From the NCBI RefSeq assembly GCF_003046625.1, contig NZ_QAAD01000002.1, positions 186,001-250,000 on the forward strand: a stretch of DNA of 64,000 nucleotides, given 5' to 3'. The notes beneath the pieces were generated by a model. It worked only from the letters and a program-made list of their open reading frames with translations, did no database searches and was not told the origin of the DNA. The DNA is from Mangrovibacterium marinum. GTDB taxonomy: Bacteria > Bacteroidota > Bacteroidia > Bacteroidales > Prolixibacteraceae. Shown one piece after another: positions 1 to 64,000 of the stretch (within the stretch, counting starts at the first letter, position 1; every line of letters begins with the position of its first letter). The translations under genes were made by a program, and so were the position numbers.

Positions 1-169
1 CAACACGGCACACCGTGGGGTCGGAATAGAAACCGGGAATAACCGGATTGCGATAAGTAAGCTGTTCGCCGGGATTGGCAGCGGCCGCAAACGGATTGGG
101 ATTGGGATTGATCTGGGCATGGAGCCCAAGGCTGCAACAAAGTAGTAGCCAAAGGATGTGTCGTTTCAT
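1..169 (-). CDS. Secreted glycoside hydrolase family 43 enzyme (5' end only)
   Basis: Only the first 56 codons lie in the window; the gene runs off the left edge. The start codon at 169 opens a signal peptide (MKRH, then a Leu/Cys-rich core ending LGLHAQ, a likely signal peptidase I site). The mature N-terminus has an Asn-Pro-rich linker followed by NPVIPGFYSDPTVCRV. This is the first blade motif of family 43 beta-xylosidases and arabinofuranosidases, and the Asp in SDP is the general base of that family. It probably acts in the periplasm or outside on hemicellulose or pectin side chains. The exact substrate cannot be told from this piece. The nearby KDG kinase fits plant polysaccharide use, but no operon link is shown. 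Confidence 0.8.
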   Translation of the reverse strand, partial: MKRHILWLLLCCSLGLHAQINPNPNPFAAAANPGEQLTYRNPVIPGFYSDPTVCRV

Positions 170-359
170 CGGTGTTGGGTTTGTTATGTTTTCGATGCCT
201 AAAGCTAACGAATTTGCCCGAGCTGATGCTGCCCTTTAACCCATGATACCCCGTTTGGAAACAAACAGCCCCCTGTTTCCTTGCCTAAGCCGAACGCTTA
301 TTCATCTTGGTTCACCTGTTTCGTACGCCGGCATCCCCGCAACTTTTGCTTTTGTGCCT

Positions 360-812
360 TTATTCTTTCAAGCGAATGGCCAGCATCTCGCCGGTTGCGC
401 AAAGGGTGCCATTGGCGGTCAGAGTCATGTCGATCCAGGCTTTGCGACCTTGGAGACTGCGAAGCTTGCCTTTCAATTCCAGTTCGACACCCATGGGAGT
501 CATCGCTTTGAAGTCGACTTTTAGCGAAGCAGTCACACAACGAACCGGAATTGGAGCTTGCAGAGGAATATTTTCGGCCTGACAGATAAAAGCAGCTGCC
601 GATCCGGTTCCGTGGCAATCGAGCAGCGAGGCAATTAAGCCCCCGTACACACTGCCGGGAATCGCCGTATATTGCTCACCAGGCGTAAAGTGAGCGATGG
701 TTTCGTTGCCCTCGAGGTAAGTTTTTAACTGAAATCCGTTCGGATTATTCTTGCCGCAGCCGTAGCAGTGCGCCAAATTTTCGGGATATAAATCCTGTAT
801 TGCTTGTGCCAT
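360..812 (-). CDS. PaaI-family hotdog-fold thioesterase
   Basis: The product is about 150 residues and has the hotdog acyl-CoA thioesterase pattern: HCYGCGKNNPNGFQLK at the N-terminus, IPGSVYGGLIASLLDCHG (the helix that carries the active-site acidic residue), and a C-terminal strand with GELELKGKL-like and RKAWIDMTL segments. It would hydrolyse a CoA or ACP thioester in the cytoplasm; the substrate is unknown. I chose the ATG at 812, just before the conserved part. An in-frame ATG at 851 would add 13 residues (MSIFLVLWVNEQP) that do not look like the family. No clear Shine-Dalgarno is seen at either. It stands alone, with 190 bases to the GH43 gene and 520 to kdgK. Confidence 0.75.
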   Translation of the reverse strand: MAQAIQDLYPENLAHCYGCGKNNPNGFQLKTYLEGNETIAHFTPGEQYTAIPGSVYGGLIASLLDCHGTGSAAAFICQAENIPLQAPIPVRCVTASLKVDFKAMTPMGVELELKGKLRSLQGRKAWIDMTLTANGTLCATGEMLAIRLKE

Positions 813-889
813 TGGTTGTTCGTTTACCCACAAAACTAGGAAAATTGACATTCAGAAAAAACATTCATGATTCCGGGGAATCACCAACA

Positions 890-960
890 GGAATGAAAAT
901 TTAGGATTTTCCGACGATACTGTTATCGTTGTTGTCACGGGTTGTCGGGTTGTCATTCCA
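890..960 (-). repeat. Dispersed intergenic repeat, copy A
   Basis: Read on the minus strand, this block aligns with 58,677-58,748 on the plus strand nearly without gaps. Shared blocks are GACAACCCGACAAC, AACAACGA, AACAG, ATCGT, AAAATCC and TTCAT. It contains no ORF and lies in the gap between the thioesterase and kdgK. Confidence 0.6.
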
Positions 961-1033
961 CATAGCATCAATGCCGCTTGATAATCCGGCCGCCCTTTAT
1001 CGAAGGTGAGAAGTAAAACGCAAGCTCAAAGCA

Positions 1034-1131
1034 ATCCCGGAGGGATGACATTTGGGTAGCTTTAGTATGTCCGTGGGCAAAATTCCGTCCCTACGGGACG
1101 GTACAATCTACCTCAGATCTTTAGTGCTACC
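1034..1131. repeat. Composite palindromic intergenic element
   Basis: This holds two short hairpins: ATCCCGGAGGGAT (1034-1046) and CCGTCCCTACGGGACGG (1085-1101). The second is enclosed by the inverted pair GGTAGC (1055-1060) / GCTACC (1126-1131). The structure is that of a REP-like element. A partly similar CCGTCCGGTAGGAC follows near 1176. The rest of the 813-1257 gap has no recognisable gene. Confidence 0.5.
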
Positions 1132-1257
1132 TAAACATAATGGCTAAAGCCATTGCTGAGAAGAAATGACCCCCCGTCCGGTAGGACAAAATATCCTCTT
1201 TTATACAAATTAGAATTGACAGAACACTCGCTTAAGCGTCGAAAAAGGAACTTTCAT

Positions 1258-1295
1258 AAAAAAGCTCCGGCCTTTCTCCAAGACCCGAGCTTTTT
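1258..1295 (-). terminator. Rho-independent terminator of kdgK
   Basis: AAAAAGCTC (1259-1267) pairs with GAGCTTTTT (1287-1295). It lies 40 bases beyond the kdgK stop and gives a U-run in the minus-strand transcript. The symmetric A/T flanks would let it work in both directions. Confidence 0.6.
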
Positions 1296-1334
1296 CTGCG
1301 CACTCGTTTATTCGAATATTTCAACGCTTCGATG

Positions 1335-2294
1335 CTAGCGATCCACCGTGTGTATTTTTCCGGTAAAGGCCAGCAGTTGCTCATAGCTGGGGTAACCTTC
1401 ACTATCGCCACGCACCAGGGTTGCCATGGCTCCCACTCCGTTGGCATAGTCGCCCGCTTCCTGAATCGACAAACCTTTCAGACGGCTGCTCAGGTAGCCA
1501 GCGGCAAAACCATCGCCGGCGCCAACGGTATCCTCCAGTTTTTCGACAATATAGCCGGGGACAAACTCGCGTTGTGTTCCATCGGACACCATGCAGCCCT
1601 TCTTGCCTAATTTAAGGGCAATCTCGCTCACCCCCATCGCATGAAAGGCCTTAAAAATCTCGTCGGTATCGGTAGTTCCCAGCAACAGTTCCGACTCATC
1701 GATTCCGGGAAACAAGATATCCACCTCCTTACAAATTTCGAGGATGGTTGCCTTGGCCTGCTCGGCACTCCACAGTTTCAGCCGTATATTCGGGTCGAAG
1801 GACACCTTCACTCCCGCAGCTTTAGCAATCCGAATAGCCTCGAAAACGGTTGCCCGAGCCGACTCGCTGATGGCCGGAGTAATGCCGGTCAGGTGCAAAA
1901 TCTGAGCTCGCTGGATGTATTCCCGATCCAGGTCGGCGGGTGTCAGGAAGCTGGCCGCCGAGTTTTTGCGATAGTAATACACATTGGGGTTCACGTGCTC
2001 GAACAGTTCTTTAAACAAAAGCCCGGTTTGATGATCCGGATCTTCAATCACCCGCGACACGTCGACCCCCTCGCCACGAACCATAAACTGAATGTAGCGC
2101 CCAAACTCGTCGTGCCCTAGCTTGGAAAACCAGCCCACCCGGTGGCCCAGGCGTGCCAGGGCAATAGCCACATTGGCTTCGGCCCCTGCAATCGATTTTG
2201 TAAAGTTATGAATGTGCCGCAAGGGGCCTTTATCGCCCGGACTAAACAGCACCATTGATTCACCAAATGTAATTACCTCCAGATTCTTATCCAT
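1335..2294 (-). CDS. kdgK: 2-dehydro-3-deoxygluconate (KDG) kinase, PfkB family
   Basis: This 319-residue ribokinase/PfkB sugar kinase has FGESMVLFSPG at the N-terminus, the substrate region GAEANVAIALARLG, SFDPNIRLKLW in the middle, and the ATP/anion-hole motif DTVGAGDGFAAGY at 255-267 with catalytic Asp261. The N-terminal and middle motifs match KDG kinases best. KdgK phosphorylates 2-keto-3-deoxygluconate, which is then split by KDPG aldolase, the last step of hexuronate and pectin breakdown. The ATG at 2294 is well placed after GGAGGAG with nine bases of spacing, a strong Shine-Dalgarno for this phylum. The gene is single, with no KDPG aldolase beside it, so another PfkB sugar substrate is possible. 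Confidence 0.8.
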   Translation of the reverse strand: MDKNLEVITFGESMVLFSPGDKGPLRHIHNFTKSIAGAEANVAIALARLGHRVGWFSKLGHDEFGRYIQFMVRGEGVDVSRVIEDPDHQTGLLFKELFEHVNPNVYYYRKNSAASFLTPADLDREYIQRAQILHLTGITPAISESARATVFEAIRIAKAAGVKVSFDPNIRLKLWSAEQAKATILEICKEVDILFPGIDESELLLGTTDTDEIFKAFHAMGVSEIALKLGKKGCMVSDGTQREFVPGYIVEKLEDTVGAGDGFAAGYLSSRLKGLSIQEAGDYANGVGAMATLVRGDSEGYPSYEQLLAFTGKIHTVDR

Positions 2295-2568
2295 TTTTAG
2301 CTACTCCTCCGTTTTAATTTTCAATAAGCAGATCGGTTCAGTTTGCTCCAATTTCGGAGGGTAAAGCTAAGCGATATTTCAGAAAAATGGTGCCGAAACG
2401 AGTTGTTATATAACAGAACGGTAACGTTAACGAAATAGGTAAAACAACGATTACCGCGTTTACTGTACGCTACAGCCCCAATCGTCGAAGCAGCTATTTC
2501 ATCCCTTGGTGTAAGCCCTTGGAACCAATTTCGGAACATTTATTTCCTTAACAAATCAGGCGCTTTAT

Positions 2569-3789
2569 TTAGCTTTTCTCCTTAATCTCCCCTGCCCGTT
2601 TAAGCGACATCCGCGAGGCAATGGGGCCAATAATTTCATGAATCAGGGCCGCACCAATGACAATGCCCATAATGGTTGATCCGGTATCGGCAAAAGCAGG
2701 TTCGTTGGTCAACAACAGCGCCAGACCAATCACAATTCCGCCTTGAGGCAGCAAGCCTCCGGCTGTGTAGCGTGTTACCTTCCGATCCATCCTGAAGAAC
2801 AACGTTCCGGCGTAAATACCGGCAAATTTCCCCATGCCTCGCGCCAGAATATAGATGCCGATCAGCAGGGCACTTCCCCCGAGCGAAGCCAACTGAAGAT
2901 GCAAACCCGAGAGGGTGAAAAAAATCACAAAGATGAGCTCGTCGGTATAGCGTTCGATCAATTTGAAAATCTCATCAGCAATCGGATTCCAATTGGTCAC
3001 TACCGCTCCCAATGCCATAGTTGCCAGTAACGACTCGAAGCCAAAATATTCGGAAATGCCGTAACTCAGACTAACCAAGCCAAAGGTCAGCACAATAAGC
3101 GTTCCTTCGGGCTGCCGGGGAAACAAACGCACAATCCAGCCAAATCCCCAGCCCAACATAGCGCCAATGGCCAGGGCTCCTCCCATATTGGTCAAAAGCT
3201 GCAGGATGACTTTCCCGATATCGGGTTCTCCCTGCCCCACAAAAAAAACGGCAAAAGCGGTGACCAGCGTGTAAATCATGATGCCCACCAAATCGTCGAA
3301 AGCAGCAATTTCGAGCATAGTCGAGCTAACTGCTCCCCGAGCTTTGTACTCGTGAATAACCGCCAAAGTGGCCGACGGATCGGTTGGAGCAGCCAACGAA
3401 GCCAGAACCAGGCTCACGGCCAGACTGATGTTCACCGAGTGGAACAAAGGCAGAAAAAAACGCAGACTCAAAAAAACCAAGGCAAAAACCAATACAAAAG
3501 CAAACAGCGATTCCAACAAAGTTAAGGTCAACAGCTTGCCTCCGGTTTTTCGCAATTGGGCTGCCGAAAGCGATCCGCCAATAGAAAAGGTAATAAAAGA
3601 TAGCGCGATCGTTAACAGCGGATCGGTATGTTCAACAAAGGAACTGGACATGATGCCGGATAAGTCGGGGTTGAGCAGAACTCCAGCCAAAATGTAACCC
3701 GATATTTTCGGCAGCTTGATTTTGGAAACCAGCTCGCCCAGGATGTAACCGGTAAAAATTAAAATTCCGATACTTAGAATGATGTTCAT
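2569..3789 (-). CDS. Cation:proton antiporter, CPA2 (Na+/H+ exchanger) family
   Basis: This is an inner-membrane protein of 406 residues with about 12 hydrophobic segments. It starts MNIILSIGILIFTGYILGEL and includes KLPKISGYILAGVLLNP, typical of the first helices of CPA2 exchangers, and SLAAPTDPSATLAVI in the helix-5 region, where the Asp residues carry cation and proton. The C-terminus is GGLLPQGGIVIGLALL. An upstream in-frame reading to 3906 adds 39 residues with no family match, while the ATG at 3789 follows AGAAGGAG at good spacing, so I use 3789. Its probable role is pH or Na+ homeostasis. It is divergent from the CHAD gene; ion specificity cannot be read from sequence. Confidence 0.85.
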   Translation of the reverse strand: MNIILSIGILIFTGYILGELVSKIKLPKISGYILAGVLLNPDLSGIMSSSFVEHTDPLLTIALSFITFSIGGSLSAAQLRKTGGKLLTLTLLESLFAFVLVFALVFLSLRFFLPLFHSVNISLAVSLVLASLAAPTDPSATLAVIHEYKARGAVSSTMLEIAAFDDLVGIMIYTLVTAFAVFFVGQGEPDIGKVILQLLTNMGGALAIGAMLGWGFGWIVRLFPRQPEGTLIVLTFGLVSLSYGISEYFGFESLLATMALGAVVTNWNPIADEIFKLIERYTDELIFVIFFTLSGLHLQLASLGGSALLIGIYILARGMGKFAGIYAGTLFFRMDRKVTRYTAGGLLPQGGIVIGLALLLTNEPAFADTGSTIMGIVIGAALIHEIIGPIASRMSLKRAGEIKEKS

Positions 3790-3947
3790 AGCATAAACTC
3801 CTTCTGTTGATTTCAACACGACTAAAGTTAGCCAGCAGGCATGACAAAGAAAAACTGAACACCAATTATTTACCGTCGAATGCAAAAACCTTCGTCCCCA
3901 AAACAAGTATCTTTAATTAAAAAGCAAACGGTATTAACACGGAACGA

Positions 3948-4778
3948 ATGGCAAACAGTCTGGCAACCGAATACCTGCGACACAGCCGGCGCTTTCTGAA
4001 GTACCTGGATTACTGCCGTAGCAGGTTGAATGAAAAAAATATTCATCAGCTGCGCACCAGCCTCAAACGCCAGCTTTGCTTTGTGAAGTTTTATGGCTTG
4101 ATGGCGCAACAGCCCGATGTGCTGGTCGAAGCAAAAAGTGCGATTGCAGGCATCTACAAAACGGCTGGTGCCATCCGCGAACAGCAGCTTAACAGCCAGC
4201 TCAGCCAACGCCTGCTTGCCACAACCGACAAAGCTTACCTCCGGCAACTGGAACAAGCAGAACAGCTGTATCGGGAAGCGATGAAGCAGGAGCTTGCAGC
4301 CTTTGACACCACCAGCTACCGAAAACAGCTTAGCCGAATGGCCCGAAGGATGAGGTCTGCGTCGGAAGCCCTGCTCTGCCGGCAGGCTCAGGCTTTTGTC
4401 GGGCAAAAAGTTGAAAAAATTAACCAACTGCTCAGTTTCCGCACCGACGATGAGCGGTATCATGCCTGCCGGAAACACCTGAAACAAACAGCTTTCATGA
4501 TTCTATACCTGGGCAGTGCTCACGGCTGTATGCCGCTGCCCGATTGGGGAGATCGCTTCAAAAAAATCGACTTGCTGATCGGCCATTGGCACGACTGCCA
4601 GCAATTTCAACACAGCTACAACCAAGCCATGCGGACTCATCGCCAGCCCCACAAGCCAGCGCCCGTTTTAAGGGCCATGCGAAAACTGAAACGGTCCAAC
4701 GCCAAGCGGATTGCGGCCTTGCACCGGCAGCTAAATCGTTTGCTACCAGCACTGGCTCAGGCTTACCGCACAGCTTAA
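3948..4778 (+). CDS. CHAD domain-containing protein
   Basis: This 276-residue, very basic, all-helical protein has the CHAD (conserved histidine alpha-helical domain) pattern. The N-terminal HQLRTSLKRQLCFVKFY matches the family's VHxxRVxxRRxR motif. HACRKHLKQTAFMILYL is the second HxxRxxxKxxRY-like motif, and LIGHWHDCQQFQ is the final LGxxHDxxxL motif. CHAD domains bind polyphosphate through these His and basic residues and often sit beside polyphosphate genes or fused to CYTH; neither is present here. It is divergently transcribed from the antiporter. Cytoplasmic or polyphosphate-granule location is inferred from the family. Confidence 0.75.
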   Translation: MANSLATEYLRHSRRFLKYLDYCRSRLNEKNIHQLRTSLKRQLCFVKFYGLMAQQPDVLVEAKSAIAGIYKTAGAIREQQLNSQLSQRLLATTDKAYLRQLEQAEQLYREAMKQELAAFDTTSYRKQLSRMARRMRSASEALLCRQAQAFVGQKVEKINQLLSFRTDDERYHACRKHLKQTAFMILYLGSAHGCMPLPDWGDRFKKIDLLIGHWHDCQQFQHSYNQAMRTHRQPHKPAPVLRAMRKLKRSNAKRIAALHRQLNRLLPALAQAYRTA

Positions 4779-4789
4779 CAAACATCAAG

Positions 4790-4814
4790 GCGGCTGCGGG
4801 GTTCCGGCAGCCGC
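4790..4814 (+). terminator. Stem-loop after the CHAD gene
   Basis: GCGGCTGC (4790-4797) pairs with GCAGCCGC (4807-4814), 11 bases after the stop codon. There is no T-run, so it is a weak terminator or only an RNA 3' end stabiliser. Confidence 0.35.
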
Positions 4815-5207
4815 TTCCAGCCAGGGACGGATACGAAAACAGGGACTAACCCGTAGTCCCCGTCGTCTAACAAATAATTGCTGCATGGCACTTATCGCCA
4901 GCTTCTTTTGTGTCTATTTGAGTCAACCGATGTGCAAACAGTTTTTAGGTCCAGTCTGTCGACAAAGGCTTTTGTCATCGTCCCCACCGCCTTGCTTCAT
5001 CCTGTTTGGCCTATACAATTTACAACATCGCTAGCTAATGACCATGATTTTTTCGAAAAATTAACGAACGATTATTGCCTCGAGAAAAGAACAAATGCTT
5101 GCTCGATACCAGGGTTCTACCTTCGAACAAGCGATACAGAGGCCCCCTCGGGCTATAAACAAGAACTACGGGTAAAAAAATAGCATCGGCCTTCAGAAAA
5201 GCACACG
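4815..5207. other. Gap without a supported gene
   Basis: The gap lies between the CHAD gene and the converging GT9 gene. The open frame at 4878-5183 has no family resemblance and irregular composition, so I do not call it. No repeat or RNA was recognised. Confidence 0.4.
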
Positions 5208-6254
5208 TCATTGCAGCGAGCGGTTGAGAATAAAAGCAATTCGGTCGGCCACCTGCTTTACGCTAATGTACTGCATACAGCGTACATCGCCGTAGATACA
5301 TTTTTTATTGCCAAAAACCGAACAGGGTCGGCAAGCAATGTCGGGACCATTGTACTGAATCAGATTATCGTCCGACTGGTGATACGGAGCAAAGCCCAGC
5401 GAAGGATGTGTGCCTCCCCATACCGAGACAACAGGAACACCAGCCATAGCAGCCAGGTGCATATTAGCCGAATCCATCGACAGCATTACATCGAGATGAG
5501 GCAGCACTTGCAACTCTTCAGCAAAGTTGATATGATGGGCTGCCACCAGGCAATGGTCAAATTCGGCAGCCAGCGAATCGAGGATCTCCATCTCTGCTTT
5601 ACCGCCACCAAAGAGCACTACTTTCGCTTTTGGAACCTGCCGAAGCACTCCTAACAGCTCGCGAATTTTATCGACGCCCCACACCTTCTGCCGGTGCTTG
5701 GCAAACGGAGCAATACCGATCAAGGTTTCTACCTTGGCAGCATCCAGCGTTAAGAGTTGAAGCGCCTGCTCGCGCGGCGTTGTGCGGAACAGCGGCGGTT
5801 GCGGCAAGATAAAGCGGTAGCCCGCTTCAGAAAAAGCAGCGGCATAACGGTCGATGGTGGAGGGCAACTGCCGATGTGATTTGTTTTTTACAGCCTGCCG
5901 TTTTTCGACACGCCCTTTCCGAAAGGCGTGAACCTTCACTCCTCCCGCCCTAAAATAACTGTTCAGGATGAAAGTCCGCAAAACCTGGTGCAGGTCGAAC
6001 ACTTCGTCGGGATTAATCTCGCTCTTCAGCCTTTTGTACAAACGGAACAAACCAGTCACCCCCTTGTGCTTTCTTTTTAAATCGGAGGTAACGGGATACA
6101 ACCGCTCAATGCCCTCAAAAACCGGGAACAAAAATGGCTGGGTCAACAAATAGATCTCCAGGTCTTTGTTGGATTCCAAAACACCTTTCAGAACCGGAAG
6201 CAACCGCACGATTTCACTAAGACCTGCATAGCTATAAACCAAGATTGTTTTCAT
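5208..6254 (-). CDS. Glycosyltransferase family 9 (heptosyltransferase-like)
   Basis: This 348-residue GT-B enzyme starts MKTILVYSYAGLSEIVRLLP, the family's N-terminal Gly loop and LP motif. The second Rossmann half has FGGGKAEMEI and MLSMDSANMHLAAMAGVPVV, the GT9 motif in which the Asp and nearby residues bind the ADP-sugar. A Cys-rich tail (CRPCSVFGNKKCIYGDVRCM) is common in the Bacteroidota branch of this family. It probably adds a heptose or similar sugar to the LPS core on the inner leaflet. It is last in the minus-strand glycan operon, 45 bases after the preceding GT9 gene. Confidence 0.85.
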   Translation of the reverse strand: MKTILVYSYAGLSEIVRLLPVLKGVLESNKDLEIYLLTQPFLFPVFEGIERLYPVTSDLKRKHKGVTGLFRLYKRLKSEINPDEVFDLHQVLRTFILNSYFRAGGVKVHAFRKGRVEKRQAVKNKSHRQLPSTIDRYAAAFSEAGYRFILPQPPLFRTTPREQALQLLTLDAAKVETLIGIAPFAKHRQKVWGVDKIRELLGVLRQVPKAKVVLFGGGKAEMEILDSLAAEFDHCLVAAHHINFAEELQVLPHLDVMLSMDSANMHLAAMAGVPVVSVWGGTHPSLGFAPYHQSDDNLIQYNGPDIACRPCSVFGNKKCIYGDVRCMQYISVKQVADRIAFILNRSLQ

Positions 6255-6299
6255 GCCTACCTCCCATCTGAAATCACCGACTTCCTTTTCTACCTTACA

Positions 6300-7361
6300 T
6301 TAAACATGTTCATCTAAAAATCGGGTCAATTTTGCTTTGAATAATTTAGGTTCAAGTAAGTTGTAATAGGCCACATTGCGTTTCGCCATTGTACTCTTTG
6401 CCTTGTCTTTAAACAACTCCGGATAGAAATCCTCCAAATGAATGGCGATATGGTTCTTTTCCGAATTTGAGCTCCACCCCGCTTTATCAGTCATTGGCGC
6501 AAAAACACATAAGGTTGGAATCCCCAATGCCTTTGCCATATTCACGGCTCCACCTTCATTACCGATTAAAACTTTACATTGTTTCAAAACCGCCAGAAAA
6601 TCCCGCATTGACCTTGCAAATACGTCGAACCGAATACATGACTTACTACCTGCATTACATAACTCATAGACTTTCTGGGCTTGTTGCTTTTGAGAAGGAA
6701 TATAATTGAACAAAACAATCGGATTCACTAGCTCTTCACAAACCTGGTCTATCATTCTTGCCATAAATAGATCAGGATAGGACTTACTTTTACTACTTCC
6801 CAAGACACTAACCATGATCAATTTGGAATTATCTTCAATGTTATTTATTGAAAGGAAATTACTTGCTTGTTCTTTTTCATCTTCCGAAATAAATATTGAA
6901 GGTTGCGTTACGATCCGGTGTTCGCTCAACCCGAAAGGCTCTAACAACTGCAACCTGTTTTTAATAGCCAACCGCATTTGCGGATCCGGCTCCGAAAAAC
7001 GCACATAGGTCAAATCATAGACCCACCTGGAATACCATTTCCTCATCGAAATTTTTCGGGGTGAATTCGCGAACAGGGAAATTAAATTGCTCTCTATTTT
7101 GCAATATGCGTCAATTACAGCATCATATTTTACTTTACCAATGATTTTTAAAAACCGGTATAGTTCCTTTTTTTTACGGTAATCTTTTTTAAAGACAATT
7201 ATATGATCAATGCTGGGATGATTTTCAATTACACCAACAGTCTGCTCATTAACAACGTAATCGATCACACAGTCGGGATATTTAATTTTTAAATTATCGC
7301 AGATAATGGTGCTAGTCAGTACATCTCCGATCATTTTCTGCTGTATTACCAGGAACCTCAT
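6300..7361 (-). CDS. Glycosyltransferase family 9 (heptosyltransferase-like)
   Basis: This is a second GT9 enzyme, about 353 residues: MRFLVIQQKMIGDVLTSTII is the typical start, followed by GNEGGAVNMAKALGIPTLCVF, the family's nucleotide-sugar motif (here Gly-Asn-Glu instead of Asp-Ser). The open frame extends to 7526, but the added 55 residues overlap the preceding GT2 gene and match nothing, so I take the ATG at 7361. Base composition is more A+T-rich than the GT9 gene downstream, and the two GT9 proteins differ considerably. Its role is probably LPS or surface-glycan core extension. Confidence 0.8.
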   Translation of the reverse strand: MRFLVIQQKMIGDVLTSTIICDNLKIKYPDCVIDYVVNEQTVGVIENHPSIDHIIVFKKDYRKKKELYRFLKIIGKVKYDAVIDAYCKIESNLISLFANSPRKISMRKWYSRWVYDLTYVRFSEPDPQMRLAIKNRLQLLEPFGLSEHRIVTQPSIFISEDEKEQASNFLSINNIEDNSKLIMVSVLGSSKSKSYPDLFMARMIDQVCEELVNPIVLFNYIPSQKQQAQKVYELCNAGSKSCIRFDVFARSMRDFLAVLKQCKVLIGNEGGAVNMAKALGIPTLCVFAPMTDKAGWSSNSEKNHIAIHLEDFYPELFKDKAKSTMAKRNVAYYNLLEPKLFKAKLTRFLDEHV

Positions 7362-7450
7362 ACTATTTAATTCAATTGCTATTAAAAACTCACTATTTAC
7401 ATCTGTTTTTAGAAAGCCCGATTCATCAAGCCGTGCAAAACAACATAAAA

Positions 7451-8374
7451 CTACCCGATTATTTGCTTTTGCTTCAATGAATGAGAAAGGGGGGCTCCAA
7501 CCAACAAACAGGCAAGCAATTTCCAATACCTCGGCTTAACAATACTGACGACAAAATATCTAAAAATTAAAAGATATTTTAGCGCGATGTAGAACAAAAA
7601 TCCGTTATGTTTTCTGATGACATATAATAGTGAAATTCTACGTTCTATTTTGATGTCTATCGACTTCTGCGTACTTCCCCCCTCGTAATGAACGTAGCTG
7701 GTTTCAGGCAGTAAGTAGGTTTTGTAACCTTTGGCTGCCGAAATTCTTTTGCACAAATCAGATTCTTCATAATACAAAAATATGTTCGTATCAAATCCAC
7801 CAACCTGATAGAAGGCATCGGCACGTACAAACATGAAACTCCCTTTCACACAATCGACAATCGTTGGGAGCTCAAAAACTCCTTTATTCGGAGGATATTT
7901 CTTCGGAAAGAGAAACTCCAACACATATCGCCCTAGTAGTTCGCGTGAAATTGATGTATAATGATCAAACGAACTCACCGGCTTTCTTTCCTCATTTACA
8001 ATTATTGGTGCACAAACTCCTGCCTGTACCGTCCGTTCCATAAACTTAAAACAACTATGAAGAGAGTCCTGAACAAGAACGGTATCATTATTAATAAACG
8101 CCAGATATTTAGAAGGTTGTGCGTTTTGAACCCCTATCATGTGCCCTCCTCCAAAACCCGTATTAATTTTACTTCTTACCACAGTAATACGGGGGTCACT
8201 TAAGCTATCAACATAATTGGATAGTAAATGATAATCATCAAGATCTGAAGCATTGTCAACAACAACAATATGAAACGCTAAAGCTTTAGATGTATTTTTC
8301 AACAGCGATTCAATGCAGCTTTTTGTATATTCTGCGGTGTTAAAATTTATTATAATAACGCTAATATCTAACAT
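7451..8374 (-). CDS. Glycosyltransferase family 2 (rhamnosyltransferase-like)
   Basis: This 307-residue GT-A enzyme opens with MLDISVIIINFNTAEYTKSC, has HIVVVDNASD, the donor-site motif FINNDTVLV (an Asn-Asp-Asp-like DxD variant) and GGFDTNIFLYYEESDLCKR, the acceptor and catalytic acidic region of the WbbL-like branch. The ATG at 8374 is used because the frame extension to 8488 adds 38 residues before the first beta strand. A C-terminal hydrophobic stretch (FLFYIALKYLLIFRYFVVSI) suggests membrane attachment. It would transfer a sugar, perhaps rhamnose, to a lipid-linked glycan. Confidence 0.8.
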   Translation of the reverse strand: MLDISVIIINFNTAEYTKSCIESLLKNTSKALAFHIVVVDNASDLDDYHLLSNYVDSLSDPRITVVRSKINTGFGGGHMIGVQNAQPSKYLAFINNDTVLVQDSLHSCFKFMERTVQAGVCAPIIVNEERKPVSSFDHYTSISRELLGRYVLEFLFPKKYPPNKGVFELPTIVDCVKGSFMFVRADAFYQVGGFDTNIFLYYEESDLCKRISAAKGYKTYLLPETSYVHYEGGSTQKSIDIKIERRISLLYVIRKHNGFLFYIALKYLLIFRYFVVSIVKPRYWKLLACLLVGAPLSHSLKQKQIIG

Positions 8375-8570
8375 ACACAACTTTTGATAATGTAAAAAGG
8401 CAGCTCCCGAAGGGGGGAGACTGCGCAAATCTGATCTTGGATTTGACTCCTTGGTATTCAACCTGAACATAGAAATTCCCCCAATCAATTTCCGGGTTCA
8501 GATAACTTCTTTCTTAAAAAACACAACGACGTCGAAAACCAAAAGCGAACTATGATATTGCTAAAATGAT

Positions 8571-9299
8571 CTACCTCCAATAATCAGCGATCCACTTTGC
8601 AGGTCGTACATACCGGTACCACTTTCCCCGGCCTCCTTTGATGGCTTTGTGTGGATTTAACTCGCCATGAAATATAATGATTTTAGCACCGTGCGGAATA
8701 ATTGGCTTTTTCCAAACTGCCAACGGAAACCGTGAAATACAGTCATATTTATAACTGGGACACCATTCTTTCGGCCAATATTTTAAGATTCCTTTCTCGT
8801 TGACAGCCCATGATAAATACTCTTGTTCGTTACGATGCTCGGAACGAATATTCTCGAAATTCTGAATAAAATAGTCATACACATAACCGTGTTTCCCAAT
8901 CTCAAATCTATACACCGATGAATTTCCGGTAATTCGCCATTGCTTCCGATAATCCTTAATAATCATAAATGGATTCTCATCTTCAAAAAAGCAATCAATA
9001 TTATCGACAACAACAACGTCTAAATCTAAAAACAACGCAGTTCCTTCCAATCCGTAAAGATCTTCTTTAAAGGTGGTTAGCTTTTTCCACATTCGTTCTG
9101 GAAGATTTGAGTCCAATTGCACCTCTGGGATTGGGAAACATTTTATTGCTTTATCTATTCCTTCTTCATTATCTGTAAAGCATACCATTTCGAACGGGTA
9201 GGTCAGATTTCGCTTTACCATACTGAAGAGCCGATTAACATACGAAGCATCATACAATGTGCCCCATTTCATACAGAAAATCTTGATATCTTTTTTCAT
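8571..9299 (-). CDS. GT8-like glycosyltransferase
   Basis: The protein has 242 residues, with the N-terminal strand IKIFCMKWGTLYDASYVNRL, then MVCFTDNEEG and ALFLDLDVVVVDNID. The LDLDVV is the metal-binding DxD motif of glycogenin/LgtC-like (GT8-type) transferases. The C-terminal GAKIIIFHGELNPH supplies the His that closes the metal site in such enzymes. It probably acts on a surface glycan. It lies between DUF6165 (63 bases upstream) and GT2 in the operon. Donor and acceptor cannot be told. Confidence 0.7.
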   Translation of the reverse strand: MKKDIKIFCMKWGTLYDASYVNRLFSMVKRNLTYPFEMVCFTDNEEGIDKAIKCFPIPEVQLDSNLPERMWKKLTTFKEDLYGLEGTALFLDLDVVVVDNIDCFFEDENPFMIIKDYRKQWRITGNSSVYRFEIGKHGYVYDYFIQNFENIRSEHRNEQEYLSWAVNEKGILKYWPKEWCPSYKYDCISRFPLAVWKKPIIPHGAKIIIFHGELNPHKAIKGGRGKWYRYVRPAKWIADYWR

Positions 9300-9362
9300 T
9301 TCTTAAATATTCAGCAATTGCATGCAATCACGTTAAAACACTCAGGCATAATATCTATGATC

Positions 9363-9737
9363 CTAGGCATAGTCTTCGTACGACTTCTCCTCAATTAAAT
9401 CAGATCCCGTTAACTCATTGATTTGTCGCTTCACATCAGAACGTTTGTCATTTGTGAAGTACACCGATCGGGCAACATCAATAAATCCAGGACCAAAATC
9501 TTTTGCTTTTTCCAATTCACGGATTCGATCTTCGATATCCCACAATTGCTTGTTGATGGTTAAAAGCTCCAGATAAAGCGGATGATCTTTGGCGATAATC
9601 TTACTTACAGCTTCATCCAAAACATTGAACTCGTTTCTCAAGTTAGACAGCTTTTTTTCGTCCTTGATATTATCCAGTTTGATTTCAATAATGGTCAACT
9701 TATCGGCGATTTCGCCATTTGATACTTCAATTTTCAT
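9363..9737 (-). CDS. DUF6165 family protein, first gene of the glycan operon
   Basis: This small, highly charged, helical protein starts MKIEVSNGEIADKLTIIEIK, the hallmark of DUF6165, a family found inside polysaccharide gene clusters and of unknown function. The rest is predicted coiled coil (KKLSNLRNEFNVLDEAVSK, NKQLWDIEDRIRELEKAK). The frame is open to an ATG at 9764, but the -7 box of the promoter ends at 9766, so transcription should begin after that ATG. The ATG at 9737 is therefore the real start. That is sequence-based inference, and it also matches the family N-terminus. Confidence 0.75.
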   Translation of the reverse strand: MKIEVSNGEIADKLTIIEIKLDNIKDEKKLSNLRNEFNVLDEAVSKIIAKDHPLYLELLTINKQLWDIEDRIRELEKAKDFGPGFIDVARSVYFTNDKRSDVKRQINELTGSDLIEEKSYEDYA

Positions 9738-9765
9738 ATTATTTAAGTTTATGCTAATTTTCAAA

Positions 9766-9795
9766 CAAAGGTAACCAATTCAATATTCTCACAAA
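9766..9795 (-). promoter_or_regulatory. Bacteroidota-type housekeeping promoter of the glycan operon
   Basis: On the minus strand: -33 box TTTG (9795-9792), 18 bases, -7 box TACCTTTG (9773-9766). This is an almost perfect match to TTTG-N19-TAnnTTTG. Transcription should start near 9760, just upstream of the DUF6165 ATG at 9737. Confidence 0.75.
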
Positions 9796-10114
9796 CTACA
9801 GCTCTCAATCCTCCTCATGTATAATAGACAAAACTAGTTAGTATAAACAGATTACATTCAGAAAATTGAAAATATTTGCTACAAAACATAGGATTCTCCC
9901 AGAATACTCGGATGACACTCAACTCCACATACAAGCTAGGTCTAAACAAGATATTTCGAAGCCTCCCTTCGAATCACGATATCGCGGGCTACCTCCTACT
10001 TCCTTCGCTCTGATTGTAAGCTCAGATTGGATCTATAATAGTTAATCCGGAGTCAAAACCAACACTTCCCAAAGAGCGTATATCATCACATTCAAAAATT
10101 CACCAATCCCCCAT
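9796..10114. other. Gap without a supported gene
   Basis: This A+T-rich spacer separates the ribosomal operon terminator from the glycan operon promoter. I see no ORF, repeat or RNA in it. Confidence 0.5.
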
Positions 10115-10144
10115 AAAAAAAGCCAACCTTCCGGTTGGCTTTTT
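10115..10144 (-). terminator. Terminator of the ribosomal protein operon
   Basis: AGCCAACC (10121-10128), loop TTCC, GGTTGGCT (10133-10140), with A-run and T-run on the two sides. It lies 26 bases after the rplQ stop and ends the long minus-strand operon. Confidence 0.85.
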
Positions 10145-10169
10145 AAATATGATAAGGTTTTGTAAATCC

Positions 10170-10670
10170 TTATTCTGCTTTTGCTTCTTCAGTAGCATCA
10201 GCGGCTGGAGCTTCAGTAGTTTCGGCAGCAGGAGCTGCTTCAGCTTTTTTGCTACCACCACGACGTGAACGACGTGATTTGGTTTTTGTTTCTGTAGCAG
10301 CCAACATGTTTTCGTTGAAGTCGACCAATTCGATGATACACATTTCTGCGTCGTCACCCAAACGGTTTCCGGTTTTCAGGATACGAGTGTAGCCTCCGGG
10401 ACGTTCGCCCACTTTAACAACTACTTCACGGAACAACTCAGATACAGCTTCTTTGCTTTTCAAGTAGCTGAATACGATACGACGTGAGTGTGTTGTATCG
10501 TTTTTTGCTTTTGTAATAAGCGGCTCAACATACATCTTCAGTGCTTTCGCTTTAGCGGTAGTCGTGCTAATTCTCTTATGGAAAATCAAAGAGTTAGCCA
10601 TATTTGACAACATCGCCTTACGATGAGCACTTTTTCTTCCCAGATGGTTGAATTTTTTATTGTGTCTCAT
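10170..10670 (-). CDS. rplQ: 50S ribosomal protein L17
   Basis: [20 protein letters not shown] is the invariant L17 start and [20 protein letters not shown] the conserved core. At 166 residues it is longer than E. coli L17 (127). The extra C-terminal tail is basic, then Ala/Glu-rich ([20 protein letters not shown]), as usual in this phylum. It is the last gene of the operon, seven bases after rpoA. Confidence 0.98.
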
Positions 10671-10677
10671 TTTGTGC

Positions 10678-11670
10678 TTATTCCTTGTCTAATTTATACT
10701 TAGTAATATCCATTCCGAAAGTCAAATTCATCGCATTCAGCAGGTCGTCTAACTCTGTCAATGATTTTTTACCGAAGTTACGGAACTTCAACAAGTCGTT
10801 ACGGTTGTACTGTACCAACTCGCCCAAAGTTTCCACATCGGCAGCTTTCAAACAGTTTAGTGCACGTACTGAAAGGTCCATATCTACCAATTTTGTTTTC
10901 AGAAGCTGACGCATGTGCAGTACTTCTTCGTCGAACTCTTCGTTGGCAAATTTTTCGTCTGAATCCAAGGTGATTTTTTCATCAGAGAAAAGCATAAAGT
11001 GATAAATCAGAATTTTTGCAGCTTCTTTCAGCGCATCTTTCGGATGAATTGAACCATCGGTGGCGATGTCCAAAACCAACTTTTCGTAGTCGGTTTTTTG
11101 TTCCACACGATAGTTTTCCACTTCATACTTTACGTTACGAATGGGTGTAAAAATTGAATCAATCGGAATTAAACCAAACTCAGCATCTACCGGCTTATTT
11201 TCAGCGCCAGGTACATATCCACGACCTTTGTTAATGGTAATGTCGATGGTCAGTTTCACATCAGCTTCCATGCGGCAAATTACCAATTCGGGGTTTAATA
11301 CCCGGAAACCGGTCATAAACTTGTTGATGTCGCCGGCAGTAAATGTTTCCTGTCCGGTAATAGTGATAGATACTTTTTCACTGTCCAGATCTTCGACTTC
11401 TTTTTTGAAACGAATTTGTTTCAGATTCAGGATGATTTCGGTTACATCTTCCATCACCCCTTTAATGGTAGCAAATTCGTGGTCTACGCCTTCAATCTTC
11501 ATTGTAGTGATGGCGTAGCCCTCCAAAGATGATAACAGAATTCTGCGCAGGGCATTACCGATTGTAATACCATAGCCAGGTTCCAATGGACGAAATTCGA
11601 ATTTACCGAACCGTTCATCAGATTCTACCATTATTACTTTGTCAGGTTTTTGGAACGCTAATATTGCCAT
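10678..11670 (-). CDS. rpoA: RNA polymerase alpha subunit
   Basis: This protein of 330 residues assembles the core RNA polymerase as a dimer. The N-terminal domain includes [20 protein letters not shown] and the C-terminal domain (from about residue 250) has [19 protein letters not shown] and [19 protein letters not shown], the helix-hairpin-helix that contacts UP-element DNA and activators. It lies between rpsD and rplQ, the usual alpha-operon position. Confidence 0.98.
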
Positions 11671-11692
11671 AATTAAATACTGAGTAATTTTA

Positions 11693-12301
11693 TTATTTAG
11701 AATACAACTCGACGATCAGTTGTTCTTTAATGTTTTCAGGAATTTCTTCCCGTTCCGGACGATTCAGGAATTTACCAGACATTGCTGCATCATCCCATTC
11801 CAACCACGCGTATTTGTTGTAACGGTGCGAAGTCATTGAGTCGGCGATAATCTCCAATGATTTTGATTTTTCGCGAACACCAACCACATCACCGGCACGC
11901 AACTGGTATGAAGGAATGTTTACGATCTCACCGTTCACGGTAATGTGTTTGTGAGATACTAACTGACGGGCAGCAGCACGGCTACGCGCTAAGCCTAAAC
12001 GGAAAACAACATTATCTAAACGAGCTTCCAACAACTGCAACAATACTTCACCGGTAATACCTTTCGAAGCAGAAGCTTTGCTGAAAAGACGGGCAAATTG
12101 TTTTTCCAATACACCGTAAGTGTATTTTGCTTTTTGTTTTTCCTTCAGTTGCAAACCGTATTCTGATTTTTTACGACGACGACTTGCTAAACCGTGGAAA
12201 CCCGGAGGATAGTTTTTCTTTTCCAGAACTTTATCCGGTCCGAAGATTGGTTCTCCGAATTTACGGGCGATTTTTGATTTTGGTCCTCTATATCTAGCCA
12301 T
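11693..12301 (-). CDS. rpsD: 30S ribosomal protein S4
   Basis: A 202-residue primary 16S rRNA-binding protein with an S4 domain ([33 protein letters not shown]). The N-terminus, [20 protein letters not shown], lacks the Cys zinc ligands found in some species. In other bacteria S4 is the translational repressor of the alpha operon. The preceding gene rpsK is 21 bases upstream. Confidence 0.98.
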
Positions 12302-12322
12302 TATTCTACCAAATTAAAAAGA

Positions 12323-12712
12323 TTAAACACGTCTTCTTTTTGCCGGACGGCAACCATTGTGTGGCAATGGAGTAACATCAACGATTTCGTTTACCTGAAT
12401 ACCTACGCTGTTGATGGCGCGGATAGCAGACTCACGACCGTTACCTGGTCCTTTAACGAAGACTTTTACTTTCCGGAGTCCAAGATCATATGCAGTTTTT
12501 GCACATTCTTCGGCAGCTACCTGGGCCGCATAAGGCGTGTTTTTCTTTGAACCTCTAAATCCTTTTTTACCAGCTGATGACCAAGAAATAACTTCTCCGT
12601 TATTATTAGTCAATGAGATAATGATATTATTGAATGAGGAATGAATATGCGCCTGGCCAGTAGCTTCCACGTTAACGACTCTCTTCCTAGTAGTTCCAGT
12701 TTTTTTTGCCAT
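12323..12712 (-). CDS. rpsK: 30S ribosomal protein S11
   Basis: 129 residues with [17 protein letters not shown] and the C-terminal [18 protein letters not shown] that is nearly invariant among S11 proteins. It forms the platform of the 30S subunit with S7 and S18. It follows rpsM by 14 bases. Confidence 0.98.
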
Positions 12713-12726
12713 AACTTAACTATCGA

Positions 12727-13104
12727 TTATTTAGTGGCTTTTTTCTTATTAGCTACAGTTTTCTTCTTACCTTTACGTGTACGAGCATTGTTTTTAGTGC
12801 TTTGTCCACGTACCGGAAGGCCAATACGGTGACGGATACCACGGTAGCAACCGATGTCCATCAAACGTTTAATGTTCAACTGATTTTCTGAGCGAAGTTC
12901 GCCTTCAACTTTGAAACTTTCGCTGATTACTTTACGAATAGCAGCGAATTGATCATCGTCCCATTCGGCAACTTTTTGGTCTACAGAAACACCAGCTTGT
13001 TCGAGGATGTAGCGGGCACGACTACGGCCAATACCGTAAACGTATGTCAAGGCTACTTCACCTCTTTTATTATCAGGAATATCAACTCCAACAATACGAG
13101 CCAT
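12727..13104 (-). CDS. rpsM: 30S ribosomal protein S13
   Basis: 125 residues: [20 protein letters not shown] at the start, [16 protein letters not shown] helix-two-turn-helix, and [20 protein letters not shown] near the end, which contacts 16S rRNA in the head and bridges to 23S rRNA. The lysine-rich tail reaches the P-site tRNA. Confidence 0.98.
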
Positions 13105-13132
13105 ATAAAAAAAATTTTACAAAGTTAATTAA

Positions 13133-13249
13133 TTATCCTTGACGCTGTTTGAACTTAGGATTCTTTTTATTGATCACGTACAAACGGCCCTTTCTGCGAA
13201 CGATTTTACAGTCGGCGCTGCGTTTCTTAATGGATACTCTTACTTTCAT
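13133..13249 (-). CDS. rpmJ: 50S ribosomal protein L36, zinc-free form
   Basis: This short gene encodes 38 residues, beginning [20 protein letters not shown] and ending NPKFKQRQG. The usual zinc ligands Cys-11, Cys-27 and His-33 are replaced by Ser, Asn and Phe; only Cys-14 remains. It is therefore the C-minus paralogue type that does not bind zinc. It is 10 bases after infA and 28 before rpsM. Confidence 0.95.
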
Positions 13250-13259
13250 GATTCCTTTA

Positions 13260-13481
13260 TTAGTTTTTATATCTAAAAGTAATTCGTCCTTTTGTCAGAT
13301 CATAAGGTGACATTTCAACTTTCACCTTATCTCCAGGAAGAATTTTGATATAATGCATACGCATTTTACCTGAGATATGCGCAGTTATCACGTGACCATT
13401 TTCAAGTTCGACCCTGAACATGGCATTTGATAACGCTTCAATGATTGTTCCGTCTTGTTCTATTGAGGCTTGTTTTGCCAT
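13260..13481 (-). CDS. infA: Translation initiation factor IF-1
   Basis: 73 residues forming an S1-like OB fold: [55 protein letters not shown]. It binds the 30S A site during initiation. In many Bacteroidota a map gene precedes it; here secY is directly upstream, with an 86-base gap containing a strong hairpin. Confidence 0.98.
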
Positions 13482-13508
13482 AATTTCTATCTATCTTTTT
13501 AGTTGTAT

Positions 13509-13534
13509 AACCGATACAGTTTCCTGTACCGGTT
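13509..13534 (-). promoter_or_regulatory. Intercistronic hairpin between secY and infA
   Basis: AACCGATACAG (13509-13519), loop TTTC, CTGTACCGGTT (13524-13534): an eleven-base-pair stem with one mismatch. There is no U-run after it on the minus strand, so it is not a simple terminator. It could tune the read-through or processing between the spc and alpha parts of the transcript. Confidence 0.5.
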
Positions 13535-13567
13535 TATGTATTTCTAAAGAAAAAGATGTCAGACTTA

Positions 13568-14911
13568 TTAATACATTGCCGCACCACCTCCGGTACGTCC
13601 TTTAATGCGGCCTGATTTCATCAAACCGTCATAATGACGCATCAACAAGTGGCTCTCGATTTGTTGTAATGTATCAAGTACAACACCTACCAAAATCAAC
13701 AGCGAAGTACCGCCATAGAAATAGGCGAACTGGGTGTTAATTCCGGCCATCATGGCAAAGGCGGGCAGAATTGTTACAATTCCCAGGAAGATTGATCCGG
13801 GAAGGGTAATGCGAGACATTACTGTATCCAAAAACTCAACGGTTTTCTTTCCGGGTTTAACACCGGGGATAAAACCGCCGTTTTTCTTCATGTCTTCAGC
13901 CATCTGCACAGGGTTTACTGTAATGGCGGTGTAAAAGTACGTAAACAAAACGACCAATACAAATTGAGAGAAATTGTACCAAAATCCGGTGTGATTGGAC
14001 ATTGCCGCAGCAAAGCCGCTCAAACTTTCAGATTGGGCAAATTGGGTCAATGTAAGTGGAACAAACATGATAGCCTGGGCAAAGATGATAGGCATTACCC
14101 CTGCTGCATTCACTTTCAACGGTATGTACTGACGTACGCCCCCGTATTGTTTGTTTCCGACAATTCGTTTGGCGTATTGAACCGGGATCCGCCGAGTACC
14201 TTGTACCAGCAGGATGCTTCCCATAAACACAACGAATAAGAAAACAAACTCTAACAGGAACATCACCATTCCACCACCTTGCTGCTCGATGCGAGAAACG
14301 AATTCTGCCGCCACAGCAAATGGCAGACGGGCAATAATACCGATCATAATAATCAATGAAATACCGTTACCTATTCCTTTATCGGTGATGCGCTCGCCTA
14401 ACCACATAATAAACATCGAGCCTGCTGTTAAAATAATTGTTGATGTCAGTTTAAACATCCAGCCGCTAACAGCGAAGGCTTCCGATGGCAATTGAAATGT
14501 TAAATTAGCCAAATACGCAGGTGCCTGGAATAAAAGAATCAACACGGTCAGATAACGGGTTATCTGGTTGATTTTTCTTCTTCCTGATTCCCCTTCTTTT
14601 TGCAAACGCTGGAAGTATGGAACGGCTATTCCCAACAGCTGAATGACAATTGAAGCAGAAATGTAAGGCATAATCCCTAAAGCAAATACGGATGCGTTTG
14701 AGAATGCACCCCCCGAAAACATATCCAATAACCCCAGCAACCCATCTGAAGTCTGTTGTTTAAGTTGACCCAGTTGTGCAGGGTCGATTCCCGGTAAAGC
14801 TACATACGATCCTAATCGATAAATTAACAGAAGAAATAAAGTTAATCCCAAACGGGCTCTCAAATCTTCGATTTTATAGATATTCTTTAGGGTTTCGATA
14901 AATTTTTTCAT
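13568..14911 (-). CDS. secY: Protein translocase subunit SecY
   Basis: This 447-residue inner-membrane protein forms the Sec channel with SecE and SecG. Ten membrane helices are visible. The plug and first-loop region has LGTYVALPGIDP-like sequence (RLGSYVALPGIDPAQLGQLK), and VQGTRRIPVQYAKRIVG is the cytosolic loop that contacts SecA and ribosomes. The C-terminal loop contains YYTAITVNP-like sequence (FYTAITVNPVQMAEDMKKNG). It follows rplO by six bases, the standard spc order. Confidence 0.98.
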   Translation of the reverse strand: MKKFIETLKNIYKIEDLRARLGLTLFLLLIYRLGSYVALPGIDPAQLGQLKQQTSDGLLGLLDMFSGGAFSNASVFALGIMPYISASIVIQLLGIAVPYFQRLQKEGESGRRKINQITRYLTVLILLFQAPAYLANLTFQLPSEAFAVSGWMFKLTSTIILTAGSMFIMWLGERITDKGIGNGISLIIMIGIIARLPFAVAAEFVSRIEQQGGGMVMFLLEFVFLFVVFMGSILLVQGTRRIPVQYAKRIVGNKQYGGVRQYIPLKVNAAGVMPIIFAQAIMFVPLTLTQFAQSESLSGFAAAMSNHTGFWYNFSQFVLVVLFTYFYTAITVNPVQMAEDMKKNGGFIPGVKPGKKTVEFLDTVMSRITLPGSIFLGIVTILPAFAMMAGINTQFAYFYGGTSLLILVGVVLDTLQQIESHLLMRHYDGLMKSGRIKGRTGGGAAMY

Positions 14912-14917
14912 TTCGGT

Positions 14918-15364
14918 TTAGAGTATTTCAGTGGTTCCTTCTAATTTTTCGATGGCCTCTTTTGCAGACTTTGAGAATGCGTGGGCTTTAACGTCCAATT
15001 TTAACGTTAAAGTTCCATTTCCCAAAATTTTTACACGGTCATTTTTTGAAGCCAGACCTGCATCAACCAAAGTTTGAACATCAACAGCTGACAAAGATTT
15101 GCTCTCTGCCAGTGTTTGAATGGTTTCCAGGTTGATTGCTTTATATTCTACCCTGTTCACATTTTTGAATCCGAATTTAGGAACCACACGTTGCAAAGGC
15201 ATTTGACCACCTTCGAAACCACGTGTGCGGCTGTAACCTGAACGTGATTTGGCTCCTTTGTGTCCGCGGGTAGATGTACCACCACGTCCGGAACCTTGAC
15301 CACGACCAATACGCTTCACCTTTTTAACGGATCCTGCTGCAGGTTTAAGATTATTTAATTCCAT
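14918..15364 (-). CDS. rplO: 50S ribosomal protein L15
   Basis: 148 residues. The N-terminal glycine/arginine-rich extension (RIGRGQGSGRGGTSTRGHKG) threads into 23S rRNA, and GFEGGQMPLQRVVPKFGFKN is the family signature. The gene starts 20 bases after rpmD. Confidence 0.98.
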   Translation of the reverse strand: MELNNLKPAAGSVKKVKRIGRGQGSGRGGTSTRGHKGAKSRSGYSRTRGFEGGQMPLQRVVPKFGFKNVNRVEYKAINLETIQTLAESKSLSAVDVQTLVDAGLASKNDRVKILGNGTLTLKLDVKAHAFSKSAKEAIEKLEGTTEIL

Positions 15365-15384
15365 AATTGCAATCTTAAAATATT

Positions 15385-15564
15385 TTAAATTTCTTCGATT
15401 TTCACTAAGTGTTTCACTTTGTTTACCATTCCCATGATAGCTGGTGTAGCTTCATGTTCAACAGAGTGATTCAACTTTTTAATACCCAGAGCTTCTACTG
15501 TTCTTTTTTGGCTCTTGTCGGAACCAATGATGCTCTTCACTAAAGTAACTTTAATTTTAGCCAT
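15385..15564 (-). CDS. rpmD: 50S ribosomal protein L30
   Basis: A short gene of 59 codons: [20 protein letters not shown], then [17 protein letters not shown] and a C-terminus ending [10 protein letters not shown]30 has this size and the LGLxKxxxxV pattern. It begins five bases after the rpsE stop and precedes rplO, its standard place. Confidence 0.96.
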
Positions 15565-15569
15565 AGTTC

Positions 15570-16085
15570 CTATCCTTTAAATACTTTTTCCAATGAAACT
15601 CCTCTGTGTTGAGCTACCGTATAAGCATCGCGCATTTCGAGCAGTGCGTTAAAGGTCGCTTTTACCAAGTTGTGTGGGTTTGACGATCCTTTAGACTTGG
15701 CCAGGATGTCGTGTACACCAACGCTCTCGAGTACAGCACGCATCGCACCACCGGCTTTTACTCCGGTACCGTGAGAAGCAGGCTTCAGGAATACGTTTGC
15801 ACCACCGAATTTTGCAACTTGTTCGTGCGGAATTGTACCTTTATTGATAGGAATTTTCACCAAATTCTTTTTGGCAGCGTCAATACCTTTCGCAATGGCA
15901 GCAGTTACTTCGCTGGCTTTACCAAGACCCCATCCTACGATGCCGTCTTCGTTACCAACCACTACAATTGCTGAAAAGCTGAATGTTCTACCCCCTTTGG
16001 TTACTTTAGTAACACGGTTAATAGCAACTAACCGGTCTTTCAATTCTATGTCTGTCGTCTTGACTTTTTTGATATTTCCTGACAT
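15570..16085 (-). CDS. rpsE: 30S ribosomal protein S5
   Basis: 171 residues. The double-stranded RNA-binding domain is at the N-terminus ([37 protein letters not shown]) and the C-terminal half has [20 protein letters not shown]-type sequence ([17 protein letters not shown]). S5 acts in decoding fidelity. It follows rplR by five bases. Confidence 0.98.
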
Positions 16086-16090
16086 AATTC

Positions 16091-16447
16091 TTAAAATTTA
16101 AGGCCGCCTTCGCGAGCAGCATCAGCTAATTGTTTAACTCTACCGTGATACAAATAACCGTTCCGGTCAAATACAACTTCTGCTACACCTGCTGCAAGTG
16201 CTTTTTCGGCAAGTGCTTTACCAACTAAAGCCGCTTTTTCGCTCTTGTTACCAGCAACAGCAACGATTTCTTTATCCAATGAAGAGACAGACAACAAAGT
16301 TGCGCCAGAGAGGTCGTTCACCAATTGGGCATAAATTTGTTTGTTGCTGCGGAATACGCTCAAACGAGGTCTTTCGGCAGTTCCGGAAACGATTTTCCGG
16401 ATTCTCTTTTTTATTCTAAATCTTCTTTCTTGTTTCGTTAAAGCCAT
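16091..16447 (-). CDS. rplR: 50S ribosomal protein L18
   Basis: 118 residues, with [20 protein letters not shown] and the C-terminal [20 protein letters not shown] typical of L18. It binds 5S rRNA with L5 and L25. It lies between rplF and rpsE. Confidence 0.98.
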
Positions 16448-16461
16448 GGTTTCAAATTTTA

Positions 16462-17019
16462 CTATTTAGCACCTGCAGATTTACCGGCTTTGCGACGCAA
16501 TTGTTCACCAGCGAACTTAATACCTTTACCTTTGTATGGTTCAGGAGCTCTCAGTGAGCGAATTTTTGCGGCTACCTGGCCAATAAGCTGTTTGTCACAG
16601 CTTTTCAAAGTTACTGTTGGGTTGCTACGCTTGTCGGTAACAGCTTCAACTTTCACTTCTGCCGGAAGTTCCAAATAAGTGTGGTGAGAGTAACCCAGCA
16701 CCAAGTCCAATAACTGACCTTGGTTTTCGGCACGGTAACCTACACCGACTAATTCTAATTTAATTTCGTAACCTTTAGAAACACCTTCTACCATGTTGCA
16801 GATCAACGAACGATACAGTCCGTGCAGCGCACGGTGACGTTTTTGATCGGTAGGGCGTTTAACCACGATTTGGCTTTCTTCTACGGCTACTTCAATCTCA
16901 GGGTCTACCTGTTGCGAAAGCTCGCCCAGCTTACCTTTAACAGTTACCAGGTTTTCTGGTGAAACGTTAATAGTTACGCCGGCTGGAATTTCGATTGGTA
17001 ATTTACCTATCCGTGACAT
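16462..17019 (-). CDS. rplF: 50S ribosomal protein L6
   Basis: 185 residues with the two L6 repeats: [19 protein letters not shown] at the start and [20 protein letters not shown] near the end. L6 sits near the factor-binding site of the large subunit. The ATG follows a good AAGGAGG-like site across the rpsH junction. Confidence 0.98.
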
Positions 17020-17035
17020 TGTTTTTCCTCCTTAA

Positions 17036-17443
17036 TTAATAAACGTAACATAAAACTTCACCACCTACTCCCTGTGTTTGAGCTTCTTTATCGGTCATTA
17101 CACCTTTTGAAGTAGATAGAATTGCAACTCCTAATCCGTTCAATACGCGAGGAATGTTATCGCTGTCGCAGTATTGTCTCAAACCAGGTTTTGACACCCG
17201 TTTGATTGACTTGATGGCCGGAGTTTTAGTCTCAGGGTGATATTTCAGGGCGATTTTAATGTTGCCCTGGTAGTTCACCTCATCTTCGAATTTGTAGTTC
17301 AGGATGTAACCTTTTTCCTTCAGGATTTTGGTAATTTCCTTTTTTATGTTTGAAGCAGGAATATCAACTACGCGATGTTTGGCTTTTTGAGCGTTACGAA
17401 TGCGTGTCAAATAGTCTGCTATTGGGTCTGTAATTTTGCTCAT
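17036..17443 (-). CDS. rpsH: 30S ribosomal protein S8
   Basis: 135 residues: [20 protein letters not shown] at the start and a C-terminus with [20 protein letters not shown], the conserved rRNA-binding segment. S8 is an early assembly protein and, in E. coli, the repressor of the spc operon; whether that holds here is unknown. Confidence 0.98.
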
Positions 17444-17461
17444 TACTTTTCGATTATTGGA

Positions 17462-17731
17462 TTACCAACTAGCTTTTTTAACTCCCGGAATCAATCCTGC
17501 AGAGGCCATCTCGCGGAAGTTGATACGCGAGATACCAAACTGACGCATGTAACCTTTAGGACGACCGGTCAATTTGCAACGGTTGTGCACACGTACCTTT
17601 GATGAGTTCTTAGGTAGTTTTTGCAAACCAATGTAGTCACCTTCTGCTTTAAGTTGTGCCCTTTTTTCTGCGTATTTTTCAACAAGTGCTGCGCGTTTTA
17701 CTTCGCGGGCTTTCATTGATTCTTTTGCCAT
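17462..17731 (-). CDS. rpsN: 30S ribosomal protein S14, long zinc-free form
   Basis: 89 residues, the long E. coli-like form: [20 protein letters not shown], then [20 protein letters not shown]. The CxxC...CxxC zinc site of the short form is absent; only one Cys is left. Together with zinc-free L36 this lowers the zinc need of the ribosome. Confidence 0.97.
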
Positions 17732-17734
17732 AAC

Positions 17735-18292
17735 TTAGTTCTTTTTTACGTTTTTAAAAGGTAAACCTAATGACTTCAACAAAGCGAATCCTTCTTCGTC
17801 GGTGTCAGCAGAAGTCACGAAAGTAATGTTCATACCGTTGATACGGTTTACTTTGTCAATGTTGATTTCCGGGAAGATGATTTGTTCCGGGATACCCAGG
17901 GTGTAGTTTCCTTGGCCATCCATTTTGCTTTCGATCCCTTTGAAGTCGCGGGTACGAGGCAATGAAACGTTAATCAAACGATCCAGGAATTCAAACATAC
18001 GCTCTTTACGGAGTGTAACACGCACCCCGATTGGCATTTTCTTTCTTAACTTGAAGTTAGAAATGTCCTTTTTTGATTTGGTTTGGACTGCCTTTTGACC
18101 GGCGATCATTGTCATTTCTTCGGTAGCAACTTCAATGATTTTTTTGTCGGCAATTGCAGCTCCAACTCCTTGGTTCAGGACGATTTTTGTCAATTTCGGA
18201 ACCTGCATTACAGATTTGTATCCAAACTCTTTAACCAAAGCTGGTACAACTTCTTCCGAATATTTCTTCTTAAGTGTTGGTGTATAAGCCAT
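17735..18292 (-). CDS. rplE: 50S ribosomal protein L5
   Basis: 185 residues: [38 protein letters not shown] and [20 protein letters not shown]5 binds 5S rRNA and contacts P-site tRNA. Its ATG overlaps the rplX stop (TAATG), suggesting translational coupling. Confidence 0.98.
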
Positions 18293-18615
18293 TACTTAAT
18301 CTCCTCTCCAGATTTTTTTGAATAACGTACTAATTTACCGTTGTCGCCGAGCTTCCGACCGATGCGTGTACGTGATCCTGTTTTCGGATCAACCAACATC
18401 AGGTTAGAAATATGGACTGGCGCTTCCTTTTCAACAATACCACCCTGTGGGTTTTCCGCATTGGGTTTGGTATGTTTTTTTACCATATTAACGCCCTCCA
18501 CAATTGCTCTGTCTTTGTCGCGGATTACTTCCAGGACTTTACCTTGACGGCCTTTGCTGTTACCGGCGGTCACGACAACTGTGTCTCCTTTTTTGATATG
18601 TAATTTCTTCTGCAT
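18292..18615 (-). CDS. rplX: 50S ribosomal protein L24
   Basis: About 107 residues with the KOW motif ([20 protein letters not shown]) and [20 protein letters not shown]. The frame also offers an ATG at 18633 overlapping the rplN stop as TAATG (six extra residues, MHKRIQ). I chose the ATG at 18615 because homologues begin close to the KOW motif, but the coupled start is possible. Confidence 0.93.
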
Positions 18616-18632
18616 TTGAATTCTTTTATGCA

Positions 18633-18998
18633 TTAAAGTACTTCTGGTGCAAGTGAGATGATTTTCATGTTTTTCTCACGAATCTCTCTCGCAACAGGTC
18701 CGAAAATACGGGTACCGCGCATTTCGCCAGTATTGTTCAACAACACAACAGCGTTGTCGTCGAAACGAATGTAAGAGCCGTCCTGACGACGTACTTCTTT
18801 TTTCGTGCGAACAACGATAGCTTTTGACACAGTTCCTTTTTTCATATCACTACTTGGGATAGCGCTTTTTACAGTCACTACCACAACATCGCCCAGAGAT
18901 GCGTAGCGCTTTCTTGTACCGCCTAATACGCGAATACAAAGCACTTCTTTGGCACCGCTGTTATCGGCTACTGAACATCTTGATTCCTGTTGTATCAT
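18633..18998 (-). CDS. rplN: 50S ribosomal protein L14
   Basis: 121 residues starting [20 protein letters not shown], with [20 protein letters not shown] and the C-terminal ARE(I/L)[16 protein letters not shown]14 contacts 16S rRNA in an intersubunit bridge. It follows rpsQ by two bases. Confidence 0.98.
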
Positions 18999-19000
18999 GA

Positions 19001-19258
19001 TTACTTAGCTCTTTCAATAATTTCAACTAATCTCCAACGTTTGCTTTTACTCAAAGGACGAGTTTCCATGATTTTCACAGTATCGCCAACGTTGCTGTCT
19101 TGTTTTTCATCGTGAGCGTACAATTTTGTCGTTTTGTTAACGAATTTACCGTAGATCGGATGTTTTTCTTTCATCTTAACGGCAACGACGATGGTTTTTT
19201 CCATCTTATCGCTAACAACAACCCCGATACGCTCTTTTCTCAGATTTCTTGTTTCCAT
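19001..19258 (-). CDS. rpsQ: 30S ribosomal protein S17
   Basis: 85 residues with the OB-fold signature [20 protein letters not shown] and [20 protein letters not shown]. It is a primary 16S rRNA-binding protein and lies 12 bases after rpmC. Confidence 0.98.
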
Positions 19259-19270
19259 TAATTACACAAA

Positions 19271-19468
19271 TTAATTTTGTTTTAATTCCCGTTGACTTAA
19301 CACAGTCTTCAGGCGTGCAATATTTCTCCGGGCAACCTTAATTTTTGTCGGGTTGTCCAGAGGTGATACAGCGTGGTTCATTTTTAGACGTACCAAGGCT
19401 TCAGTTTCCAACTGAATTTTCTCGATGATTTCCTTGTCTGTTAACTCTTTAATTTCTGAAGTCTTCAT
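19271..19468 (-). CDS. rpmC: 50S ribosomal protein L29
   Basis: 65 residues, two helices: MKTSEIKELTDKEIIEKIQL and RRNIARLKTVLSQRELKQN. L29 lies at the exit tunnel and helps dock trigger factor and SRP. Its start is two bases after the rplP stop. Confidence 0.97.
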   Translation of the reverse strand: MKTSEIKELTDKEIIEKIQLETEALVRLKMNHAVSPLDNPTKIKVARRNIARLKTVLSQRELKQN

Positions 19469-19470
19469 TT

Positions 19471-19905
19471 TTAGTCTTCTTTTTCAGTTTCAACATAATC
19501 ACGTCTAACAACGAACTTCGTTCTTACCGGTAATTTTTGAGCGGCCAAACGCAAGGCTTCTTTTGCCATTTCGAATGGAACGCCTTCAGCTTCGATCAGA
19601 ATGCGACCTGGGCTTACCGGAGCAACGAATGCTTCAGGAGCACCTTTACCTTTACCCATACGTACTTCCGCAGGCTTTTTGGTAATTGGTTTATCGGGGA
19701 AAATGCGGATCCAAATTTGACCCTGACGTTGCATGTGGCGAGTTACGGCAACACGGGCAGCTTCAATCTGGCGTCCTGTGATCCAGCACTCATCCAACGT
19801 CTTTATTCCAAAAGTACCGAATGCCAATTGGTTCCCGCGTTGTGCGTTCCCTTTCATCCGGCCTTTTTGGACTCTTCTAAATTTTGTTCTTTTCGGCTGT
19901 AACAT
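19471..19905 (-). CDS. rplP: 50S ribosomal protein L16
   Basis: 144 residues: [20 protein letters not shown] and [20 protein letters not shown], with [20 protein letters not shown], the loop near the A site. It is essential for peptidyl-transferase centre assembly. The start is 26 bases after rpsC. Confidence 0.98.
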
Positions 19906-19931
19906 CCTTTTTTAATTAAAAGGTTTTCGTA

Positions 19932-20648
19932 TTATTTTCTTTTCTTTTTGAAGCCGCCGCCTCTGTTACCACGTCCACCAGGAGCGTTAGACTTTTGTCC
20001 AACATTTGGAGACAGATCGCGTTTTCCGTAAACTTCGCCTTTACAGATCCAAACTTTAACACCTAACAAACCTGTTTTTGTTAAAGCTTCAACCAAAGCG
20101 TAGTCGATGTCAGCACGTAAGGTGTGCAATGGAGTACGACCATCTTTGTACATTTCGGAGCGTGCCATCTCGGCACCGTTCAAACGACCGGAAACCATGA
20201 TTTTGATTCCTTGTGCTCCCATTCTCATTGTTGAGGCGATTGCCATTTTCACAGCACGACGGTAAGCGATTTTACCTTCAATTTGACGTGCGATATTGTT
20301 GGCAACGATACGGGCGTCGAGTTCAGGACGTTTAATTTCAAAGATGTTGATCTGAACTTCTTTGCTGGTGATTTTCTTAAGCTCTTCTTTCAGCTTATCA
20401 ACCTCCTGACCACCTTTACCGATAATAATACCTGGGCGTGAGGTGTGAACAGTGATGGTAATCAGCTTCAGGGTACGCTCAATAATGATCTTTGAAATAC
20501 TTGCTTTGGCCAAACGGGCGTTCAGGTATTTACGGATCTTTGTGTCTTCAACCAGCTTATCACCATAATCGTTTCCACCGAACCAGTTGGAATCCCATCC
20601 ACGGATAATTCCTAAGCGATTTGCGATTGGATTAACTTTTTGTCCCAT
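19932..20648 (-). CDS. rpsC: 30S ribosomal protein S3
   Basis: 238 residues: [20 protein letters not shown] at the start, the KH domain with [16 protein letters not shown], and the C-terminal [17 protein letters not shown]. The tail is Gly/Arg/Lys-rich. S3 forms part of the mRNA entry helicase. Confidence 0.98.
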
Positions 20649-20658
20649 GTATTACTAA

Positions 20659-21072
20659 TTATGCGTTTTCGGTTTCAATATTCTTACTATCGAGGCGAAG
20701 CGTTACGTGGTTGGAACGTTTGCGAATGCGGTGTGCACGGCCTTGAGGGGCCGGACGAAGACGTTTCAATTGACGTCCTGAATCCACATTGATTCCACTT
20801 ACATATAAATTGCTTTCCTCCAAACGAGATCCTTCGTTTTTAGCCTGCCAGTTTGCAATGGCTGACATTAACAGTTTTTCAACTTTTCGAGAAGCTTCTT
20901 TCGACGAAAACTTCAGTACATCAAGAGCGCGGTTTACTTCCATTCCACGTACCATGTCGGCAACAAGGCGCATCTTACGTGGTGAAGTAGGGCAATCTTT
21001 CAATACGGCGAAGTATTGGGTCTTTTTGGCCTCTTTAAGTTCGTTTGCTTTATTTCTTTTTCTAGCACCCAT
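20659..21072 (-). CDS. rplV: 50S ribosomal protein L22
   Basis: 137 residues: [20 protein letters not shown] and the C-terminal hairpin with [20 protein letters not shown] that lines the exit tunnel next to the macrolide site. The usual family sequence is intact; no resistance change can be judged. Confidence 0.98.
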
Positions 21073-21109
21073 CGTAAATTCTTTTAATAGTTAATTCGAA
21101 ACTAAAGTG

Positions 21110-21376
21110 TTACCTTTTGTTTCCGCCATGTCCCCTGAATGTTCTTGTAGGTGCAAATTCGCCTAATTTATGGCCAACCATGTTTTCAGTAACATAAACG
21201 GGGATAAATTTATTCCCGTTATGCACTGCAATTGTGTGCCCTACAAAGTCAGGAGAGATTACTGATGCTCTGGCCCAAGTCTTAATCACAGACTTTTTTC
21301 CTGCTTCATTTTGCGCCAAAACTTTTCTTTCAAGTTTATAAGCGATGAAAGGGCCTTTTTTTAATGAACGACTCAT
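21110..21376 (-). CDS. rpsS: 30S ribosomal protein S19
   Basis: 88 residues: [40 protein letters not shown] and [20 protein letters not shown], all S19 hallmarks. It forms the head of the 30S subunit with S13. It follows rplB by 15 bases. Confidence 0.98.
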
Positions 21377-21391
21377 ACTCTACTCCTTTAA

Positions 21392-22216
<825 letters not shown>

Positions 22217-22225
22217 TTCTATTTA

Positions 22226-22516
22226 TTATATATTACTATAAAAATCAATTGCTTCACCTTCAGCTAATGTCACAACCGCTTTTTTAAACGAGTTTGTGCG
22301 ACCACTGATAACACCACTTTTTGTATAACGGCTTTTGTTTTTACCGCCATAAACCATGGTATTAACAGCAGCTACATTAACATCATAAAGTGCTTCAACT
22401 GCTTTTTTAATTTGTTGCTTATTGGCATCTCTTCTGACGATAAAACCATAACGGTTCAGGCTTTCGCCTTGCGCCGTCATCTTTTCCGTCACTATGGGTT
22501 TAATTAAAATATTCAT
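22226..22516 (-). CDS. rplW: 50S ribosomal protein L23
   Basis: 96 residues: IKPIVTEKMTAQGESLNRYG and EALYDVNVAAVNTMVYGGK. L23 sits at the tunnel exit as docking site for trigger factor and SRP. Confidence 0.98.
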   Translation of the reverse strand: MNILIKPIVTEKMTAQGESLNRYGFIVRRDANKQQIKKAVEALYDVNVAAVNTMVYGGKNKSRYTKSGVISGRTNSFKKAVVTLAEGEAIDFYSNI

Positions 22517-22528
22517 TTTTTATCCCCC

Positions 22529-23158
22529 TTAAATCTTAAATTGTTCTTCAATCTTACCAACAGAACTCTCCATGAAGATGACCTTTCCGGCGTTCATGAT
22601 TTGATAAGTAGTTAACTCAGAAGCAGTTACAACAGATACTCCCTCTAAATTTCTGGAGGACAAATATATGTTTTTATTTTGTTCCGGTAAAACGAAAATC
22701 AACTTTTTATCATTAATTTTCAGGTTGTTGCTAATTGCTACAATTTCCTTTGTTTTCGGAGCTTCCAGAACAAAGTCTTCCAACACCACGATGTTGCTGC
22801 CTTGAGCTTTGTAAGTCAATGCTGATTTACGAGCCAATGCTTTTACTTTCTTGTTCAATTTGAAGTCGTAGTTGCGCGGACGAGGTCCGAATACGCGACC
22901 ACCACCACGGAACAATGGCGATTTGATGCTACCGGCACGAGCACCACCAGTACCTTTTTGTTTTTTGATCTTTTTGGTACTACCGGCAATTTCACCACGT
23001 TCTTTTGCTTTGTGAGTTCCCTGACGTTGCGCTGCCAAAAATTGTTTTACATCCAGGTAGATCGCGTGGTCGTTGGGCTCAACACCGAAGATCGTTTCGT
23101 TCAGAACTACTGATCTTCCGGTTTCGTTTCCGGCTGTATTTAATACTTTAACTTCCAT
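22529..23158 (-). CDS. rplD: 50S ribosomal protein L4
   Basis: 209 residues, with the extended loop [20 protein letters not shown] and [20 protein letters not shown] reaching into the exit tunnel. The ATG overlaps the rplC stop (TAATG). In E. coli L4 represses the S10 operon. Confidence 0.98.
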
Positions 23159-23775
23159 TACTGATAAATAATTACGGTTGAACCTTTAGCTCCCGGGATT
23201 GAACCTTTAACGATTAACAAGTTAGATTCCGGGATTACTTTCAATACTTTCAGGTTTTGAACTGTTTTGTTAGCGCCACCAGTGCGACCAGCCATACGCA
23301 TACCTTTGAATACACGTGATGGGTAAGAAGATGCACCAAGAGAACCGGGAGCTCTTAAACGGTTATGCTGACCGTGTGTAGCATCACCCACACCACGGAA
23401 GTTGTAACGTTTAACAACACCTTGGAAACCTTTACCTTTTGTAACGCCTGTGATATCCACCCAGCTTTCCGGGTTAATCACATCTACTGTAATGGTGTCA
23501 CCGAGTTTATACTCGCCGTCAAAGTCACGAAACTCGACTACGTCACGTTTTGGTTCAACGCCGGCTTTTTGAAAGTGGCCGAACTCAGCTTTTGTGGTGT
23601 TTTTTTCTTTCTTATCACCAAAGCCTAATTGAACTGCTTCGTAACCATCGGTTTCTGCCGTTTTCACTTGTGTTACAACACAAGGACCGGCTTCGATCAC
23701 AGTGCATGGAACATTTTTCCCTTCAACACTGAATACGGAAGTCATTCCGATTTTTTTACCGATTAATCCTGTCAT
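23158..23775 (-). CDS. rplC: 50S ribosomal protein L3
   Basis: 205 residues: [20 protein letters not shown] at the start, [19 protein letters not shown] and [20 protein letters not shown], the loop that approaches the peptidyl-transferase centre. It follows rpsJ. Confidence 0.98.
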
Positions 23776-23796
23776 TTTTTCTTTTTTTACAGGTTA

Positions 23797-24102
23797 TCAA
23801 ACTTTAATTTCTACTTCAACGCCACTGGGTAATTCTAATTTCATCAGGGCATCGATTGTTTTTGCTGTTGAGCTGTAGATGTCGATCAAACGTTTGTAAG
23901 AAGACAACTGGAATTGTTCGCGTGATTTTTTGTTCACGAATGTAGAACGCAATACTGTGAAAACACGTTTGTGTGTAGGGAGCGGAATAGGTCCGCTCAC
24001 TACAGCACCAGTAGTTTTTACAGTCTTTACGATCTTTTCAGCTGACTTATCAACTAAGTTGTGATCATACGATTTCAGCTTAATTCTGATCTTTTGACTC
24101 AT
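23797..24102 (-). CDS. rpsJ: 30S ribosomal protein S10 (NusE)
   Basis: 101 residues: [20 protein letters not shown] and [20 protein letters not shown]. Besides its place in the 30S head, S10 (NusE) binds NusB and NusG in antitermination. Its position directly after fusA, without tuf, joins the str and S10 operons. Confidence 0.98.
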
Positions 24103-24123
24103 AATGAGATAAATAAAATTATA

Positions 24124-26232
24124 TTACAATAATTCAACTTTTCCTTTCAATTCTTCCAATACCGAAATCGCCAATTGACGAGGTACTTCTTCATAATGTG
24201 AGAAGGTCATTGATGAAGTTGCACGACCGGAAGACAATGTTCTCAGGGTAGTAACATATCCGAAGATTTCAGACAGAGGCACCGTTGCTTTAATTACACG
24301 GGCACCTGATTTTTCTTCCATACCGGCTACGTTACCACGACGACGGTTCAAGTCACCGATAATGTCCCCCATGTATTCTTCAGGAGTAACGATTTCAGCT
24401 TTCATGATCGGCTCAAGCAGTTTAGGACCAGCTTGCGATGCAGCTGATTTGAATGCCTGACGAGCACAAATTTCGAACGACAACTGGTCGGAGTCAACTG
24501 CGTGGAATGAACCATCCAACAGTTCAACTTTCAAGCTATCCACTTCGAAACCGGCCAACGGACCGTTTGACAAGGCTGATTCGAAACCTTTTTGTACTGA
24601 AGGGATGAATTCGCGAGGAATACGTCCACCAGTTACCGAGTTGATGAAAGTTAAGCCCTCTTTACCTTCGTCGGCAGGACCAACTTTAACGATGATGTCG
24701 GCGAATTTACCACGACCACCGGTTTGCTTTTTATAAGTCTCGCGCAGCTGTACTTCCTGGCTGATTGATTCTTTGTAAGCAACCTGAGGTTTACCTTGGT
24801 TACATTCAACCTTAAACTCGCGTTTCAAACGGTCGATGATAATTTCGAGGTGAAGCTCACCCATACCGCGAATTACTGTTTGACCAGTTTCTTCGTCCGT
24901 ATTTACCTTGAAAGTAGGGTCTTCTTCGGCCAATTTAGCCAAACCAATACCCAACTTATCCATATCTTTTTGAGTTTTTGGCTCAACGGCAACACCGATT
25001 ACCGGTTCCGGGAAGTCCATTGATTCCAGGGCTACCGGGTGATCCAGGTCAGACAAAGTATCACCTGTACGGATATCTTTGAAACCTACCGCAGCACAGA
25101 TATCACCGGCTTCGATAAGCTCTTTCGGGTTTTGTTTGTTTGAGTGCATCTGGAACAAGCGAGAAATACGCTCTTTTTTACCGGTACGTGAGTTGTAAAC
25201 TGAATCACCAGCATTCAACACACCTGAGTAAATACGCACAAAACACAAACGACCTACATAAGGGTCAGTTGCAATTTTGAAAGCCAAACCTGCCAAAGGC
25301 TCATTAACATCGGCATTACGGATAATATCCTCACCTGTTTTAATGTCGGTACCTTTAATTTGACCTTTGTCAAGCGGGCTAGGCAAGAACTCACAAACAG
25401 CATCCAACAAACGTTGAACACCTTTGTTTTTAAATGCCGAACCACACATCATCGGAACGATCAATCCTTCGATTGTTGCTTTGCGGATAACCGGGATCAA
25501 ATCTTCAGCAGTAATTGAATCCGGATCTTCAAAGAAACGTTCCATCAAGCCTTCGTCCAATACGGCAACTTCTTCAATTAAGTTTGCGCGGTATTCGGCA
25601 GCTTGTTCTGCTAAATCAGCAGGAATATCTTGTACTTCGAATGTAGAACCGTGGTCACCCTGATCGGTATAAACGATTGCTTTGTTTTCCAACAAGTCAA
25701 TCACCCCTAAGAATGCTTCTTCAGCACCAATAGGAATTTGAACAGGAACCGGGTTTGCACCCAATTTATCTTTCACTTGTGATACAACATCGAAGAAATC
25801 GGCACCTGAACGGTCCATTTTGTTCACGAAACCGATACGGGGAACGCCATACTTTTCAGCCTGACGCCATACTGTTTCCGATTGAGCTTCCACTCCACCA
25901 ACAGCACAGAACAAGGCAACAGCACCATCCAGGATACGCAATGAACGCTCAACCTCTACGGTAAAGTCAACGTGTCCCGGAGTATCGATGATGTTAATTT
26001 GGTGTTGCACGTCCTCATACTTCCAGAAAGTAGTTGTCGCAGCAGAAGTAATGGTAATACCACGTTCCTGCTCTTGCTCCATCCAGTCCATGGTAGCAGC
26101 ACCGTCATGCACCTCACCAATACGGTGAGTCAAACCTGTATAAAACAGAATCCGCTCGGTCGTTGTTGTCTTACCGGCATCGATGTGAGCCATGATACCG
26201 ATATTCCTTACATATTTTAGATCTCTAGCCAT
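24124..26232 (-). CDS. fusA: Elongation factor G
   Basis: The 702-residue translocation GTPase. The G domain has AHIDAGKT (15-22), switch [14 protein letters not shown] (83-90) with catalytic His87, and NKMD (137-140). Domain IV has [20 protein letters not shown] and domain [21 protein letters not shown]. All key residues are present, unlike the paralogue at 32.8-35.0 kb, so this is the main EF-G. It lies between rpsG and rpsJ. Confidence 0.98.
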
Positions 26233-26278
26233 GATTACTATTTCTAATCTTGATTATTATTAATTATTCCGCCCGCTA

Positions 26279-26755
26279 TTAGAAACGGAAGTGAGCGAAT
26301 GCACGGTTTGCTTCGGCCATACGGTGGGTTTCTTCTTTTTTCTTGTAAGCACCACCTTCTTCGTTGTACGCGGCTTGAATTTCAGCAGCCAATTTATCAG
26401 CCATTGATTTGCCTGAGCGTTTACGTGCGAATAAAATCAAGTTTTTGATTGAAATTGAAACTTTACGTTCCGGACGGATTTCCATAGGAACCTGGAAAGT
26501 AGCACCACCTACACGGCGGCTTTTCACTTCGACGGCTGGAGTTACATTCTCCAAGGCTTTTTTCCACACATCAAGTGGAGCAACTTCGTCGTTCTTCATA
26601 CGGTTTTCAACGATCGTCAAGGCATCGTAGAAGATTCCGTAAGCGATCGATTTTTTACCATCGATCATCAAGTCGTTTACAAAACGTGTTACAAGAACGT
26701 CGTTAAATTTTGGATCAGGAAGAGTGATCCGCTTCTTTGGTTTTGCTTTTCTCAT
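26279..26755 (-). CDS. rpsG: 30S ribosomal protein S7
   Basis: 158 residues: [20 protein letters not shown] and [20 protein letters not shown], with the C-terminal [16 protein letters not shown]7 nucleates the 30S head and, in E. coli, represses the str operon. The gene starts 114 bases after rpsL. Confidence 0.98.
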
Positions 26756-26869
26756 TGCAATTTTTTCTAGTGTTATTCGAATTGGTTGTGACTAAAATTG
26801 AGCTTCAATTCCCTCAGCCTCTGCTGAGATCATTTACTCAACCAAACCACTAAAACTCTACTCTATGTC

Positions 26870-27244
26870 TTATTTCTTCGGACGTTTCGCTCCGTATTTA
26901 GAACGACGCTGTGTACGGTTAGCCACACCGGCTGTATCCAATGCACCGCGAATCAAGTGATAACGTACCCCTGGTAAGTCTTTCACACGACCACCACGTA
27001 CTAATACAATAGAGTGCTCCTGAAGGTTATGACCTTCACCCGGAATGTAAGCATTCACTTCTTTTCCGTTTGTCAAACGAACACGAGCTACTTTACGCAT
27101 TGCCGAGTTCGGTTTTTTAGGAGTTGTAGTGTACACACGCACACATACGCCCCTTCTCTGCGGGCAAGAATCCAATGCAGGAGATTTACTCTTTACTACA
27201 TTTGATTGTCTCCCCTTTCTAACTAACTGCTGAATTGTAGGCAT
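26870..27244 (-). CDS. rpsL: 30S ribosomal protein S12
   Basis: 124 residues from [13 protein letters not shown]. The frame extends 14 residues upstream, but all S12 proteins begin at this Met. The decoding loops [20 protein letters not shown] and [17 protein letters not shown] hold the usual wild-type lysines (the Lys residues where streptomycin-resistance changes occur). It is the first gene of the ribosomal operon, about 115 bases after the predicted transcription start. Confidence 0.98.
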
Positions 27245-27331
27245 ACAACTATTTAATTTATAATTATAAGTTTCATTTTTAATCAACTATAAACGCATTG
27301 ATCTGCTGATAAATACGAATACAGCCCTAGT

Positions 27332-27360
27332 CGGTTTTGGATAGAACACTCCAAAAACGG
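27332..27360 (-). promoter_or_regulatory. Leader hairpin of the ribosomal operon
   Basis: CGGTTTTGGA and TCCAAAAACGG form an imperfect stem around TAGAACAC, just downstream of the predicted start site in the 5' leader of rpsL. No U-run follows, so it may be a stabiliser or a regulatory site rather than a terminator. Confidence 0.4.
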
Positions 27361-27364
27361 TTGG

Positions 27365-27394
27365 CAAAAGTACTAATTTTCAACAAAGAACAAT
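27365..27394 (-). promoter_or_regulatory. Promoter of the str-S10-spc-alpha operon
   Basis: On the minus strand: -33 box ATTG (27394-27391), 18 bases, -7 box TACTTTTG (27372-27365). The -7 box matches TAnnTTTG exactly, the -33 box in three of four positions. Transcription should start near 27,358. Confidence 0.65.
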
Positions 27395-27448
27395 AGCTTT
27401 TGCGTCTGTTTTTTAATATTTTTTCGAAAAATTTGATTGAAAATCAGA

Positions 27449-28753
27449 CTAGTCCGAAACTTTGGACTTCAACAAGGATTTTATCGGGTTGAAAAAGCGC
27501 TGAATCAATCGCAGGTCATCGGTAATAATTTCGGCATCGCCCTTCATTTCCTGACTAAACACCAACGGAATGTGGTAGTTGGTCTCCAGGTTTTGCGGCA
27601 GTTCAACTTCAGCAATGTAATTATCGTTGGAAGGCACCAGCGAGATTGATTTCACCGAAGCCTTCACCATACCATATTCCATATACGGGAAATTGTCGAA
27701 ACGAATATTCACACACTGCCCCTGCTTCACCTTGCCAGCACCACGCAGGGGCAGGTGAACACGGCCTATAATTTTACTCTCGTGAAAAGGAACAACCGTA
27801 AAAACAACCTCATCGGCCTTCACCTGCTGGTTCTTACTCCAGTAGTTGGTAAAAGTCACTTTACCATCAATCGGTGTTTCCAGCACGAAGGTCTTAAACC
27901 AGTAATCCAGGCGACTTTTTAAGATATTGTACGATTCAATCATCTCGCTTTGAAGCTTCAACTTTTGATCTTCGTACTCTTTTTGCGCGCCAACCACTTC
28001 CTGTTCCAGCTCAATGATCTCTTTCTGCGTTTCGGCCAAGTCGGTTCGCGACTCGTTAAAACTAAATTTCTTCTGCAACATGGCCGACTCGGAGTTTTTG
28101 TACTCCACCAGCGACAGCACATCCTTTTTAAACAAGGACGAATCGCGCCGAAATTGCTCCATGGCGATATGATACTCATTCTCGAGAATCTGCCGCTGAC
28201 TCCACAAGCGGTCGTAATAAATACGCTGCATGTGCACCTGCTGCCCGAGCGACTTCACCTTTTGCGGATAAAAGCCCAGGCGAATAAAACTGATGTAATT
28301 ATTATACAGCCGCAAAAACGATGAATAATCGGACTGAATATCTCCCAGCCGGTAATCAGCTGTCAGTACCTTATAATATAGGGTATCGAACGAGATCAAA
28401 AAACGGTCAACATCGCTCAGGCTTTGTTGCAGTAAGACCACATCGTCGTAATTAGCGGCATTTTCCAAAATTGCAATTACATCGCCGCGCTGCACCGTGT
28501 CTTTGTCCGCCACCAGCAGATGATCGATCCGCCCCGTGGTACGCGCCACGATATGTGCCGGCGGATTTTCGGTATAAACCGTCACCCGGGCACTAATAAT
28601 ATCGGGATAATGAAACAGCCAACTTCCCAACAGCAACAACACCACGAAGATCAGCAAAGCCGTTTGACCGCTTCGCAATAACCAAGAGGGCGATTTCCCG
28701 ATGATCTCCTGCACCTCTTCACTACGATTAATATGACCTTCTCTTTGTGGCAT
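27449..28753 (-). CDS. HlyD-family membrane fusion protein of a C39 ABC exporter
   Basis: This 434-residue protein has one N-terminal membrane helix (about 25-48, TALLIFVVLLLLGSWLF), then the first half of a lipoyl-like domain (GRIDHLLVADKDTVQRGDVI), a long alpha-helical coiled coil (about 100-280), the second lipoyl half (FVLETPIDGKVTFTNYW) and a beta-barrel region. This is the layout of HlyD/LcnD adaptors that link an ABC exporter to an outer-membrane channel. The gene lies 290 bases downstream of the peptidase ABC exporter on the same strand and is certainly its partner. No TolC-like gene is near. The distance between the two is filled by repeats. Confidence 0.85.
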   Translation of the reverse strand: MPQREGHINRSEEVQEIIGKSPSWLLRSGQTALLIFVVLLLLGSWLFHYPDIISARVTVYTENPPAHIVARTTGRIDHLLVADKDTVQRGDVIAILENAANYDDVVLLQQSLSDVDRFLISFDTLYYKVLTADYRLGDIQSDYSSFLRLYNNYISFIRLGFYPQKVKSLGQQVHMQRIYYDRLWSQRQILENEYHIAMEQFRRDSSLFKKDVLSLVEYKNSESAMLQKKFSFNESRTDLAETQKEIIELEQEVVGAQKEYEDQKLKLQSEMIESYNILKSRLDYWFKTFVLETPIDGKVTFTNYWSKNQQVKADEVVFTVVPFHESKIIGRVHLPLRGAGKVKQGQCVNIRFDNFPYMEYGMVKASVKSISLVPSNDNYIAEVELPQNLETNYHIPLVFSQEMKGDAEIITDDLRLIQRFFNPIKSLLKSKVSD

Positions 28754-28766
28754 GTTTTTTTTTCTT

Positions 28767-29023
28767 TAGACGCTGATTGTTATGATTTCATCTGCGTCAA
28801 TCGTAAAAATCATACAAATCCGCGTCTCATCCTATAATTTCTTTCAACTTAGACGCTGATTTCGCTGATGATTCATGATCGTTATGATTTCATCCGCGTC
28901 AATCTTAAAAATCATATCAATCTGCGTCTAACTCTATATTTTCTTTCAACTTTGACGCCAATTCCGCTGATGGCTTATGATCGTTATGATTTCATCTGCG
29001 TTCATCTTCATAAATCTGCGTCT
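28767..29023. repeat. Three tandem hairpin repeats between exporter and adaptor genes
   Basis: Three related units (28767-28827, 28850-28929, 28953-29023) start with TAGACGCTGAT-like and end with ATCTGCGTCT-like sequence, so each unit has inverted ends. Each carries the core GTTATGATTTCATC. Spacers of 22-23 bases (CTATATTTTCTTTCAACTT type) are also conserved. The same end sequences bound the element at 31350-31486. No ORF is in it. Confidence 0.8.
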
Positions 29024-29042
29024 CAAACCTTAACTCGCCATT

Positions 29043-31232
29043 TTAACTTCCCAGCTCCAACTGGTTCTTCACCAAGTTATAATAAGCACCGCGCTTAGCG
29101 GTTAGTTCTTCATGCGTGCCCAGCTCCACGATTTCGCCGCGCTCAATCACCACAATCTGGTCGGCATTTTTCACCGTGCTCAGGCGGTGGGCAACAACAA
29201 TAACCGTTTTCCCCTGGTAAACCTGATTCAGATTCTCCATGATTACCTTCTCATTATTGGCATCCAGAGCATTGGTTGCTTCATCGAAGAAAAGGTAGTC
29301 CGGATTCTTATAAATCACCCGGGCAATCAGGATCCGCTGCTTTTGCCCCTGGCTGAGGCCATGGCCATCCTGACCAATCTTCGTATTAAAACCTAACGGT
29401 AAGCCTTCAATTAAATCCATAAGATTAGCCATTTTAGCCGCAAACAACAAACGCTCCTTATCGAGCCGCTCAACCCCCACAGCGATGTTCGACACAATCG
29501 TGTCCGAAAAGATAAAACCATCCTGCATAACGGCGCCCACCTTGGTTCGCCACCATTGCTGCGAGAAATTCTGAAGGTCGGTTTCGCCCACCCGAATCTT
29601 CCCGCTTGCCGGTGGATAAAAGCCCAGCAGCAGCTTCACCAGCGTCGTCTTTCCGCTACCACTGGTTCCGACAATAGCCGTAATCTTCTTTTCCGGAATC
29701 GTCAGGTTGATATCTTTCAGCACCTTGGGCGAATGTGGCCCTTCATACTGAAACACCAGATTTTCGATATACAGGCTTCTATCCAAAGGCATGGTGTTCA
29801 GTAGCGGTTTATCCTTATCCCCTTCCTCTTTCTTATTATGAATTTCACCTAAACGCTCCAGCGATATCTTCGCCTCCTGCGCCAGGTGCATAAAGTTGAT
29901 GAGCTCACTCAGCGGGCTATTCATCTGACCAATGATAAACTGTACCGCCAGCATCATCCCCAGGGTCATTTCGCCATTCAACACAGCCATTGCCGCCACA
30001 ACGGTGATCAGGATATTTTTGGTTTGGTTGACAAATACCGATCCCGCCTGCTGATATTGGTCGACCGAGAGATTCTGCACGCTCACGCGAAACAGGCGAG
30101 CCTGAATACGCTCCCATTCCCAGCGCTTTTGTTTTTCGTAGTTGTTCAGTTTAATTTCCTGCATCCCGGTAATCAACTGAATCAACATACTTTGATTATC
30201 CGATCGATGCGAAAACTTCTTATAATCCAGCTCGCGGCGTTTTCGCATGAACAACCACACCCAAACCACATACACAGCCGATCCAACCAGAAAGATCAAC
30301 AGGATGGTCGAACTGTAAATGGCCAAAACAACGGCAAAAACCGACAAGCTAACCACCGAGAACAACACGCCCAGCGTTTGGGTGGTGAGGAATCGTTCGA
30401 TGCGCCGGTGATCCTGAATGCGCTGCATGAGGTCGCCAATCATTTTGGTGTCGAAAAAACCAATGGGCAGCTTCATCAGCTTAATCAGGAAGTCGGATAT
30501 GATGGAAATATTAATTCGCGTTGAAATATGCAGCAGGATCCAGGAGCGAATAAACTCGATGGAGGTTTGACCGACAAAAAGCACCATCTGCGCAACCAAC
30601 ACCAGATAGATAAAATTCAGATCCTGGTTATTGATCCCCACGTCAACCAAACTTTGAGTCAGGAAGGGGAAAATGAGCTGAATCAGGCTGGCAGCAACAA
30701 AGCCAATGAACAACTGCCCCATCAACCGGCGGTGAGGCCGCAGGTAGCGAAACAGGAACGAGAACCCACCCTTAGGCGGCTTCTCATCTTCGCGCTCGTA
30801 AAAGGCCGGCGTAGGTTGCAACATCAGGCAAATCCCTTTGCTCACGCCCTCCTTGGCCGTAGCCAGCCAGTGCTGCTTAAACTCGGCATCGGTATATTTG
30901 ACCAAGCCAAAGGCCGGATCGGCCACCTCCATTTTGCCTTTGCGGGCCTCGTACAGCACCACAAAGTGATTCTGATCCCAATGCACCACACAGGGCTTGG
31001 GTACATCGTTCACCAACTGCTCGAACGATACTTTGGTCCCCATTGAACGCATGCCGATGGCTTCGGCCGCATCGCTGATTCCCAACAGGGAAACCCCTTC
31101 GCGCGAAATATGAGATTGATCCCGAAGGTAATCCAGGGGAATGCTTTTGCCGTAGAATTTAGCAATCATGCGCAGGCAAGTGGGCCCGCAGTCCATGGCA
31201 TCCGGTTGTTTAAAATGAGGAAATCGGGACAT
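29043..31232 (-). CDS. Peptidase-containing ABC exporter (C39 bacteriocin-processing type)
   Basis: This 729-residue inner-membrane exporter has three parts. The N-terminal C39 peptidase has AMDCGPTCLRMIAKFYG with catalytic Cys15, NHFVVLY with His89 and ADPAFG with Asp105, so it looks active. About six membrane helices follow (residues 165-450). The C-terminal nucleotide-binding domain has GTSGSGKTTLVKLLLG (Walker A), LSQGQKQRILIARVIY (signature), YLFFDEATNALD (Walker B) and AHRLSTV (switch His). Such exporters cut double-glycine leaders from peptides and export the product. No precursor peptide gene was found next to it. It forms a pair with the HlyD protein downstream. Confidence 0.92.
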   Translation of the reverse strand: MSRFPHFKQPDAMDCGPTCLRMIAKFYGKSIPLDYLRDQSHISREGVSLLGISDAAEAIGMRSMGTKVSFEQLVNDVPKPCVVHWDQNHFVVLYEARKGKMEVADPAFGLVKYTDAEFKQHWLATAKEGVSKGICLMLQPTPAFYEREDEKPPKGGFSFLFRYLRPHRRLMGQLFIGFVAASLIQLIFPFLTQSLVDVGINNQDLNFIYLVLVAQMVLFVGQTSIEFIRSWILLHISTRINISIISDFLIKLMKLPIGFFDTKMIGDLMQRIQDHRRIERFLTTQTLGVLFSVVSLSVFAVVLAIYSSTILLIFLVGSAVYVVWVWLFMRKRRELDYKKFSHRSDNQSMLIQLITGMQEIKLNNYEKQKRWEWERIQARLFRVSVQNLSVDQYQQAGSVFVNQTKNILITVVAAMAVLNGEMTLGMMLAVQFIIGQMNSPLSELINFMHLAQEAKISLERLGEIHNKKEEGDKDKPLLNTMPLDRSLYIENLVFQYEGPHSPKVLKDINLTIPEKKITAIVGTSGSGKTTLVKLLLGFYPPASGKIRVGETDLQNFSQQWWRTKVGAVMQDGFIFSDTIVSNIAVGVERLDKERLLFAAKMANLMDLIEGLPLGFNTKIGQDGHGLSQGQKQRILIARVIYKNPDYLFFDEATNALDANNEKVIMENLNQVYQGKTVIVVAHRLSTVKNADQIVVIERGEIVELGTHEELTAKRGAYYNLVKNQLELGS

Positions 31233-31349
31233 ACATACACAGTTGATGCAATAAATATAGGATGAAAACGGCCCGCCACAACAAGCTCCCGATACAATTT
31301 ATCCACAACAAGCCGTTAATAGCTTCCCCAAAAACTCAGTTTTGGATTG

Positions 31350-31486
31350 AGTAGACGCGGATTGTTTAAATACGAAACGCAGATTCTTCTGATTGCTTAT
31401 GATCATGGCGGATTCTTGAATCCTGATTTTGATAGAAAATCATAAACAATCAGCGCTATCTGCGTCCATTTACATCTGCGTCTACT
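31350..31486. repeat. Long inverted-repeat element without ORF
   Basis: The ends AGTAGACGC (31350-31358) and GCGTCTACT (31478-31486) are perfect inverses. Further in, ACGCAGAT and CTGATTGCTTATGAT on the left pair with ATCATAAACAATCAG and ATCTGCGT on the right, leaving a loop of about 35 bases. It belongs to the same family as the repeats at 28767-29023. It lies just after the stop of the lactate dehydrogenase gene. Confidence 0.75.
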
Positions 31487-31490
31487 AATA

Positions 31491-32513
31491 TTATTCAGAA
31501 TAGACCACCTCGTTCACCAGCTCCTTACCTGCAAAATAGTCGGTAATATTATCGAGTGTGACGCCCGCAATATTCATTAACGCCTCGCGGGTAAAAAAGG
31601 CCTGATGCGACGTGATAATCACATTATTAAAGGTGAGTAGCCGCGCCAGAGTATCGTCGAACAACACGCGGTCGGACAAATCCTCGAAGAAATATTCACT
31701 CTCCTCTTCGTACACATCCAAGCCGGCAGCACCCACCTGGCCCGATTTCAGTCCATCAATCAGATCCGAAGTACGGATCAGCTTCCCCCTGCCGGTATTG
31801 ACAACCATCACGCCTTGTTTCATCATCGCAATGGCATCCTTATCAATCAGCCATTTGGTTTCGCGGGTGAGCGGGCAGTTCAGCGAAATCACATCCGACT
31901 GCCGCAACAGCGAGTCCAGATCAACATATTTACACCCCACCGAACGGGCAAATTTGTCATCAGGATAGGGATCGTAAGCCAACACCTGCATATCGAAACC
32001 TTTAAGGATTTTCACCAACGCTTTCCCGATTTTTCCGGTTCCGATCACGCCGGCCGTTTTTCCCTGCATGGTAAAGCCCATCAATCCGTTCAGGGTAAAG
32101 TTGGCATCGCGGGTTCGGAAATAAGCCCGGTGAATCTTGCGGTTCAGTGTCATCATCAAGGCCACCGTATGTTCGGCAATGGCATTGGGCGAATAAGCCG
32201 GCACCCGCACAATGCGCAATTTCCCGCTTGCATATTTCAGGTCGACGTTGTTAAAGCCCGAGCAGCGCAAAGCAACCAGCTTCACCCCAAAATCAGCCAA
32301 CTGATCAATCACACTGGCCGAAATAATATCGTTCACAAACACCACCACAACATCGGCATCCTTGGCCAGAATGCAGTTATCGGGCGTGATGTGGTATTGA
32401 AAATACTTTATGCGGTAACCGTAGTTTTCATTCAGCTGATTAAACACTTCCCGGTCGTAGGGCTTCGTATCGAAAAAGGCGATTAGGGGTTGTTTTTTTT
32501 CTTCTGTCGTCAT
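31491..32513 (-). CDS. ldhA: D-lactate dehydrogenase (2-hydroxyacid dehydrogenase family)
   Basis: This 340-residue NAD-dependent enzyme reduces pyruvate to D-lactate in fermentation. The catalytic domain has LVALRCSGFNNVDL (substrate-binding Arg region) and VPAYSPNAIAEHTVALMM. The NAD domain has GVIGTGKIGKALVKIL. NTGRGKLIRTSDLIDGL carries the second Arg, and SHQAFFTREAL has the catalytic His near 303 with the Gln-Ala-Phe pattern of D-lactate dehydrogenases. It stands alone, divergent from the EF-G paralogue. Confidence 0.88.
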   Translation of the reverse strand: MTTEEKKQPLIAFFDTKPYDREVFNQLNENYGYRIKYFQYHITPDNCILAKDADVVVVFVNDIISASVIDQLADFGVKLVALRCSGFNNVDLKYASGKLRIVRVPAYSPNAIAEHTVALMMTLNRKIHRAYFRTRDANFTLNGLMGFTMQGKTAGVIGTGKIGKALVKILKGFDMQVLAYDPYPDDKFARSVGCKYVDLDSLLRQSDVISLNCPLTRETKWLIDKDAIAMMKQGVMVVNTGRGKLIRTSDLIDGLKSGQVGAAGLDVYEEESEYFFEDLSDRVLFDDTLARLLTFNNVIITSHQAFFTREALMNIAGVTLDNITDYFAGKELVNEVVYSE

Positions 32514-32835
32514 GCGTCAATATCAATTTTGATGTAAGCCTTAAAAACAGCCTGCAAGCCTGAAAAGTTCGGAGCTATGGCATAAACGACCAGCAAAAAC
32601 AGCAAAAGCTATCACCCGAAACCAACAGCAAGACAAAGCACAACAGTACAGGCGTTTTATTTACTGAAAGCAATCGACTTAAGCAAATAAAGCCGCCATT
32701 TTCAACAGCATTTCAATAACATATTTTAACGCCTGCGAAGTTGACTAATGTTAAGATATTATTATTAAATTTGAGATCAACCAAACAATTCCAAACCAGA
32801 ACAAAACGTGTTTCAAACCAATAAAATCAGCAATT
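32514..32835. other. Divergent promoter region, ldhA / EF-G2
   Basis: This spacer of 322 bases separates two divergent genes. TAAATTTG at 32766-32773 is an exact -7 box for the plus strand, but no clear TTTG lies at the right distance; GTTG at 32740-32743 is the closest. No ORF or repeat seen. Confidence 0.35.
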
Positions 32836-34992
32836 ATGAAAGTATATAAGACTGATGAAATCCGGAACATTGCGCTAATCGGCAATGCCGGCACCGGGAA
32901 AACCACCCTTGCAGAGGCCATGCTGCTTGAGGGTGGAGTAATTAACCGCCGAGGCGAAGTAACGGCCGGTAATACGGTATCGGACTATCAGCCCATTGAG
33001 CAGGACTATGGCAACTCCGTGTTTTCCACCGTGCTTCATGCTGAATACAACAACAAAAAAATCAACATCATCGACACACCGGGAATGGATGATTTCCGAG
33101 GTGCTGTAATTAGCGCCCTCCACGTTGTGGGCAGCGCTGTTATTGTCATCAACAGCCCCCAGGGCATGGAATCGGGCACCGAATCGGCCTACCGAATCAC
33201 GGCCAATGCACACAAACCCGTAATTTTCCTTTTCAACCACCTGGACCACGAAAACGCGCATTACGAGCAAACCCTGGAACAAGCCAAGGCACTCTACGGC
33301 AATAAAGTCACCCCGGTGCAATACCCGGTGAATGCCGGCCCGGGCTTCAACACCATCATCGATGTGCTGACGATGAAACAATACAAATACCCCCTCGACG
33401 GCGGCCAACCCGAAATAAGCGACATCCCCGAAAGTGAAAAAGAACGCGCCGACGAACTACATAACGAATTAGTGGAGATGGCTGCTGAAAACGACGAAGG
33501 GCTAATGGAGCTTTACTTCGAGAAAGGCAGCCTGACCGAAGACGAAATGCGCCAGGGCATCAAACTGGGCATGATTGAACGCAGCCTGTTCCCCGTGTTT
33601 TGCGCCGGTGCAAAACAAGCTGTCGGCGTAAGCCGCCTGATGGAGTTCATCACCAACATCACCCCCTCGCCGGCCGAAGCCGTGGAAGTACCCGAAATTA
33701 ACGGTAAACACCCCAAGGTCGATCCTTCCGAGTCGCCCTCACTCTTTGTTTTTAAAACAACCATCGAGCAACACGTGGGCGAAATCACCTTCTTCAAGGT
33801 CATGAGCGGAACCGTAAAAGAAGGACAGGACCTGATCAACTCGAAATCGGACAACAAAGAACGCGTCTCGCAAATCTTTGTCAATGCCGGCAAAAACCGC
33901 ACCAAGGTTCCCGAGATGATTGCCGGCGACATTGGCTCAACGGTCAAACTCCGCGAAACCAAAGTGAACCACACCCTGAGCGAAAAGGTAGCACATTACC
34001 AGTTTAAGCCCATCGAATTTCCCCCATCGCGGCACACCGTTGCGCTTTATGCCGTAAACGAGGCCGACGAAGAAAAAATTGGCGAAATGTTTGCCAAGAT
34101 GCACGACGAAGACCCCACTTTTGTGGTTGAGTACTCCAAAGAGCTGAAGCAAATGCTGGTACATTGTCAGGGCGAATATCACCAAAACGCCCTGCACTGG
34201 TACTATAAAAATGTTTTCAAAATTGATGTCGAGTTTAAGGCCCCGAAAATCCCCTACCGCGAAACAATTACCAAATCGGCGCAGGCCGACTACCGCCACA
34301 AGAAACAATCGGGCGGTGCCGGACAATTCGGCGAAGTACACCTGGTGATAGAGCCTTACGAAGAAGGCAGCGAGCCGCGCAACTCCTTCAAGATGGGCGA
34401 CAAGGAACAGAAGCTTTCGGTTCGCGACACCCAGGAACACCCCCTGCCATGGGGCGGCAAACTGATCTTCCACAACTGTATTGTTGGCGGATCGATTGAT
34501 GCCCGCTTTATGCCGGCCATCCTCAAAGGCATCATGGAAAAAATGGAAGAAGGCCCGCTCACCGGCTCGTATGCCCGCGATATTCGGGTTTACGTTTACG
34601 ACGGCAAGATGCACCCGGTGGACAGCAACGAGATTTCGTTTAAGCTGGCAGGCCGCAATGCCTTTTCGATGGCCTTTAAACAAGCAGGGCCCAAAATTCT
34701 CGAGCCCATCTACAACCTCGAAGTGATGGTTCCGAGCGAACGCATGGGTGACGTGATGAGTGACCTGCAGGGACGCCGGGCCCTAATTATGGGCATGGGC
34801 AGCGAAAAAGGCTACGAGAAAATCGAAGCCCGTGTACCATTGAAGGAGATGTACAAATATGCCACTTCCCTAAGTTCAGTCACCCAGGGACGGGGCCGTT
34901 TCAACATCAGCTTTAATGGCTACGAAAAGGTACCGCAAGAAGTGCAAGATGAACTTCTGCATTCGTACGCTGCCGAAATGATTGAAGAATAG
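32836..34992 (+). CDS. EF-G paralogue (EF-G2) with altered GTPase site
   Basis: This 718-residue protein is colinear with EF-G in all five domains but differs in the G domain. The P-loop GNAGTGKT (16-23) is intact. The switch I threonine of RGITI is lost (DYGNSVFST). Switch II reads DTPGMDDF (80-87), with Met84 at the place of the catalytic His of EF-G. The base-recognition motif is NHLD (134-137) instead of NKMD. Domain IV keeps DGKMHPVDSNEISFKLAGRN. Bacteroides EF-G2 is reported as a GTPase-deficient translocase used under starvation; this gene has the features expected of it. It is single, with its own terminator. Confidence 0.85.
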   Translation: MKVYKTDEIRNIALIGNAGTGKTTLAEAMLLEGGVINRRGEVTAGNTVSDYQPIEQDYGNSVFSTVLHAEYNNKKINIIDTPGMDDFRGAVISALHVVGSAVIVINSPQGMESGTESAYRITANAHKPVIFLFNHLDHENAHYEQTLEQAKALYGNKVTPVQYPVNAGPGFNTIIDVLTMKQYKYPLDGGQPEISDIPESEKERADELHNELVEMAAENDEGLMELYFEKGSLTEDEMRQGIKLGMIERSLFPVFCAGAKQAVGVSRLMEFITNITPSPAEAVEVPEINGKHPKVDPSESPSLFVFKTTIEQHVGEITFFKVMSGTVKEGQDLINSKSDNKERVSQIFVNAGKNRTKVPEMIAGDIGSTVKLRETKVNHTLSEKVAHYQFKPIEFPPSRHTVALYAVNEADEEKIGEMFAKMHDEDPTFVVEYSKELKQMLVHCQGEYHQNALHWYYKNVFKIDVEFKAPKIPYRETITKSAQADYRHKKQSGGAGQFGEVHLVIEPYEEGSEPRNSFKMGDKEQKLSVRDTQEHPLPWGGKLIFHNCIVGGSIDARFMPAILKGIMEKMEEGPLTGSYARDIRVYVYDGKMHPVDSNEISFKLAGRNAFSMAFKQAGPKILEPIYNLEVMVPSERMGDVMSDLQGRRALIMGMGSEKGYEKIEARVPLKEMYKYATSLSSVTQGRGRFNISFNGYEKVPQEVQDELLHSYAAEMIEE

Positions 34993-35020
34993 TACTGTTT
35001 ATTACAATTTCACAAACGCA

Positions 35021-35050
35021 AAAGGCCCGGGTCGAAAGAGCCGGGCTTTT
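35021..35050. terminator. Shared terminator of EF-G2 and the type IX cargo gene
   Basis: GCCCGG (35025-35030) pairs with CCGGGC (35041-35046), followed by TTTT on the plus strand and preceded by AAA. It lies between two converging genes. Confidence 0.7.
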
Positions 35051-35071
35051 CTATGCTGCTTTCAGCAATAA

Positions 35072-36361
35072 CTACTTTGAACGGAAAAGATGAAAGAACC
35101 CGGACTTATGCCACTTCCGGTCGTCGCGCCCTCTTCCTTCCACCACATAATAATAAACGCCGGGGCTTGCCATCCGCCCACCAATGCGACCATCCCAGGC
35201 CAGCTCCTCGCCATCACTATTAAAGGTTCCCAAATTGTTGCGGCTAACGCCATACACGCGTTTTCCCCACCGATTGAAAATCTTAATGTCGATACTTTTC
35301 ATGGAACTGAAATATACCTTAAACTTATCGTTGGTGCCATCGCCATTTGGGGTGAAAAAGTTCGGCGCATCAATATACGAAGTATCTACCTTGATGTAAT
35401 AATCCAGGTAGAGTGTATCGTGACAGACTAACTCTCCGGACTGCTTCGTCGCCACCATTTTCACCTTGTACTCACCCGAATTTTCGTAGGTATAAATTGG
35501 ATTTACATCCAGCGCAACATCCATGATACTATCGGCTACGCTCCCCTCCGATGCTGCCTCAGCCCGAATTTCGGCAATATCGCGAAAGAAAAACCACTCA
35601 TACTCGTCGGCATTCTGCGACTGGTTACTAAAGCTCACCTCCAGCGGAGCTTCACCACTTTCGGGACTGGCTGTAAAATCAGCTTTGGGCACAACCGACT
35701 CGTAATAAACGCTGGTTGTTGCCGAACAGCCCAAATCATCGTAAACGGTCAGCTCATAGGTTGTATTCGAACTTGGCGGGTAGTAAATTGTCGGGCTCAA
35801 CAGCGTACTCAACGCCTCCGATCCACTCTCCCAGCGAGCCTGCACAATCTTCTGCACCGGAAAATCCGTCCCTGCGCCTGCCAAATCGGTATATTCCAAA
35901 ACCGCCTGATCGGTAATCTCCCCGGTAATCCGGAAATAATCACAAGTTACTTCCGAAATCTCGGCGCTCAGCACATACCAGCTATTCAACACCCAAGCGG
36001 TGTAAGTCTCCGTCTGCCCTCCGGCGGTGACCTTCACCCGGTAGCAGCCATCCTCCAACCCGGGAGCCGTTGATGCCACAACTGCCGACTGGTCAAATTC
36101 AGCTCGCGCTTCAAACAAACCGGTCTGCGAATTATATTGAAACCACTCGAAGTCGGCCGTTTCGCCCGTTGAAAATTGTGCAGTCAAACTCCCCGAAGGC
36201 ACTCCCTGTTGTCCACAAAAAATGTAAATCAGATACTGATCGCCCGAAGGATAATTGGTCATTGTTTGACCGCTGGCTGTGATGGTGGTGATTTGCGCAC
36301 TGCACTCAGCCACGTAGCCGATGAATAAAAACACAATAAAAACTGAAAATAAATGCTTCAT
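35072..36361 (-). CDS. Secreted PKD-domain protein with type B type IX secretion signal
   Basis: The 429-residue protein has a signal peptide (MKHLFSVFIVFLFIGYVAEC, then SAQ), beta-rich Ig-like segments, a PKD domain (about 225-310, ADFTASPESGEAPLEVSFSN) and a C-terminal type IX sorting domain of the gliding-motility (type B) class: FFTPNGDGTNDKFKVYF, DIKIFNRWGKRVYG, LAWDGRIGGRMASPGVYYY. Type B cargo is moved across the outer membrane by the Por/Gld machine and linked or released there. The ligand or partner is unknown. The ATG at 36361 is preferred over an in-frame TTG six bases upstream. Confidence 0.88.
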   Translation of the reverse strand: MKHLFSVFIVFLFIGYVAECSAQITTITASGQTMTNYPSGDQYLIYIFCGQQGVPSGSLTAQFSTGETADFEWFQYNSQTGLFEARAEFDQSAVVASTAPGLEDGCYRVKVTAGGQTETYTAWVLNSWYVLSAEISEVTCDYFRITGEITDQAVLEYTDLAGAGTDFPVQKIVQARWESGSEALSTLLSPTIYYPPSSNTTYELTVYDDLGCSATTSVYYESVVPKADFTASPESGEAPLEVSFSNQSQNADEYEWFFFRDIAEIRAEAASEGSVADSIMDVALDVNPIYTYENSGEYKVKMVATKQSGELVCHDTLYLDYYIKVDTSYIDAPNFFTPNGDGTNDKFKVYFSSMKSIDIKIFNRWGKRVYGVSRNNLGTFNSDGEELAWDGRIGGRMASPGVYYYVVEGRGRDDRKWHKSGFFHLFRSK

Positions 36362-36520
36362 CTGCAACAGAATCAGGTTTTGTTTTTGGAATTACACAAT
36401 ATTAACGCATAAAATTCATTTATCTTTTGCGCCAGACTTATTTTTATTGCCGAAATTTGTGTTTTCGTCTGTTGTTGAAAACTATGCCGGTGCGAAACAA
36501 TGAATCCCGGAAATAGGTTT

Positions 36521-36528
36521 TACTTTTG
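36521..36528 (+). promoter_or_regulatory. Candidate -7 box upstream of the helicase gene
   Basis: TACTTTTG fits TAnnTTTG exactly, 108 bases before the helicase ATG. No TTTG is at the expected -33 distance, so this is a partial match only. Confidence 0.35.
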
Positions 36529-36635
36529 AGCCCCGGAGCGCACTTCACCCCACACACGCGTGCCGGCTCCGGATGATATAAAACGAACGATATTCGCGAT
36601 AAGAACAACTCTTATCCCAAAAGATTTGATTAAGC

Positions 36636-38969
36636 ATGAGTTATTTGGACGGATTAAACGATGCCCAACGCCAGGCAGTTATAAATATTGAAGGACCATC
36701 GCTGGTTATTGCCGGTGCTGGCTCGGGCAAAACCCGGGTGTTGACATTCAGAATTGCCCACCTGCTGCAAAAAGGGGCCAAACCGGGCAACATTCTTGCC
36801 TTGACCTTTACCAACAAAGCAGCCAAGGAAATGAAAGAACGGATTGCCACCATTGTTGGACAATCCACCGCCCGCTACCTGTGGATGGGCACCTTCCACT
36901 CCATTTTCGCACGCATCCTGCGTACCGAAGCTGAAGTGCTGGGCTTCCCGTCGAATTTCACCATTTACGATTCCGCAGACTCCAAAAGCCTGATCAGAAC
37001 CATTCTCAAAAGCATGCAGCTCGACGAAAAGACCTACAAGCCCAACGTTGTGGCCAGCCGCATATCGTCGGCTAAAAACAGCCTGATAACACCGCCGGCC
37101 TACCAGCAAAATGCGCAAATCATGGAGTACGACATGAGCATTCGCATGCCCCGCATTGCCGAGATCTACAAAGAATATGACAAGCGGTGCAAAATTGCCG
37201 GGGCCATGGACTTTGACGACCTGCTGCTTAAAACCAACATTCTGTTTCGCGACCACAAAGACATTTTGGCCAAATACCAGCAAAAGTTCGACTACCTGCT
37301 CGTTGACGAGTACCAGGACACCAACTTTTCGCAATATCTGATCATTAAAAATCTGGCGGCACAGCATCATAATCTTTGCGTGGTTGGCGACGATGCGCAA
37401 AGTATTTATTCGTTCCGCGGTGCCCGAATCGAAAACATTCTCAATTTCCAGAAGGACTACCCCAAACATCAGGTTTTTAAGCTGGAGCAAAACTACCGTT
37501 CCACACAAACCATTGTGAATGCAGCCAACAGCGTGATTGCCAAAAACAAGCGACAGCTGCAAAAAAATGTTTTCTCTGAAAATAGTGGCGGTAACCGCAT
37601 CAAGGTATTTTCGGCTTTAACCGACAACGAAGAAGGCTACCTGGTGGCTAACGAGATTAGCGAGACACAAATGCGCAAGCACTATCGCTTTCAGGATTAT
37701 GCCATCCTCTACCGTACCAATGCCCAGTCGCGTATTTTTGAAGAAGCCTTGCGCAAACGCAACATTCCCTACAAAATTTACGGAGGGTTGTCGTTCTACC
37801 AACGCAAGGAAATCAAAGACCTGCTAAGCTATTTCCGACTGGTTATCAACCCCAAAGACAATGAAGCTCTGAAACGGGTGATTAACTACCCGGCACGCGG
37901 AATCGGGGCAACCACCCTGGCCAAGCTGGAGCAGGCTGCCGTAGCGCGTACGGAATCCATCTACGAAACCATCCAAAAGTCGCCCTATGAAAATGCGGCC
38001 GGTCTGAACAAAGGAACCCTGGCCAAACTGACTGCTTTCAGCGAAATGATCAGTCAGTTTCAGGAGAAAACGCTGACAGCCGATGCTTACGAGCTGGCCA
38101 ACTATATCGCCACCCAAACCGGCATCATGAAGGATCTGTACCGCGATCAAACCCCCGAAGGCTTAAGCCGTTTCGAAAACATCCAGGAATTGCTGAACGG
38201 GATCCAGGAGTTTACCATCAACGCCCGGGAGGAAGGCACAGCCAATGCCCTGGGGAATTATATGGAAGATGTGGCTCTGTTGACCGACCAGGACGGCGAG
38301 AAAGACGAAGATCTGGACAAGGTTACCCTCATGACCGTCCACTCATCCAAAGGTCTGGAGTTCAAAAATGTGTTTATCGTCGGTATGGAAGAAAACCTTT
38401 TTCCATCGGCCCCCAAGGGAGGAGCCAATCCGAGCATTGAATCGTTTGAAGAAGAACGCCGTCTGTTTTATGTTGCCCTGACAAGAGCAGAGGAAAACGC
38501 CTATCTGAGTTTTGCCAAACAACGCTATCGCTGGGGAAAACTGGACTTCTGTAATCCCAGTCGCTTCATTTTGGAAATCGACGGACGTTATTTGGATATG
38601 CCCGAAGAAAACGGGATGGGCTTCGAACGTGAGTCTCCGCAAACCGGTGGCTATGCCGGATTCCGAAAGCCACAAGCCCAAGAGCCACCGCAAACGCCCG
38701 CTGCCAGCCGGCCGGCCAATGCCAATCCGCAGCTGATGAACCAAAAACTGATGCAACTGCGGGAAGCCAAGAAGCAAAATCAAAATTTTGACGGCGATGA
38801 CCCACGCGACATCCAGGCAGGCATGACCGTTGAACATCAACGCTTTGGCAAAGGTAAAGTACAACAAGTCGACGGCACGTTCCCCAACTTGAAAGCCACT
38901 GTCTTCTTTCCCAATGCCGGGCAAAAACAGCTCTTGCTGAAATTCGCAAAATTGAGGATTGTCCACTAA
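36636..38969 (+). CDS. pcrA: UvrD/PcrA-family ATP-dependent DNA helicase
   Basis: This 777-residue superfamily 1A helicase has LNDAQRQAV (Q motif), AGAGSGKTRVL (motif I, 26-36), ALTFTNKAAKEMKERI (Ia), LLVDEYQDTN (II), VVGDDAQSIYSFRGA (III), KLEQNYRST (IV), VTLMTVHSSKGLEFKNVFI (V) and RLFYVALTRAEENAYLSF (VI). The C-terminus has a Pro/Gln-rich linker and a small Tudor-like domain (TVEHQRFGKGKVQQVDG), which in PcrA binds RNA polymerase. It works in nucleotide excision repair and removal of stalled complexes. Assignment as pcrA or uvrD is not distinguishable here. Confidence 0.93.
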   Translation: MSYLDGLNDAQRQAVINIEGPSLVIAGAGSGKTRVLTFRIAHLLQKGAKPGNILALTFTNKAAKEMKERIATIVGQSTARYLWMGTFHSIFARILRTEAEVLGFPSNFTIYDSADSKSLIRTILKSMQLDEKTYKPNVVASRISSAKNSLITPPAYQQNAQIMEYDMSIRMPRIAEIYKEYDKRCKIAGAMDFDDLLLKTNILFRDHKDILAKYQQKFDYLLVDEYQDTNFSQYLIIKNLAAQHHNLCVVGDDAQSIYSFRGARIENILNFQKDYPKHQVFKLEQNYRSTQTIVNAANSVIAKNKRQLQKNVFSENSGGNRIKVFSALTDNEEGYLVANEISETQMRKHYRFQDYAILYRTNAQSRIFEEALRKRNIPYKIYGGLSFYQRKEIKDLLSYFRLVINPKDNEALKRVINYPARGIGATTLAKLEQAAVARTESIYETIQKSPYENAAGLNKGTLAKLTAFSEMISQFQEKTLTADAYELANYIATQTGIMKDLYRDQTPEGLSRFENIQELLNGIQEFTINAREEGTANALGNYMEDVALLTDQDGEKDEDLDKVTLMTVHSSKGLEFKNVFIVGMEENLFPSAPKGGANPSIESFEEERRLFYVALTRAEENAYLSFAKQRYRWGKLDFCNPSRFILEIDGRYLDMPEENGMGFERESPQTGGYAGFRKPQAQEPPQTPAASRPANANPQLMNQKLMQLREAKKQNQNFDGDDPRDIQAGMTVEHQRFGKGKVQQVDGTFPNLKATVFFPNAGQKQLLLKFAKLRIVH

Positions 38970-39017
38970 AGAAAGCCATAAGGGAATCAGCAAATTACAA
39001 GATTTACAAACAAAAGA

Positions 39018-39048
39018 TTTGGCTGTGAAATTATTTCAACTAGCTTTG
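39018..39048 (+). promoter_or_regulatory. Promoter of the DUF4290-murA operon
   Basis: -33 box TTTG (39018-39021), exactly 19 bases, -7 box TAGCTTTG (39041-39048): a perfect match to the Bacteroidota consensus. The start would be near 39,055, about 93 bases before the DUF4290 ATG. Confidence 0.8.
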
Positions 39049-39147
39049 TAAGCAAAGAATACACTTCACAACTGATAATCAGAATTATTACCCGATTGAC
39101 TCAACCCTGTTTAGTTGAATTCAGTTTTTTATTAGAACATTTTTTAG

Positions 39148-39759
39148 ATGGATTACAATTCAAATCGAAAGAAAATGCCCCTTCCGGAGTATGGGCGTAA
39201 TTTACAAAATATGGTCGATCATATTATGACCATCGAAGACCGGGACGAAAGAAACCGTGCTGCCCGAACCATCGTTGACATCATGGGAAATATGTACCCC
39301 TACCTGCGCGACATCAACGATTTTAAACATAAACTATGGGATCACCTGGCCATCATGTCCGACTTCCAATTAGACATTGACTATCCCTACGAGCCACCCC
39401 GCCGCGAAACGTTTAACGAACCACCGGCACGTATTCCATACAGCACCGGGCGCATCAAAAAACGCCACTATGGCAAAATTCTCGAAGAGCTGATCGACAA
39501 AGCGAGTGTTTACGATGCGGGCGACGAAAAAGAAAACCTGATTAAGCTCATCGCCAACCACATGAAAAAAAGCTACCTCTCCTGGAATAAAGATGCGGTA
39601 GATGATGAGAAAATATACGAAGATCTGGAAATCTTGTCCAAAGGAACAATCAAACGATCTGATTTGGGCTTGACTGAAACCAAGGAATTGCTGCATACCA
39701 AACCCCGCAAAAAACAAAGCACCCAAAGCAACCGCGGGCAAAAGAAACATCGCCGGTAA
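39148..39759 (+). CDS. DUF4290 family protein
   Basis: A soluble protein of 203 residues with the family start LPEYGRNLQNMVDHIMTIED and TIVDIMGNMYPYLRDINDFK, LWDHLAIMSDFQLDIDYPYE. The function is unknown. The family is confined to Bacteroidota and regularly stands directly before murA, as here (26 bases), which suggests a role linked to cell-wall synthesis or its timing. The C-terminal 25 residues are basic and probably disordered (KPRKKQSTQSNRGQKKHRR). Confidence 0.85.
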   Translation: MDYNSNRKKMPLPEYGRNLQNMVDHIMTIEDRDERNRAARTIVDIMGNMYPYLRDINDFKHKLWDHLAIMSDFQLDIDYPYEPPRRETFNEPPARIPYSTGRIKKRHYGKILEELIDKASVYDAGDEKENLIKLIANHMKKSYLSWNKDAVDDEKIYEDLEILSKGTIKRSDLGLTETKELLHTKPRKKQSTQSNRGQKKHRR

Positions 39760-39785
39760 ACGGCTAAAAACACATTACTCCGGAG

Positions 39786-41093
39786 ATGGCAACATTTCAT
39801 ATTGAAGGGGGCCGGAAACTTCACGGCACATTAACGCCCCAAGGTGCAAAAAACGAAGCACTACAAATTATTTGCGCCACCTTACTGAGCGCTGAAAAGA
39901 TTACAATCAGCAACATCCCCGAAATCCGGGACGTCCTTAAGCTCATTGAGCTCCTGGGCGACTTAGGTGTAAAAACCGAAAGGATACGCAAAGGTACATT
40001 CAGCTTCCAGGCTGATGAAATCAACATCGATTATCTCCAAAGCGAGAACTTTTCCAGGCAAGCCATCAGCCTGCGCGGATCCATTATGATCGTAGGGCCT
40101 CTGCTGGCCCGCTTCGGGCAAGCTTACATTCCGCAGCCCGGTGGCGATAAAATCGGCCGCCGCCGGCTGGACACTCATTTTGTAGGCCTGCAAAAACTGG
40201 GGGCATCCTTCCGCTTCGATGCTGAAAAACACTATTTCAGCGTAGAGGCCAAGCAGCTTACCGGCTCCTATATGCTACTCGACGAAGCTTCGGTTACCGG
40301 TACAGCCAATATTTTAATGGCTGCCGTGCTAGCCCAGGGAACAACAACCATCTACAATGCCGCCTGCGAACCCTATCTGCAACAACTTTCCAGAATGCTG
40401 GTCAGCATGGGAGCTCAAATCAGCGGCATCGGTTCAAACTTACTGACCATTGAAGGTGTTTCCTCGCTCACGGGCTGCACACACCGCATTCTGCCCGACA
40501 TGATCGAGGTGGGAAGTTTCATTGGATTAGCAGCAATGACCGGATCAGACATTACCATTCCAGATGTGGGCATCAAACACCTGGGAATCATTCCTGACTC
40601 TTTCAAGCGGCTGGGAATAAAAATGGAAATCATTGGCGACACAATTCACATACCGGCGCAGGACGAATATGAAATCGAAACCTTCATCGACGGTTCCATC
40701 ATGACCATTGCCGATGCTCCGTGGCCCGGATTAACCCCCGACTTGTTAAGCATATTCCTGGTTGTGGCAACGCAGGCTAAAGGCAGTGTACTGATCCACC
40801 AAAAGATGTTTGAAAGCCGCTTGTTCTTTGTCGACAAGCTCATCGATATGGGCGCACAAATCATTCTTTGCGACCCCCATCGTGCAACCGTTATCGGCTT
40901 GAACAAAAAGGTGCAGCTACGAGGCACCACCATGAGTTCTCCCGACATTCGTGCCGGCGTAGCCCTGTTAATTGCTGCACTTTCGGCTCAGGGCAACAGT
41001 AAGATTTCAAATATCGAACAAATTGACCGAGGATACGAAGCAATCGATCAACGCCTCAATGCCATTGGTGCGTCGATAACACGCATCGGCTAA
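39786..41093 (+). CDS. murA: UDP-GlcNAc 1-carboxyvinyltransferase with Asp in place of the fosfomycin-target Cys
   Basis: This 435-residue enzyme adds enolpyruvate to UDP-GlcNAc, the first committed step of peptidoglycan synthesis in the cytoplasm. The conserved QGAKNEALQI holds the catalytic Lys22 and Asn23. The active-site loop reads PQPGGDKIGRRRLDTHF: residue 121 is Asp where most MurA proteins have the Cys (E. coli Cys115) that fosfomycin alkylates, while the following Arg and Asp are kept. Enzymes with Asp at this position are active but fosfomycin-resistant. The second domain has SSPDIRAGVALLIAALSAQG. It is in an operon with DUF4290. Confidence 0.95.
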   Translation: MATFHIEGGRKLHGTLTPQGAKNEALQIICATLLSAEKITISNIPEIRDVLKLIELLGDLGVKTERIRKGTFSFQADEINIDYLQSENFSRQAISLRGSIMIVGPLLARFGQAYIPQPGGDKIGRRRLDTHFVGLQKLGASFRFDAEKHYFSVEAKQLTGSYMLLDEASVTGTANILMAAVLAQGTTTIYNAACEPYLQQLSRMLVSMGAQISGIGSNLLTIEGVSSLTGCTHRILPDMIEVGSFIGLAAMTGSDITIPDVGIKHLGIIPDSFKRLGIKMEIIGDTIHIPAQDEYEIETFIDGSIMTIADAPWPGLTPDLLSIFLVVATQAKGSVLIHQKMFESRLFFVDKLIDMGAQIILCDPHRATVIGLNKKVQLRGTTMSSPDIRAGVALLIAALSAQGNSKISNIEQIDRGYEAIDQRLNAIGASITRIG

Positions 41094-41192
41094 GGCACGA
41101 ACTTTGTTAACTTTTGTGAACAGAATAAACAAAAAACGCTTTTCGACTTTTATAAGAGCGTACAATTTATCAACGCAATAATTTAACACGTT

Positions 41193-41714
41193 ATGAAAAA
41201 GATTTTGATGATCGCCGTTCTTTTTACGATCGCAATCGTTGCGCCCAAGCTTGCCGACGCGCAACAGATCGGACTCAATATCGGGAATAAAGCCCCCGAG
41301 ATTGCAGAAAAAACGGCCGACGGCTCCGAACTAAAACTTTCCTCACTCAAAGGACAATATGTATTAATCGACTTTTGGGCTTCCTGGTGTGGTCCCTGCC
41401 GCCGCGAAAACCCGACCGTTGTAAACGCCTATAAAAATTACCAAAACAAAAAATTCGAAAACGGTAAGGGATTTACTGTATACAGCGTATCGCTCGACAA
41501 ATCGAAAGATGCCTGGCAAAAAGCAATTGCCGATGACTATTTGGTTTGGGACAACCATGTGAGCGACCTCAATGGATGGAGTGCCAAGTACGCAGCGATC
41601 TACGGGGTACGTAGCATCCCAAGCAATTTCCTGATTGACGGCGATGGTGTGATTGTGGCCAAAAACCTTCGTGGCCCGGCGCTTGAAGCTAAACTAAAGG
41701 AATTAATCCGCTAA
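41193..41714 (+). CDS. TlpA-like thiol:disulfide oxidoreductase, exported
   Basis: A 173-residue protein with an N-terminal signal sequence (KKILMIAVLFTIAIVAPKLA, then DAQ) and a thioredoxin fold of the TlpA/ResA type. DFWASWCGPCRREN has redox Cys66 and Cys69, and the cis-Pro segment is RSIPSNFLIDGDG. It should reduce or isomerise disulfides in the periplasm or deliver electrons to cytochrome c maturation. It lies 99 bases after murA, without a clear promoter, so it may be co-transcribed. A related protein lies inside the his operon at 50.4 kb. Confidence 0.88.
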   Translation: MKKILMIAVLFTIAIVAPKLADAQQIGLNIGNKAPEIAEKTADGSELKLSSLKGQYVLIDFWASWCGPCRRENPTVVNAYKNYQNKKFENGKGFTVYSVSLDKSKDAWQKAIADDYLVWDNHVSDLNGWSAKYAAIYGVRSIPSNFLIDGDGVIVAKNLRGPALEAKLKELIR

Positions 41715-41792
41715 CAAACAAACCGAAACAACACCCCAAGGGTTTGGAGAAGAAGCAAATGAAATAATTGCTAAATAAGCGATAATCACCAG

Positions 41793-41821
41793 AGGCAGTA
41801 CCGACGTACTGCCTTTCTTTT
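41793..41821 (+). terminator. Rho-independent terminator
   Basis: AGGCAGTAC (41793-41801), loop CGAC, GTACTGCCT (41806-41814), then TTCTTTTTCT. It is a perfect nine-pair stem ending the DUF4290-murA-tlpA unit. Confidence 0.85.
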
Positions 41822-41878
41822 TCTAATTTTGTCAGCCCTTATTGAAAACGAATGCCAAAATGTCCCGCCAATTTCAGA

Positions 41879-41893
41879 TGGCAGCATTTTTGT
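41879..41893 (+). promoter_or_regulatory. Possible sigma-54-like promoter of grpE-dnaJ
   Basis: TGGCAGCATTTTTGT resembles the -24/-12 layout TGGCAC-N5-TTGC with two mismatches and the right spacing, about 36 bases before the grpE ATG. An inverted TGCCA/TGGCA pair spans 41853-41883. No TAnnTTTG box was found here. Confidence 0.3.
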
Positions 41894-41928
41894 GCCATAA
41901 CAGTCGAAAAAATAAAACAGAAATAAAT

Positions 41929-42522
41929 ATGGCAGAGGAAAAAGTTGTAAACGAGCAAGAAGTGAGTGCTGATGAGGTGAAAAACAACCCCAAAGAGGCA
42001 CAAACAGAAACTGCTAAAAAAGAGCATAAGCACGACAAAAAGTCAAAAAAAGATAAACAGGACGAAATTCAGGAGCAAATCGAAAAATTGCAAAACCAGC
42101 TTGCCGACATGAAGGATAAACACGTACGACTGCAAGCAGAGTTCGACAACTTCAGAAAACGCACCTTGAAGGAAAAAATGGAATTAATGAAATCGGGCGG
42201 CGAAGGTGTCCTGATGAATATCATTCCGGTTATCGATGATTTGGAACGCGCTCTTGCTGCATTTAGTGACGTTGAAGATGAAAATCCGCTGAAGCAAGGA
42301 GTGACTTTGATTTATACCAAATTTCAGGAATTCCTGAAACAAAATGGCATCAAAGAAATTGACGCCAAAGAAAAAGACTTTGACACCGACCTCCACGAGG
42401 CGATTACTAAAATTCCGGCCCCATCGGAAGAACTGAAAGGCAAAGTAGTTGATGTGATTCAGAAAGGATACCTGTTGCACGAAAAAGTTATTCGCTTTGC
42501 TAAAGTTGTAATCGGCGAATAA
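41929..42522 (+). CDS. grpE: Nucleotide exchange factor GrpE
   Basis: 197 residues: an acidic then Lys-rich N-terminus, the long dimerising coiled coil ([20 protein letters not shown]) and the GrpE core [31 protein letters not shown] and the C-terminal beta domain with [19 protein letters not shown]. It releases ADP from DnaK. The frame opens upstream at 41842, but the ATG at 41929 ([10 protein letters not shown]) fits the family and the promoter position. It is followed by dnaJ after 25 bases. Confidence 0.95.
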
Positions 42523-42547
42523 ACCAGAAAAAAAATCCACAAGGAGC

Positions 42548-43720
42548 ATGGCAAAAAGAGATTATTACGAAGTTTTAGGTGTTAGCAAAAGCGCCACTGC
42601 TGAGGAAATTAAGAAAGCATATCGCAAAAAGGCGATCCAATATCACCCGGATAAAAACCCGGATAATAAAGAAGCTGAGGAAAAATTTAAAGAGGCAGCC
42701 GAGGCCTACGAAGTTTTAAGCAACCCGCAAAAAAAACAGCGCTACGACCAGTTTGGTCATGCCGGCATGGGCGGCGCTGCCGGTGGCGGCTTTGGTGGTC
42801 ACGACATGTCGATGGATGATATTTTCTCCATGTTCGGCGATATTTTCGGCGGCAGCGGCGGTGGCTTTGGTGGCTTTAGCGGCTTTGGTGGCTTCGGCGG
42901 TGGTGGCCGCAGCCAGGGACGGCGCGTTCACCGGGGATCGGACTTGCGCGTGAAAGTTACGCTGAGCATGAAAGATGTCGCAAACGGGGTTGAGAAAAAA
43001 TTGAAACTCAAAAAATACGTCAGCTGCGACAGCTGTCACGGCTCGGGCGCTGAAGGTGGATCCGATTACGAAAGCTGCTCAACCTGTCACGGTAGCGGAC
43101 ATGTAACCCGGGTTACCAACACCTTGCTGGGACAAATGCAAACCACATCGGCCTGCCCCACCTGCGGCGGCGAAGGCCAGATCATCAAGAACAAGTGTAG
43201 CAAATGTCATGGCGAAGGAATCGTCAAAGGAGAAGAAGTTGTCAGCTTCAAAATCCCCGCTGGTGTTGCTGAAGGCATGCAGCTAAATGTATCAGGCAAG
43301 GGGAATGCCGGACGCCGCGGCGGCGTAAACGGCGACCTGCACGTGATTATCACGGAAGAACAACACCCGGATCTAATCCGCGATGGAAACAACCTGATAT
43401 ACAATTTATTTCTATCCATGCCCGATTTCGTATTAGGCACAACAGCCGAGATTCCGACCATCGACAGCAAGGTGAAGGTGAAAATTGAAGCCGGCACACA
43501 GCCTGAGAAAATCCTTCGGCTGCGCGGCAAAGGCCTTCCCGAGGTCAACGGCTACGGACACGGAGACCTGCTGGTACGCATCCACGCCTGGACCCCGAAA
43601 AAGGTTAGCTCGGAAGAGAAAAAATTGCTCGAAAAACTGCAGCAATCACCAAACTTTCAGGCCACCCCATCATCGGGCGACAAAAATTTCTTCGAAAAAA
43701 TGAGAGACATTTTCGACTAA
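42548..43720 (+). CDS. dnaJ: Chaperone protein DnaJ
   Basis: This 390-residue Hsp40 co-chaperone has a J domain ([20 protein letters not shown], His33-Pro34-Asp35), a Gly/Phe-rich linker (about 78-125), four CxxCxGxG zinc repeats ([32 protein letters not shown]) and the C-terminal substrate domain. It stimulates DnaK ATPase and binds unfolded proteins. It forms an operon with grpE; dnaK is not in the window. The stop codon opens directly into a TAAA tetranucleotide run. Confidence 0.97.
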
Positions 43721-43745
43721 ATAAATAAATAAATAAATAAATAAA
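43718..43745 (+). repeat. TAAA tetranucleotide microsatellite
   Basis: About seven TAAA units begin in the dnaJ stop codon and run to the terminator. Each unit holds an in-frame or out-of-frame TAA, so slippage would not extend DnaJ. Confidence 0.8.
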
Positions 43746-43771
43746 AAACCTCCCCCTCCGGGAGGTTTTTT
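43744..43771 (+). terminator. Terminator of grpE-dnaJ
   Basis: CCTCCC (43749-43754) pairs with GGGAGG (43760-43765), followed by TTTTTT. Confidence 0.8.
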
Positions 43772-44033
43772 ATTTTCCGAAATCCTACAACCGAATAAAG
43801 GCTGCTACTCATCGTCAAACACCAAAAGCAAAGACCTGCTTCAACTCAATAACCGGCACCGCCTCAGACCTTCGTTGCTATTGATAATTCGTCAAAATCA
43901 TCATTTCTTATTTTTAGCTTTTTGACAAGACTTTCCGGAACATCCAAACAAGTAAAAACCGAAGAAAAATCCCCGCTGTGGAGGCAAAAAACAACAAAAA
44001 CAACTTCTTAATTTTAAATTAACAGCAATTCGC
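43772..44033. other. Gap without a supported gene
   Basis: A+T-rich spacer between the dnaJ terminator and the his promoter. No ORF, repeat or RNA was recognised. Confidence 0.5.
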
Positions 44034-44064
44034 TTTGTTCAATTTCAATTTATAACTATACTTG
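44034..44064 (+). promoter_or_regulatory. Promoter of the histidine operon
   Basis: -33 box TTTG (44034-44037), exactly 19 bases, -7 box TATACTTG (44057-44064), one mismatch from TAnnTTTG. The start should lie near 44,070, so the leader peptide begins about 14 bases into the transcript. Confidence 0.75.
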
Positions 44065-44083
44065 CAACACAAAATACAGAACA

Positions 44084-44146
44084 ATGACATTCAATAACGG
44101 ACATCACGGCCATCATCATTTTTTCCTATTACAAGGTAGGCCGTAA
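44084..44146 (+). CDS. hisL: his operon leader peptide
   Basis: This tiny ORF of 20 codons reads MTFNNGHHGHHHFFLLQGRP. Five of its residues 7-12 are His, which only makes sense as a sensor of charged tRNA-His. The ORF ends inside the sequence that forms the antiterminator. Slow translation at the His codons would change RNA pairing downstream. It matches the logic of enterobacterial HisL, with a different sequence. Confidence 0.85.
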   Translation: MTFNNGHHGHHHFFLLQGRP

Positions 44147-44215
44147 TTCTTTTGTCCGCATTGAAACAAAAAATATTAACAAAAAGAAGGCTTACCATCA
44201 GGTAGGCCTTTTTTA
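44106..44215 (+). promoter_or_regulatory. Transcription attenuator of the histidine operon
   Basis: Four segments can be seen. Segment 1, ACGGCC (44106-44111), lies among the His codons and pairs with GGCCGT (44139-44144). Segment 2, GGTAGGCC (44135-44142), can pair with segment 3, GGCTTACC (44189-44196), as antiterminator. Segment 3 also pairs with segment 4, GGTAGGCC (44201-44208), as terminator. Segments 2 and 4 are identical eight-base strings. With scarce His-tRNA the ribosome would cover segment 1, free segment 2 and allow read-through into hisG. Confidence 0.8.
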
Positions 44216-44220
44216 TTTTT
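44187..44220 (+). terminator. Attenuator terminator before hisG
   Basis: AAGGCTTACC (44187-44196), loop ATCA, GGTAGGCCTT (44201-44210), then TTTTTATTTTT. The U-run ends 13 bases before the hisG ATG. Confidence 0.85.
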
Positions 44221-44232
44221 AACAAACTGATC

Positions 44233-45093
44233 ATGACACAATTGAAAATTGCCGTCCAAAACAAAGGACGCTTGTTTGAAGATTCGATGGACTTAATTAA
44301 AGAAACCGGAATCAAATTTTCGCTCGGCAGCAGCCGTGTGCTTCTGGCCTCGGCTAAAAACTTTCCAATGGAAGCACTTTTCCTGCGCGACGACGACATT
44401 CCGCAAACCGTTGCCGATGGGGTAGCCGACATCGGTATTGTTGGCGAAAACGAAGTGCTTGAAAAGAAAATGGACGTTGTTGTTGCCAAGCGTCTTGGAT
44501 TCAGTAAATGCCGCTTATCGCTGGCCATCCCCAAGTCTGATGATTACAAGGGGCCCGAATATTTTAACGGGAAAAAAATCGCCACTTCTTACCCGGTTAT
44601 CCTAAAAGACTGGCTCGATAAAAACAAGGTAAACGCCGAAATTCATGTCATCACGGGCTCTGTTGAAATCGCTCCCGGAATTGGTTTAGCCGATGCTATT
44701 TTCGACATCGTCAGCTCCGGTTCAACGCTGGTTGCCAACCGTCTGAAAGAAGTAGAGGTAGTGACGCCATCTGAAGCACTTTTAATCGCAACTCCGAATC
44801 TTTCATCTGAAAAACAAGCCATCCTCGACGAACTGATCTTCCGTTTGGAGTCTGTTCAGCGTGCTGAAGGTAAAAAATACATCGTCCTGAATGCTCCGAA
44901 AGAGAAAATCGCCGCAATTTCAGCGATTCTTCCCGGGATGAAAAGCCCAACTGTTACGCCGTTGGCAGAAGAAGGATGGGTATCCCTATCGTCGGTCATT
45001 GCTGAAAAAGAATTCTGGGAAATCATCGGAAAACTGAAAGAAGCCGGCGCCCAGGGAATTTTAGTAATGCCGATTGAAAAAATGATTCTCTAA
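44233..45093 (+). CDS. hisG: ATP phosphoribosyltransferase, long form
   Basis: The first enzyme of histidine synthesis joins PRPP to ATP. At 286 residues it is the long form with a C-terminal regulatory ACT-like domain (about 210-286), so feedback inhibition by histidine is expected and no HisZ is needed. Visible motifs: LKIAVQNKGRLFEDSMDLIK, VADGVADIGIVGENEVLE, and the PRPP loop GIGLADAIFDIVSSGSTLVA. It is the first structural gene after the attenuator. Confidence 0.97.
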   Translation: MTQLKIAVQNKGRLFEDSMDLIKETGIKFSLGSSRVLLASAKNFPMEALFLRDDDIPQTVADGVADIGIVGENEVLEKKMDVVVAKRLGFSKCRLSLAIPKSDDYKGPEYFNGKKIATSYPVILKDWLDKNKVNAEIHVITGSVEIAPGIGLADAIFDIVSSGSTLVANRLKEVEVVTPSEALLIATPNLSSEKQAILDELIFRLESVQRAEGKKYIVLNAPKEKIAAISAILPGMKSPTVTPLAEEGWVSLSSVIAEKEFWEIIGKLKEAGAQGILVMPIEKMIL

Positions 45094-45122
45094 TAACTTC
45101 TAACGGGAAAAAATCCACACGC

Positions 45123-46412
45123 ATGAAAACTTATATTGCTCCGGCCCCTGCTGAATGGCCGAAACTGCTGGAACGCCCCCTGTTCAATGCCAACGACCTG
45201 GCCGGGCGAGTGCAAGCCATTTTGAATGACATTAAAATTGAAGGTGAAGCCGCTGTTCGACGTTACACCGAAAAATTCGACGGCGTTGTTCTGGACGAGC
45301 TGGCCGTTAGCGACAGCGAAATTGAAGAGGCCATCGCACTGGTGGCTCCCGAACTGAAAGCTGCTATTGAAACAGCCGCCGGAAATATCCTGCGTTTTCA
45401 TGCGCAACAAGCCACCGAAACCCGCAAAGTTGAAACCACCCCCGGCGTTACCTGTTGGCAAAAAGCGGTGGCCATCGAAAAGGTTGGCCTCTACATTCCG
45501 GGGGGCTCCGCCCCGCTTTTTTCAACGGTTTTAATGTTGGCTCTTCCGGCCAAAATTGCAGGCTGCAAGGAAATCGTGTTGTGTACGCCTCCGGGAAAGG
45601 ATGGTAAAATCAACCCGGCCATCTTATTTGCAGCCAAGCTGGTAGGGGTTACAAAGATTTTCAAACTTGGTGGTGTTCAGGCGATTGGCGCAATGGCTTA
45701 CGGCGCCGGCCCAGTGCCCAAAGTGTATAAGATTTTTGGCCCGGGCAACCAATACGTCATGGCAGCCAAGCAACTCATCAGCATCAGCGACGTGGCCATT
45801 GACATGCCTGCCGGCCCATCCGAAGTGGCGGTTATGGCCGACGAATCAGCCAATCCGGCCTTCATTGCCAGCGACCTGCTGTCGCAGGCTGAACACGGCC
45901 CCGACTCACAGGTCGTGCTGGTAGCAAACTCAGGCAACCTGATTGAAGCTGTTCAGACCGAGCTGGACAAGCAACTCGAACAACTCAACCGGGCCGACAT
46001 CGCCTTAAAAGCCCTCGACAATAGCGTCGCTATCGTATTGGACAGCGAAGCAGAGATGGTTGAGCTAATCAACGAGTACGCCCCCGAGCACCTGATTATC
46101 TCCATGAAAAAATACCTGGAGGTAGCCGGGAAAATCACCAATGCCGGATCTGTATTTCTGGGCAATTACACCCCCGAGAGCGCCGGCGACTATGCCTCGG
46201 GAACCAACCACACCCTGCCGACAAACGGCTGGGCCCGTTCCTTCAGTGGGGTCAACCTCGACAGCTTTACAAAAAAAATAACCTTCCAGGAAATCACCGA
46301 ACAGGGTATCCAAAAGCTCGGCCCGGTTATCGAAACTATGGCTGCTGCGGAACAACTGGACGCGCACAAAAATGCAGTAAGCTTGCGCTTAAAAGCACTT
46401 ACAAACGACTAA
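45123..46412 (+). CDS. hisD: Histidinol dehydrogenase
   Basis: This 429-residue zinc enzyme catalyses the last two oxidations, L-histidinol to histidine with NAD. Key segments: VGLYIPGGSAPLFSTVLMLA, GGVQAIGAMAYGAGPVPKVY, SDLLSQAEHGPDSQVVLV (zinc-binding Gln/His) and NEYAPEHLIISMKK with catalytic Glu and His, and ASGTNHTLPTNGWARSFSG. It follows hisG by 29 bases. Confidence 0.97.
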   Translation: MKTYIAPAPAEWPKLLERPLFNANDLAGRVQAILNDIKIEGEAAVRRYTEKFDGVVLDELAVSDSEIEEAIALVAPELKAAIETAAGNILRFHAQQATETRKVETTPGVTCWQKAVAIEKVGLYIPGGSAPLFSTVLMLALPAKIAGCKEIVLCTPPGKDGKINPAILFAAKLVGVTKIFKLGGVQAIGAMAYGAGPVPKVYKIFGPGNQYVMAAKQLISISDVAIDMPAGPSEVAVMADESANPAFIASDLLSQAEHGPDSQVVLVANSGNLIEAVQTELDKQLEQLNRADIALKALDNSVAIVLDSEAEMVELINEYAPEHLIISMKKYLEVAGKITNAGSVFLGNYTPESAGDYASGTNHTLPTNGWARSFSGVNLDSFTKKITFQEITEQGIQKLGPVIETMAAAEQLDAHKNAVSLRLKALTND

Positions 46413-46427
46413 TGGAGATCAAGAACG

Positions 46428-47459
46428 ATGAACTTAGATAAACTATTACGCGAAAACGTTAAAAACCTGAAACCATACTCGTCGGCAAGAGATGAGTTTT
46501 CGGGTGAAGCAATGGTATTTTTGGATGCCAACGAAAACCCCTATAATGCGCCTTACAACCGCTACCCGGATCCACTGCAACGTCAGTTGAAAGAGAAAAT
46601 ATCGGGTATCAAAGGATGTGCTCCGGATAAGATTTTCCTGGGTAATGGCAGCGACGAGCCCATTGATCTCCTCTTTCGTGCTTTCTGCGAGCCAGGCAAA
46701 GACAACATTGTTTCCATCGACCCAACTTATGGTATGTACCAGGTTGCTGCCGATATCAATAACATTGAAGTTCGAAAGATTAAACTGAAGGAAGACTATA
46801 GTTTTTCGGCTGACGAACTATTGGGACAGGCCGATGAAAACAGCAAACTGGCTTTCGTTTGTTCGCCCAACAACCCAACAGCCAACCTGATGGACCAGGG
46901 AGAAATGCTGAAACTCATTCAAAATTTCAAAGGCTTGGTTGTGGTCGACGAAGCTTACATCGACTTTGCGCCGGGTGCCAGTTTGTTGCCCGAGCTCGAT
47001 CGTTATCCCAATCTGGTGATCCTGCAAACCTTCTCCAAGGCTTGGGGAATGGCCGGCATCCGACTGGGGATGGCTTTCGCCTCTCCCGATATCATTAAAA
47101 TCTTCAACAAGATTAAATATCCCTACAACATCAACATCCTGACGCAACAAAAAGCCCTGGAGTTGATTGAGCAGGAAACCGAAAAGAACGCCTGGGTAGA
47201 AACGCTTCTGGCAGAACGTACAAAACTGAGCGAACAACTGAAGGCTTTTCCTTTTGTTGTAAAAATTTACCCTTCCGATGCCAACTTTCTACTGGTCAAG
47301 TTGCACGACGCCCGCGGAATTTACGACTACCTGGTTGAAAATGGCGTCATCGTTCGCGACCGCTCCAAGGTAATTTTGTGCGACGACAGCCTTCGAATCA
47401 CAGTCGGCTCACCGGAGGAAAATGAGATACTGATTGAGAAACTAAAAGAACTAATATAG
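46428..47459 (+). CDS. hisC: Histidinol-phosphate aminotransferase
   Basis: A 343-residue fold-type I PLP enzyme converting imidazole acetol phosphate to histidinol phosphate. [18 protein letters not shown] at the start, [23 protein letters not shown] (Asp for the pyridine nitrogen) and [16 protein letters not shown] with PLP-binding Lys204 are present. It follows hisD by 15 bases. Its stop is three bases before the first inverted-repeat cassette. Confidence 0.97.
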
Positions 47460-47461
47460 AA

Positions 47462-47878
47462 AATATCCAATATCGGATACTCAATAACCAATATCCAAGG
47501 ATGAATACCGAATCGAGAATTTTTGATCTGGAAGACCGCTTAATTGACTTTGCTCTGAAAGTTGATGAAATCGTTGAAAAACTTCCAAATACGAGGTTAG
47601 CCAATCATTTGGCTGGTCAAGTTGTTCGAAGCAGTACTGCTCCGGAACTGAACTACGGAGAAACGCAGTCTGCTGAATCACAACGCGATTTCATTCACAA
47701 AATGCAGATCATTTTGAAAGAACTTCGGGAAACAAGAGTGACATTGAAAATTATTCTTCGCAAACCGTTGTTGCCATTCGAAGTTGTTGATTCTGTTCTA
47801 AAAGAAAACGAAGAATTGATAGCCATTTTTGCTAAAAGCATTAAAACGGCCAAGTCGAAGCTATCTTAATTGGATATT
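47462..47878. repeat. Inverted-repeat cassette 1 (carries four-helix-bundle ORF)
   Basis: AATATCCAAT (47462-47471) and ATTGGATATT (47869-47878) are perfect inverses that bracket the ORF 47501-47869. A second ATATCC string lies at 47491-47496. The cassette fills the hisC-hisB gap exactly, with hisB starting 37 bases later. Confidence 0.6.
47501..47869 (+). CDS. Four-helix-bundle protein (S23/23S rRNA intervening-sequence family), copy 1
   Basis: 122 residues, all helical: [60 protein letters not shown]. The [15 protein letters not shown]-like segment is the mark of the family first found as ORFs inside intervening sequences of 23S rRNA genes. Function is unknown; the fold is a pentamer-forming four-helix bundle in known cases. 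It has no place in histidine synthesis. It lies between hisC and hisB, same strand, inside inverted repeats. Confidence 0.8.
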
Positions 47879-47915
47879 CAAAATTGTTTATTCATTATTC
47901 GAAATTATTAACACT

Positions 47916-49037
47916 ATGAAGAAAGCTCTTTTCATCGATAGAGACGGAACCCTGATTATTGAACCGGCGGACGAGCAAATCGACTCGCTGGAAAAACTGG
48001 AGTTCCTGCCCAAGGTTTTCCGCAATATGCATTTTATTGCCAAAAACCTCAACTACGAGTTGGTGATGGTGACCAACCAGGACGGTCTCGGAACTGATTC
48101 ATTTCCGGAGGACACCTTCTGGCCGGCACACAACAAAATGCTGAAAGCGCTCGAAAATGAAGATGTTGTTTTTGACGACATTTTAATCGACCGTCATTTT
48201 CCGCACGATAACGCGCCTACCCGCAAACCGGGCACCGGAATGATGGGCAAATACATGGACGGCAGTTACGACCTGGCCAACAGCTTTGTGATTGGCGACC
48301 GCCTGACCGACATCATGCTGGCTAAAAACCTTGGGGCTAAAGGAATCCTGATCAGCGACGGCTCATTGGTCGATGAAATGAAAGCACAAGGGCTGGAAGA
48401 CTTCTGCGCTTTGATAACCAACGACTGGGACGATATTTACGCACGCGTTGCTGCTCCGGAACGTACCGCCCGCGTTGAACGCAACACCAAAGAAACGAAG
48501 ATCCTCGTCGAGCTGAACCTGGATGGAACCGGCAAAGGAAACATCTCAACCGGGCTCGGCTTCTTCGACCACATGCTGGACCAGATTGCCCGCCACGCCG
48601 GAGTTAACCTGACGGTAAAAGTTGAAGGCGACCTGCAGGTAGACGAACACCACACCATTGAGGACACCGGACTGGCACTGGGAGAAGCGTTCAAGATCGC
48701 TTTGGGCGACAAACGAGGCGTGGAACGTTACGGCTACTGCCTGCCTATGGACGATTGTCTGGCCCAGTGCGCCATCGACTTTGGCGGACGCCCCTGGATT
48801 GTATGGGACGCCGAGTTCAAGCGCGAAAAAGTCGGCGACATGCCAACGGAGATGTTCTTCCACTTCTTTAAGTCATTTTCCGACACCTCGCTTTCGAACC
48901 TGAATATTAAAGCTGAAGGCCAGAACGAGCATCACAAAATCGAAGGAATCTTTAAAGCGCTGGCCCGCGCCATAAAAATGGCAATTAAGAAAGATGTGTT
49001 TAACTTTGAGCTTCCTTCAACTAAAGGAACCTTGTAG
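47916..49037 (+). CDS. hisB: Bifunctional histidinol-phosphatase / imidazoleglycerol-phosphate dehydratase
   Basis: 373 residues in two enzymes. The N-terminal HAD phosphatase (1-165) begins [17 protein letters not shown] with the nucleophile Asp; [17 protein letters not shown] and [19 protein letters not shown] follow. The Cys ligands of the E. coli zinc loop are absent: that loop reads [15 protein letters not shown]. The C-terminal dehydratase (from about 180) has [33 protein letters not shown] and [16 protein letters not shown], the Mn-binding His residues. The frame is open from 47829, but the ATG at 47916 is the family start. Confidence 0.95.
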
Positions 49038-49045
49038 CAAAACGA

Positions 49046-49503
49046 ACCACAAAGAACGCAAAGACTTGCACAAAGCACACGAAGTATGAATGATTTGGAA
49101 GACACGTTTAAATTGATACTCGACAATTCGTTTAAAGTACACTCAGCATTAGGGCCGGGGCTTCTTGAAAGTGCCTATGAAGAATGCCTGGCGTATGAAT
49201 TGCTTCAATGCGGCTTATTTGTGGAACGCCAGAAAGCACTGCCTCTGGTTTACAAAGATGTAAAACTGGATGCTGGCTACCGGGTCGACTTGATGGTTGA
49301 ACGAAAAATCATCATCGAAATTAAATCGATTGATGCACTGGCTGATATTCATTTGGCTCAAATACTAACTTATATGAAACTGTCCGATTCAAAACTCGGG
49401 CTCTTGGTTAACTTTAATGTAAAAAAACTCAAAGACGGCATTAAACGAGTTATCCTATAACTCTTTTGTGACCTTCGTGAAAAAACTTAGCGCCCTTTGT
49501 GGT
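49046..49503. repeat. Inverted-repeat cassette 2 (carries GxxExxY ORF)
   Basis: The left arm at 49046-49084 starts ACCACAAAGAACGCAAAG; the right arm at 49463-49503, read in reverse complement, starts ACCACAAAGGGCGCTAAG. The arms of about 40 bases stay similar to the end (CAC.AAG, then CAC..AAG), an imperfect long inverted repeat. They enclose only the GxxExxY gene. The hisB stop is 8 bases before, and purU starts 12 bases after. Confidence 0.8.
49086..49460 (+). CDS. GxxExxY family protein (PDDEXK-like)
   Basis: 124 residues. The naming motif is GPGLLESAYEECLAYEL. The core YRVDLMVERKIIIEIKSID has the Asp...Glu-x-Lys arrangement of PD-(D/E)XK nucleases, so nuclease activity is possible but unproven; the family function is unknown. 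The genes are frequent in Bacteroidota, often among unrelated genes. Here it stands between hisB and purU on the same strand, inside a 40-base inverted repeat. Confidence 0.85.
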   Translation: MNDLEDTFKLILDNSFKVHSALGPGLLESAYEECLAYELLQCGLFVERQKALPLVYKDVKLDAGYRVDLMVERKIIIEIKSIDALADIHLAQILTYMKLSDSKLGLLVNFNVKKLKDGIKRVIL

Positions 49504-49515
49504 AAAAAATAGAAT

Positions 49516-50400
49516 ATGAAAAGCATCAAACAACTTCGTGAAAAAAAGAATACAGCGATTCTTTTAATACACTGCCCCGATAAACAAGGAATTTTGGCAA
49601 CAGTTACTGAATTTCTGAATGAAAATAACGGCAATATTATCTACCTGGATCAATATGTCGACCGCGTTGAAAAGATTTTTTACATGCGGGTTGAGTGGGA
49701 ACTGGAAGGTTTTGCCATTCCCGCGGATAAAATCAAAGAATATTTCGACACGCTGATTGCCTCGAAACTGGAAATGGATTACTCGATCCATTTTTCGAAA
49801 CAGATGCCCCGCATGGCCATCTTCGTTTCCAAGATGTCGCATTGTTTGTTCGACATCCTTTCGCGCTACACCGCCGGCGAATGGGATGTTGAAATTCCGC
49901 TGATCATCAGCAACCACAAAGACCTGGAGCCCGTTGCTCAGCGTTTCGACATTGCCTTCCACTACATTCCGGTAACCAAGGAAAACAAAGCCGAACAGGA
50001 AGCCCTGGAAATTGAACTGCTGAAAAAATACAAAGTCGATTTCATTGTCTTAGCTCGATACATGCAGGTTCTTTCTCCGGAGTTTGTCAGCAAGTACCCC
50101 AACCGGATTATCAACATTCACCACTCGTTTCTCCCCGCTTTTGCAGGGGCTAAGCCTTACCATGCCGCACATGCCCGTGGTGTGAAGATTATTGGTGCCA
50201 CCAGCCACTACGTGACCAGCGAGTTGGATGGAGGCCCGATCATTGAACAGGATGTAACCCGCTGCAGCCATATTGATACGGTTGAACGCCTGGTTCGCAA
50301 AGGGCGCGACCTGGAGAAGATTGTCCTGTCGCATGCCGTATTCAAGCATCTGCAGCGCAAAATTTTGGTTTACAAGAACAAGACCGTCGTCTTTAACTAG
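49516..50400 (+). CDS. purU: Formyltetrahydrofolate deformylase
   Basis: 294 residues. An N-terminal ACT domain (ILLIHCPDKQGILATVTEFL, about 14-90) is followed by the formyltransferase-like catalytic domain with IINIHHSFLPAFAGAKPYHAA and GATSHYVTSELDGGPIIEQDV, which carry the catalytic Asn, His and Asp. It hydrolyses 10-formyl-THF to formate and THF, balancing one-carbon pools. HisF/HisH releases AICAR, which consumes 10-formyl-THF in purine synthesis, so a metabolic link with the operon is plausible, though inferred. Confidence 0.93.
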   Translation: MKSIKQLREKKNTAILLIHCPDKQGILATVTEFLNENNGNIIYLDQYVDRVEKIFYMRVEWELEGFAIPADKIKEYFDTLIASKLEMDYSIHFSKQMPRMAIFVSKMSHCLFDILSRYTAGEWDVEIPLIISNHKDLEPVAQRFDIAFHYIPVTKENKAEQEALEIELLKKYKVDFIVLARYMQVLSPEFVSKYPNRIINIHHSFLPAFAGAKPYHAAHARGVKIIGATSHYVTSELDGGPIIEQDVTRCSHIDTVERLVRKGRDLEKIVLSHAVFKHLQRKILVYKNKTVVFN

Positions 50401-50412
50401 TAACGATATTTT

Positions 50413-50949
50413 ATGAAGAAATTGAAGAACACGCTGAAAAGCATCATTAGCCTAATTGCAATATTTGCAGGCATCAACGCCTCGGCCCAAACGGACTATG
50501 GCTACCTTGTGAAGGTCGGCGATCGGGCTCCGGATTTTGAAACAACAACTCCCGATGGGACGATCGTCAAACTTTCGGATCTGCGCGGAAAGGTTGTGAT
50601 GCTTCAATTTACAGCCAGCTGGTGCAGCGTTTGCCGCAAAGAAATGCCGCATATTGAAGCCGATATCTGGAACAAACACAAGAGCAATCCCGATTTCGCC
50701 CTGTACGGAGTGGATCTGGATGAACCGGCGGAGAAAGTCGAAGCCTTTGCCCAACAAATACCGGTGAGCTACCCGCTGCTGCTCGATGCGAAAGGAGAAA
50801 TTTTCTACCAATATGCTGAAAAAGGAGCCGGCGTCACCCGCAACGTTATCATCGACAAAAACGGTAAAATTGTTTTTCTCACGCGGCTTTTCAAGCAAGA
50901 AGAGTTTGACCAGATGAAAGCTGTAATTGAAGAATTGCTGAAAAAATAG
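50413..50949 (+). CDS. TlpA-like thioredoxin-fold protein, exported
   Basis: 178 residues: an N-terminal signal sequence (SIISLIAIFAGINASAQ, cut after SAQ) and a redoxin domain with VGDRAPDFETTTPDGTIVKL and MLQFTASWCSVCRKEMPH (Cys71, Cys74). The cis-Pro residue is replaced near AGVTRNVIIDKNGKI (Thr before Arg), unlike the TlpA protein at 41.2 kb which has Ile-Pro, so its redox partner or rate may differ. It follows purU by 12 bases, in the his transcript. No role in histidine synthesis is known. Confidence 0.85.
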   Translation: MKKLKNTLKSIISLIAIFAGINASAQTDYGYLVKVGDRAPDFETTTPDGTIVKLSDLRGKVVMLQFTASWCSVCRKEMPHIEADIWNKHKSNPDFALYGVDLDEPAEKVEAFAQQIPVSYPLLLDAKGEIFYQYAEKGAGVTRNVIIDKNGKIVFLTRLFKQEEFDQMKAVIEELLKK

Positions 50950-50952
50950 TAC

Positions 50953-51406
50953 AGAAGTACGAAGTACATGAGTTCATAAGTACTTCCACAAACGAAATAA
51001 TCGACGATGAAAACCTACCGTGAATTTGTTGCCTGGCAAAAAGCCATGACCTTTGTAACCAAAGTGTATAAGACTACCCGCAATTTTCCTCGCGAGGAGT
51101 TATTTGGGCTCACAAGTCAGATCCGAAGGTCAGCGATTTCGATTCCCTCAAATTTTGCAGAGGGCTTTGGACGGAAAGGCAACAACGAGTTTCTACGTTT
51201 CATCCGCATTGCTATCGGTTCACTTTATGAATGTCAAACTCAATTAGAAATCGCATTCAATATTGAATACCTTGAAATGCAAAAATTCGAAGAACTTTTC
51301 GAACAAAGCAGAGAAATTGAAGCGCTGTTAAGGGGACTAGAAAAGAAATTATCGGCCCAAAACTCATGAAATCATGTACTTTACACTCATGAACTAAAAT
51401 TAAAAC
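50953..51406. repeat. Inverted-repeat cassette 3 (carries four-helix-bundle ORF)
   Basis: Left end GAAGTACATGAGTTCATAAG (within 50953-50996) and right end 51366-51406, whose reverse complement reads AGTACATGATTTCATGAG, form an imperfect inverted repeat. The right end begins inside the ORF stop codon. Both ends are repeated, without an ORF between them, at 52864-52947. Confidence 0.75.
51007..51369 (+). CDS. Four-helix-bundle protein (S23/23S rRNA intervening-sequence family), copy 2
   Basis: 120 residues with the classic family pattern: WQKAMTFVTKVYKTTRNFP, EELFGLTSQIRRSAISIPSN, FAEGFGRKGNNEFLRFIRIA and GSLYECQTQLEIAFN. It is clearly a different branch from copy 1 at 47.5 kb (few shared residues outside the R-S/S-I-P area). 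It lies between the redoxin gene and hisH, same strand, inside an inverted-repeat cassette. Function unknown. Confidence 0.9.
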   Translation: MKTYREFVAWQKAMTFVTKVYKTTRNFPREELFGLTSQIRRSAISIPSNFAEGFGRKGNNEFLRFIRIAIGSLYECQTQLEIAFNIEYLEMQKFEELFEQSREIEALLRGLEKKLSAQNS

Positions 51407-51408
51407 CC

Positions 51409-52008
51409 ATGAATTTAGTCATCATCAAATACAACGCCGGGAACATTGAGTCGGTGAACAACGCACTGGAGAGATTGGGCGTAAAAGCTGAAATTACCGG
51501 CGACCACGAGAAAATAAAAGCGGCCGACAAGGTCATTTTTCCGGGAGTTGGCGAGGCCAGCACAACCATGGCTTTCCTCAAACAAGAAGGCCTGGACAAA
51601 CTGATCCCCTCCCTCAAACAGCCGGTTTTAGGCATCTGCCTCGGACTGCAACTGATGTGCAGCCATTCGGAAGAAGGCGACACAGCTTGCCTCGGTATTT
51701 TCGAAGAAAAAGTGAAACGCTTTCAACCAAAACCGGGCATGGAGTACGTCACCAAAGTACCGCACATGGGCTGGAACACGATTACCAACCTGAAAAGTGA
51801 CCTGTTCGACGCGTCTCTGCAAGACCAGTTCGTATACTTTGTTCACTCGTACTACGCAACGGTGGGAGAACACACGGCTGCAGTGGGCAATTACATCAAC
51901 CCGTTTAGCGCGGCTTTGCACAAAGACAATTTTTACGCCACCCAGTTTCACCCTGAAAAAAGCGGAACTGTAGGCGCCAGGATCTTGGAAAACTTTATAA
52001 AATTATAA
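51409..52008 (+). CDS. hisH: Imidazole glycerol phosphate synthase, glutaminase subunit
   Basis: 199 residues, class I glutamine amidotransferase. VLGICLGLQLM carries nucleophile Cys77, and QFHPEKSG the His181/Glu183 pair; the PGVGEAS oxyanion strand is also present. It supplies ammonia to HisF through the barrel. Its ATG lies directly after the right end of cassette 3. Confidence 0.97.
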   Translation: MNLVIIKYNAGNIESVNNALERLGVKAEITGDHEKIKAADKVIFPGVGEASTTMAFLKQEGLDKLIPSLKQPVLGICLGLQLMCSHSEEGDTACLGIFEEKVKRFQPKPGMEYVTKVPHMGWNTITNLKSDLFDASLQDQFVYFVHSYYATVGEHTAAVGNYINPFSAALHKDNFYATQFHPEKSGTVGARILENFIKL

Positions 52009-52122
52009 GCCCCTCCTAACCTCCCCGAAGGGGAGGAACAAAGAAGGCGAACAGATAAGAACTTTTTAGTAAAACTTCAAAAAAACGATTCCCCCTCCCT
52101 CGGAGGGGGCTAGGGGGAGGCC
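52009..52122. repeat. Inverted pair of GC-rich hairpins without ORF
   Basis: Hairpin CCTCCCCGAAGGGGAGG (52020-52036) and hairpin CCCCCTCCCTCGGAGGGGG (52091-52109) each fold on themselves. The left block CCCCTCCTAACCTCCCC and the right block in reverse complement (CCTCCCCCTAGCCCCCTCC) are variants of the same sequence, so the pair forms a larger inverted repeat with a 54-base A-rich centre. It fills the hisH-hisA gap. Confidence 0.75.
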
Positions 52123-52127
52123 TATTT

Positions 52128-52853
52128 ATGATTACAATAATCCCAGCCATCGACCTGATCGACGCCAAGTGCGTGCGCTTGTCTCAAGGCGATTACAATC
52201 AAAAGACTGTTTACAACGAAAATCCGCTCGAAGTAGCCAAGATGTTCGAAGATGCCGGAATTACCCGTCTTCACCTGGTTGACCTGGATGGCGCCAAAGC
52301 CAAACACATTGTCAACTACAAAGTTCTGGAAACCATCGCCTCTAAAACCAACCTGGTAATCGACTTCGGAGGTGGGTTGAAAAGCGATGAAGATCTGCGC
52401 ATCGCCTTCGAAAGCGGCGCACAAATGGTTACCGGCGGAAGTATCGCAGTGAAAGACCGGGAAACTTTCCTGAGTTGGATTGAAACCTACGGAGCCGAAA
52501 AAATCATACTTGGAGCCGATGCTAAAGACAAGAAAATCGCGGTAAGTGGCTGGCAGGAAGTTTCGGAACTGCCGATCCTCGATTTTATCGATGGCTACAC
52601 ACAAAAAGGCATCCAAAAAGTGATCTCAACCGACATTGCCCGCGATGGTATGTTGAGTGGACCAAGTATTGAGCTTTACAAAGAAATATTGGATCAATTC
52701 CCGAAACTGGAATTAATTGCCAGTGGCGGAATCGCGTCGATGAAAGATATTATTGAACTGGACGAGATGGGCGTGCCCGGCGTAATTACCGGCAAAGCCA
52801 TTTACGAAAACAGAATCAGTTTGGAAGAAATTGAAAAGTACATAAGTAAATAG
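52128..52853 (+). CDS. hisA: ProFAR isomerase
   Basis: 241 residues forming a TIM barrel that isomerises ProFAR to PRFAR. The N-terminal [20 protein letters not shown] holds catalytic Asp9; [15 protein letters not shown] and [20 protein letters not shown] (second catalytic Asp) are the phosphate-binding half-barrel repeats. It is preceded by the hairpin pair at 52.0-52.1 kb. Confidence 0.97.
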
Positions 52854-52863
52854 TCCATTCGTG

Positions 52864-52947
52864 TATAAGTCCAAAGTACATAAGTTCCGATAACGAACAC
52901 CACTTATGGACTTATGAACATCGCACTTATGAACTCAAAATCAAAAC
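52864..52947. repeat. ORF-less copy of the cassette 3 termini
   Basis: The left part (AAGTCCAAAGTACATAAGTTC ends at 52887) matches the left end of cassette 3 (GAAGTACATGAGTTC), and the right part CACTTATGAACTCAAAATC matches its right end CACTCATGAACTAAAATT. ATAAGTCCA (52865-52873) and TGGACTTAT (52907-52915) form a perfect nine-pair stem. No ORF lies inside. It fills the hisA-hisF gap. Confidence 0.75.
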
Positions 52948-52953
52948 TGCATC

Positions 52954-53709
52954 ATGCTTGCAAAACGAATAATACCATGCCTGGATATCAAAGACGGTCA
53001 GACCGTGAAGGGCATCAACTTTGTCAATATAAAAAGTGTGGGAGACCCGGTTGAACTGGGCGCGATGTACGCCGAGCAAGGAGCCGACGAGCTGGTTTTC
53101 CTCGACATTACCGCGACCCACGAAGGCCGCAAAACCTTTGTTGACCTGGTGAAACGCATCGCCCGCGAAATCAACATTCCTTTCACAGTTGGCGGCGGCA
53201 TCAGCGAACTGAAGGATGCGGAAGCCCTGTTGAGTGCCGGTGCCGACAAGATCAGCATCAACTCATCGGCTGTGCGCAACCCGAAACTGATCGACGAGCT
53301 GGCCCTCAATTTCGGAACACAGTTCGTGGTGGTTGCCATCGACGCCAAAAACTACGATGGCCGCTGGACGGTAACTGTCAATGGAGGCCGCATTCCAACC
53401 GACAAAGAGTTATTCTCGTGGGCCAAGGAAGCGGAAAATCGGGGCGCCGGCGAGATTCTGTTCACCTCGATGGATCACGATGGAACGAAAGCTGGTTTTG
53501 CCAATGCCGAATTGTCGAAAATGGCCGACATGTTGAAAATCCCGATCATCGCCTCCGGCGGTGCCGGTAACATGGATCACTTTGTCGATGTTTTCACCAA
53601 AGGAAAGGCCGATGCCGGACTGGCAGCAAGCATCTTCCACTACAAGGAAATTGCCATCCCCGATTTGAAGCATTACCTGAAAAACAAAGGTATTGCAGTT
53701 CGCGAATAA
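52954..53709 (+). CDS. hisF: Imidazole glycerol phosphate synthase, cyclase subunit
   Basis: 251 residues, TIM barrel. [20 protein letters not shown] carries catalytic Asp11, [20 protein letters not shown] the second catalytic Asp, and [15 protein letters not shown] binds phosphate. With HisH it makes imidazole glycerol phosphate and AICAR. It lies 100 bases after hisA. Confidence 0.97.
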
Positions 53710-53742
53710 GCTGACTATCTTTAGGACTCTCAAGTTACAACC

Positions 53743-54834
53743 ATGAAACCAGTGCCACAGCAACAGTTATTCGAATCAATCAGGCAAGTGCTAAACAGCG
53801 CCTGGAAAAACATTTACCGCGCAACCAACTCGAACATGGTCGTTGCTTACTGGCAAATTGGCAGGCTAATTGTTGAAGACGAGCAAAACGGTGAGTCCCG
53901 CGCCGATTACGGCAAGATGATCCTGCAAGAACTTTCCGGGAAACTCACGGAAGAATTTGGACGAGGATTCTCCGTTACGAACCTCAAAAACTTCCGGAAA
54001 TTCTACCTGACTTTCCCGGAAATACAGGGAATTCACGGTGAAACTGATGATCAAATGCAAAAAAGTCAGACAGTGTCTGACTTATTGAGCTGGTCACATT
54101 ACTGCCTGTTAATGAAGGTTGAAGATATCGAAGCCCGCAACTTTTACATTCAGGAATCGATAAACCAGAACTGGAGTGTCAGAGCCCTCGACCGGCAAAT
54201 CAGCACCTTGTATTACGAACGATTGCTGTCCAGTCAGGATAAATTGGCCATTCAACAAGAGGCCGAATCAAAAACGAACGATCTGAAAGACTCAGCACGC
54301 GACTTCATTAAAGATCCCTATATTCTTGAATTTTTGAAATTAACGCCGGGGAATACTTACCTGGAGAAAACACTCGAAAATTCGCTATTAGAAAATCTTC
54401 AGTCCTTCATTCTCGAACTGGGAAAAGGTTTTGCCTTTGTTGGCCGTCAGTACCACATCAATGTAGGGAACGAGCATTACTACATCGATTTGGTCTTCTA
54501 TAATTACATCCTGAAATGCTTTGTATTGATGGATCTGAAGGTGGGTAAATTAACCCACCAGGATGTCGGGCAGATGGACATGTATGTTCGCCTGTTTGAG
54601 GAAAAAATTCGACAAAATGACGACAACCCCACAATCGGAATCATTTTGTGTTCTCAACAAAACGAGTCGGTTATTAAATATTCGGTCTTGGCCGAAAACA
54701 AACAACTTTTCACGTCAAGATACAAGCTGTACCTTCCGACTGAAGAAGAATTGAAAAAAGAAATTGAACGCGACCGAATTCATATTGAAAACCGGTTACA
54801 GGAAGAATTTGTAAAATATTATTCAAAAAAATAG
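53743..54834 (+). CDS. DUF1016 / YhcG-family PDDEXK nuclease
   Basis: 363 residues in the two-domain layout of the family. The N-terminal DUF1016_N part has VVAYWQIGRLIVEDEQNG, YGKMILQELSGKLTEEFGRG and NLKNFRKFYLTFPE. The C-terminal nuclease part (from about 210) has FAFVGRQYHINVGNEHYYID, then LVFYNYILKCFVLMDLKVGK, giving the Asp...Asp-x-Lys metal site, and DVGQMDMYVRLFE. The family is spread by transfer and sometimes found near restriction-type genes; its biological role is unsettled. It stands between hisF (33 bases) and hisIE (10 bases) without inverted repeats. Confidence 0.85.
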   Translation: MKPVPQQQLFESIRQVLNSAWKNIYRATNSNMVVAYWQIGRLIVEDEQNGESRADYGKMILQELSGKLTEEFGRGFSVTNLKNFRKFYLTFPEIQGIHGETDDQMQKSQTVSDLLSWSHYCLLMKVEDIEARNFYIQESINQNWSVRALDRQISTLYYERLLSSQDKLAIQQEAESKTNDLKDSARDFIKDPYILEFLKLTPGNTYLEKTLENSLLENLQSFILELGKGFAFVGRQYHINVGNEHYYIDLVFYNYILKCFVLMDLKVGKLTHQDVGQMDMYVRLFEEKIRQNDDNPTIGIILCSQQNESVIKYSVLAENKQLFTSRYKLYLPTEEELKKEIERDRIHIENRLQEEFVKYYSKK

Positions 54835-54844
54835 CATCATAATT

Positions 54845-55441
54845 ATGTCTCAAGTAGATTTTGAAAAAATGAATGGCCTGGTTCCGGCCATCATCCAGGA
54901 CAACAACACCAACAAAGTGTTGATGCTTGGTTTTATGAACGAAGACGCACTGGCAAAAACCGAAGAGCTGGGCAAAGTAACTTTCTTCAGCCGCACCAAA
55001 AACCGTCTTTGGACCAAAGGTGAAGAAAGCGGAAACTTCCTGAATGTTGTTTCAATCGCCTCAGACTGCGACAACGACACACTGCTGATTAAAGTGAACC
55101 CGGTTGGGCCGGTTTGCCACACCGGCAGCGACACCTGCTGGAACGAAACGAACTCGGAAGATGTAATGTTCCTGAAATACCTGCAGGATTTCATTGACAA
55201 GCGCAAGGAAGAAATGCCGGAAGGATCGTACACCACTTCCTTATTCCAAAAAGGAACACGCAAAATCACGCAAAAAGTAGGTGAAGAAGCTGTTGAAACC
55301 ATCATTGGCGCCATGGCAAACGACGACGAAAACTTCCTGTACGAGGGAGCCGATCTGCTTTATCACCTCATCGTTCTGCTAACACACAAAGGTTACCGGA
55401 TCGAAGATTTGGCCCGCGAACTGAAAAAACGCCACAAATAA
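54845..55441 (+). CDS. hisIE: Bifunctional PR-AMP cyclohydrolase / PR-ATP pyrophosphatase
   Basis: 198 residues. The N-terminal HisI half has MLGFMNEDALAKTEELGKVT, FFSRTKNRLWTKGEESGN and PVCHTGSDTCW, the zinc-binding Cys motif. The C-terminal HisE half has FQKGTRKITQKVGEEAVETI and GADLLYHLIVLLTHKG. The fusion catalyses steps 2 and 3 of the pathway. It is the last gene of the operon, closed by a strong terminator. Confidence 0.96.
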   Translation: MSQVDFEKMNGLVPAIIQDNNTNKVLMLGFMNEDALAKTEELGKVTFFSRTKNRLWTKGEESGNFLNVVSIASDCDNDTLLIKVNPVGPVCHTGSDTCWNETNSEDVMFLKYLQDFIDKRKEEMPEGSYTTSLFQKGTRKITQKVGEEAVETIIGAMANDDENFLYEGADLLYHLIVLLTHKGYRIEDLARELKKRHK

Positions 55442-55480
55442 TACCGGAGAGCAAAGCTGCTACCGGTATCGGATGATAAC

Positions 55481-55512
55481 AAAAGGGACGAATTTTTCGA
55501 TTCGTCCCTTTT
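55481..55512 (+). terminator. Terminator of the histidine operon
   Basis: AAAAGGGACGAAT (55481-55493), loop TTTTCG, ATTCGTCCCTTTT (55500-55512): a perfect 13-pair stem, symmetric so possibly bidirectional. It lies 40 bases after the hisIE stop. Confidence 0.85.
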
Positions 55513-55531
55513 GTGCCAACTTCAAACTTTA

Positions 55532-55636
55532 TCGGACAACCTGCAAACGCTGTCAGATCACCTGCAAGCTTCGTCGGGCGACCCGCATACAGCTGCGGAC
55601 GAGCCACCGGTTTTAACGGGCCAATCGCAAATACCA
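55532..55636. repeat. Degenerate 21-base tandem repeat
   Basis: Five units of 21 bases can be aligned: TCGGACAACCTGCAAACGCTG, TCAGATCACCTGCAAGCTTCG and so on, with the pattern TCGG.C.ACC.GCAA declining toward the end. In the plus frame it would encode GQPAN/GRPAY-like repeats, but with no start or family support. It lies between the his terminator and the esterase gene. Confidence 0.55.
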
Positions 55637-55682
55637 TCGCCCAAACCAACAGGTTCTGCCTGAAAGTCGAAAATGATTCAAA

Positions 55683-55700
55683 ACAGTTGTTAACAACTGT
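55683..55700. promoter_or_regulatory. Perfect 18-base palindrome upstream of the esterase gene
   Basis: ACAGTTGTTAACAACTGT is an uninterrupted palindrome 79 bases before the esterase ATG, the shape of a dimeric repressor operator. No regulator is known. Confidence 0.4.
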
Positions 55701-55778
55701 AAAACAATCCGTTTTAACAGGACTTGCTATTTCGCAGAATCAACTTTTGCCTATATTCGCCCCAACAATTCCCCCGGT

Positions 55779-56594
55779 ATGCGCTTAAAACTGCTCTTCA
55801 TCGTTTTCCTGTTCTTTTCGATTGCTTTCAGATTGGAAGCTGCCGAAGGTGAACGACCATTAAAGCAGGTACACTACAACTACCTCACCTACGTGCCCGA
55901 AAACTACGACAGCACACAAGCCAATTTGTACCCGGTAGTCATCTATCTGCATGGTCGGTCGGCATCGGGAACGGACCTCAACCGGGTTCGCCGCTACGGT
56001 CTGCCCTACTTCCTGGATCACGGTAAAAAGATGGATTTTATTGTTGTTGCACCGCAATGCCCCTGGGGAAAACGCTGGTCGAGCGAAAATTGGCTGGACT
56101 CGATGATGGTTGAATTGAATGCCAAGTACCGGATTGACAACGATCGGATTTACCTGACCGGCATGAGTCTCGGCGGCTTTGGAACCTGGGAGTTAGCCAA
56201 TATGTACCCGAATCGGTTTGCAGCCATTGCCCCCATGTGTGGCGGTGGAAATACAGCCTGGGCCGACAATATTTTCCATATCCCAACCTGGGTTTTTCAC
56301 GGGGTTCAGGATCGTTTGGTTCCGGTTCTGCGATCAGATCAAATGGTGAAGGCACTCGAAGCGCATCATGCTTTGGTCAAGTATGACCGTTTGAGTAAAA
56401 AAGGGCACGACTTGAGTCGCCTTTTCAATGATGACAGGCTCTATGCGTGGTTTGCCCAATTTACACGCCGTCCAATTGACGAAGATAATTCTCTTCCCCC
56501 TATTGAACCTCTTTGGTTCAGCGAATTCAAGAGTCCAACACCCGAAGTATCCCCAACGTCAGGTCTTCCATCGCCCAGGATCGGCTCATTTTAG
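55779..56594 (+). CDS. Secreted alpha/beta-hydrolase (esterase)
   Basis: 271 residues with a signal peptide (LKLLFIVFLFFSIAFRLEAA). The oxyanion region is YPVVIYLHGRSASGTDLN, the nucleophile elbow YLTGMSLGGFG has Ser130, the acid is likely Asp178 in HGVQDRLVP, and the catalytic His is His210 in KKGHDLS. This is the pattern of the secreted esterase/PHB-depolymerase-like and feruloyl-esterase-like group. A 40-residue Pro/Ser-rich tail follows the domain. It would act in the periplasm or outside on an ester of unknown kind. Confidence 0.82.
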   Translation: MRLKLLFIVFLFFSIAFRLEAAEGERPLKQVHYNYLTYVPENYDSTQANLYPVVIYLHGRSASGTDLNRVRRYGLPYFLDHGKKMDFIVVAPQCPWGKRWSSENWLDSMMVELNAKYRIDNDRIYLTGMSLGGFGTWELANMYPNRFAAIAPMCGGGNTAWADNIFHIPTWVFHGVQDRLVPVLRSDQMVKALEAHHALVKYDRLSKKGHDLSRLFNDDRLYAWFAQFTRRPIDEDNSLPPIEPLWFSEFKSPTPEVSPTSGLPSPRIGSF

Positions 56595-56701
56595 GCGTAG
56601 TGACACTTACAAATTTCGATTGATAGTCAGAAGCTTCCGATTCTCCTGTTAAGTTACCGTCAAGAAATAACAGGCAACGAACAATCCATTCGAAATAAAA
56701 C

Positions 56702-56709
56702 TATCTTTG
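56702..56709 (+). promoter_or_regulatory. -7 box of typA
   Basis: TATCTTTG is an exact TAnnTTTG match 23 bases before the typA ATG; no clear TTTG at -33. TTGGAGA precedes the ATG as ribosome binding site. Confidence 0.5.
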
Positions 56710-56731
56710 CGCCACCAATTTTGGAGAATAT

Positions 56732-58537
56732 ATGCAGAAGATCAGAAACATCGCGATTATCGCGCACGTTGACCACGGCAAGACGACCTTGGTTGACAAA
56801 ATCATTTACTACTGTAACCTCGTTAAGGATCACGAAAAACGTGAAGACCTGATTCTCGATAACAACGATCTGGAACGTGAACGCGGGATTACCATTCTGG
56901 CAAAGAACGTTTCGGTAACTTACAAAGATGTAAAGATTAACATTATTGATACACCGGGTCACGCCGACTTTGGTGGCGAAGTGGAACGCGTGCTAAACAT
57001 GGCCGATGGTGTACTTTTGCTGGCTGATGCCTTTGAAGGAACCATGCCTCAAACGCGCTTCGTACTTTCCAAGGCATTGGCACTGGGCTTGAAGCCAATT
57101 GTTGTGATCAACAAAGTTGACAAGCCAAACTGCCGCCCCGAGGAAGTACACGAACAAGTATTCGACCTGATGTTCAGCCTCGATGCAACTGAAGAGCAGC
57201 TGGAGTTCCCGACAATCTACGGATCGGCCAAAGAAGGCTGGATGACAACCGATTTGGCTCAAAAATCGGATAATATCGGACCTCTGCTGGATGCCATTTT
57301 GGAAAACATTCCTGCACCTAAAGAAAATCCCGGCACTCCGCAGATGTTGATCACCTCGCTGGATTATTCATCTTACGTTGGTCGTATCGCTATCGGCCGC
57401 ATCCACCGCGGTGAATTGAAAGAAGGCATGCAAGTTGCACTGGCCAAACGCGATGGTTCGGTTAAACGAACAAAAATAAAAGAAATTCATACCTTCAGCG
57501 GCTTGGGTCGTCAAAAAGTAGAATCGATGCACGATGGTGACATCTGTGCCTTGGTGGGAATCGATGGCTTCGACATCGGCGACTCCATCTGCGACATTGA
57601 GAAACCCGAACCCCTGGATCCAATCGCTGTTGATGAACCAACCATGAGCATGGTTTTCACCATCAACGATTCACCATTCTTCGGTAAAGAAGGAAAATTT
57701 GTGACTTCGCGCCACATCAAGGAACGTCTGGATAAAGAGCTGGAGAAAAACCTGGCGCTGCGTGTTGTTCAGGGCGAATCGGCCGATTCATTCACCGTTT
57801 ACGGACGTGGTGTGCTTCACTTGTCGGTATTGATTGAAACCATGCGTCGCGAAGGATACGAGTTGCAGGTTGGTCAGCCCAAAGTATTATTCAAAGAAAT
57901 TGGTGGTATTAAATGTGAGCCGATCGAGGAAATGCACGTTGATGTACCGGACGAATACAGCGGCAAGGTTGTGGAGATGGTGACCATCCGCAAAGGTGAA
58001 ATGCAAAACATGGAACGCAAAGGCGACCGGATCCACCTGGAATTTTTGATTCCGTCGCGCGGCATCATCGGTTTGCGTACCAATATGCTAACCGCAACAG
58101 CCGGCGAGGCCGTGATGACGCACCGTTTCATCGAATATCAACCGATGAAAGGGGAAATCGAAGGTCGCCAAAACGGTTCGTTGATTGCCAAAGAACCCGG
58201 AACAACCTTTGCCTACGCGTTGAATAAACTGCAAGATCGTGGTAAATTCTTCATCGGACCGCAAACCGAGGTTTACGAAGGTATGGTGATTGGTGAAAAT
58301 AGTCGCGCCGACGATATCGTGGTAAACGTTACCCAGTCGAAAAAACTGACCAACATGCGTGCCTCGGGTTCCGACGACAAGGTGAAGCTTGCTCCGCCAA
58401 TCGTGTTCAGCCTGGAAGAAGCGTTGGAATACATTGGTAACGATGAATACCTGGAAGTAACGCCACAATCGTTGCGGATGCGTAAGATCTTCCTGAAAGA
58501 AGCCGAACGTAAACGCGGTGGCAAAATCAACTACTAG
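56732..58537 (+). CDS. typA: Ribosome-associated GTPase TypA/BipA
   Basis: The 601-residue translational GTPase has IAHVDHGKTTLVDKI (P-loop), RGITILAKNVSV (switch I), DTPGHADFGGEVERV (switch II with catalytic His) and VINKVDKPNC (base recognition). The C-terminal BipA-specific domain contains IGLRTNMLTATAGEAVM and the terminal VTPQSLRMRKIFL. It helps 50S assembly and growth under stress or cold. It is a single gene with promoter and terminator of its own. Confidence 0.95.
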   Translation: MQKIRNIAIIAHVDHGKTTLVDKIIYYCNLVKDHEKREDLILDNNDLERERGITILAKNVSVTYKDVKINIIDTPGHADFGGEVERVLNMADGVLLLADAFEGTMPQTRFVLSKALALGLKPIVVINKVDKPNCRPEEVHEQVFDLMFSLDATEEQLEFPTIYGSAKEGWMTTDLAQKSDNIGPLLDAILENIPAPKENPGTPQMLITSLDYSSYVGRIAIGRIHRGELKEGMQVALAKRDGSVKRTKIKEIHTFSGLGRQKVESMHDGDICALVGIDGFDIGDSICDIEKPEPLDPIAVDEPTMSMVFTINDSPFFGKEGKFVTSRHIKERLDKELEKNLALRVVQGESADSFTVYGRGVLHLSVLIETMRREGYELQVGQPKVLFKEIGGIKCEPIEEMHVDVPDEYSGKVVEMVTIRKGEMQNMERKGDRIHLEFLIPSRGIIGLRTNMLTATAGEAVMTHRFIEYQPMKGEIEGRQNGSLIAKEPGTTFAYALNKLQDRGKFFIGPQTEVYEGMVIGENSRADDIVVNVTQSKKLTNMRASGSDDKVKLAPPIVFSLEEALEYIGNDEYLEVTPQSLRMRKIFLKEAERKRGGKINY

Positions 58538-58568
58538 TAGCTGCAACAAATAACACGCTATAATTCAA

Positions 58569-58609
58569 ACAGCGCTTATCCGACAAACTGGGTAAGCGCT
58601 GTTTTTTTT
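58569..58609 (+). terminator. Terminator of typA
   Basis: ACAGCGCTTA (58569-58578) pairs with TAAGCGCTGT (58593-58602), then TTTTTTTG. Confidence 0.85.
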
Positions 58610-58676
58610 GCTGCGTCATCACGGAGACGCTTACGAGTTGCTAAGGCGAATGTCAATAACGAGTCTTGATTCGACG

Positions 58677-58748
58677 TGGAACGACAACCCGACAACTTTT
58701 GAAAACAACGACAACAGCATCGTTGAAAAAATCCAAAACTTTCATCCC
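58677..58748 (+). repeat. Dispersed intergenic repeat, copy B
   Basis: Plus-strand copy of the repeat at 890-960 (see there): TGGAACGACAACCCGACAAC, then AACAACGACAACAGCATCGT and AAAATCC. No ORF. The rest of the 58610-58880 gap shows nothing recognisable. Confidence 0.6.
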
Positions 58749-58883
58749 AATTGAAACTTCCCGGGCTCCTGCGCTTTTTTACATTCAGGATATGCTCTCT
58801 GCCCTTGAATTGTTGTAACTTGCTTCGTGTTAGCCAAACAAAGTACTTGTTTTAGCAGCATTGCACCCCTGTGGTTTCCTCTA

Positions 58884-58922
58884 AAAAAACAGGCCCGCCT
58901 GAGCGTATCAGACGGGCCTGTA
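58884..58922 (-). terminator. Terminator of the DUF4494 gene
   Basis: ACAGGCCCG (58889-58897) pairs with CGGGCCTGT (58913-58921); a run of seven A before it gives a U-run on the minus strand. It starts five bases after the stop codon. Confidence 0.8.
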
Positions 58923-58926
58923 TTTT

Positions 58927-59529
58927 TTAAGCATTGGGATCTTCGTCGGTCTCCCCGTCGGCAATTGGCGGGTCATCGTCAAAGTCACCTTCTTCGGCAT
59001 CACTTTCTTCAAACTGCTCGGAAGCCATCAACTCCTCGGTCGATTCGTGCACCTGCTCAACCGGCTTTAAATGCGGAGGTACCTCTTGCGGCTGTTGATC
59101 TTCCGAGAAATACGGGAACACGTCAACAATGGGGCTTAAGGCCATCGATGTGGTGTTGTAAGGAACCAAGATGTAGGAAAGTCCTTCTTCCAAACGTTGA
59201 AAAGCCTCCTTGAAATCGTCGGCGGCCACCAGAAAATAGTTGTTTACTTTCTTTTCCTTGCCCGCTTTTTCGTCGATGGTTACAATGGCAATGCGCGCCT
59301 TGTACCAATATTCGCCACTCTCGGCCGGGAAAATTTCAATAATATTCGATTTTTTGATGTTGTCGATATGAAACTCACCACGGATAATCTGTTGCATTTG
59401 CTGAATTGTCCGCGTTTCAGCATCGGTGAATGAAACGGCATCAACCAGGTAAGATTCGCTGACTTTCTTCTCGCGACCATCCTGGTCAATTTTTACATAT
59501 TTTACTTTTACTTCGAACCAAGTTTGCAT
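58927..59529 (-). CDS. DUF4494 family protein
   Basis: About 200 residues starting MQTWFEVKVKYVKIDQDGRE, with KVSESYLVDAVSFTDAETR, the DUF4494 signature; FFAESGEYWYKARIAIVTID-like core (IFPAESGEYWYKARIAIVTI) and a strongly acidic disordered tail (from about 160). The function is unknown; the family is nearly restricted to Bacteroidota. An ATG nine bases upstream (MNN) is an alternative start. Single gene. Confidence 0.85.
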   Translation of the reverse strand: MQTWFEVKVKYVKIDQDGREKKVSESYLVDAVSFTDAETRTIQQMQQIIRGEFHIDNIKKSNIIEIFPAESGEYWYKARIAIVTIDEKAGKEKKVNNYFLVAADDFKEAFQRLEEGLSYILVPYNTTSMALSPIVDVFPYFSEDQQPQEVPPHLKPVEQVHESTEELMASEQFEESDAEEGDFDDDPPIADGETDEDPNA

Positions 59530-59782
59530 GTTATTCATTTTTTATCCACCCACAAAGATATTCGCTTTGCCGAGTATGTGCCTCCTTTTCAATATTATTT
59601 ATCCGGAAAATGTGTTTGATCGACGGCAACGCTACTGACAGCCGACTGGGCTGAACATTGCATATTGGGCACCCCCGTAGTATCTTCAGCCACTCTTATG
59701 CTGTCTGTTGCTGACTGAGGCGAAACATCTAGCAGCGCAAAATGCTATCTTAGCGGAATAGGTCAAATTAAACTATCATTCC

Positions 59783-59989
59783 ATGAAACGAAATATCGGA
59801 AGGGCCGATCGGCTACTGCGCGTAATCATTGCAGCAATTATTGCTTTGTTGTTCCTCAACGGTACAATCGGTCGAACCTGGGGGCTGGTCTTAATGGTTA
59901 TTGCCATCGTTTTGGTTTTAACCAGCCTGTTTCGCTTTTGCCCGCTTTACCGCCTTGGGGGCATCGACAGTTGCCGGAAAAAGCCGTAA
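59783..59989 (+). CDS. DUF2892 (YgaP-like) small membrane protein
   Basis: 68 residues: MKRNIGRADRLLRVIIAAII, a second helix GLVLMVIAIVLVLTSLF and RFCPLYRLGGIDSCRKKP. The N-G-x-x-D-R start, two membrane helices and CPLY motif define DUF2892, often found alone or fused to rhodanese domains. The role is unknown. It converges with the dipeptidase gene over a shared terminator. Confidence 0.85.
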   Translation: MKRNIGRADRLLRVIIAAIIALLFLNGTIGRTWGLVLMVIAIVLVLTSLFRFCPLYRLGGIDSCRKKP

Positions 59990-60003
59990 ATAGCCGGCTA
60001 AAA

Positions 60004-60041
60004 AAAACAGGTCCGACTTCGCAAAGCCGGACCTGTTTTTT
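60004..60041. terminator. Bidirectional terminator
   Basis: ACAGGTCCG (60007-60015) pairs with CGGACCTGT (60028-60036), with A-run left and T-run right. It serves the DUF2892 gene and the converging dipeptidase gene. Confidence 0.8.
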
Positions 60042-60065
60042 CTGTTACTTGGAATGGTCGAAAAA

Positions 60066-61568
60066 CTATTCAACTGCATCCTCTGCACCACCTTCCGTTT
60101 CTTCCTTCACGGGGATGCTTTTGAGCGTTTCGAGCAGAAAATCCCAGAATTTAGCAACCGATGGCACATTGACTTTTTCGTCGGGCGAGTGCGGGAAGCG
60201 AATCGTCGGTCCAAAAGAGATCATGTCCCAATGCGGATAAGTGCCTCCCAGGATACCGCATTCGAGACCGGCATGGATGGCTTTGATCTGCGGAAGCTTT
60301 CCGTATTTCGCCTCAAAAATACCCTGCATGGTTTTCAAAATCGGCGAATCCATATTGGGGTTCCAGCCTTGGTACGAACCGCTGAATTTCACCTTGGCGC
60401 CGGCCAACGAGAACAGCGCCTTAATCCGTTGTCCCAGGTTTACTTTCACCGAATCTACCGAGCTGCGCATCAGAAAATAAATGCTGACAGTCTTTTTCTT
60501 TTTATCGGATTTTACAACGGCCATGTTGCTGGATGTTTCCACCAGCCCAGGCATACTGTCCGACATCCGAATCACGCCATTGGGACAAGCCAGCACTGCC
60601 TCGGTTAAGCGAAGCTGTGTTTTTTTATCAATGACCTTTTCAATGACGTTTTCGGGCACCAGTTCAATCCGAATATCGGGATCAGTGAGGGCAAATTCCT
60701 GCTTGATGATTTGTTCGAGCGAGCTCACCAAAGCACACACTTTGTCCCACTTTTTCTTTTTCACAGCCACCACGCCAAAGGCTTCACGCGGAATAGCATT
60801 GCGCAGGCTTCCCCCCTCGATGCTCACCAGACGAACCTGGTGTTTCTCGAATGCGCGGCTAAGCACCCGAAAGAATAGCTTGTTGGCATTGGCTCGCTGC
60901 AAGATAATATCCATGCCCGAGTGGCCACCTTTCAGTCCGGTAACGCTCAAACGACCACCGATATAATTTTTCGACATTTCTTTTTTCTTGTAGTCAAAAG
61001 TAACCGAAACGTCTTCGCCACCGGCACATCCTACATACAGTTCGCCCTCGTCTTCCGAGTCCATGTTCAACAGAATTTCACCTTGCAAAAGGCCCGCTTC
61101 CAGCCCTTCGGCACCATCCATCCCGGTTTCCTCGGTGGCGGTAAACAAGGCCTCAACCGGCCCGTGTTCCACCGACTTTGATGCTAACACCGCCATGGCT
61201 GCTGCGGCACCAATTCCGTTATCGGCCCCCAGTGTCGTGCCATTGGCCTTTACCCAATCGCCATCGATAAGCGTCTCGATCGGGTCGTTTTCAAAATCAT
61301 GCGTCTTATCCGAATTTTTCTGCGGCACCATGTCCAGGTGGGCCTGCAGAATCACTCCTTTACGGTCTTCGAAACCCGGTGTTGCAGGCTTACGAATAAT
61401 AATGTTTCCAACTTCGTCTTTCACGGTTTCCAGCCCCAGACTAAGTCCAAAATTGTATACAAAGTCCTGAATTTTTTCTTCATGATTTGAAGGACGCGGT
61501 ATTTGCGTCAATGCATGAAAGTTCTCCCAAAGCGCTGTTGGCTCCAGTTTACTAATGTCATTACTCAT
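60066..61568 (-). CDS. pepD: Aminoacyl-histidine dipeptidase (PepD family, M20)
   Basis: This 500-residue zinc dipeptidase splits Xaa-His (carnosine-like) and other dipeptides in the cytoplasm. The metal site is spread over VILQAHLDMVP (His, Asp), TTLGADNGIGAAAAMAV (bridging Asp), TATEETGMDGA (catalytic Glu pair) and NMDSEDEGELYVGCAGG (Asp). The lid domain has VTGLKGGHSGMDI and the C-terminus ECGILGGTYPHWDMISFGPT with the last metal His region. All catalytic residues seem intact. Single gene. Confidence 0.92.
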   Translation of the reverse strand: MSNDISKLEPTALWENFHALTQIPRPSNHEEKIQDFVYNFGLSLGLETVKDEVGNIIIRKPATPGFEDRKGVILQAHLDMVPQKNSDKTHDFENDPIETLIDGDWVKANGTTLGADNGIGAAAAMAVLASKSVEHGPVEALFTATEETGMDGAEGLEAGLLQGEILLNMDSEDEGELYVGCAGGEDVSVTFDYKKKEMSKNYIGGRLSVTGLKGGHSGMDIILQRANANKLFFRVLSRAFEKHQVRLVSIEGGSLRNAIPREAFGVVAVKKKKWDKVCALVSSLEQIIKQEFALTDPDIRIELVPENVIEKVIDKKTQLRLTEAVLACPNGVIRMSDSMPGLVETSSNMAVVKSDKKKKTVSIYFLMRSSVDSVKVNLGQRIKALFSLAGAKVKFSGSYQGWNPNMDSPILKTMQGIFEAKYGKLPQIKAIHAGLECGILGGTYPHWDMISFGPTIRFPHSPDEKVNVPSVAKFWDFLLETLKSIPVKEETEGGAEDAVE

Positions 61569-61604
61569 GCTCCTGTTATTTTAAAGGTTGAATATTTACG
61601 AATG

Positions 61605-61628
61605 AAAAAGCCGGGTTTGAGTCCGGCT
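61605..61628 (-). terminator. Terminator of the DUF4831 gene
   Basis: AGCCGG (61609-61614) pairs with CCGGCT (61623-61628); AAAAA before it gives the U-run on the minus strand. Confidence 0.7.
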
Positions 61629-61665
61629 CTGTTGTTTAAACACCTGTCAATTCGTCGGGTTCAAT

Positions 61666-62754
61666 TTATTTCGCGCCAACATTTTTAATGGCGCCACTCG
61701 TGGAGTGAAAAACAACGGTGTGATTCCCATCGAGCAATTCGTCCGGCACTGGAAGTACAGTTCCGAACTGAGCAATATCCAGGCGGGCCATAGCCAACAG
61801 GTTAACACCGTTCATTAACCGAAGTTCGGCCTTACCCGGCATGCGGTAGAAGATATGACTTACACCAGCCGTTGCCCCCTTTTGTTTTGCCTGTGCCGAA
61901 GCTAGCTCGTCAAGCTTTTTCAGCTCTATTTGCACCGGTTTGCCACTCAGATCGGTCTTCGGAAGCACCCCTTTGGTCTCGGAAAACCTGAACACAACAT
62001 CGCCCGACACGGAGTTGTCGCCGGGGATATAGTCGAAACTGTATTCAAAACTGTTCTTATAACTCTTTCCAATAAAAAGTGCCACATAGTCATCTTCCAG
62101 TTGGTCCAGTTCTTTCACCATCACGGCGTAAGCCTTACCATCGGGCAGTTGCTCATCATAGGCATTGGCCAGGGCTTTAAAGCGGCGTTTGCGTAATTTG
62201 GTGATGGTATGGGCTGCTTCCTGCGCCTTTTGCTGGAGCGACTTCGCGATCAAGACATTGGCCGAAGCAGAGTCGGGCTTTTCAAAGAAGGGGTTTAACG
62301 ATAAGTCGGGGAACGGATAAGCAGGAATGCTGCTATCGTCGGCAAAAGTAGCCACCGCAGGCGCTACTGTCCGGGTTTCAACAGCAGTATTGATCGCTGC
62401 CAGCACACCGTCGTCGGTCAGGTTGATCAGCGAGCCATTCAAACCGGCAGTTTTGTAAATCTGATTAGGATCGGCTTCGCCAAAGGTTTCGATACGAACG
62501 CCGGTGATCAGCCATTTTTCGTGATCGGTGGTTGGGGCATTTTTCAGGCCCAGCATAGCCTCGGCGAATTGCGCATAAGGACCGGCAAAGAACTTTTCCC
62601 GTTCAGCCTGAACATGAATACGCAGACCGGTGCGTGGTAAGCTATAGGCCAATCCGTCCGTGAGAACCGGCATCGCGTTTTTATCACTGCGCTGTGCGAA
62701 GGCCGGCACACAAAAGGCGGCCAGCAAAGCGAACAAAAGAAATTTGGTTTTCAT
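61666..62754 (-). CDS. DUF4831 family exported protein
   Basis: About 362 residues with a signal peptide (MKTKFLLFALLAAFCVPAFA, then Q). The N-terminal mature part has GLAYSLPRTGLRIHVQAER and FFAGPYAQFAEAMLGLKN, the DUF4831 signature; FIGKSYKNSFEYSFDYIPG follows, and the C-terminus is beta-rich. Function unknown; confined to Bacteroidota. The frame opens 7 codons earlier, but ATG 62754 follows CAGGAAA, and the signal peptide begins there. Confidence 0.82.
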   Translation of the reverse strand: MKTKFLLFALLAAFCVPAFAQRSDKNAMPVLTDGLAYSLPRTGLRIHVQAEREKFFAGPYAQFAEAMLGLKNAPTTDHEKWLITGVRIETFGEADPNQIYKTAGLNGSLINLTDDGVLAAINTAVETRTVAPAVATFADDSSIPAYPFPDLSLNPFFEKPDSASANVLIAKSLQQKAQEAAHTITKLRKRRFKALANAYDEQLPDGKAYAVMVKELDQLEDDYVALFIGKSYKNSFEYSFDYIPGDNSVSGDVVFRFSETKGVLPKTDLSGKPVQIELKKLDELASAQAKQKGATAGVSHIFYRMPGKAELRLMNGVNLLAMARLDIAQFGTVLPVPDELLDGNHTVVFHSTSGAIKNVGAK

Positions 62755-63139
62755 ATTTTCCTGTTTGAATTTCATGCTTTATGTGATCAATTTTAGACTG
62801 ATAAAAGATCAGCCAGCCAACCAGGGCCGACCCAACCAGTTCTGTAAGTTCCAAAAATAGCGAATCGATCAGCAATCTACGATGATTTTAATCTTAAAAA
62901 TTCGTAACAACGAGACTCGGGCGCCCTTCCCCGAATGCTGACAAGCCCCTCTGCGACCTAATACCTCTGCCCGCTTGCCTACTGACTGAATGAATGAAAA
63001 CCGGGGAGAAGACAATTCTTCAAAAACTAAAATAACGCCGTAGATCTGCTCTCTCAAGTCGATATCGCTAAAAAAAGGACAGAAACTTCTTGAGCCCGAA
63101 CTAAATTCGCCCCCGGTTCCCGAATCACCATCCCCAGAG
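62755..63139. other. Gap without a supported gene
   Basis: The open frame at 62869-63342 on the minus strand overlaps the nnr gene in another frame and its composition is unlike protein, so it is not called. I see no repeat or RNA here. Confidence 0.4.
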
Positions 63140-64000
63140 TCAATCAGCCCAATTCTGCAATAGCGAAAAAGCCTCGCCGAGATGCGCCACAATGTCGCTC
63201 GCCAACAGCGCTTCGTAACCGAGATGATTGGCAGCCAGGTCGCCGGCCAATCCATGCAGATAAACGCCCAGCAAGGCTGCTTCCTTCGGGCGATAGTGCT
63301 GAGCCAGCAAGCCCAGGATGATTCCGGTGAGCACATCGCCACTACCGGCTGTTGCCATACCGGGGTTGCCGGTTGTGTTGAAATAGATGTCGCCGTCAGG
63401 CAGGCTGATGGATGTAAAGCCTCCCTTCAGGACAACAATTACACCGTATTTCCGGGAGAACGCCTGTTGTGACTGAAGCCGGGAGTAGTTGTCGCCGGTA
63501 GCTTCTGTGAGGCGCTCAAACTCCTTGGGGTGCGGTGTCACGATGGCATTGGCGGGCAACAGATCGAGCCATTCTTTGTGCATCGACAAGATATTCAATG
63601 CGTCCGCATCCAACACCAGCGCATCGGGTTGGGCCAGCAGGAGCTCTTTGAGGGCCCGCTGCGAGTTGGACTTGGTTCCGATACCGGGTCCGACACCAAC
63701 GGCCGAGAACTGCTTTAGGTCCGGAAACTCGGTAAACATCAGGTCCGAGGCGTCGATCGAGCACATAGCCTCAGGTACTGCCGTTTGTAAAACAGCTGTT
63801 CCCGAGTGTGGTACATGGGCCGTTAACAAGCCCACCCCCGAGCGCAGACAACCTTTAGCTGCGAGCACTGCTGCCCCCATTTTGCCATAGGCCCCGGCCA
63901 CCAGCAAACCATGGCCAAAAGTTCCTTTGTGGGCAAACAGCGAGCGCACCTTCAGCAGGGCGGCCACATCGTCGGTATCTACGAAAAAGTACGACGTTTG
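63140..64000 (-). CDS. nnr: Bifunctional NAD(P)H-hydrate repair enzyme, C-terminal dehydratase part (5' end outside window)
   Basis: The frame is open to the right edge (codons for ...SYFFVDTDDVAALLKVR), so the gene begins outside, and the N-terminal epimerase (NnrE/YjeF_N) domain is probably there. What is visible is the ADP/ATP-dependent dehydratase (NnrD): FAHKGTFGHGLLVAGAYGKM, VGVGPGIGTKSNSQRAL, LVLDADALNILSMH, ITPHPKEFERL-like (VTPHPKEFERLTEATG) and NPGMATAGSGDVLTGIILGL. It converts hydrated NAD(P)H back. The GTG at 63967 is not the start, since the family sequence continues upstream. Confidence 0.9.
   Translation of the reverse strand, partial: QTSYFFVDTDDVAALLKVRSLFAHKGTFGHGLLVAGAYGKMGAAVLAAKGCLRSGVGLLTAHVPHSGTAVLQTAVPEAMCSIDASDLMFTEFPDLKQFSAVGVGPGIGTKSNSQRALKELLLAQPDALVLDADALNILSMHKEWLDLLPANAIVTPHPKEFERLTEATGDNYSRLQSQQAFSRKYGVIVVLKGGFTSISLPDGDIYFNTTGNPGMATAGSGDVLTGIILGLLAQHYRPKEAALLGVYLHGLAGDLAANHLGYEALLASDIVAHLGEAFSLLQNWAD

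Follow-up and report, generated by a model that had tools for sequence, protein, structure and literature searches.

The region at positions 44034–44232, immediately upstream of hisG, is very probably, as read from its sequence, a complete attenuator of the his operon, of the classical kind in which a translating ribosome controls transcription. It lies within the 64 000-nucleotide stretch of Mangrovibacterium marinum DNA that was analysed (the window). The anatomy is present in full and is conserved in the family, all three helices pair, and there is one coordinated change of segments 2, 3 and 4.

Architecture of the leader

The elements of the leader are as follows.

44034–44064, + strand: promoter of Bacteroidota type from sequence reading, with TTTG (−33) at 44034–44037, a 19-base spacer and TATACTTG (−7) at 44057–44064
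44084–44146, + strand: leader open reading frame MTFNNGHHGHHHFFLLQGRP of 20 codons, from ATG at 44084 to the stop codon TAA at 44144–44146
44102–44119, + strand: regulatory codons CAT CAC GGC CAT CAT CAT, five His and one Gly (HHGHHH)
44106–44114, + strand: segment 1, ACGGCCATC, within the His codons; pairs with segment 2 as the protector hairpin
44135–44144, + strand: segment 2, GGTAGGCC at 44135–44142, extended by GT to 44144; 5′ strand of the antiterminator, encodes GRP and abuts the stop
44153–44154, + strand: conserved TG (in TTTTG) after the leader stop; T 79/80, G 79/80 in alignment A1 (see below)
44173–44177, + strand: nearly invariant ATATT in the linker, its successive bases being kept in 79, 78, 80, 75 and 69 of the 80 sequences of A1
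44183–44214, + strand: intrinsic terminator hairpin with a six-T run at 44209–44214, from folding and a terminator scan
44189–44196, + strand: segment 3, GGCTTACC, single copy; common to the antiterminator and the terminator
44201–44208, + strand: segment 4, GGTAGGCC, identical to segment 2; 3′ strand of the terminator

Bacteroidota promoters have the consensus TTTG/TAnnTTTG, and 19 bases separate the 3′ end of this one from the leader ATG. In 84 of 89 family loci a −7 box of the form TANN[ACT]TTG is located 6–34 bases 5′ of the leader ATG, compared with a mean of 3.4 and a maximum of 9 loci after shuffling. No Shine–Dalgarno sequence is evident 5′ of the leader in the window. The His codons occupy 44102–44107 and 44111–44119. 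The T tract ends at 44214, 18 bases before the hisG ATG at 44233, or 12 bases before it if a second T stretch to 44220 is counted.

The original prediction had named the promoter, the 20-codon leader with HHGHHH (five His in six codons), two copies of GGTAGGCC competing for one GGCTTACC, and an intrinsic terminator, and all of these are present. It had placed the leader stop inside segment 2. The 8-base segment ends one base before the stop, and the first base of that codon falls inside only when the segment is taken as far as 44144, the length needed for it to pair with the His codons. The terminator does precede hisG, though by the distances given above rather than by 13 bases. Segment 1 had been missed, so the scheme of alternate 2:3 and 3:4 pairings was incomplete.

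Folding of the three helices

The terminator stretch folds at −13.8 kcal/mol, compared with −4.2 kcal/mol for shuffled sequences, and none of 200 shuffles is as stable. Segment 1 forms a helix with segment 2 and two further bases (GGTAGGCCGT) at −10.4 kcal/mol, again with 0/200 shuffles as stable. The fold of the full leader comprises the 1:2 hairpin together with the terminator (−40.2 kcal/mol, z = −6.5, 0/200 shuffles). When the RNA starts after the His codons and ends before segment 4, segments 2 and 3 pair instead in the computed fold. The logic of protector, antiterminator and terminator is that of the classical his attenuator. The 1:2 helix pairs His codons with segment 2, and this explains the conserved Gly codon in the His run. 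The fold of the window sequence also contained an outer stem, formed between bases close to the beginning of the leader and others beyond its stop; it was dropped, many relatives being seen by eye to lack it.

Stalling, pausing, termination, read-through and the response to histidine are what we infer from this arrangement. Transcription would begin just before the leader, with the ribosome trailing the polymerase. With ample histidyl-tRNA the ribosome would reach the stop at 44144 and cover segment 2, allowing the 3:4 terminator to form and transcription to end near 44214. Under a shortage of histidyl-tRNA the ribosome would wait on the His codons at 44102–44119, breaking the 1:2 hairpin and freeing segment 2. 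This could then pair with segment 3, no terminator would form, and hisG and the downstream genes would be transcribed. If there were no translation segments 1 and 2 would pair, giving the terminator by default. The conserved TG, some 10 bases past the 1:2 hairpin, is probably a pause that would let the first ribosome catch up.

That TG lies 9–10 bases beyond the protector hairpin, and from its sequence context is a likely candidate for an RNA polymerase pause. Pauses in E. coli have the consensus G−10 Y−1 G+1, with the hisL hairpin upstream (PMC9291695). The site here matches at Y−1 and G+1, and has its G at −11, not −10. A TG or a TATGT-like string is seen by eye at a similar distance in the order set. 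No pairing partner for the ATATT at 44173–44177 was seen on inspection of 80 leaders by eye.

Conservation of the leader in the family

Of 140 genomes of the family, 123 contain a hisG that was detected, and the upstream regions of 90 of these were analysed. The prediction clearly passes the conservation check that had been proposed for it. A His-rich leader precedes hisG in 89 of the 90 regions, and in 0/90 of their reverse strands; L112 is the exception. An open reading frame with at least five His in seven codons occurs in 16/90 regions, 0/90 reverse strands and 0.0% of 900 shuffles, and one with at least four in 74/90, 0/90 and 0.2% respectively. At a threshold of three His in seven codons the shuffles give 4.3%. 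Counting against an attenuator are the absence of a leader from L112 and, by the same criterion, from 15 of 56 upstream regions at the level of the order.

The pairing was analysed in an alignment (A1) of 80 distinct leaders; of 87 sequences, the 7 whose segment 2 differs were excluded. The terminator helix 3:4 is paired in 98.8% of cells, and the protector helix 1:2 in 94.2%. Taken jointly these two helices are paired in 96.7% of cells (slid versions ≤56.4%), with seven pairs changed on both sides, and 0/500 shuffles are as high on any measure. The two-sided changes are mostly in the terminator, affecting 6 of its 11 pairs; helix 1:2 contributes one pair, in one sequence only. The antiterminator helix 2:3 is paired in 97.8% of cells, with slid versions at ≤55.5%. 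It fails to exceed its shuffle control (355/500 shuffles as high) because it is nearly invariant. The best sequence support for helix 2:3 is a coordinated change in L152 and L155, where a C to T change in segment 3 (ACT for ACC) is found with G to A at the start of both segments 2 and 4. The two loci are from the same genus, so that this may be, and probably is, one event.

A second type of leader, ending in HHLP or similar, is found in L151, L153, L156, L158, L160, L166 and L168. Its segment 2 is GGTGAGC or GGTAAGC and is located 3′ of the stop; by eye, it can pair with the last codons, the stop lying in between.

A terminator was detected by script in 86 of the 89 family leaders, and in the remaining three (L154, L166 and L168) the hairpin is present with a T run below the cut-off. 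Two other ways in which the leader might work were weighed. Leader reading frames close to genes have been proposed to raise translation in several phyla including Bacteroidetes (PMC4833913), and the leader could act on the translation of hisG by coupling or reinitiation, the hairpin and T run marking only a boundary. We give this very little likelihood, because 86 bases lie between the leader stop and the hisG start, with the −13.8 kcal/mol intrinsic terminator between them kept in those 86 of 89 loci, and the hairpin does not cover the hisG start. Lower still is the probability of a constitutive terminator, such that most transcripts always end at 44214 and hisG is served by a second promoter. 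Gaps of up to 192 bases before hisG in some relatives could hold such a promoter, but the gap in the window is 18 bases, and the His codons and the competing segment 2 would be left without explanation.

Peptide code and RNA pairing

The RNA of segment 2 is unchanged across three reading frames of the leader, which account for 68, 11 and 3 of 82 loci. The commonest frame gives Gly-Arg and then Pro, Leu, Gln or Ser before the stop, while in the second frame the stop codon TAG is inside segment 2. In 82/82 loci the first base of the stop codon lies between −8 and +22 bases from the start of segment 2, so a ribosome at the stop would cover the segment. In the family loci the last His codon ends 8–21 bases 5′ of the start of the pairing. 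Judged against the size of the ribosome footprint, the leader stop is placed such that a terminating ribosome would hide segment 2, and the His codons such that a stalled one would not.

Across the leaders, nine residues are encoded by the codon preceding the conserved Gly, but its third base is C in 75 of 78, and the Gly itself is GGC in 68 of 78; both features are what the 1:2 pairing would require. The His codons are kept while much of the other leader sequence varies across the family. RNA pairing appears to constrain the end of the peptide and the Gly interrupting the His run, and decoding appears to constrain the His codons.

The segments are so strongly conserved as RNA that the switch might be thought to lie in the RNA alone, or in the binding of a metabolite or protein to it in the manner of a riboswitch or T-box, with the His reading frame incidental. 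This is very improbable. No Rfam family, the T-box model included, is matched at gathering score in the window (cmscan, 0 families), the His codons are kept as described, and the stop keeps its place next to segment 2 whichever frame is used; on these grounds the riboswitch and T-box readings were set aside. Moreover, the His leader is retained beyond the family even where the segments are unrelated, as with TCAAGCG and CGTTTGA in f6.

Specificity, and other leaders in the genome

A covariance model built on A1 gives one strong match in the M. marinum genome, before hisG (E = 7.4e-18), the next listed having E = 0.22. In a search of 61 genomes, 58 have a match at E up to 1; the many weak matches are surely due to chance. 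Two complete his-type leaders are found in tandem upstream of hisG in one genome (G074; L281:79–208 and 373–501), and a further tandem pair is present in another (G398; L276:1337–1471 and 1496–1618).

In the M. marinum genome itself, tandem leaders rich in Val, Leu and Ile, MKISAIISNVVVLLVVVISQAK and MKHYSTYHLVVLLLVILSSF (L253:1410–1478 and 1555–1617), precede a gene that we take to be ilvD from its start and its place; a terminator-like hairpin and a T run come after each leader. On the reverse strand of L255 (1327–1383) a Trp-Trp-Trp leader precedes a chorismate-binding gene of the trpE type, and behind the leader stands a strong terminator hairpin that has its own T run. No leader was found before the aspartokinase gene (L254) by the criterion of the script. 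From the Val/Leu/Ile and Trp leaders in the same genome, attenuation is probably a general habit of M. marinum.

The controlled operon

The his unit and its surroundings contain the following features.

43739–43775, strand not set (terminator-like, listed on −): symmetrical 16-pair hairpin that has T/A runs and separates dnaJ from the his unit
44233–55441, + strand: unit of hisG, hisD, hisC, a 23S_rRNA_IVP gene, hisB, a PDDEXK_3 gene, purU, an AhpC/TSA gene, a 23S_rRNA_IVP gene, hisH, hisA, hisF, a DUF1016 gene and hisIE
47501–47869, 49086–49460, 51007–51369 and 53743–54834: small inserted genes (23S_rRNA_IVP, PDDEXK_3 and DUF1016 type) in intergenic spaces of the his operon, differing from one close relative to the next

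The upstream hairpin is a probable terminator insulating the his leader from upstream transcription. The 14 genes run in the same direction with gaps of 10–119 bases, and would form a single transcript. hisG (TIGR00070) and hisB are assigned; the other his genes are presumed from their sequences to be as named. A GC-rich hairpin (52091–52109) is present in the 119-base gap between hisH and hisA, and no T follows it on the + strand.

It had been suggested that passenger genes come under histidine control. The shared direction of the 14 genes fits this, but not all the additional genes are passengers. The his operons of 5/5 relatives include purU and the AhpC/TSA-type gene, which are therefore regular members; the idea that all are hitchhikers was rejected for these two. 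The PDDEXK_3 and DUF1016 genes are in the his operon of 0/5 relatives, and the two 23S_rRNA_IVP genes are variable among these.

Breadth across Bacteroidota

A His leader is present in 41 of 56 hisG upstream regions of the order set, which overlaps the family; that of L071 is probably a chance match, and the regions without a leader include loci titled Paludibacter and Prevotella. In the class set it is found in 40 of 40 sampled genomes (reverse strands 2/40), and in the phylum set in 29 of the 30 best-scoring loci (reverse strands 1/30). Requiring at least four His gives 35/40 and 22/30 respectively, and 0 on the reverse strands. Among the four loci of f22 the leaders of L180, L189 and L198 are unconvincing, and L192 has none.

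The leader is followed by a terminator in 38/41 cases in the order, 32/40 in the class and 16/29 in the phylum. Among terminator-bearing leaders, a complementary segment beating 95 of 100 shuffles is found in 26/38, 21/32 and 5/16 respectively, and with the last of these values the antiterminator is least sure at phylum distance. Pairing segments of other families of the class are unlike those of the window; those of f6, quoted above, still have segment 2 within the end of the leader.

Absence of the terminator follows lineage, being 12/12 in f24 (L172–L176, L182, L184, L186, L191, L197, L199 and L200) and 5/5 in f3 (L204, L207, L209, L218 and L232), compared with 0/19 in f6 and 0/8 in f17. 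In the phylum set all 13 terminator-less spacers have more C than G (skew 0.30–0.62); the 16 with a terminator range from −0.31 to 0.22. This composition makes Rho-dependent control a possibility in the terminator-less lineages.

DISCUSSION

The hisL leader of E. coli and Salmonella (RF00514, His leader) encodes a peptide with a His run and forms three hairpins, with the terminator before hisG. The region in the window resembles it in the His-run peptide, in the protector, antiterminator and terminator hairpins, and in the location of the terminator. They differ in that E. coli has an unbroken run of seven His, whereas the window has five in six codons broken by Gly, and in that the window has a Bacteroidota promoter with no evident Shine–Dalgarno sequence before the leader. 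In hisL a pause site follows the first hairpin (PMC9291695); in the window the conserved TG is a candidate for one. RF00514 has no match at gathering score in the window (cmscan).

Among the comparative studies of attenuators are said to be those of Vitreschak and others (2004), which reportedly may mention Bacteroidetes/Chlorobi, and of Lopatovskaya and others (2010), the latter cited in PMC4833913. Bacteroidota his attenuators may have been published before, and priority is not claimed. In the same phylum and before the same gene, a structured 5′ element of hisG in Flavobacteriaceae and clues to leader-peptide attenuators in Flavobacterium psychrophilum have been reported (PMC9723704); that element is set beside the window by its description, which in the part of the paper available is given without alignment, segments or codons. 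Short reading frames in long 5′ UTRs of Bacteroides thetaiotaomicron are reminiscent of attenuation leader peptides (PMC7366714), and the terms ‘histidine’, ‘his operon’ and ‘hisG’ are absent from the main text of that paper. In Firmicutes a His-codon leader with a terminator precedes hisS and hisZ (PMC2965389), likewise outside Proteobacteria, though with other genes in another phylum, and likened here by description. A paper on the his genes of the superphylum mentions attenuation once in its available text, for S. enterica and E. coli (PMC8305728).

Surveys place amino-acid attenuators mostly in Proteobacteria and Actinobacteria (PMC3766115, PMC2965389). That of 2013 considers that they may originate in γ-proteobacteria, with very few transfers (PMC3766115), and that of 2010 states that, until its own case in Firmicutes, Proteobacteria and Actinobacteria were the only phyla in which leader-peptide systems had been shown (PMC2965389). 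The his leaders across Bacteroidota contradict these placements. The kind of switch is already known; this member and the breadth in the phylum appear little described in the open PMC text searched, and it is the breadth that is the surprise. The remark in the original prediction that fewer descriptions of such attenuation exist for Bacteroidota is fair for the literature consulted, but in biological terms the attenuation is widespread in the phylum.

We lean, by a small degree, towards a broader view in which control of hisG by a His-codon leader would be an old and near-universal trait of Bacteroidota. The pairing segments would have been replaced over time, and in some lineages the terminator would have been supplanted by a leader rich in C and poor in G, on which Rho could load. 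In the family of the window, the His run, the Gly codon and the last three codons would be read twice, once as peptide code and once as the RNA of the switch. The leaders provide a model for annotators of short leader genes that are missed by pipelines. Bacteroidota mostly lack Shine–Dalgarno initiation. If the broader view is true, ribosome and polymerase would be closely coupled at these leaders in such a phylum. The his leaders offer a ready in vivo test of transcription–translation coupling in Bacteroidota.

Follow-up and report, generated by a model that had tools for sequence, protein, structure and literature searches.

The hisA-hisF gap and neighboring cassettes

Within the window (the whole stretch of 64,000 nucleotides of Mangrovibacterium marinum DNA that was analyzed), the gap between hisA and hisF measures 100 bp (52854-52953, plus strand), because the hisA stop is at 52853 and the hisF start at 52954. 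The original prediction had given it 84 bases, which misses part of the gap and the reach of its array into hisA. The gap is occupied by a gene-less hairpin of inverted octamer arrays, with a left arm at 52865-52887 (plus strand, ATAAGTCCAAAGTACATAAGTTC) and a right arm at 52901-52935 that carries the octamers as reverse complement (minus strand, CACTTATGGACTTATGAACATCGCACTTATGAACT). A nine-pair stem without a gene, as had been predicted, is formed by 52865-52873 and 52907-52915, which are 100% complementary. The octamer array already starts within the final codons of hisA (AAGTACATAAGTAAATAG, 52836-52853), where an octamer-like stretch lies at 52836-52849 (plus strand, AAGTACATAAGTAA); it seems, from these codons, that the array extends into hisA while the coding meaning is kept.

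Three filled cassettes lie nearby. The one between the thioredoxin-like gene tlp and hisH comprises a left octamer arm (50948-50983, plus strand), an ORF of 120 aa termed 4HB2 (51007-51369, plus strand; PF05635 23S_rRNA_IVP / TIGR02436 four helix bundle protein; E=2.6e-39 for PF05635), and a right octamer arm (51359-51396, minus strand) that overlaps the end of the ORF and is predicted to pair, at the RNA level, with the left arm. The second occupies the hisC-hisB gap (47460-47915, plus strand), with a AATATCCA-type arm (47460-47500), the 4HB1 ORF (47501-47869), and an inverted arm (47870-47915). The third follows hisB (49038-49515, plus strand) and consists of a CACAAAG-type arm (49038-49085), a GxxExxY ORF (49086-49460), and an inverted arm (49461-49515). 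In addition, tandem inverted arrays of GACGCAGATTGA-type words at 28754-29042 (minus strand), between two minus-strand genes, hold no ORF, have a predicted fold with z -4.76, and are a probable second gene-less cassette of the window. The 4HB protein is related to XCC0516 (2gsc) and weakly to Avd, the partner of reverse transcriptase in diversity-generating retroelements.

Other features were seen in the his region. The hisH-hisA gap contains a strong inverted repeat (52009-52127, CCCCTCC.../...GGAGGGG), and similar elements occur in his gaps of G005, G035, G036, G066, and G148. A DUF1016/YhcG nuclease gene with no evident arms is located between hisF and hisIE (53743-54834), and G024 has a homolog between hisD and hisC. 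Rfam returned just two sub-threshold matches in the his region, both outside the hairpin and the cassettes of interest; there was no rRNA match within 44000-56000, and a plasmid search with the cassette as query gave no match.

Similarity and folding of the arrays

The strings originally reported as common to the gap and the tlp-hisH cassette are present, as GAAGTACATGAGTTC (50961-50975) versus AAAGTACATAAGTTC (52873-52887) and as CACTCATGAACTAAAATT (51384-51401) versus CACTTATGAACTCAAAATC (52924-52942). When the gap was aligned with the joined cassette flanks, the similarity persisted far above dinucleotide shuffles, with a score of 27 compared with a shuffle mean of 11.1 (sd 2.1, maximum 21); none of 2,000 shuffles reached 27. 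The shared ends are real as similarity but not as two fixed termini: what the gap and the flanks have in common is a degenerate tandem array of octamers, AGTnCATR, in arms inverted toward each other. Scored alone, the right flank reached 19 (shuffles 8.8, maximum 17) and the left flank 17 (shuffles 9.1, p=0.003), and the two halves of the gap, scored as an inverted repeat, reached 15 (shuffle mean 7.0, maximum 14).

The predicted RNA fold was better than shuffles, with z -3.57 for 52864-52947 and z -2.56 for 52836-52950, as was the predicted single-stranded DNA fold of the latter (z -4.14). The predicted fold of the hisA-hisF gap of G025 was no better than shuffles (z -1.18).

Filled, gene-less, and clean his gaps among relatives

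We compared three his gaps (tlp-hisH, hisH-hisA, and hisA-hisF) over 26 relatives and found filled, gene-less, and clean states. At tlp-hisH, an orthologous 4HB gene with octamer arms is present in G000, G025, G065, G150, G153, G154, and G156, ORF-less remnants are present in G023 and G155, of one genus with the ORF-bearing G153, G154, and G156, and clean junctions of 2-17 bp are found in G001, G003, and G157. From these sequences, loss of the ORF at tlp-hisH is plausible in G023 and G155. The hisH-hisA gap holds ORF-less octamer arrays in G153, G023, G156, and G155 and, in many relatives, 4HB cassettes built on other words. At hisA-hisF, ORF-less octamer arrays occur in G000, G025, and G152, and decayed ones in G153 and G155; a 4HB gene lies there in G154 and G006, with non-octamer arms (GGCAGAA repeats in G006), and the gap is 19 bp in G001. 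None of the relatives read has an octamer-armed ORF at hisA-hisF.

The 4HB1 orthologs at hisC-hisB retain AATATCCA arms in most genera; in the same slot of G035 the ORF is 66% identical, yet both arms are AAGGAATAA-like, and on this comparison both arms are apparently replaced together. ORF-less forms of the CACAAAG type, which is that of GxxExxY arms, were found in G061 (hisA-hisF) and G005 (hisC-hisB). These forms, the gene-less arrays in the his gaps of other genomes, and a further array in a cobO-btuC gap (see below) bear out the proposal that the unit is separate from the ORF.

We also observed that in array-bearing genomes the last codons of hisA match the octamer, with serine encoded as AGT in G025, G153, and G155; the corresponding serine codon is TCA in G001 and G023, where the gap has no array.

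The octamer word elsewhere in the genome

Genome-wide counts were obtained by pattern and family searches of the 4.6-Mb genome. The 13-mer AGTNCATRAGTNC has 61 exact matches, compared with 0 for the reversed-pattern control, and most of them belong to direct arrays, in a different context, on contigs C11, C37, and C30. A third ORF-less inverted hairpin was found on contig C29, between cobO and a btuC/fecD-like permease gene (both named from inspection of translations). The prediction had named, as a refuting outcome, ends confined to the two his sites by local duplication; this outcome was not observed, as the word occurs elsewhere, but its presence at both hisA-hisF and tlp-hisH in several genera leaves room for local spread between these two.

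On contigs C11, C37, and C30 (L043 1-7100, L045, L046, and L047), the direct octamer arrays end in GGYGCAAC. They often have a hairpin, TTGAGCTGGTGAC...GTTCACCGGCTCAA, ahead of them and are spaced about 0.3-1.7 kb apart, with small ORFs between, some of which resemble, by inspection, HEPN/nucleotidyltransferase and toxin-antitoxin genes; judged by its sequence, the layout resembles a cassette array. On C19 (L049 6077-7120), the frame of a RAYT (REP-associated tyrosine transposase) is apparently split by a GIY-YIG ORF (6630-6911), and an octamer array follows right 3' of its stop.

Inverted arms at PF05635 and GxxExxY genes

Each of the 12 PF05635 genes in this genome is flanked by inverted arrays, whose words are mostly different and include GATTGATGG, TTTTGAC, GAAGGATTGA, CTCAGT, GTCATT, AATATCCA, and AGTnCATR, among others. 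We scored each upstream flank against the reverse complement of its own downstream flank (matched) and of all other downstream flanks (mismatched). For the 12 genes, the matched mean was 19.8 and the mismatched mean 10.4. At the family level, where the genomes are mutually related and loci were chosen by best family score, matched and mismatched means were 19.1 and 11.2 for 40 4HB loci and 18.8 and 12.1 for 28 GxxExxY loci, compared with 12.1 and 10.9 for 29 HisF control loci.

Across about 15 phyla, 77 4HB loci from named genomes, collected with a narrower alignment than the 12-member 4HB set, gave 22.0 (matched) and 11.0 (mismatched); 71% of them exceeded the mismatched 95th percentile, and about 30% were indistinguishable from mismatched pairs. 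A neighboring-gene control for the same 77 loci gave 12.6, with scores of at least 18 in 11% of cases versus 71% of the 4HB genes (p = 3.6e-18). Direct repeats at 4HB loci were weaker than inverted ones (14.3 versus 22.0), and strong direct repeats are likewise present at some GxxExxY loci. Among orthologs that share one word in one slot, matched and mismatched arms were inseparable, and no fine covariation of the arms was seen. The 4HB genes are co-oriented with both neighbors at 97% of the family loci and 75% of the phyla loci, and the median gaps are 42-77 bp. Their closest named matches are in Prolixibacteraceae, Bacteroidota, and none of 20 distant 4HB loci tested sits in rRNA. No description of inverted arrays at PF05635 or GxxExxY genes emerged from a literature search of incomplete coverage.

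Origin of the gene-less form

The hisA-hisF gap has inverted, locus-matched oligomer arms and co-oriented neighbor genes, as in the cassettes for which an ORF is optional. On balance, the gap probably belongs, as a gene-less form, to a class of inverted-array cassettes located between co-transcribed genes. This reading builds on the observed architecture of the cassettes, their separability from the ORF, their presence and absence among relatives, and their sense placement between operon genes. Within it, the original prediction of a deletion derivative is a special case that we regard as possible yet rather doubtful: the gap would once have contained a filled 4HB cassette with AGTnCATR arms, whose ORF later disappeared. 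The gap word is indeed identical to that of the filled tlp-hisH cassette, the ORF-less state of tlp-hisH in G023 and G155 beside ORF-bearing congeners makes ORF loss plausible at that site, and 4HB2-type frames in G150, G152, and G153 carry stops within or just past the aligned stretch. At hisA-hisF itself, however, all five genomes with the octamer are ORF-less, and the 4HB genes that do occupy this gap (G154 and G006) have other arms. Because no relative has an octamer-armed ORF there, it is at least as likely that a gene-less unit was placed or inherited as such.

Accounts that dispense with a separate element, or invoke a different one, are less likely in our judgment. The array might have been copied from the tlp-hisH cassette, 2 kb away, with which it has the word in common in G000, G025, G153, and G152 or its congeners. 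Alternatively, it might have grown by slippage from the 3' end of hisA, which is already word-like in G001 (AAGTTCATCTCAGCATAG). Slippage alone would give no opposed arms, and the gap has both; moreover, the word recurs elsewhere, including the inverted hairpin on C29, and other gaps contain inverted arrays that are built from unrelated words and have no ORF, so we hold local spread to be unlikely. A plain intercistronic hairpin, retained to regulate his expression or stabilize the mRNA and without any history as an element, would agree with the location between hisA and hisF, the predicted fold, and the hairpins of other his gaps such as CCCCTCC/GGAGGGG at 52009-52127. It is still less probable, given that these junctions measure 2-19 bp in G001, a member of the same genus, that unrelated hairpins or cassettes replace the gap sequence in other relatives, and that the identical arm type brackets an unrelated ORF and also sits in a cobalamin operon. 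The least credible account, to which we attach very little weight, is a REPIN-like element mobilized by a RAYT: the gap is an extragenic inverted doublet of about 100 bp that is predicted to fold, and the broken RAYT on C19 has an octamer array after its stop, but no octamer array lies within about 1.5 kb of the other PF01797 genes found in the genome, and the arms are tandem 8-mers with a word varying by cassette rather than one high-copy 16-mer REP (PMC3116915).

A model of the cassette and its implications

In the cassette reading favored above, each cassette would have two opposed arms, both built from degenerate tandem copies of one word of 6-10 letters. Since the arms are in opposite orientation, the transcript or single-stranded DNA could fold into a stem, which in filled cassettes would enclose a small ORF for a PF05635 four-helix bundle or GxxExxY nuclease-fold protein and in gene-less ones would remain as the hairpin alone. 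Going by the sequence comparisons, the arm pair is the unit and the gene is optional. The hairpin may be cut, or may shield the mRNA, by analogy with the cutting of intervening sequences (IVS) of 23S rRNA by RNase III. The cassette could spread by copying of the folded strand, and the 4HB protein, a distant relative of Avd, might help in trans; since this protein is related to XCC0516 and weakly to Avd, strand copying with 4HB help is a guess worth testing. No integration enzyme was found for the hisA-hisF element or the cassettes. Weak constraint on the spacing of cistrons most likely explains why the gene-less copy is tolerated, and between cistrons an IVS-like unit would need no precise removal.

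More broadly, we propose, with slightly more doubt than confidence, that PF05635 and GxxExxY genes are the cargo of phylum-spanning elements that enter operon gaps. Such an element would consist of two inverted arrays, whose shared word is site-specific and replaceable on both arms together, and which can persist gene-free. If so, the pairing of the arms, not their sequence, is what matters, and the mode of maintenance or copying would be one undescribed for rRNA IVS, MITEs, and REPINs. PF05635 proteins are widespread; if their genes are hairpin-cassette cargo, the scattered copies, including those inside cas operons, would be explained, and caution would be needed in inferring their function from operon neighbors. 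The same proposal would tie PF05635 genes to rRNA IVS and would allow the spread of IVS to be tested in a free-living bacterium. The gene-less hisA-hisF form shows that it is the arms, not the gene, that define the unit.

Comparison with known systems

The analysis points to a little-described class of cassettes between operon genes. Like a MITE, the gap is a gene-less version sharing ends with a gene-bearing one, but the MITE-like interpretation is not supported in the strict sense. Fixed terminal inverted repeats are absent, the octamer arrays being degenerate, of variable length, and with an arm word specific to the cassette; no autonomous transposase partner was identified, the partner cassette encoding a 4HB protein and no transposase; and the copy number is low. 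Comparison with the clean gaps of G001 and G003 revealed no target-site duplication, but these gaps are too short to be decisive. With REPINs (PMC3116915) the gap shares the form of a short, non-coding, foldable extragenic inverted doublet of about 100 nt, but it differs in its tandem-octamer arms, the few inverted copies, the lack of an intact RAYT nearby, and the existence of related cassettes with an ORF. A RAYT gene flanked by the same REP was not found either: PF01797 loci are without octamers, with the broken RAYT on C19 as the sole exception.

Intergenic heptamer arrays (TAACTGA repeats) are short-word tandem arrays in gaps, including those of Bacteroidetes, for which the author considered gene rearrangement (PMC4679880). 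They are direct and of one word, whereas the cassettes have two opposed arrays, a locus-specific word, and a tie to PF05635 and GxxExxY genes. Closer in placement are the 23S_rRNA_IVP genes of cas operons: in Pleurocapsa, a 4HB (23S_rRNA_IVP) gene lies between cmr3 and cmr2, with short gaps (PMC3936711), thus between operon genes as here. The passages of that paper on these genes treat 23S_rRNA_IVP as a function in cas loci and do not deal with flanking arrays.

The IVS of bacterial 23S rRNA have complementary arms, the S23p ORF family, a sporadic distribution, ORF decay, and RNase III excision without ligation (PMC4990558, Coxiella burnetii). In both the IVS and the hisA-hisF gap, complementary arms form a stem, and the ORF family of the neighboring filled cassette is PF05635, although the gap itself has no ORF. 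ORF-less IVS are known in Salmonella. The gap and the cassettes differ in that they lie between protein-coding genes of an mRNA, outside rRNA genes, and have arms made of tandem arrays with a word differing by locus; by analogy, excision may occur here. As none of the 20 distant loci is in rRNA, the link to IVS rests on the ORF family and the layout. Of the known systems, the IVS comes nearest, with a his mRNA, instead of 23S rRNA, as host of the hairpin.
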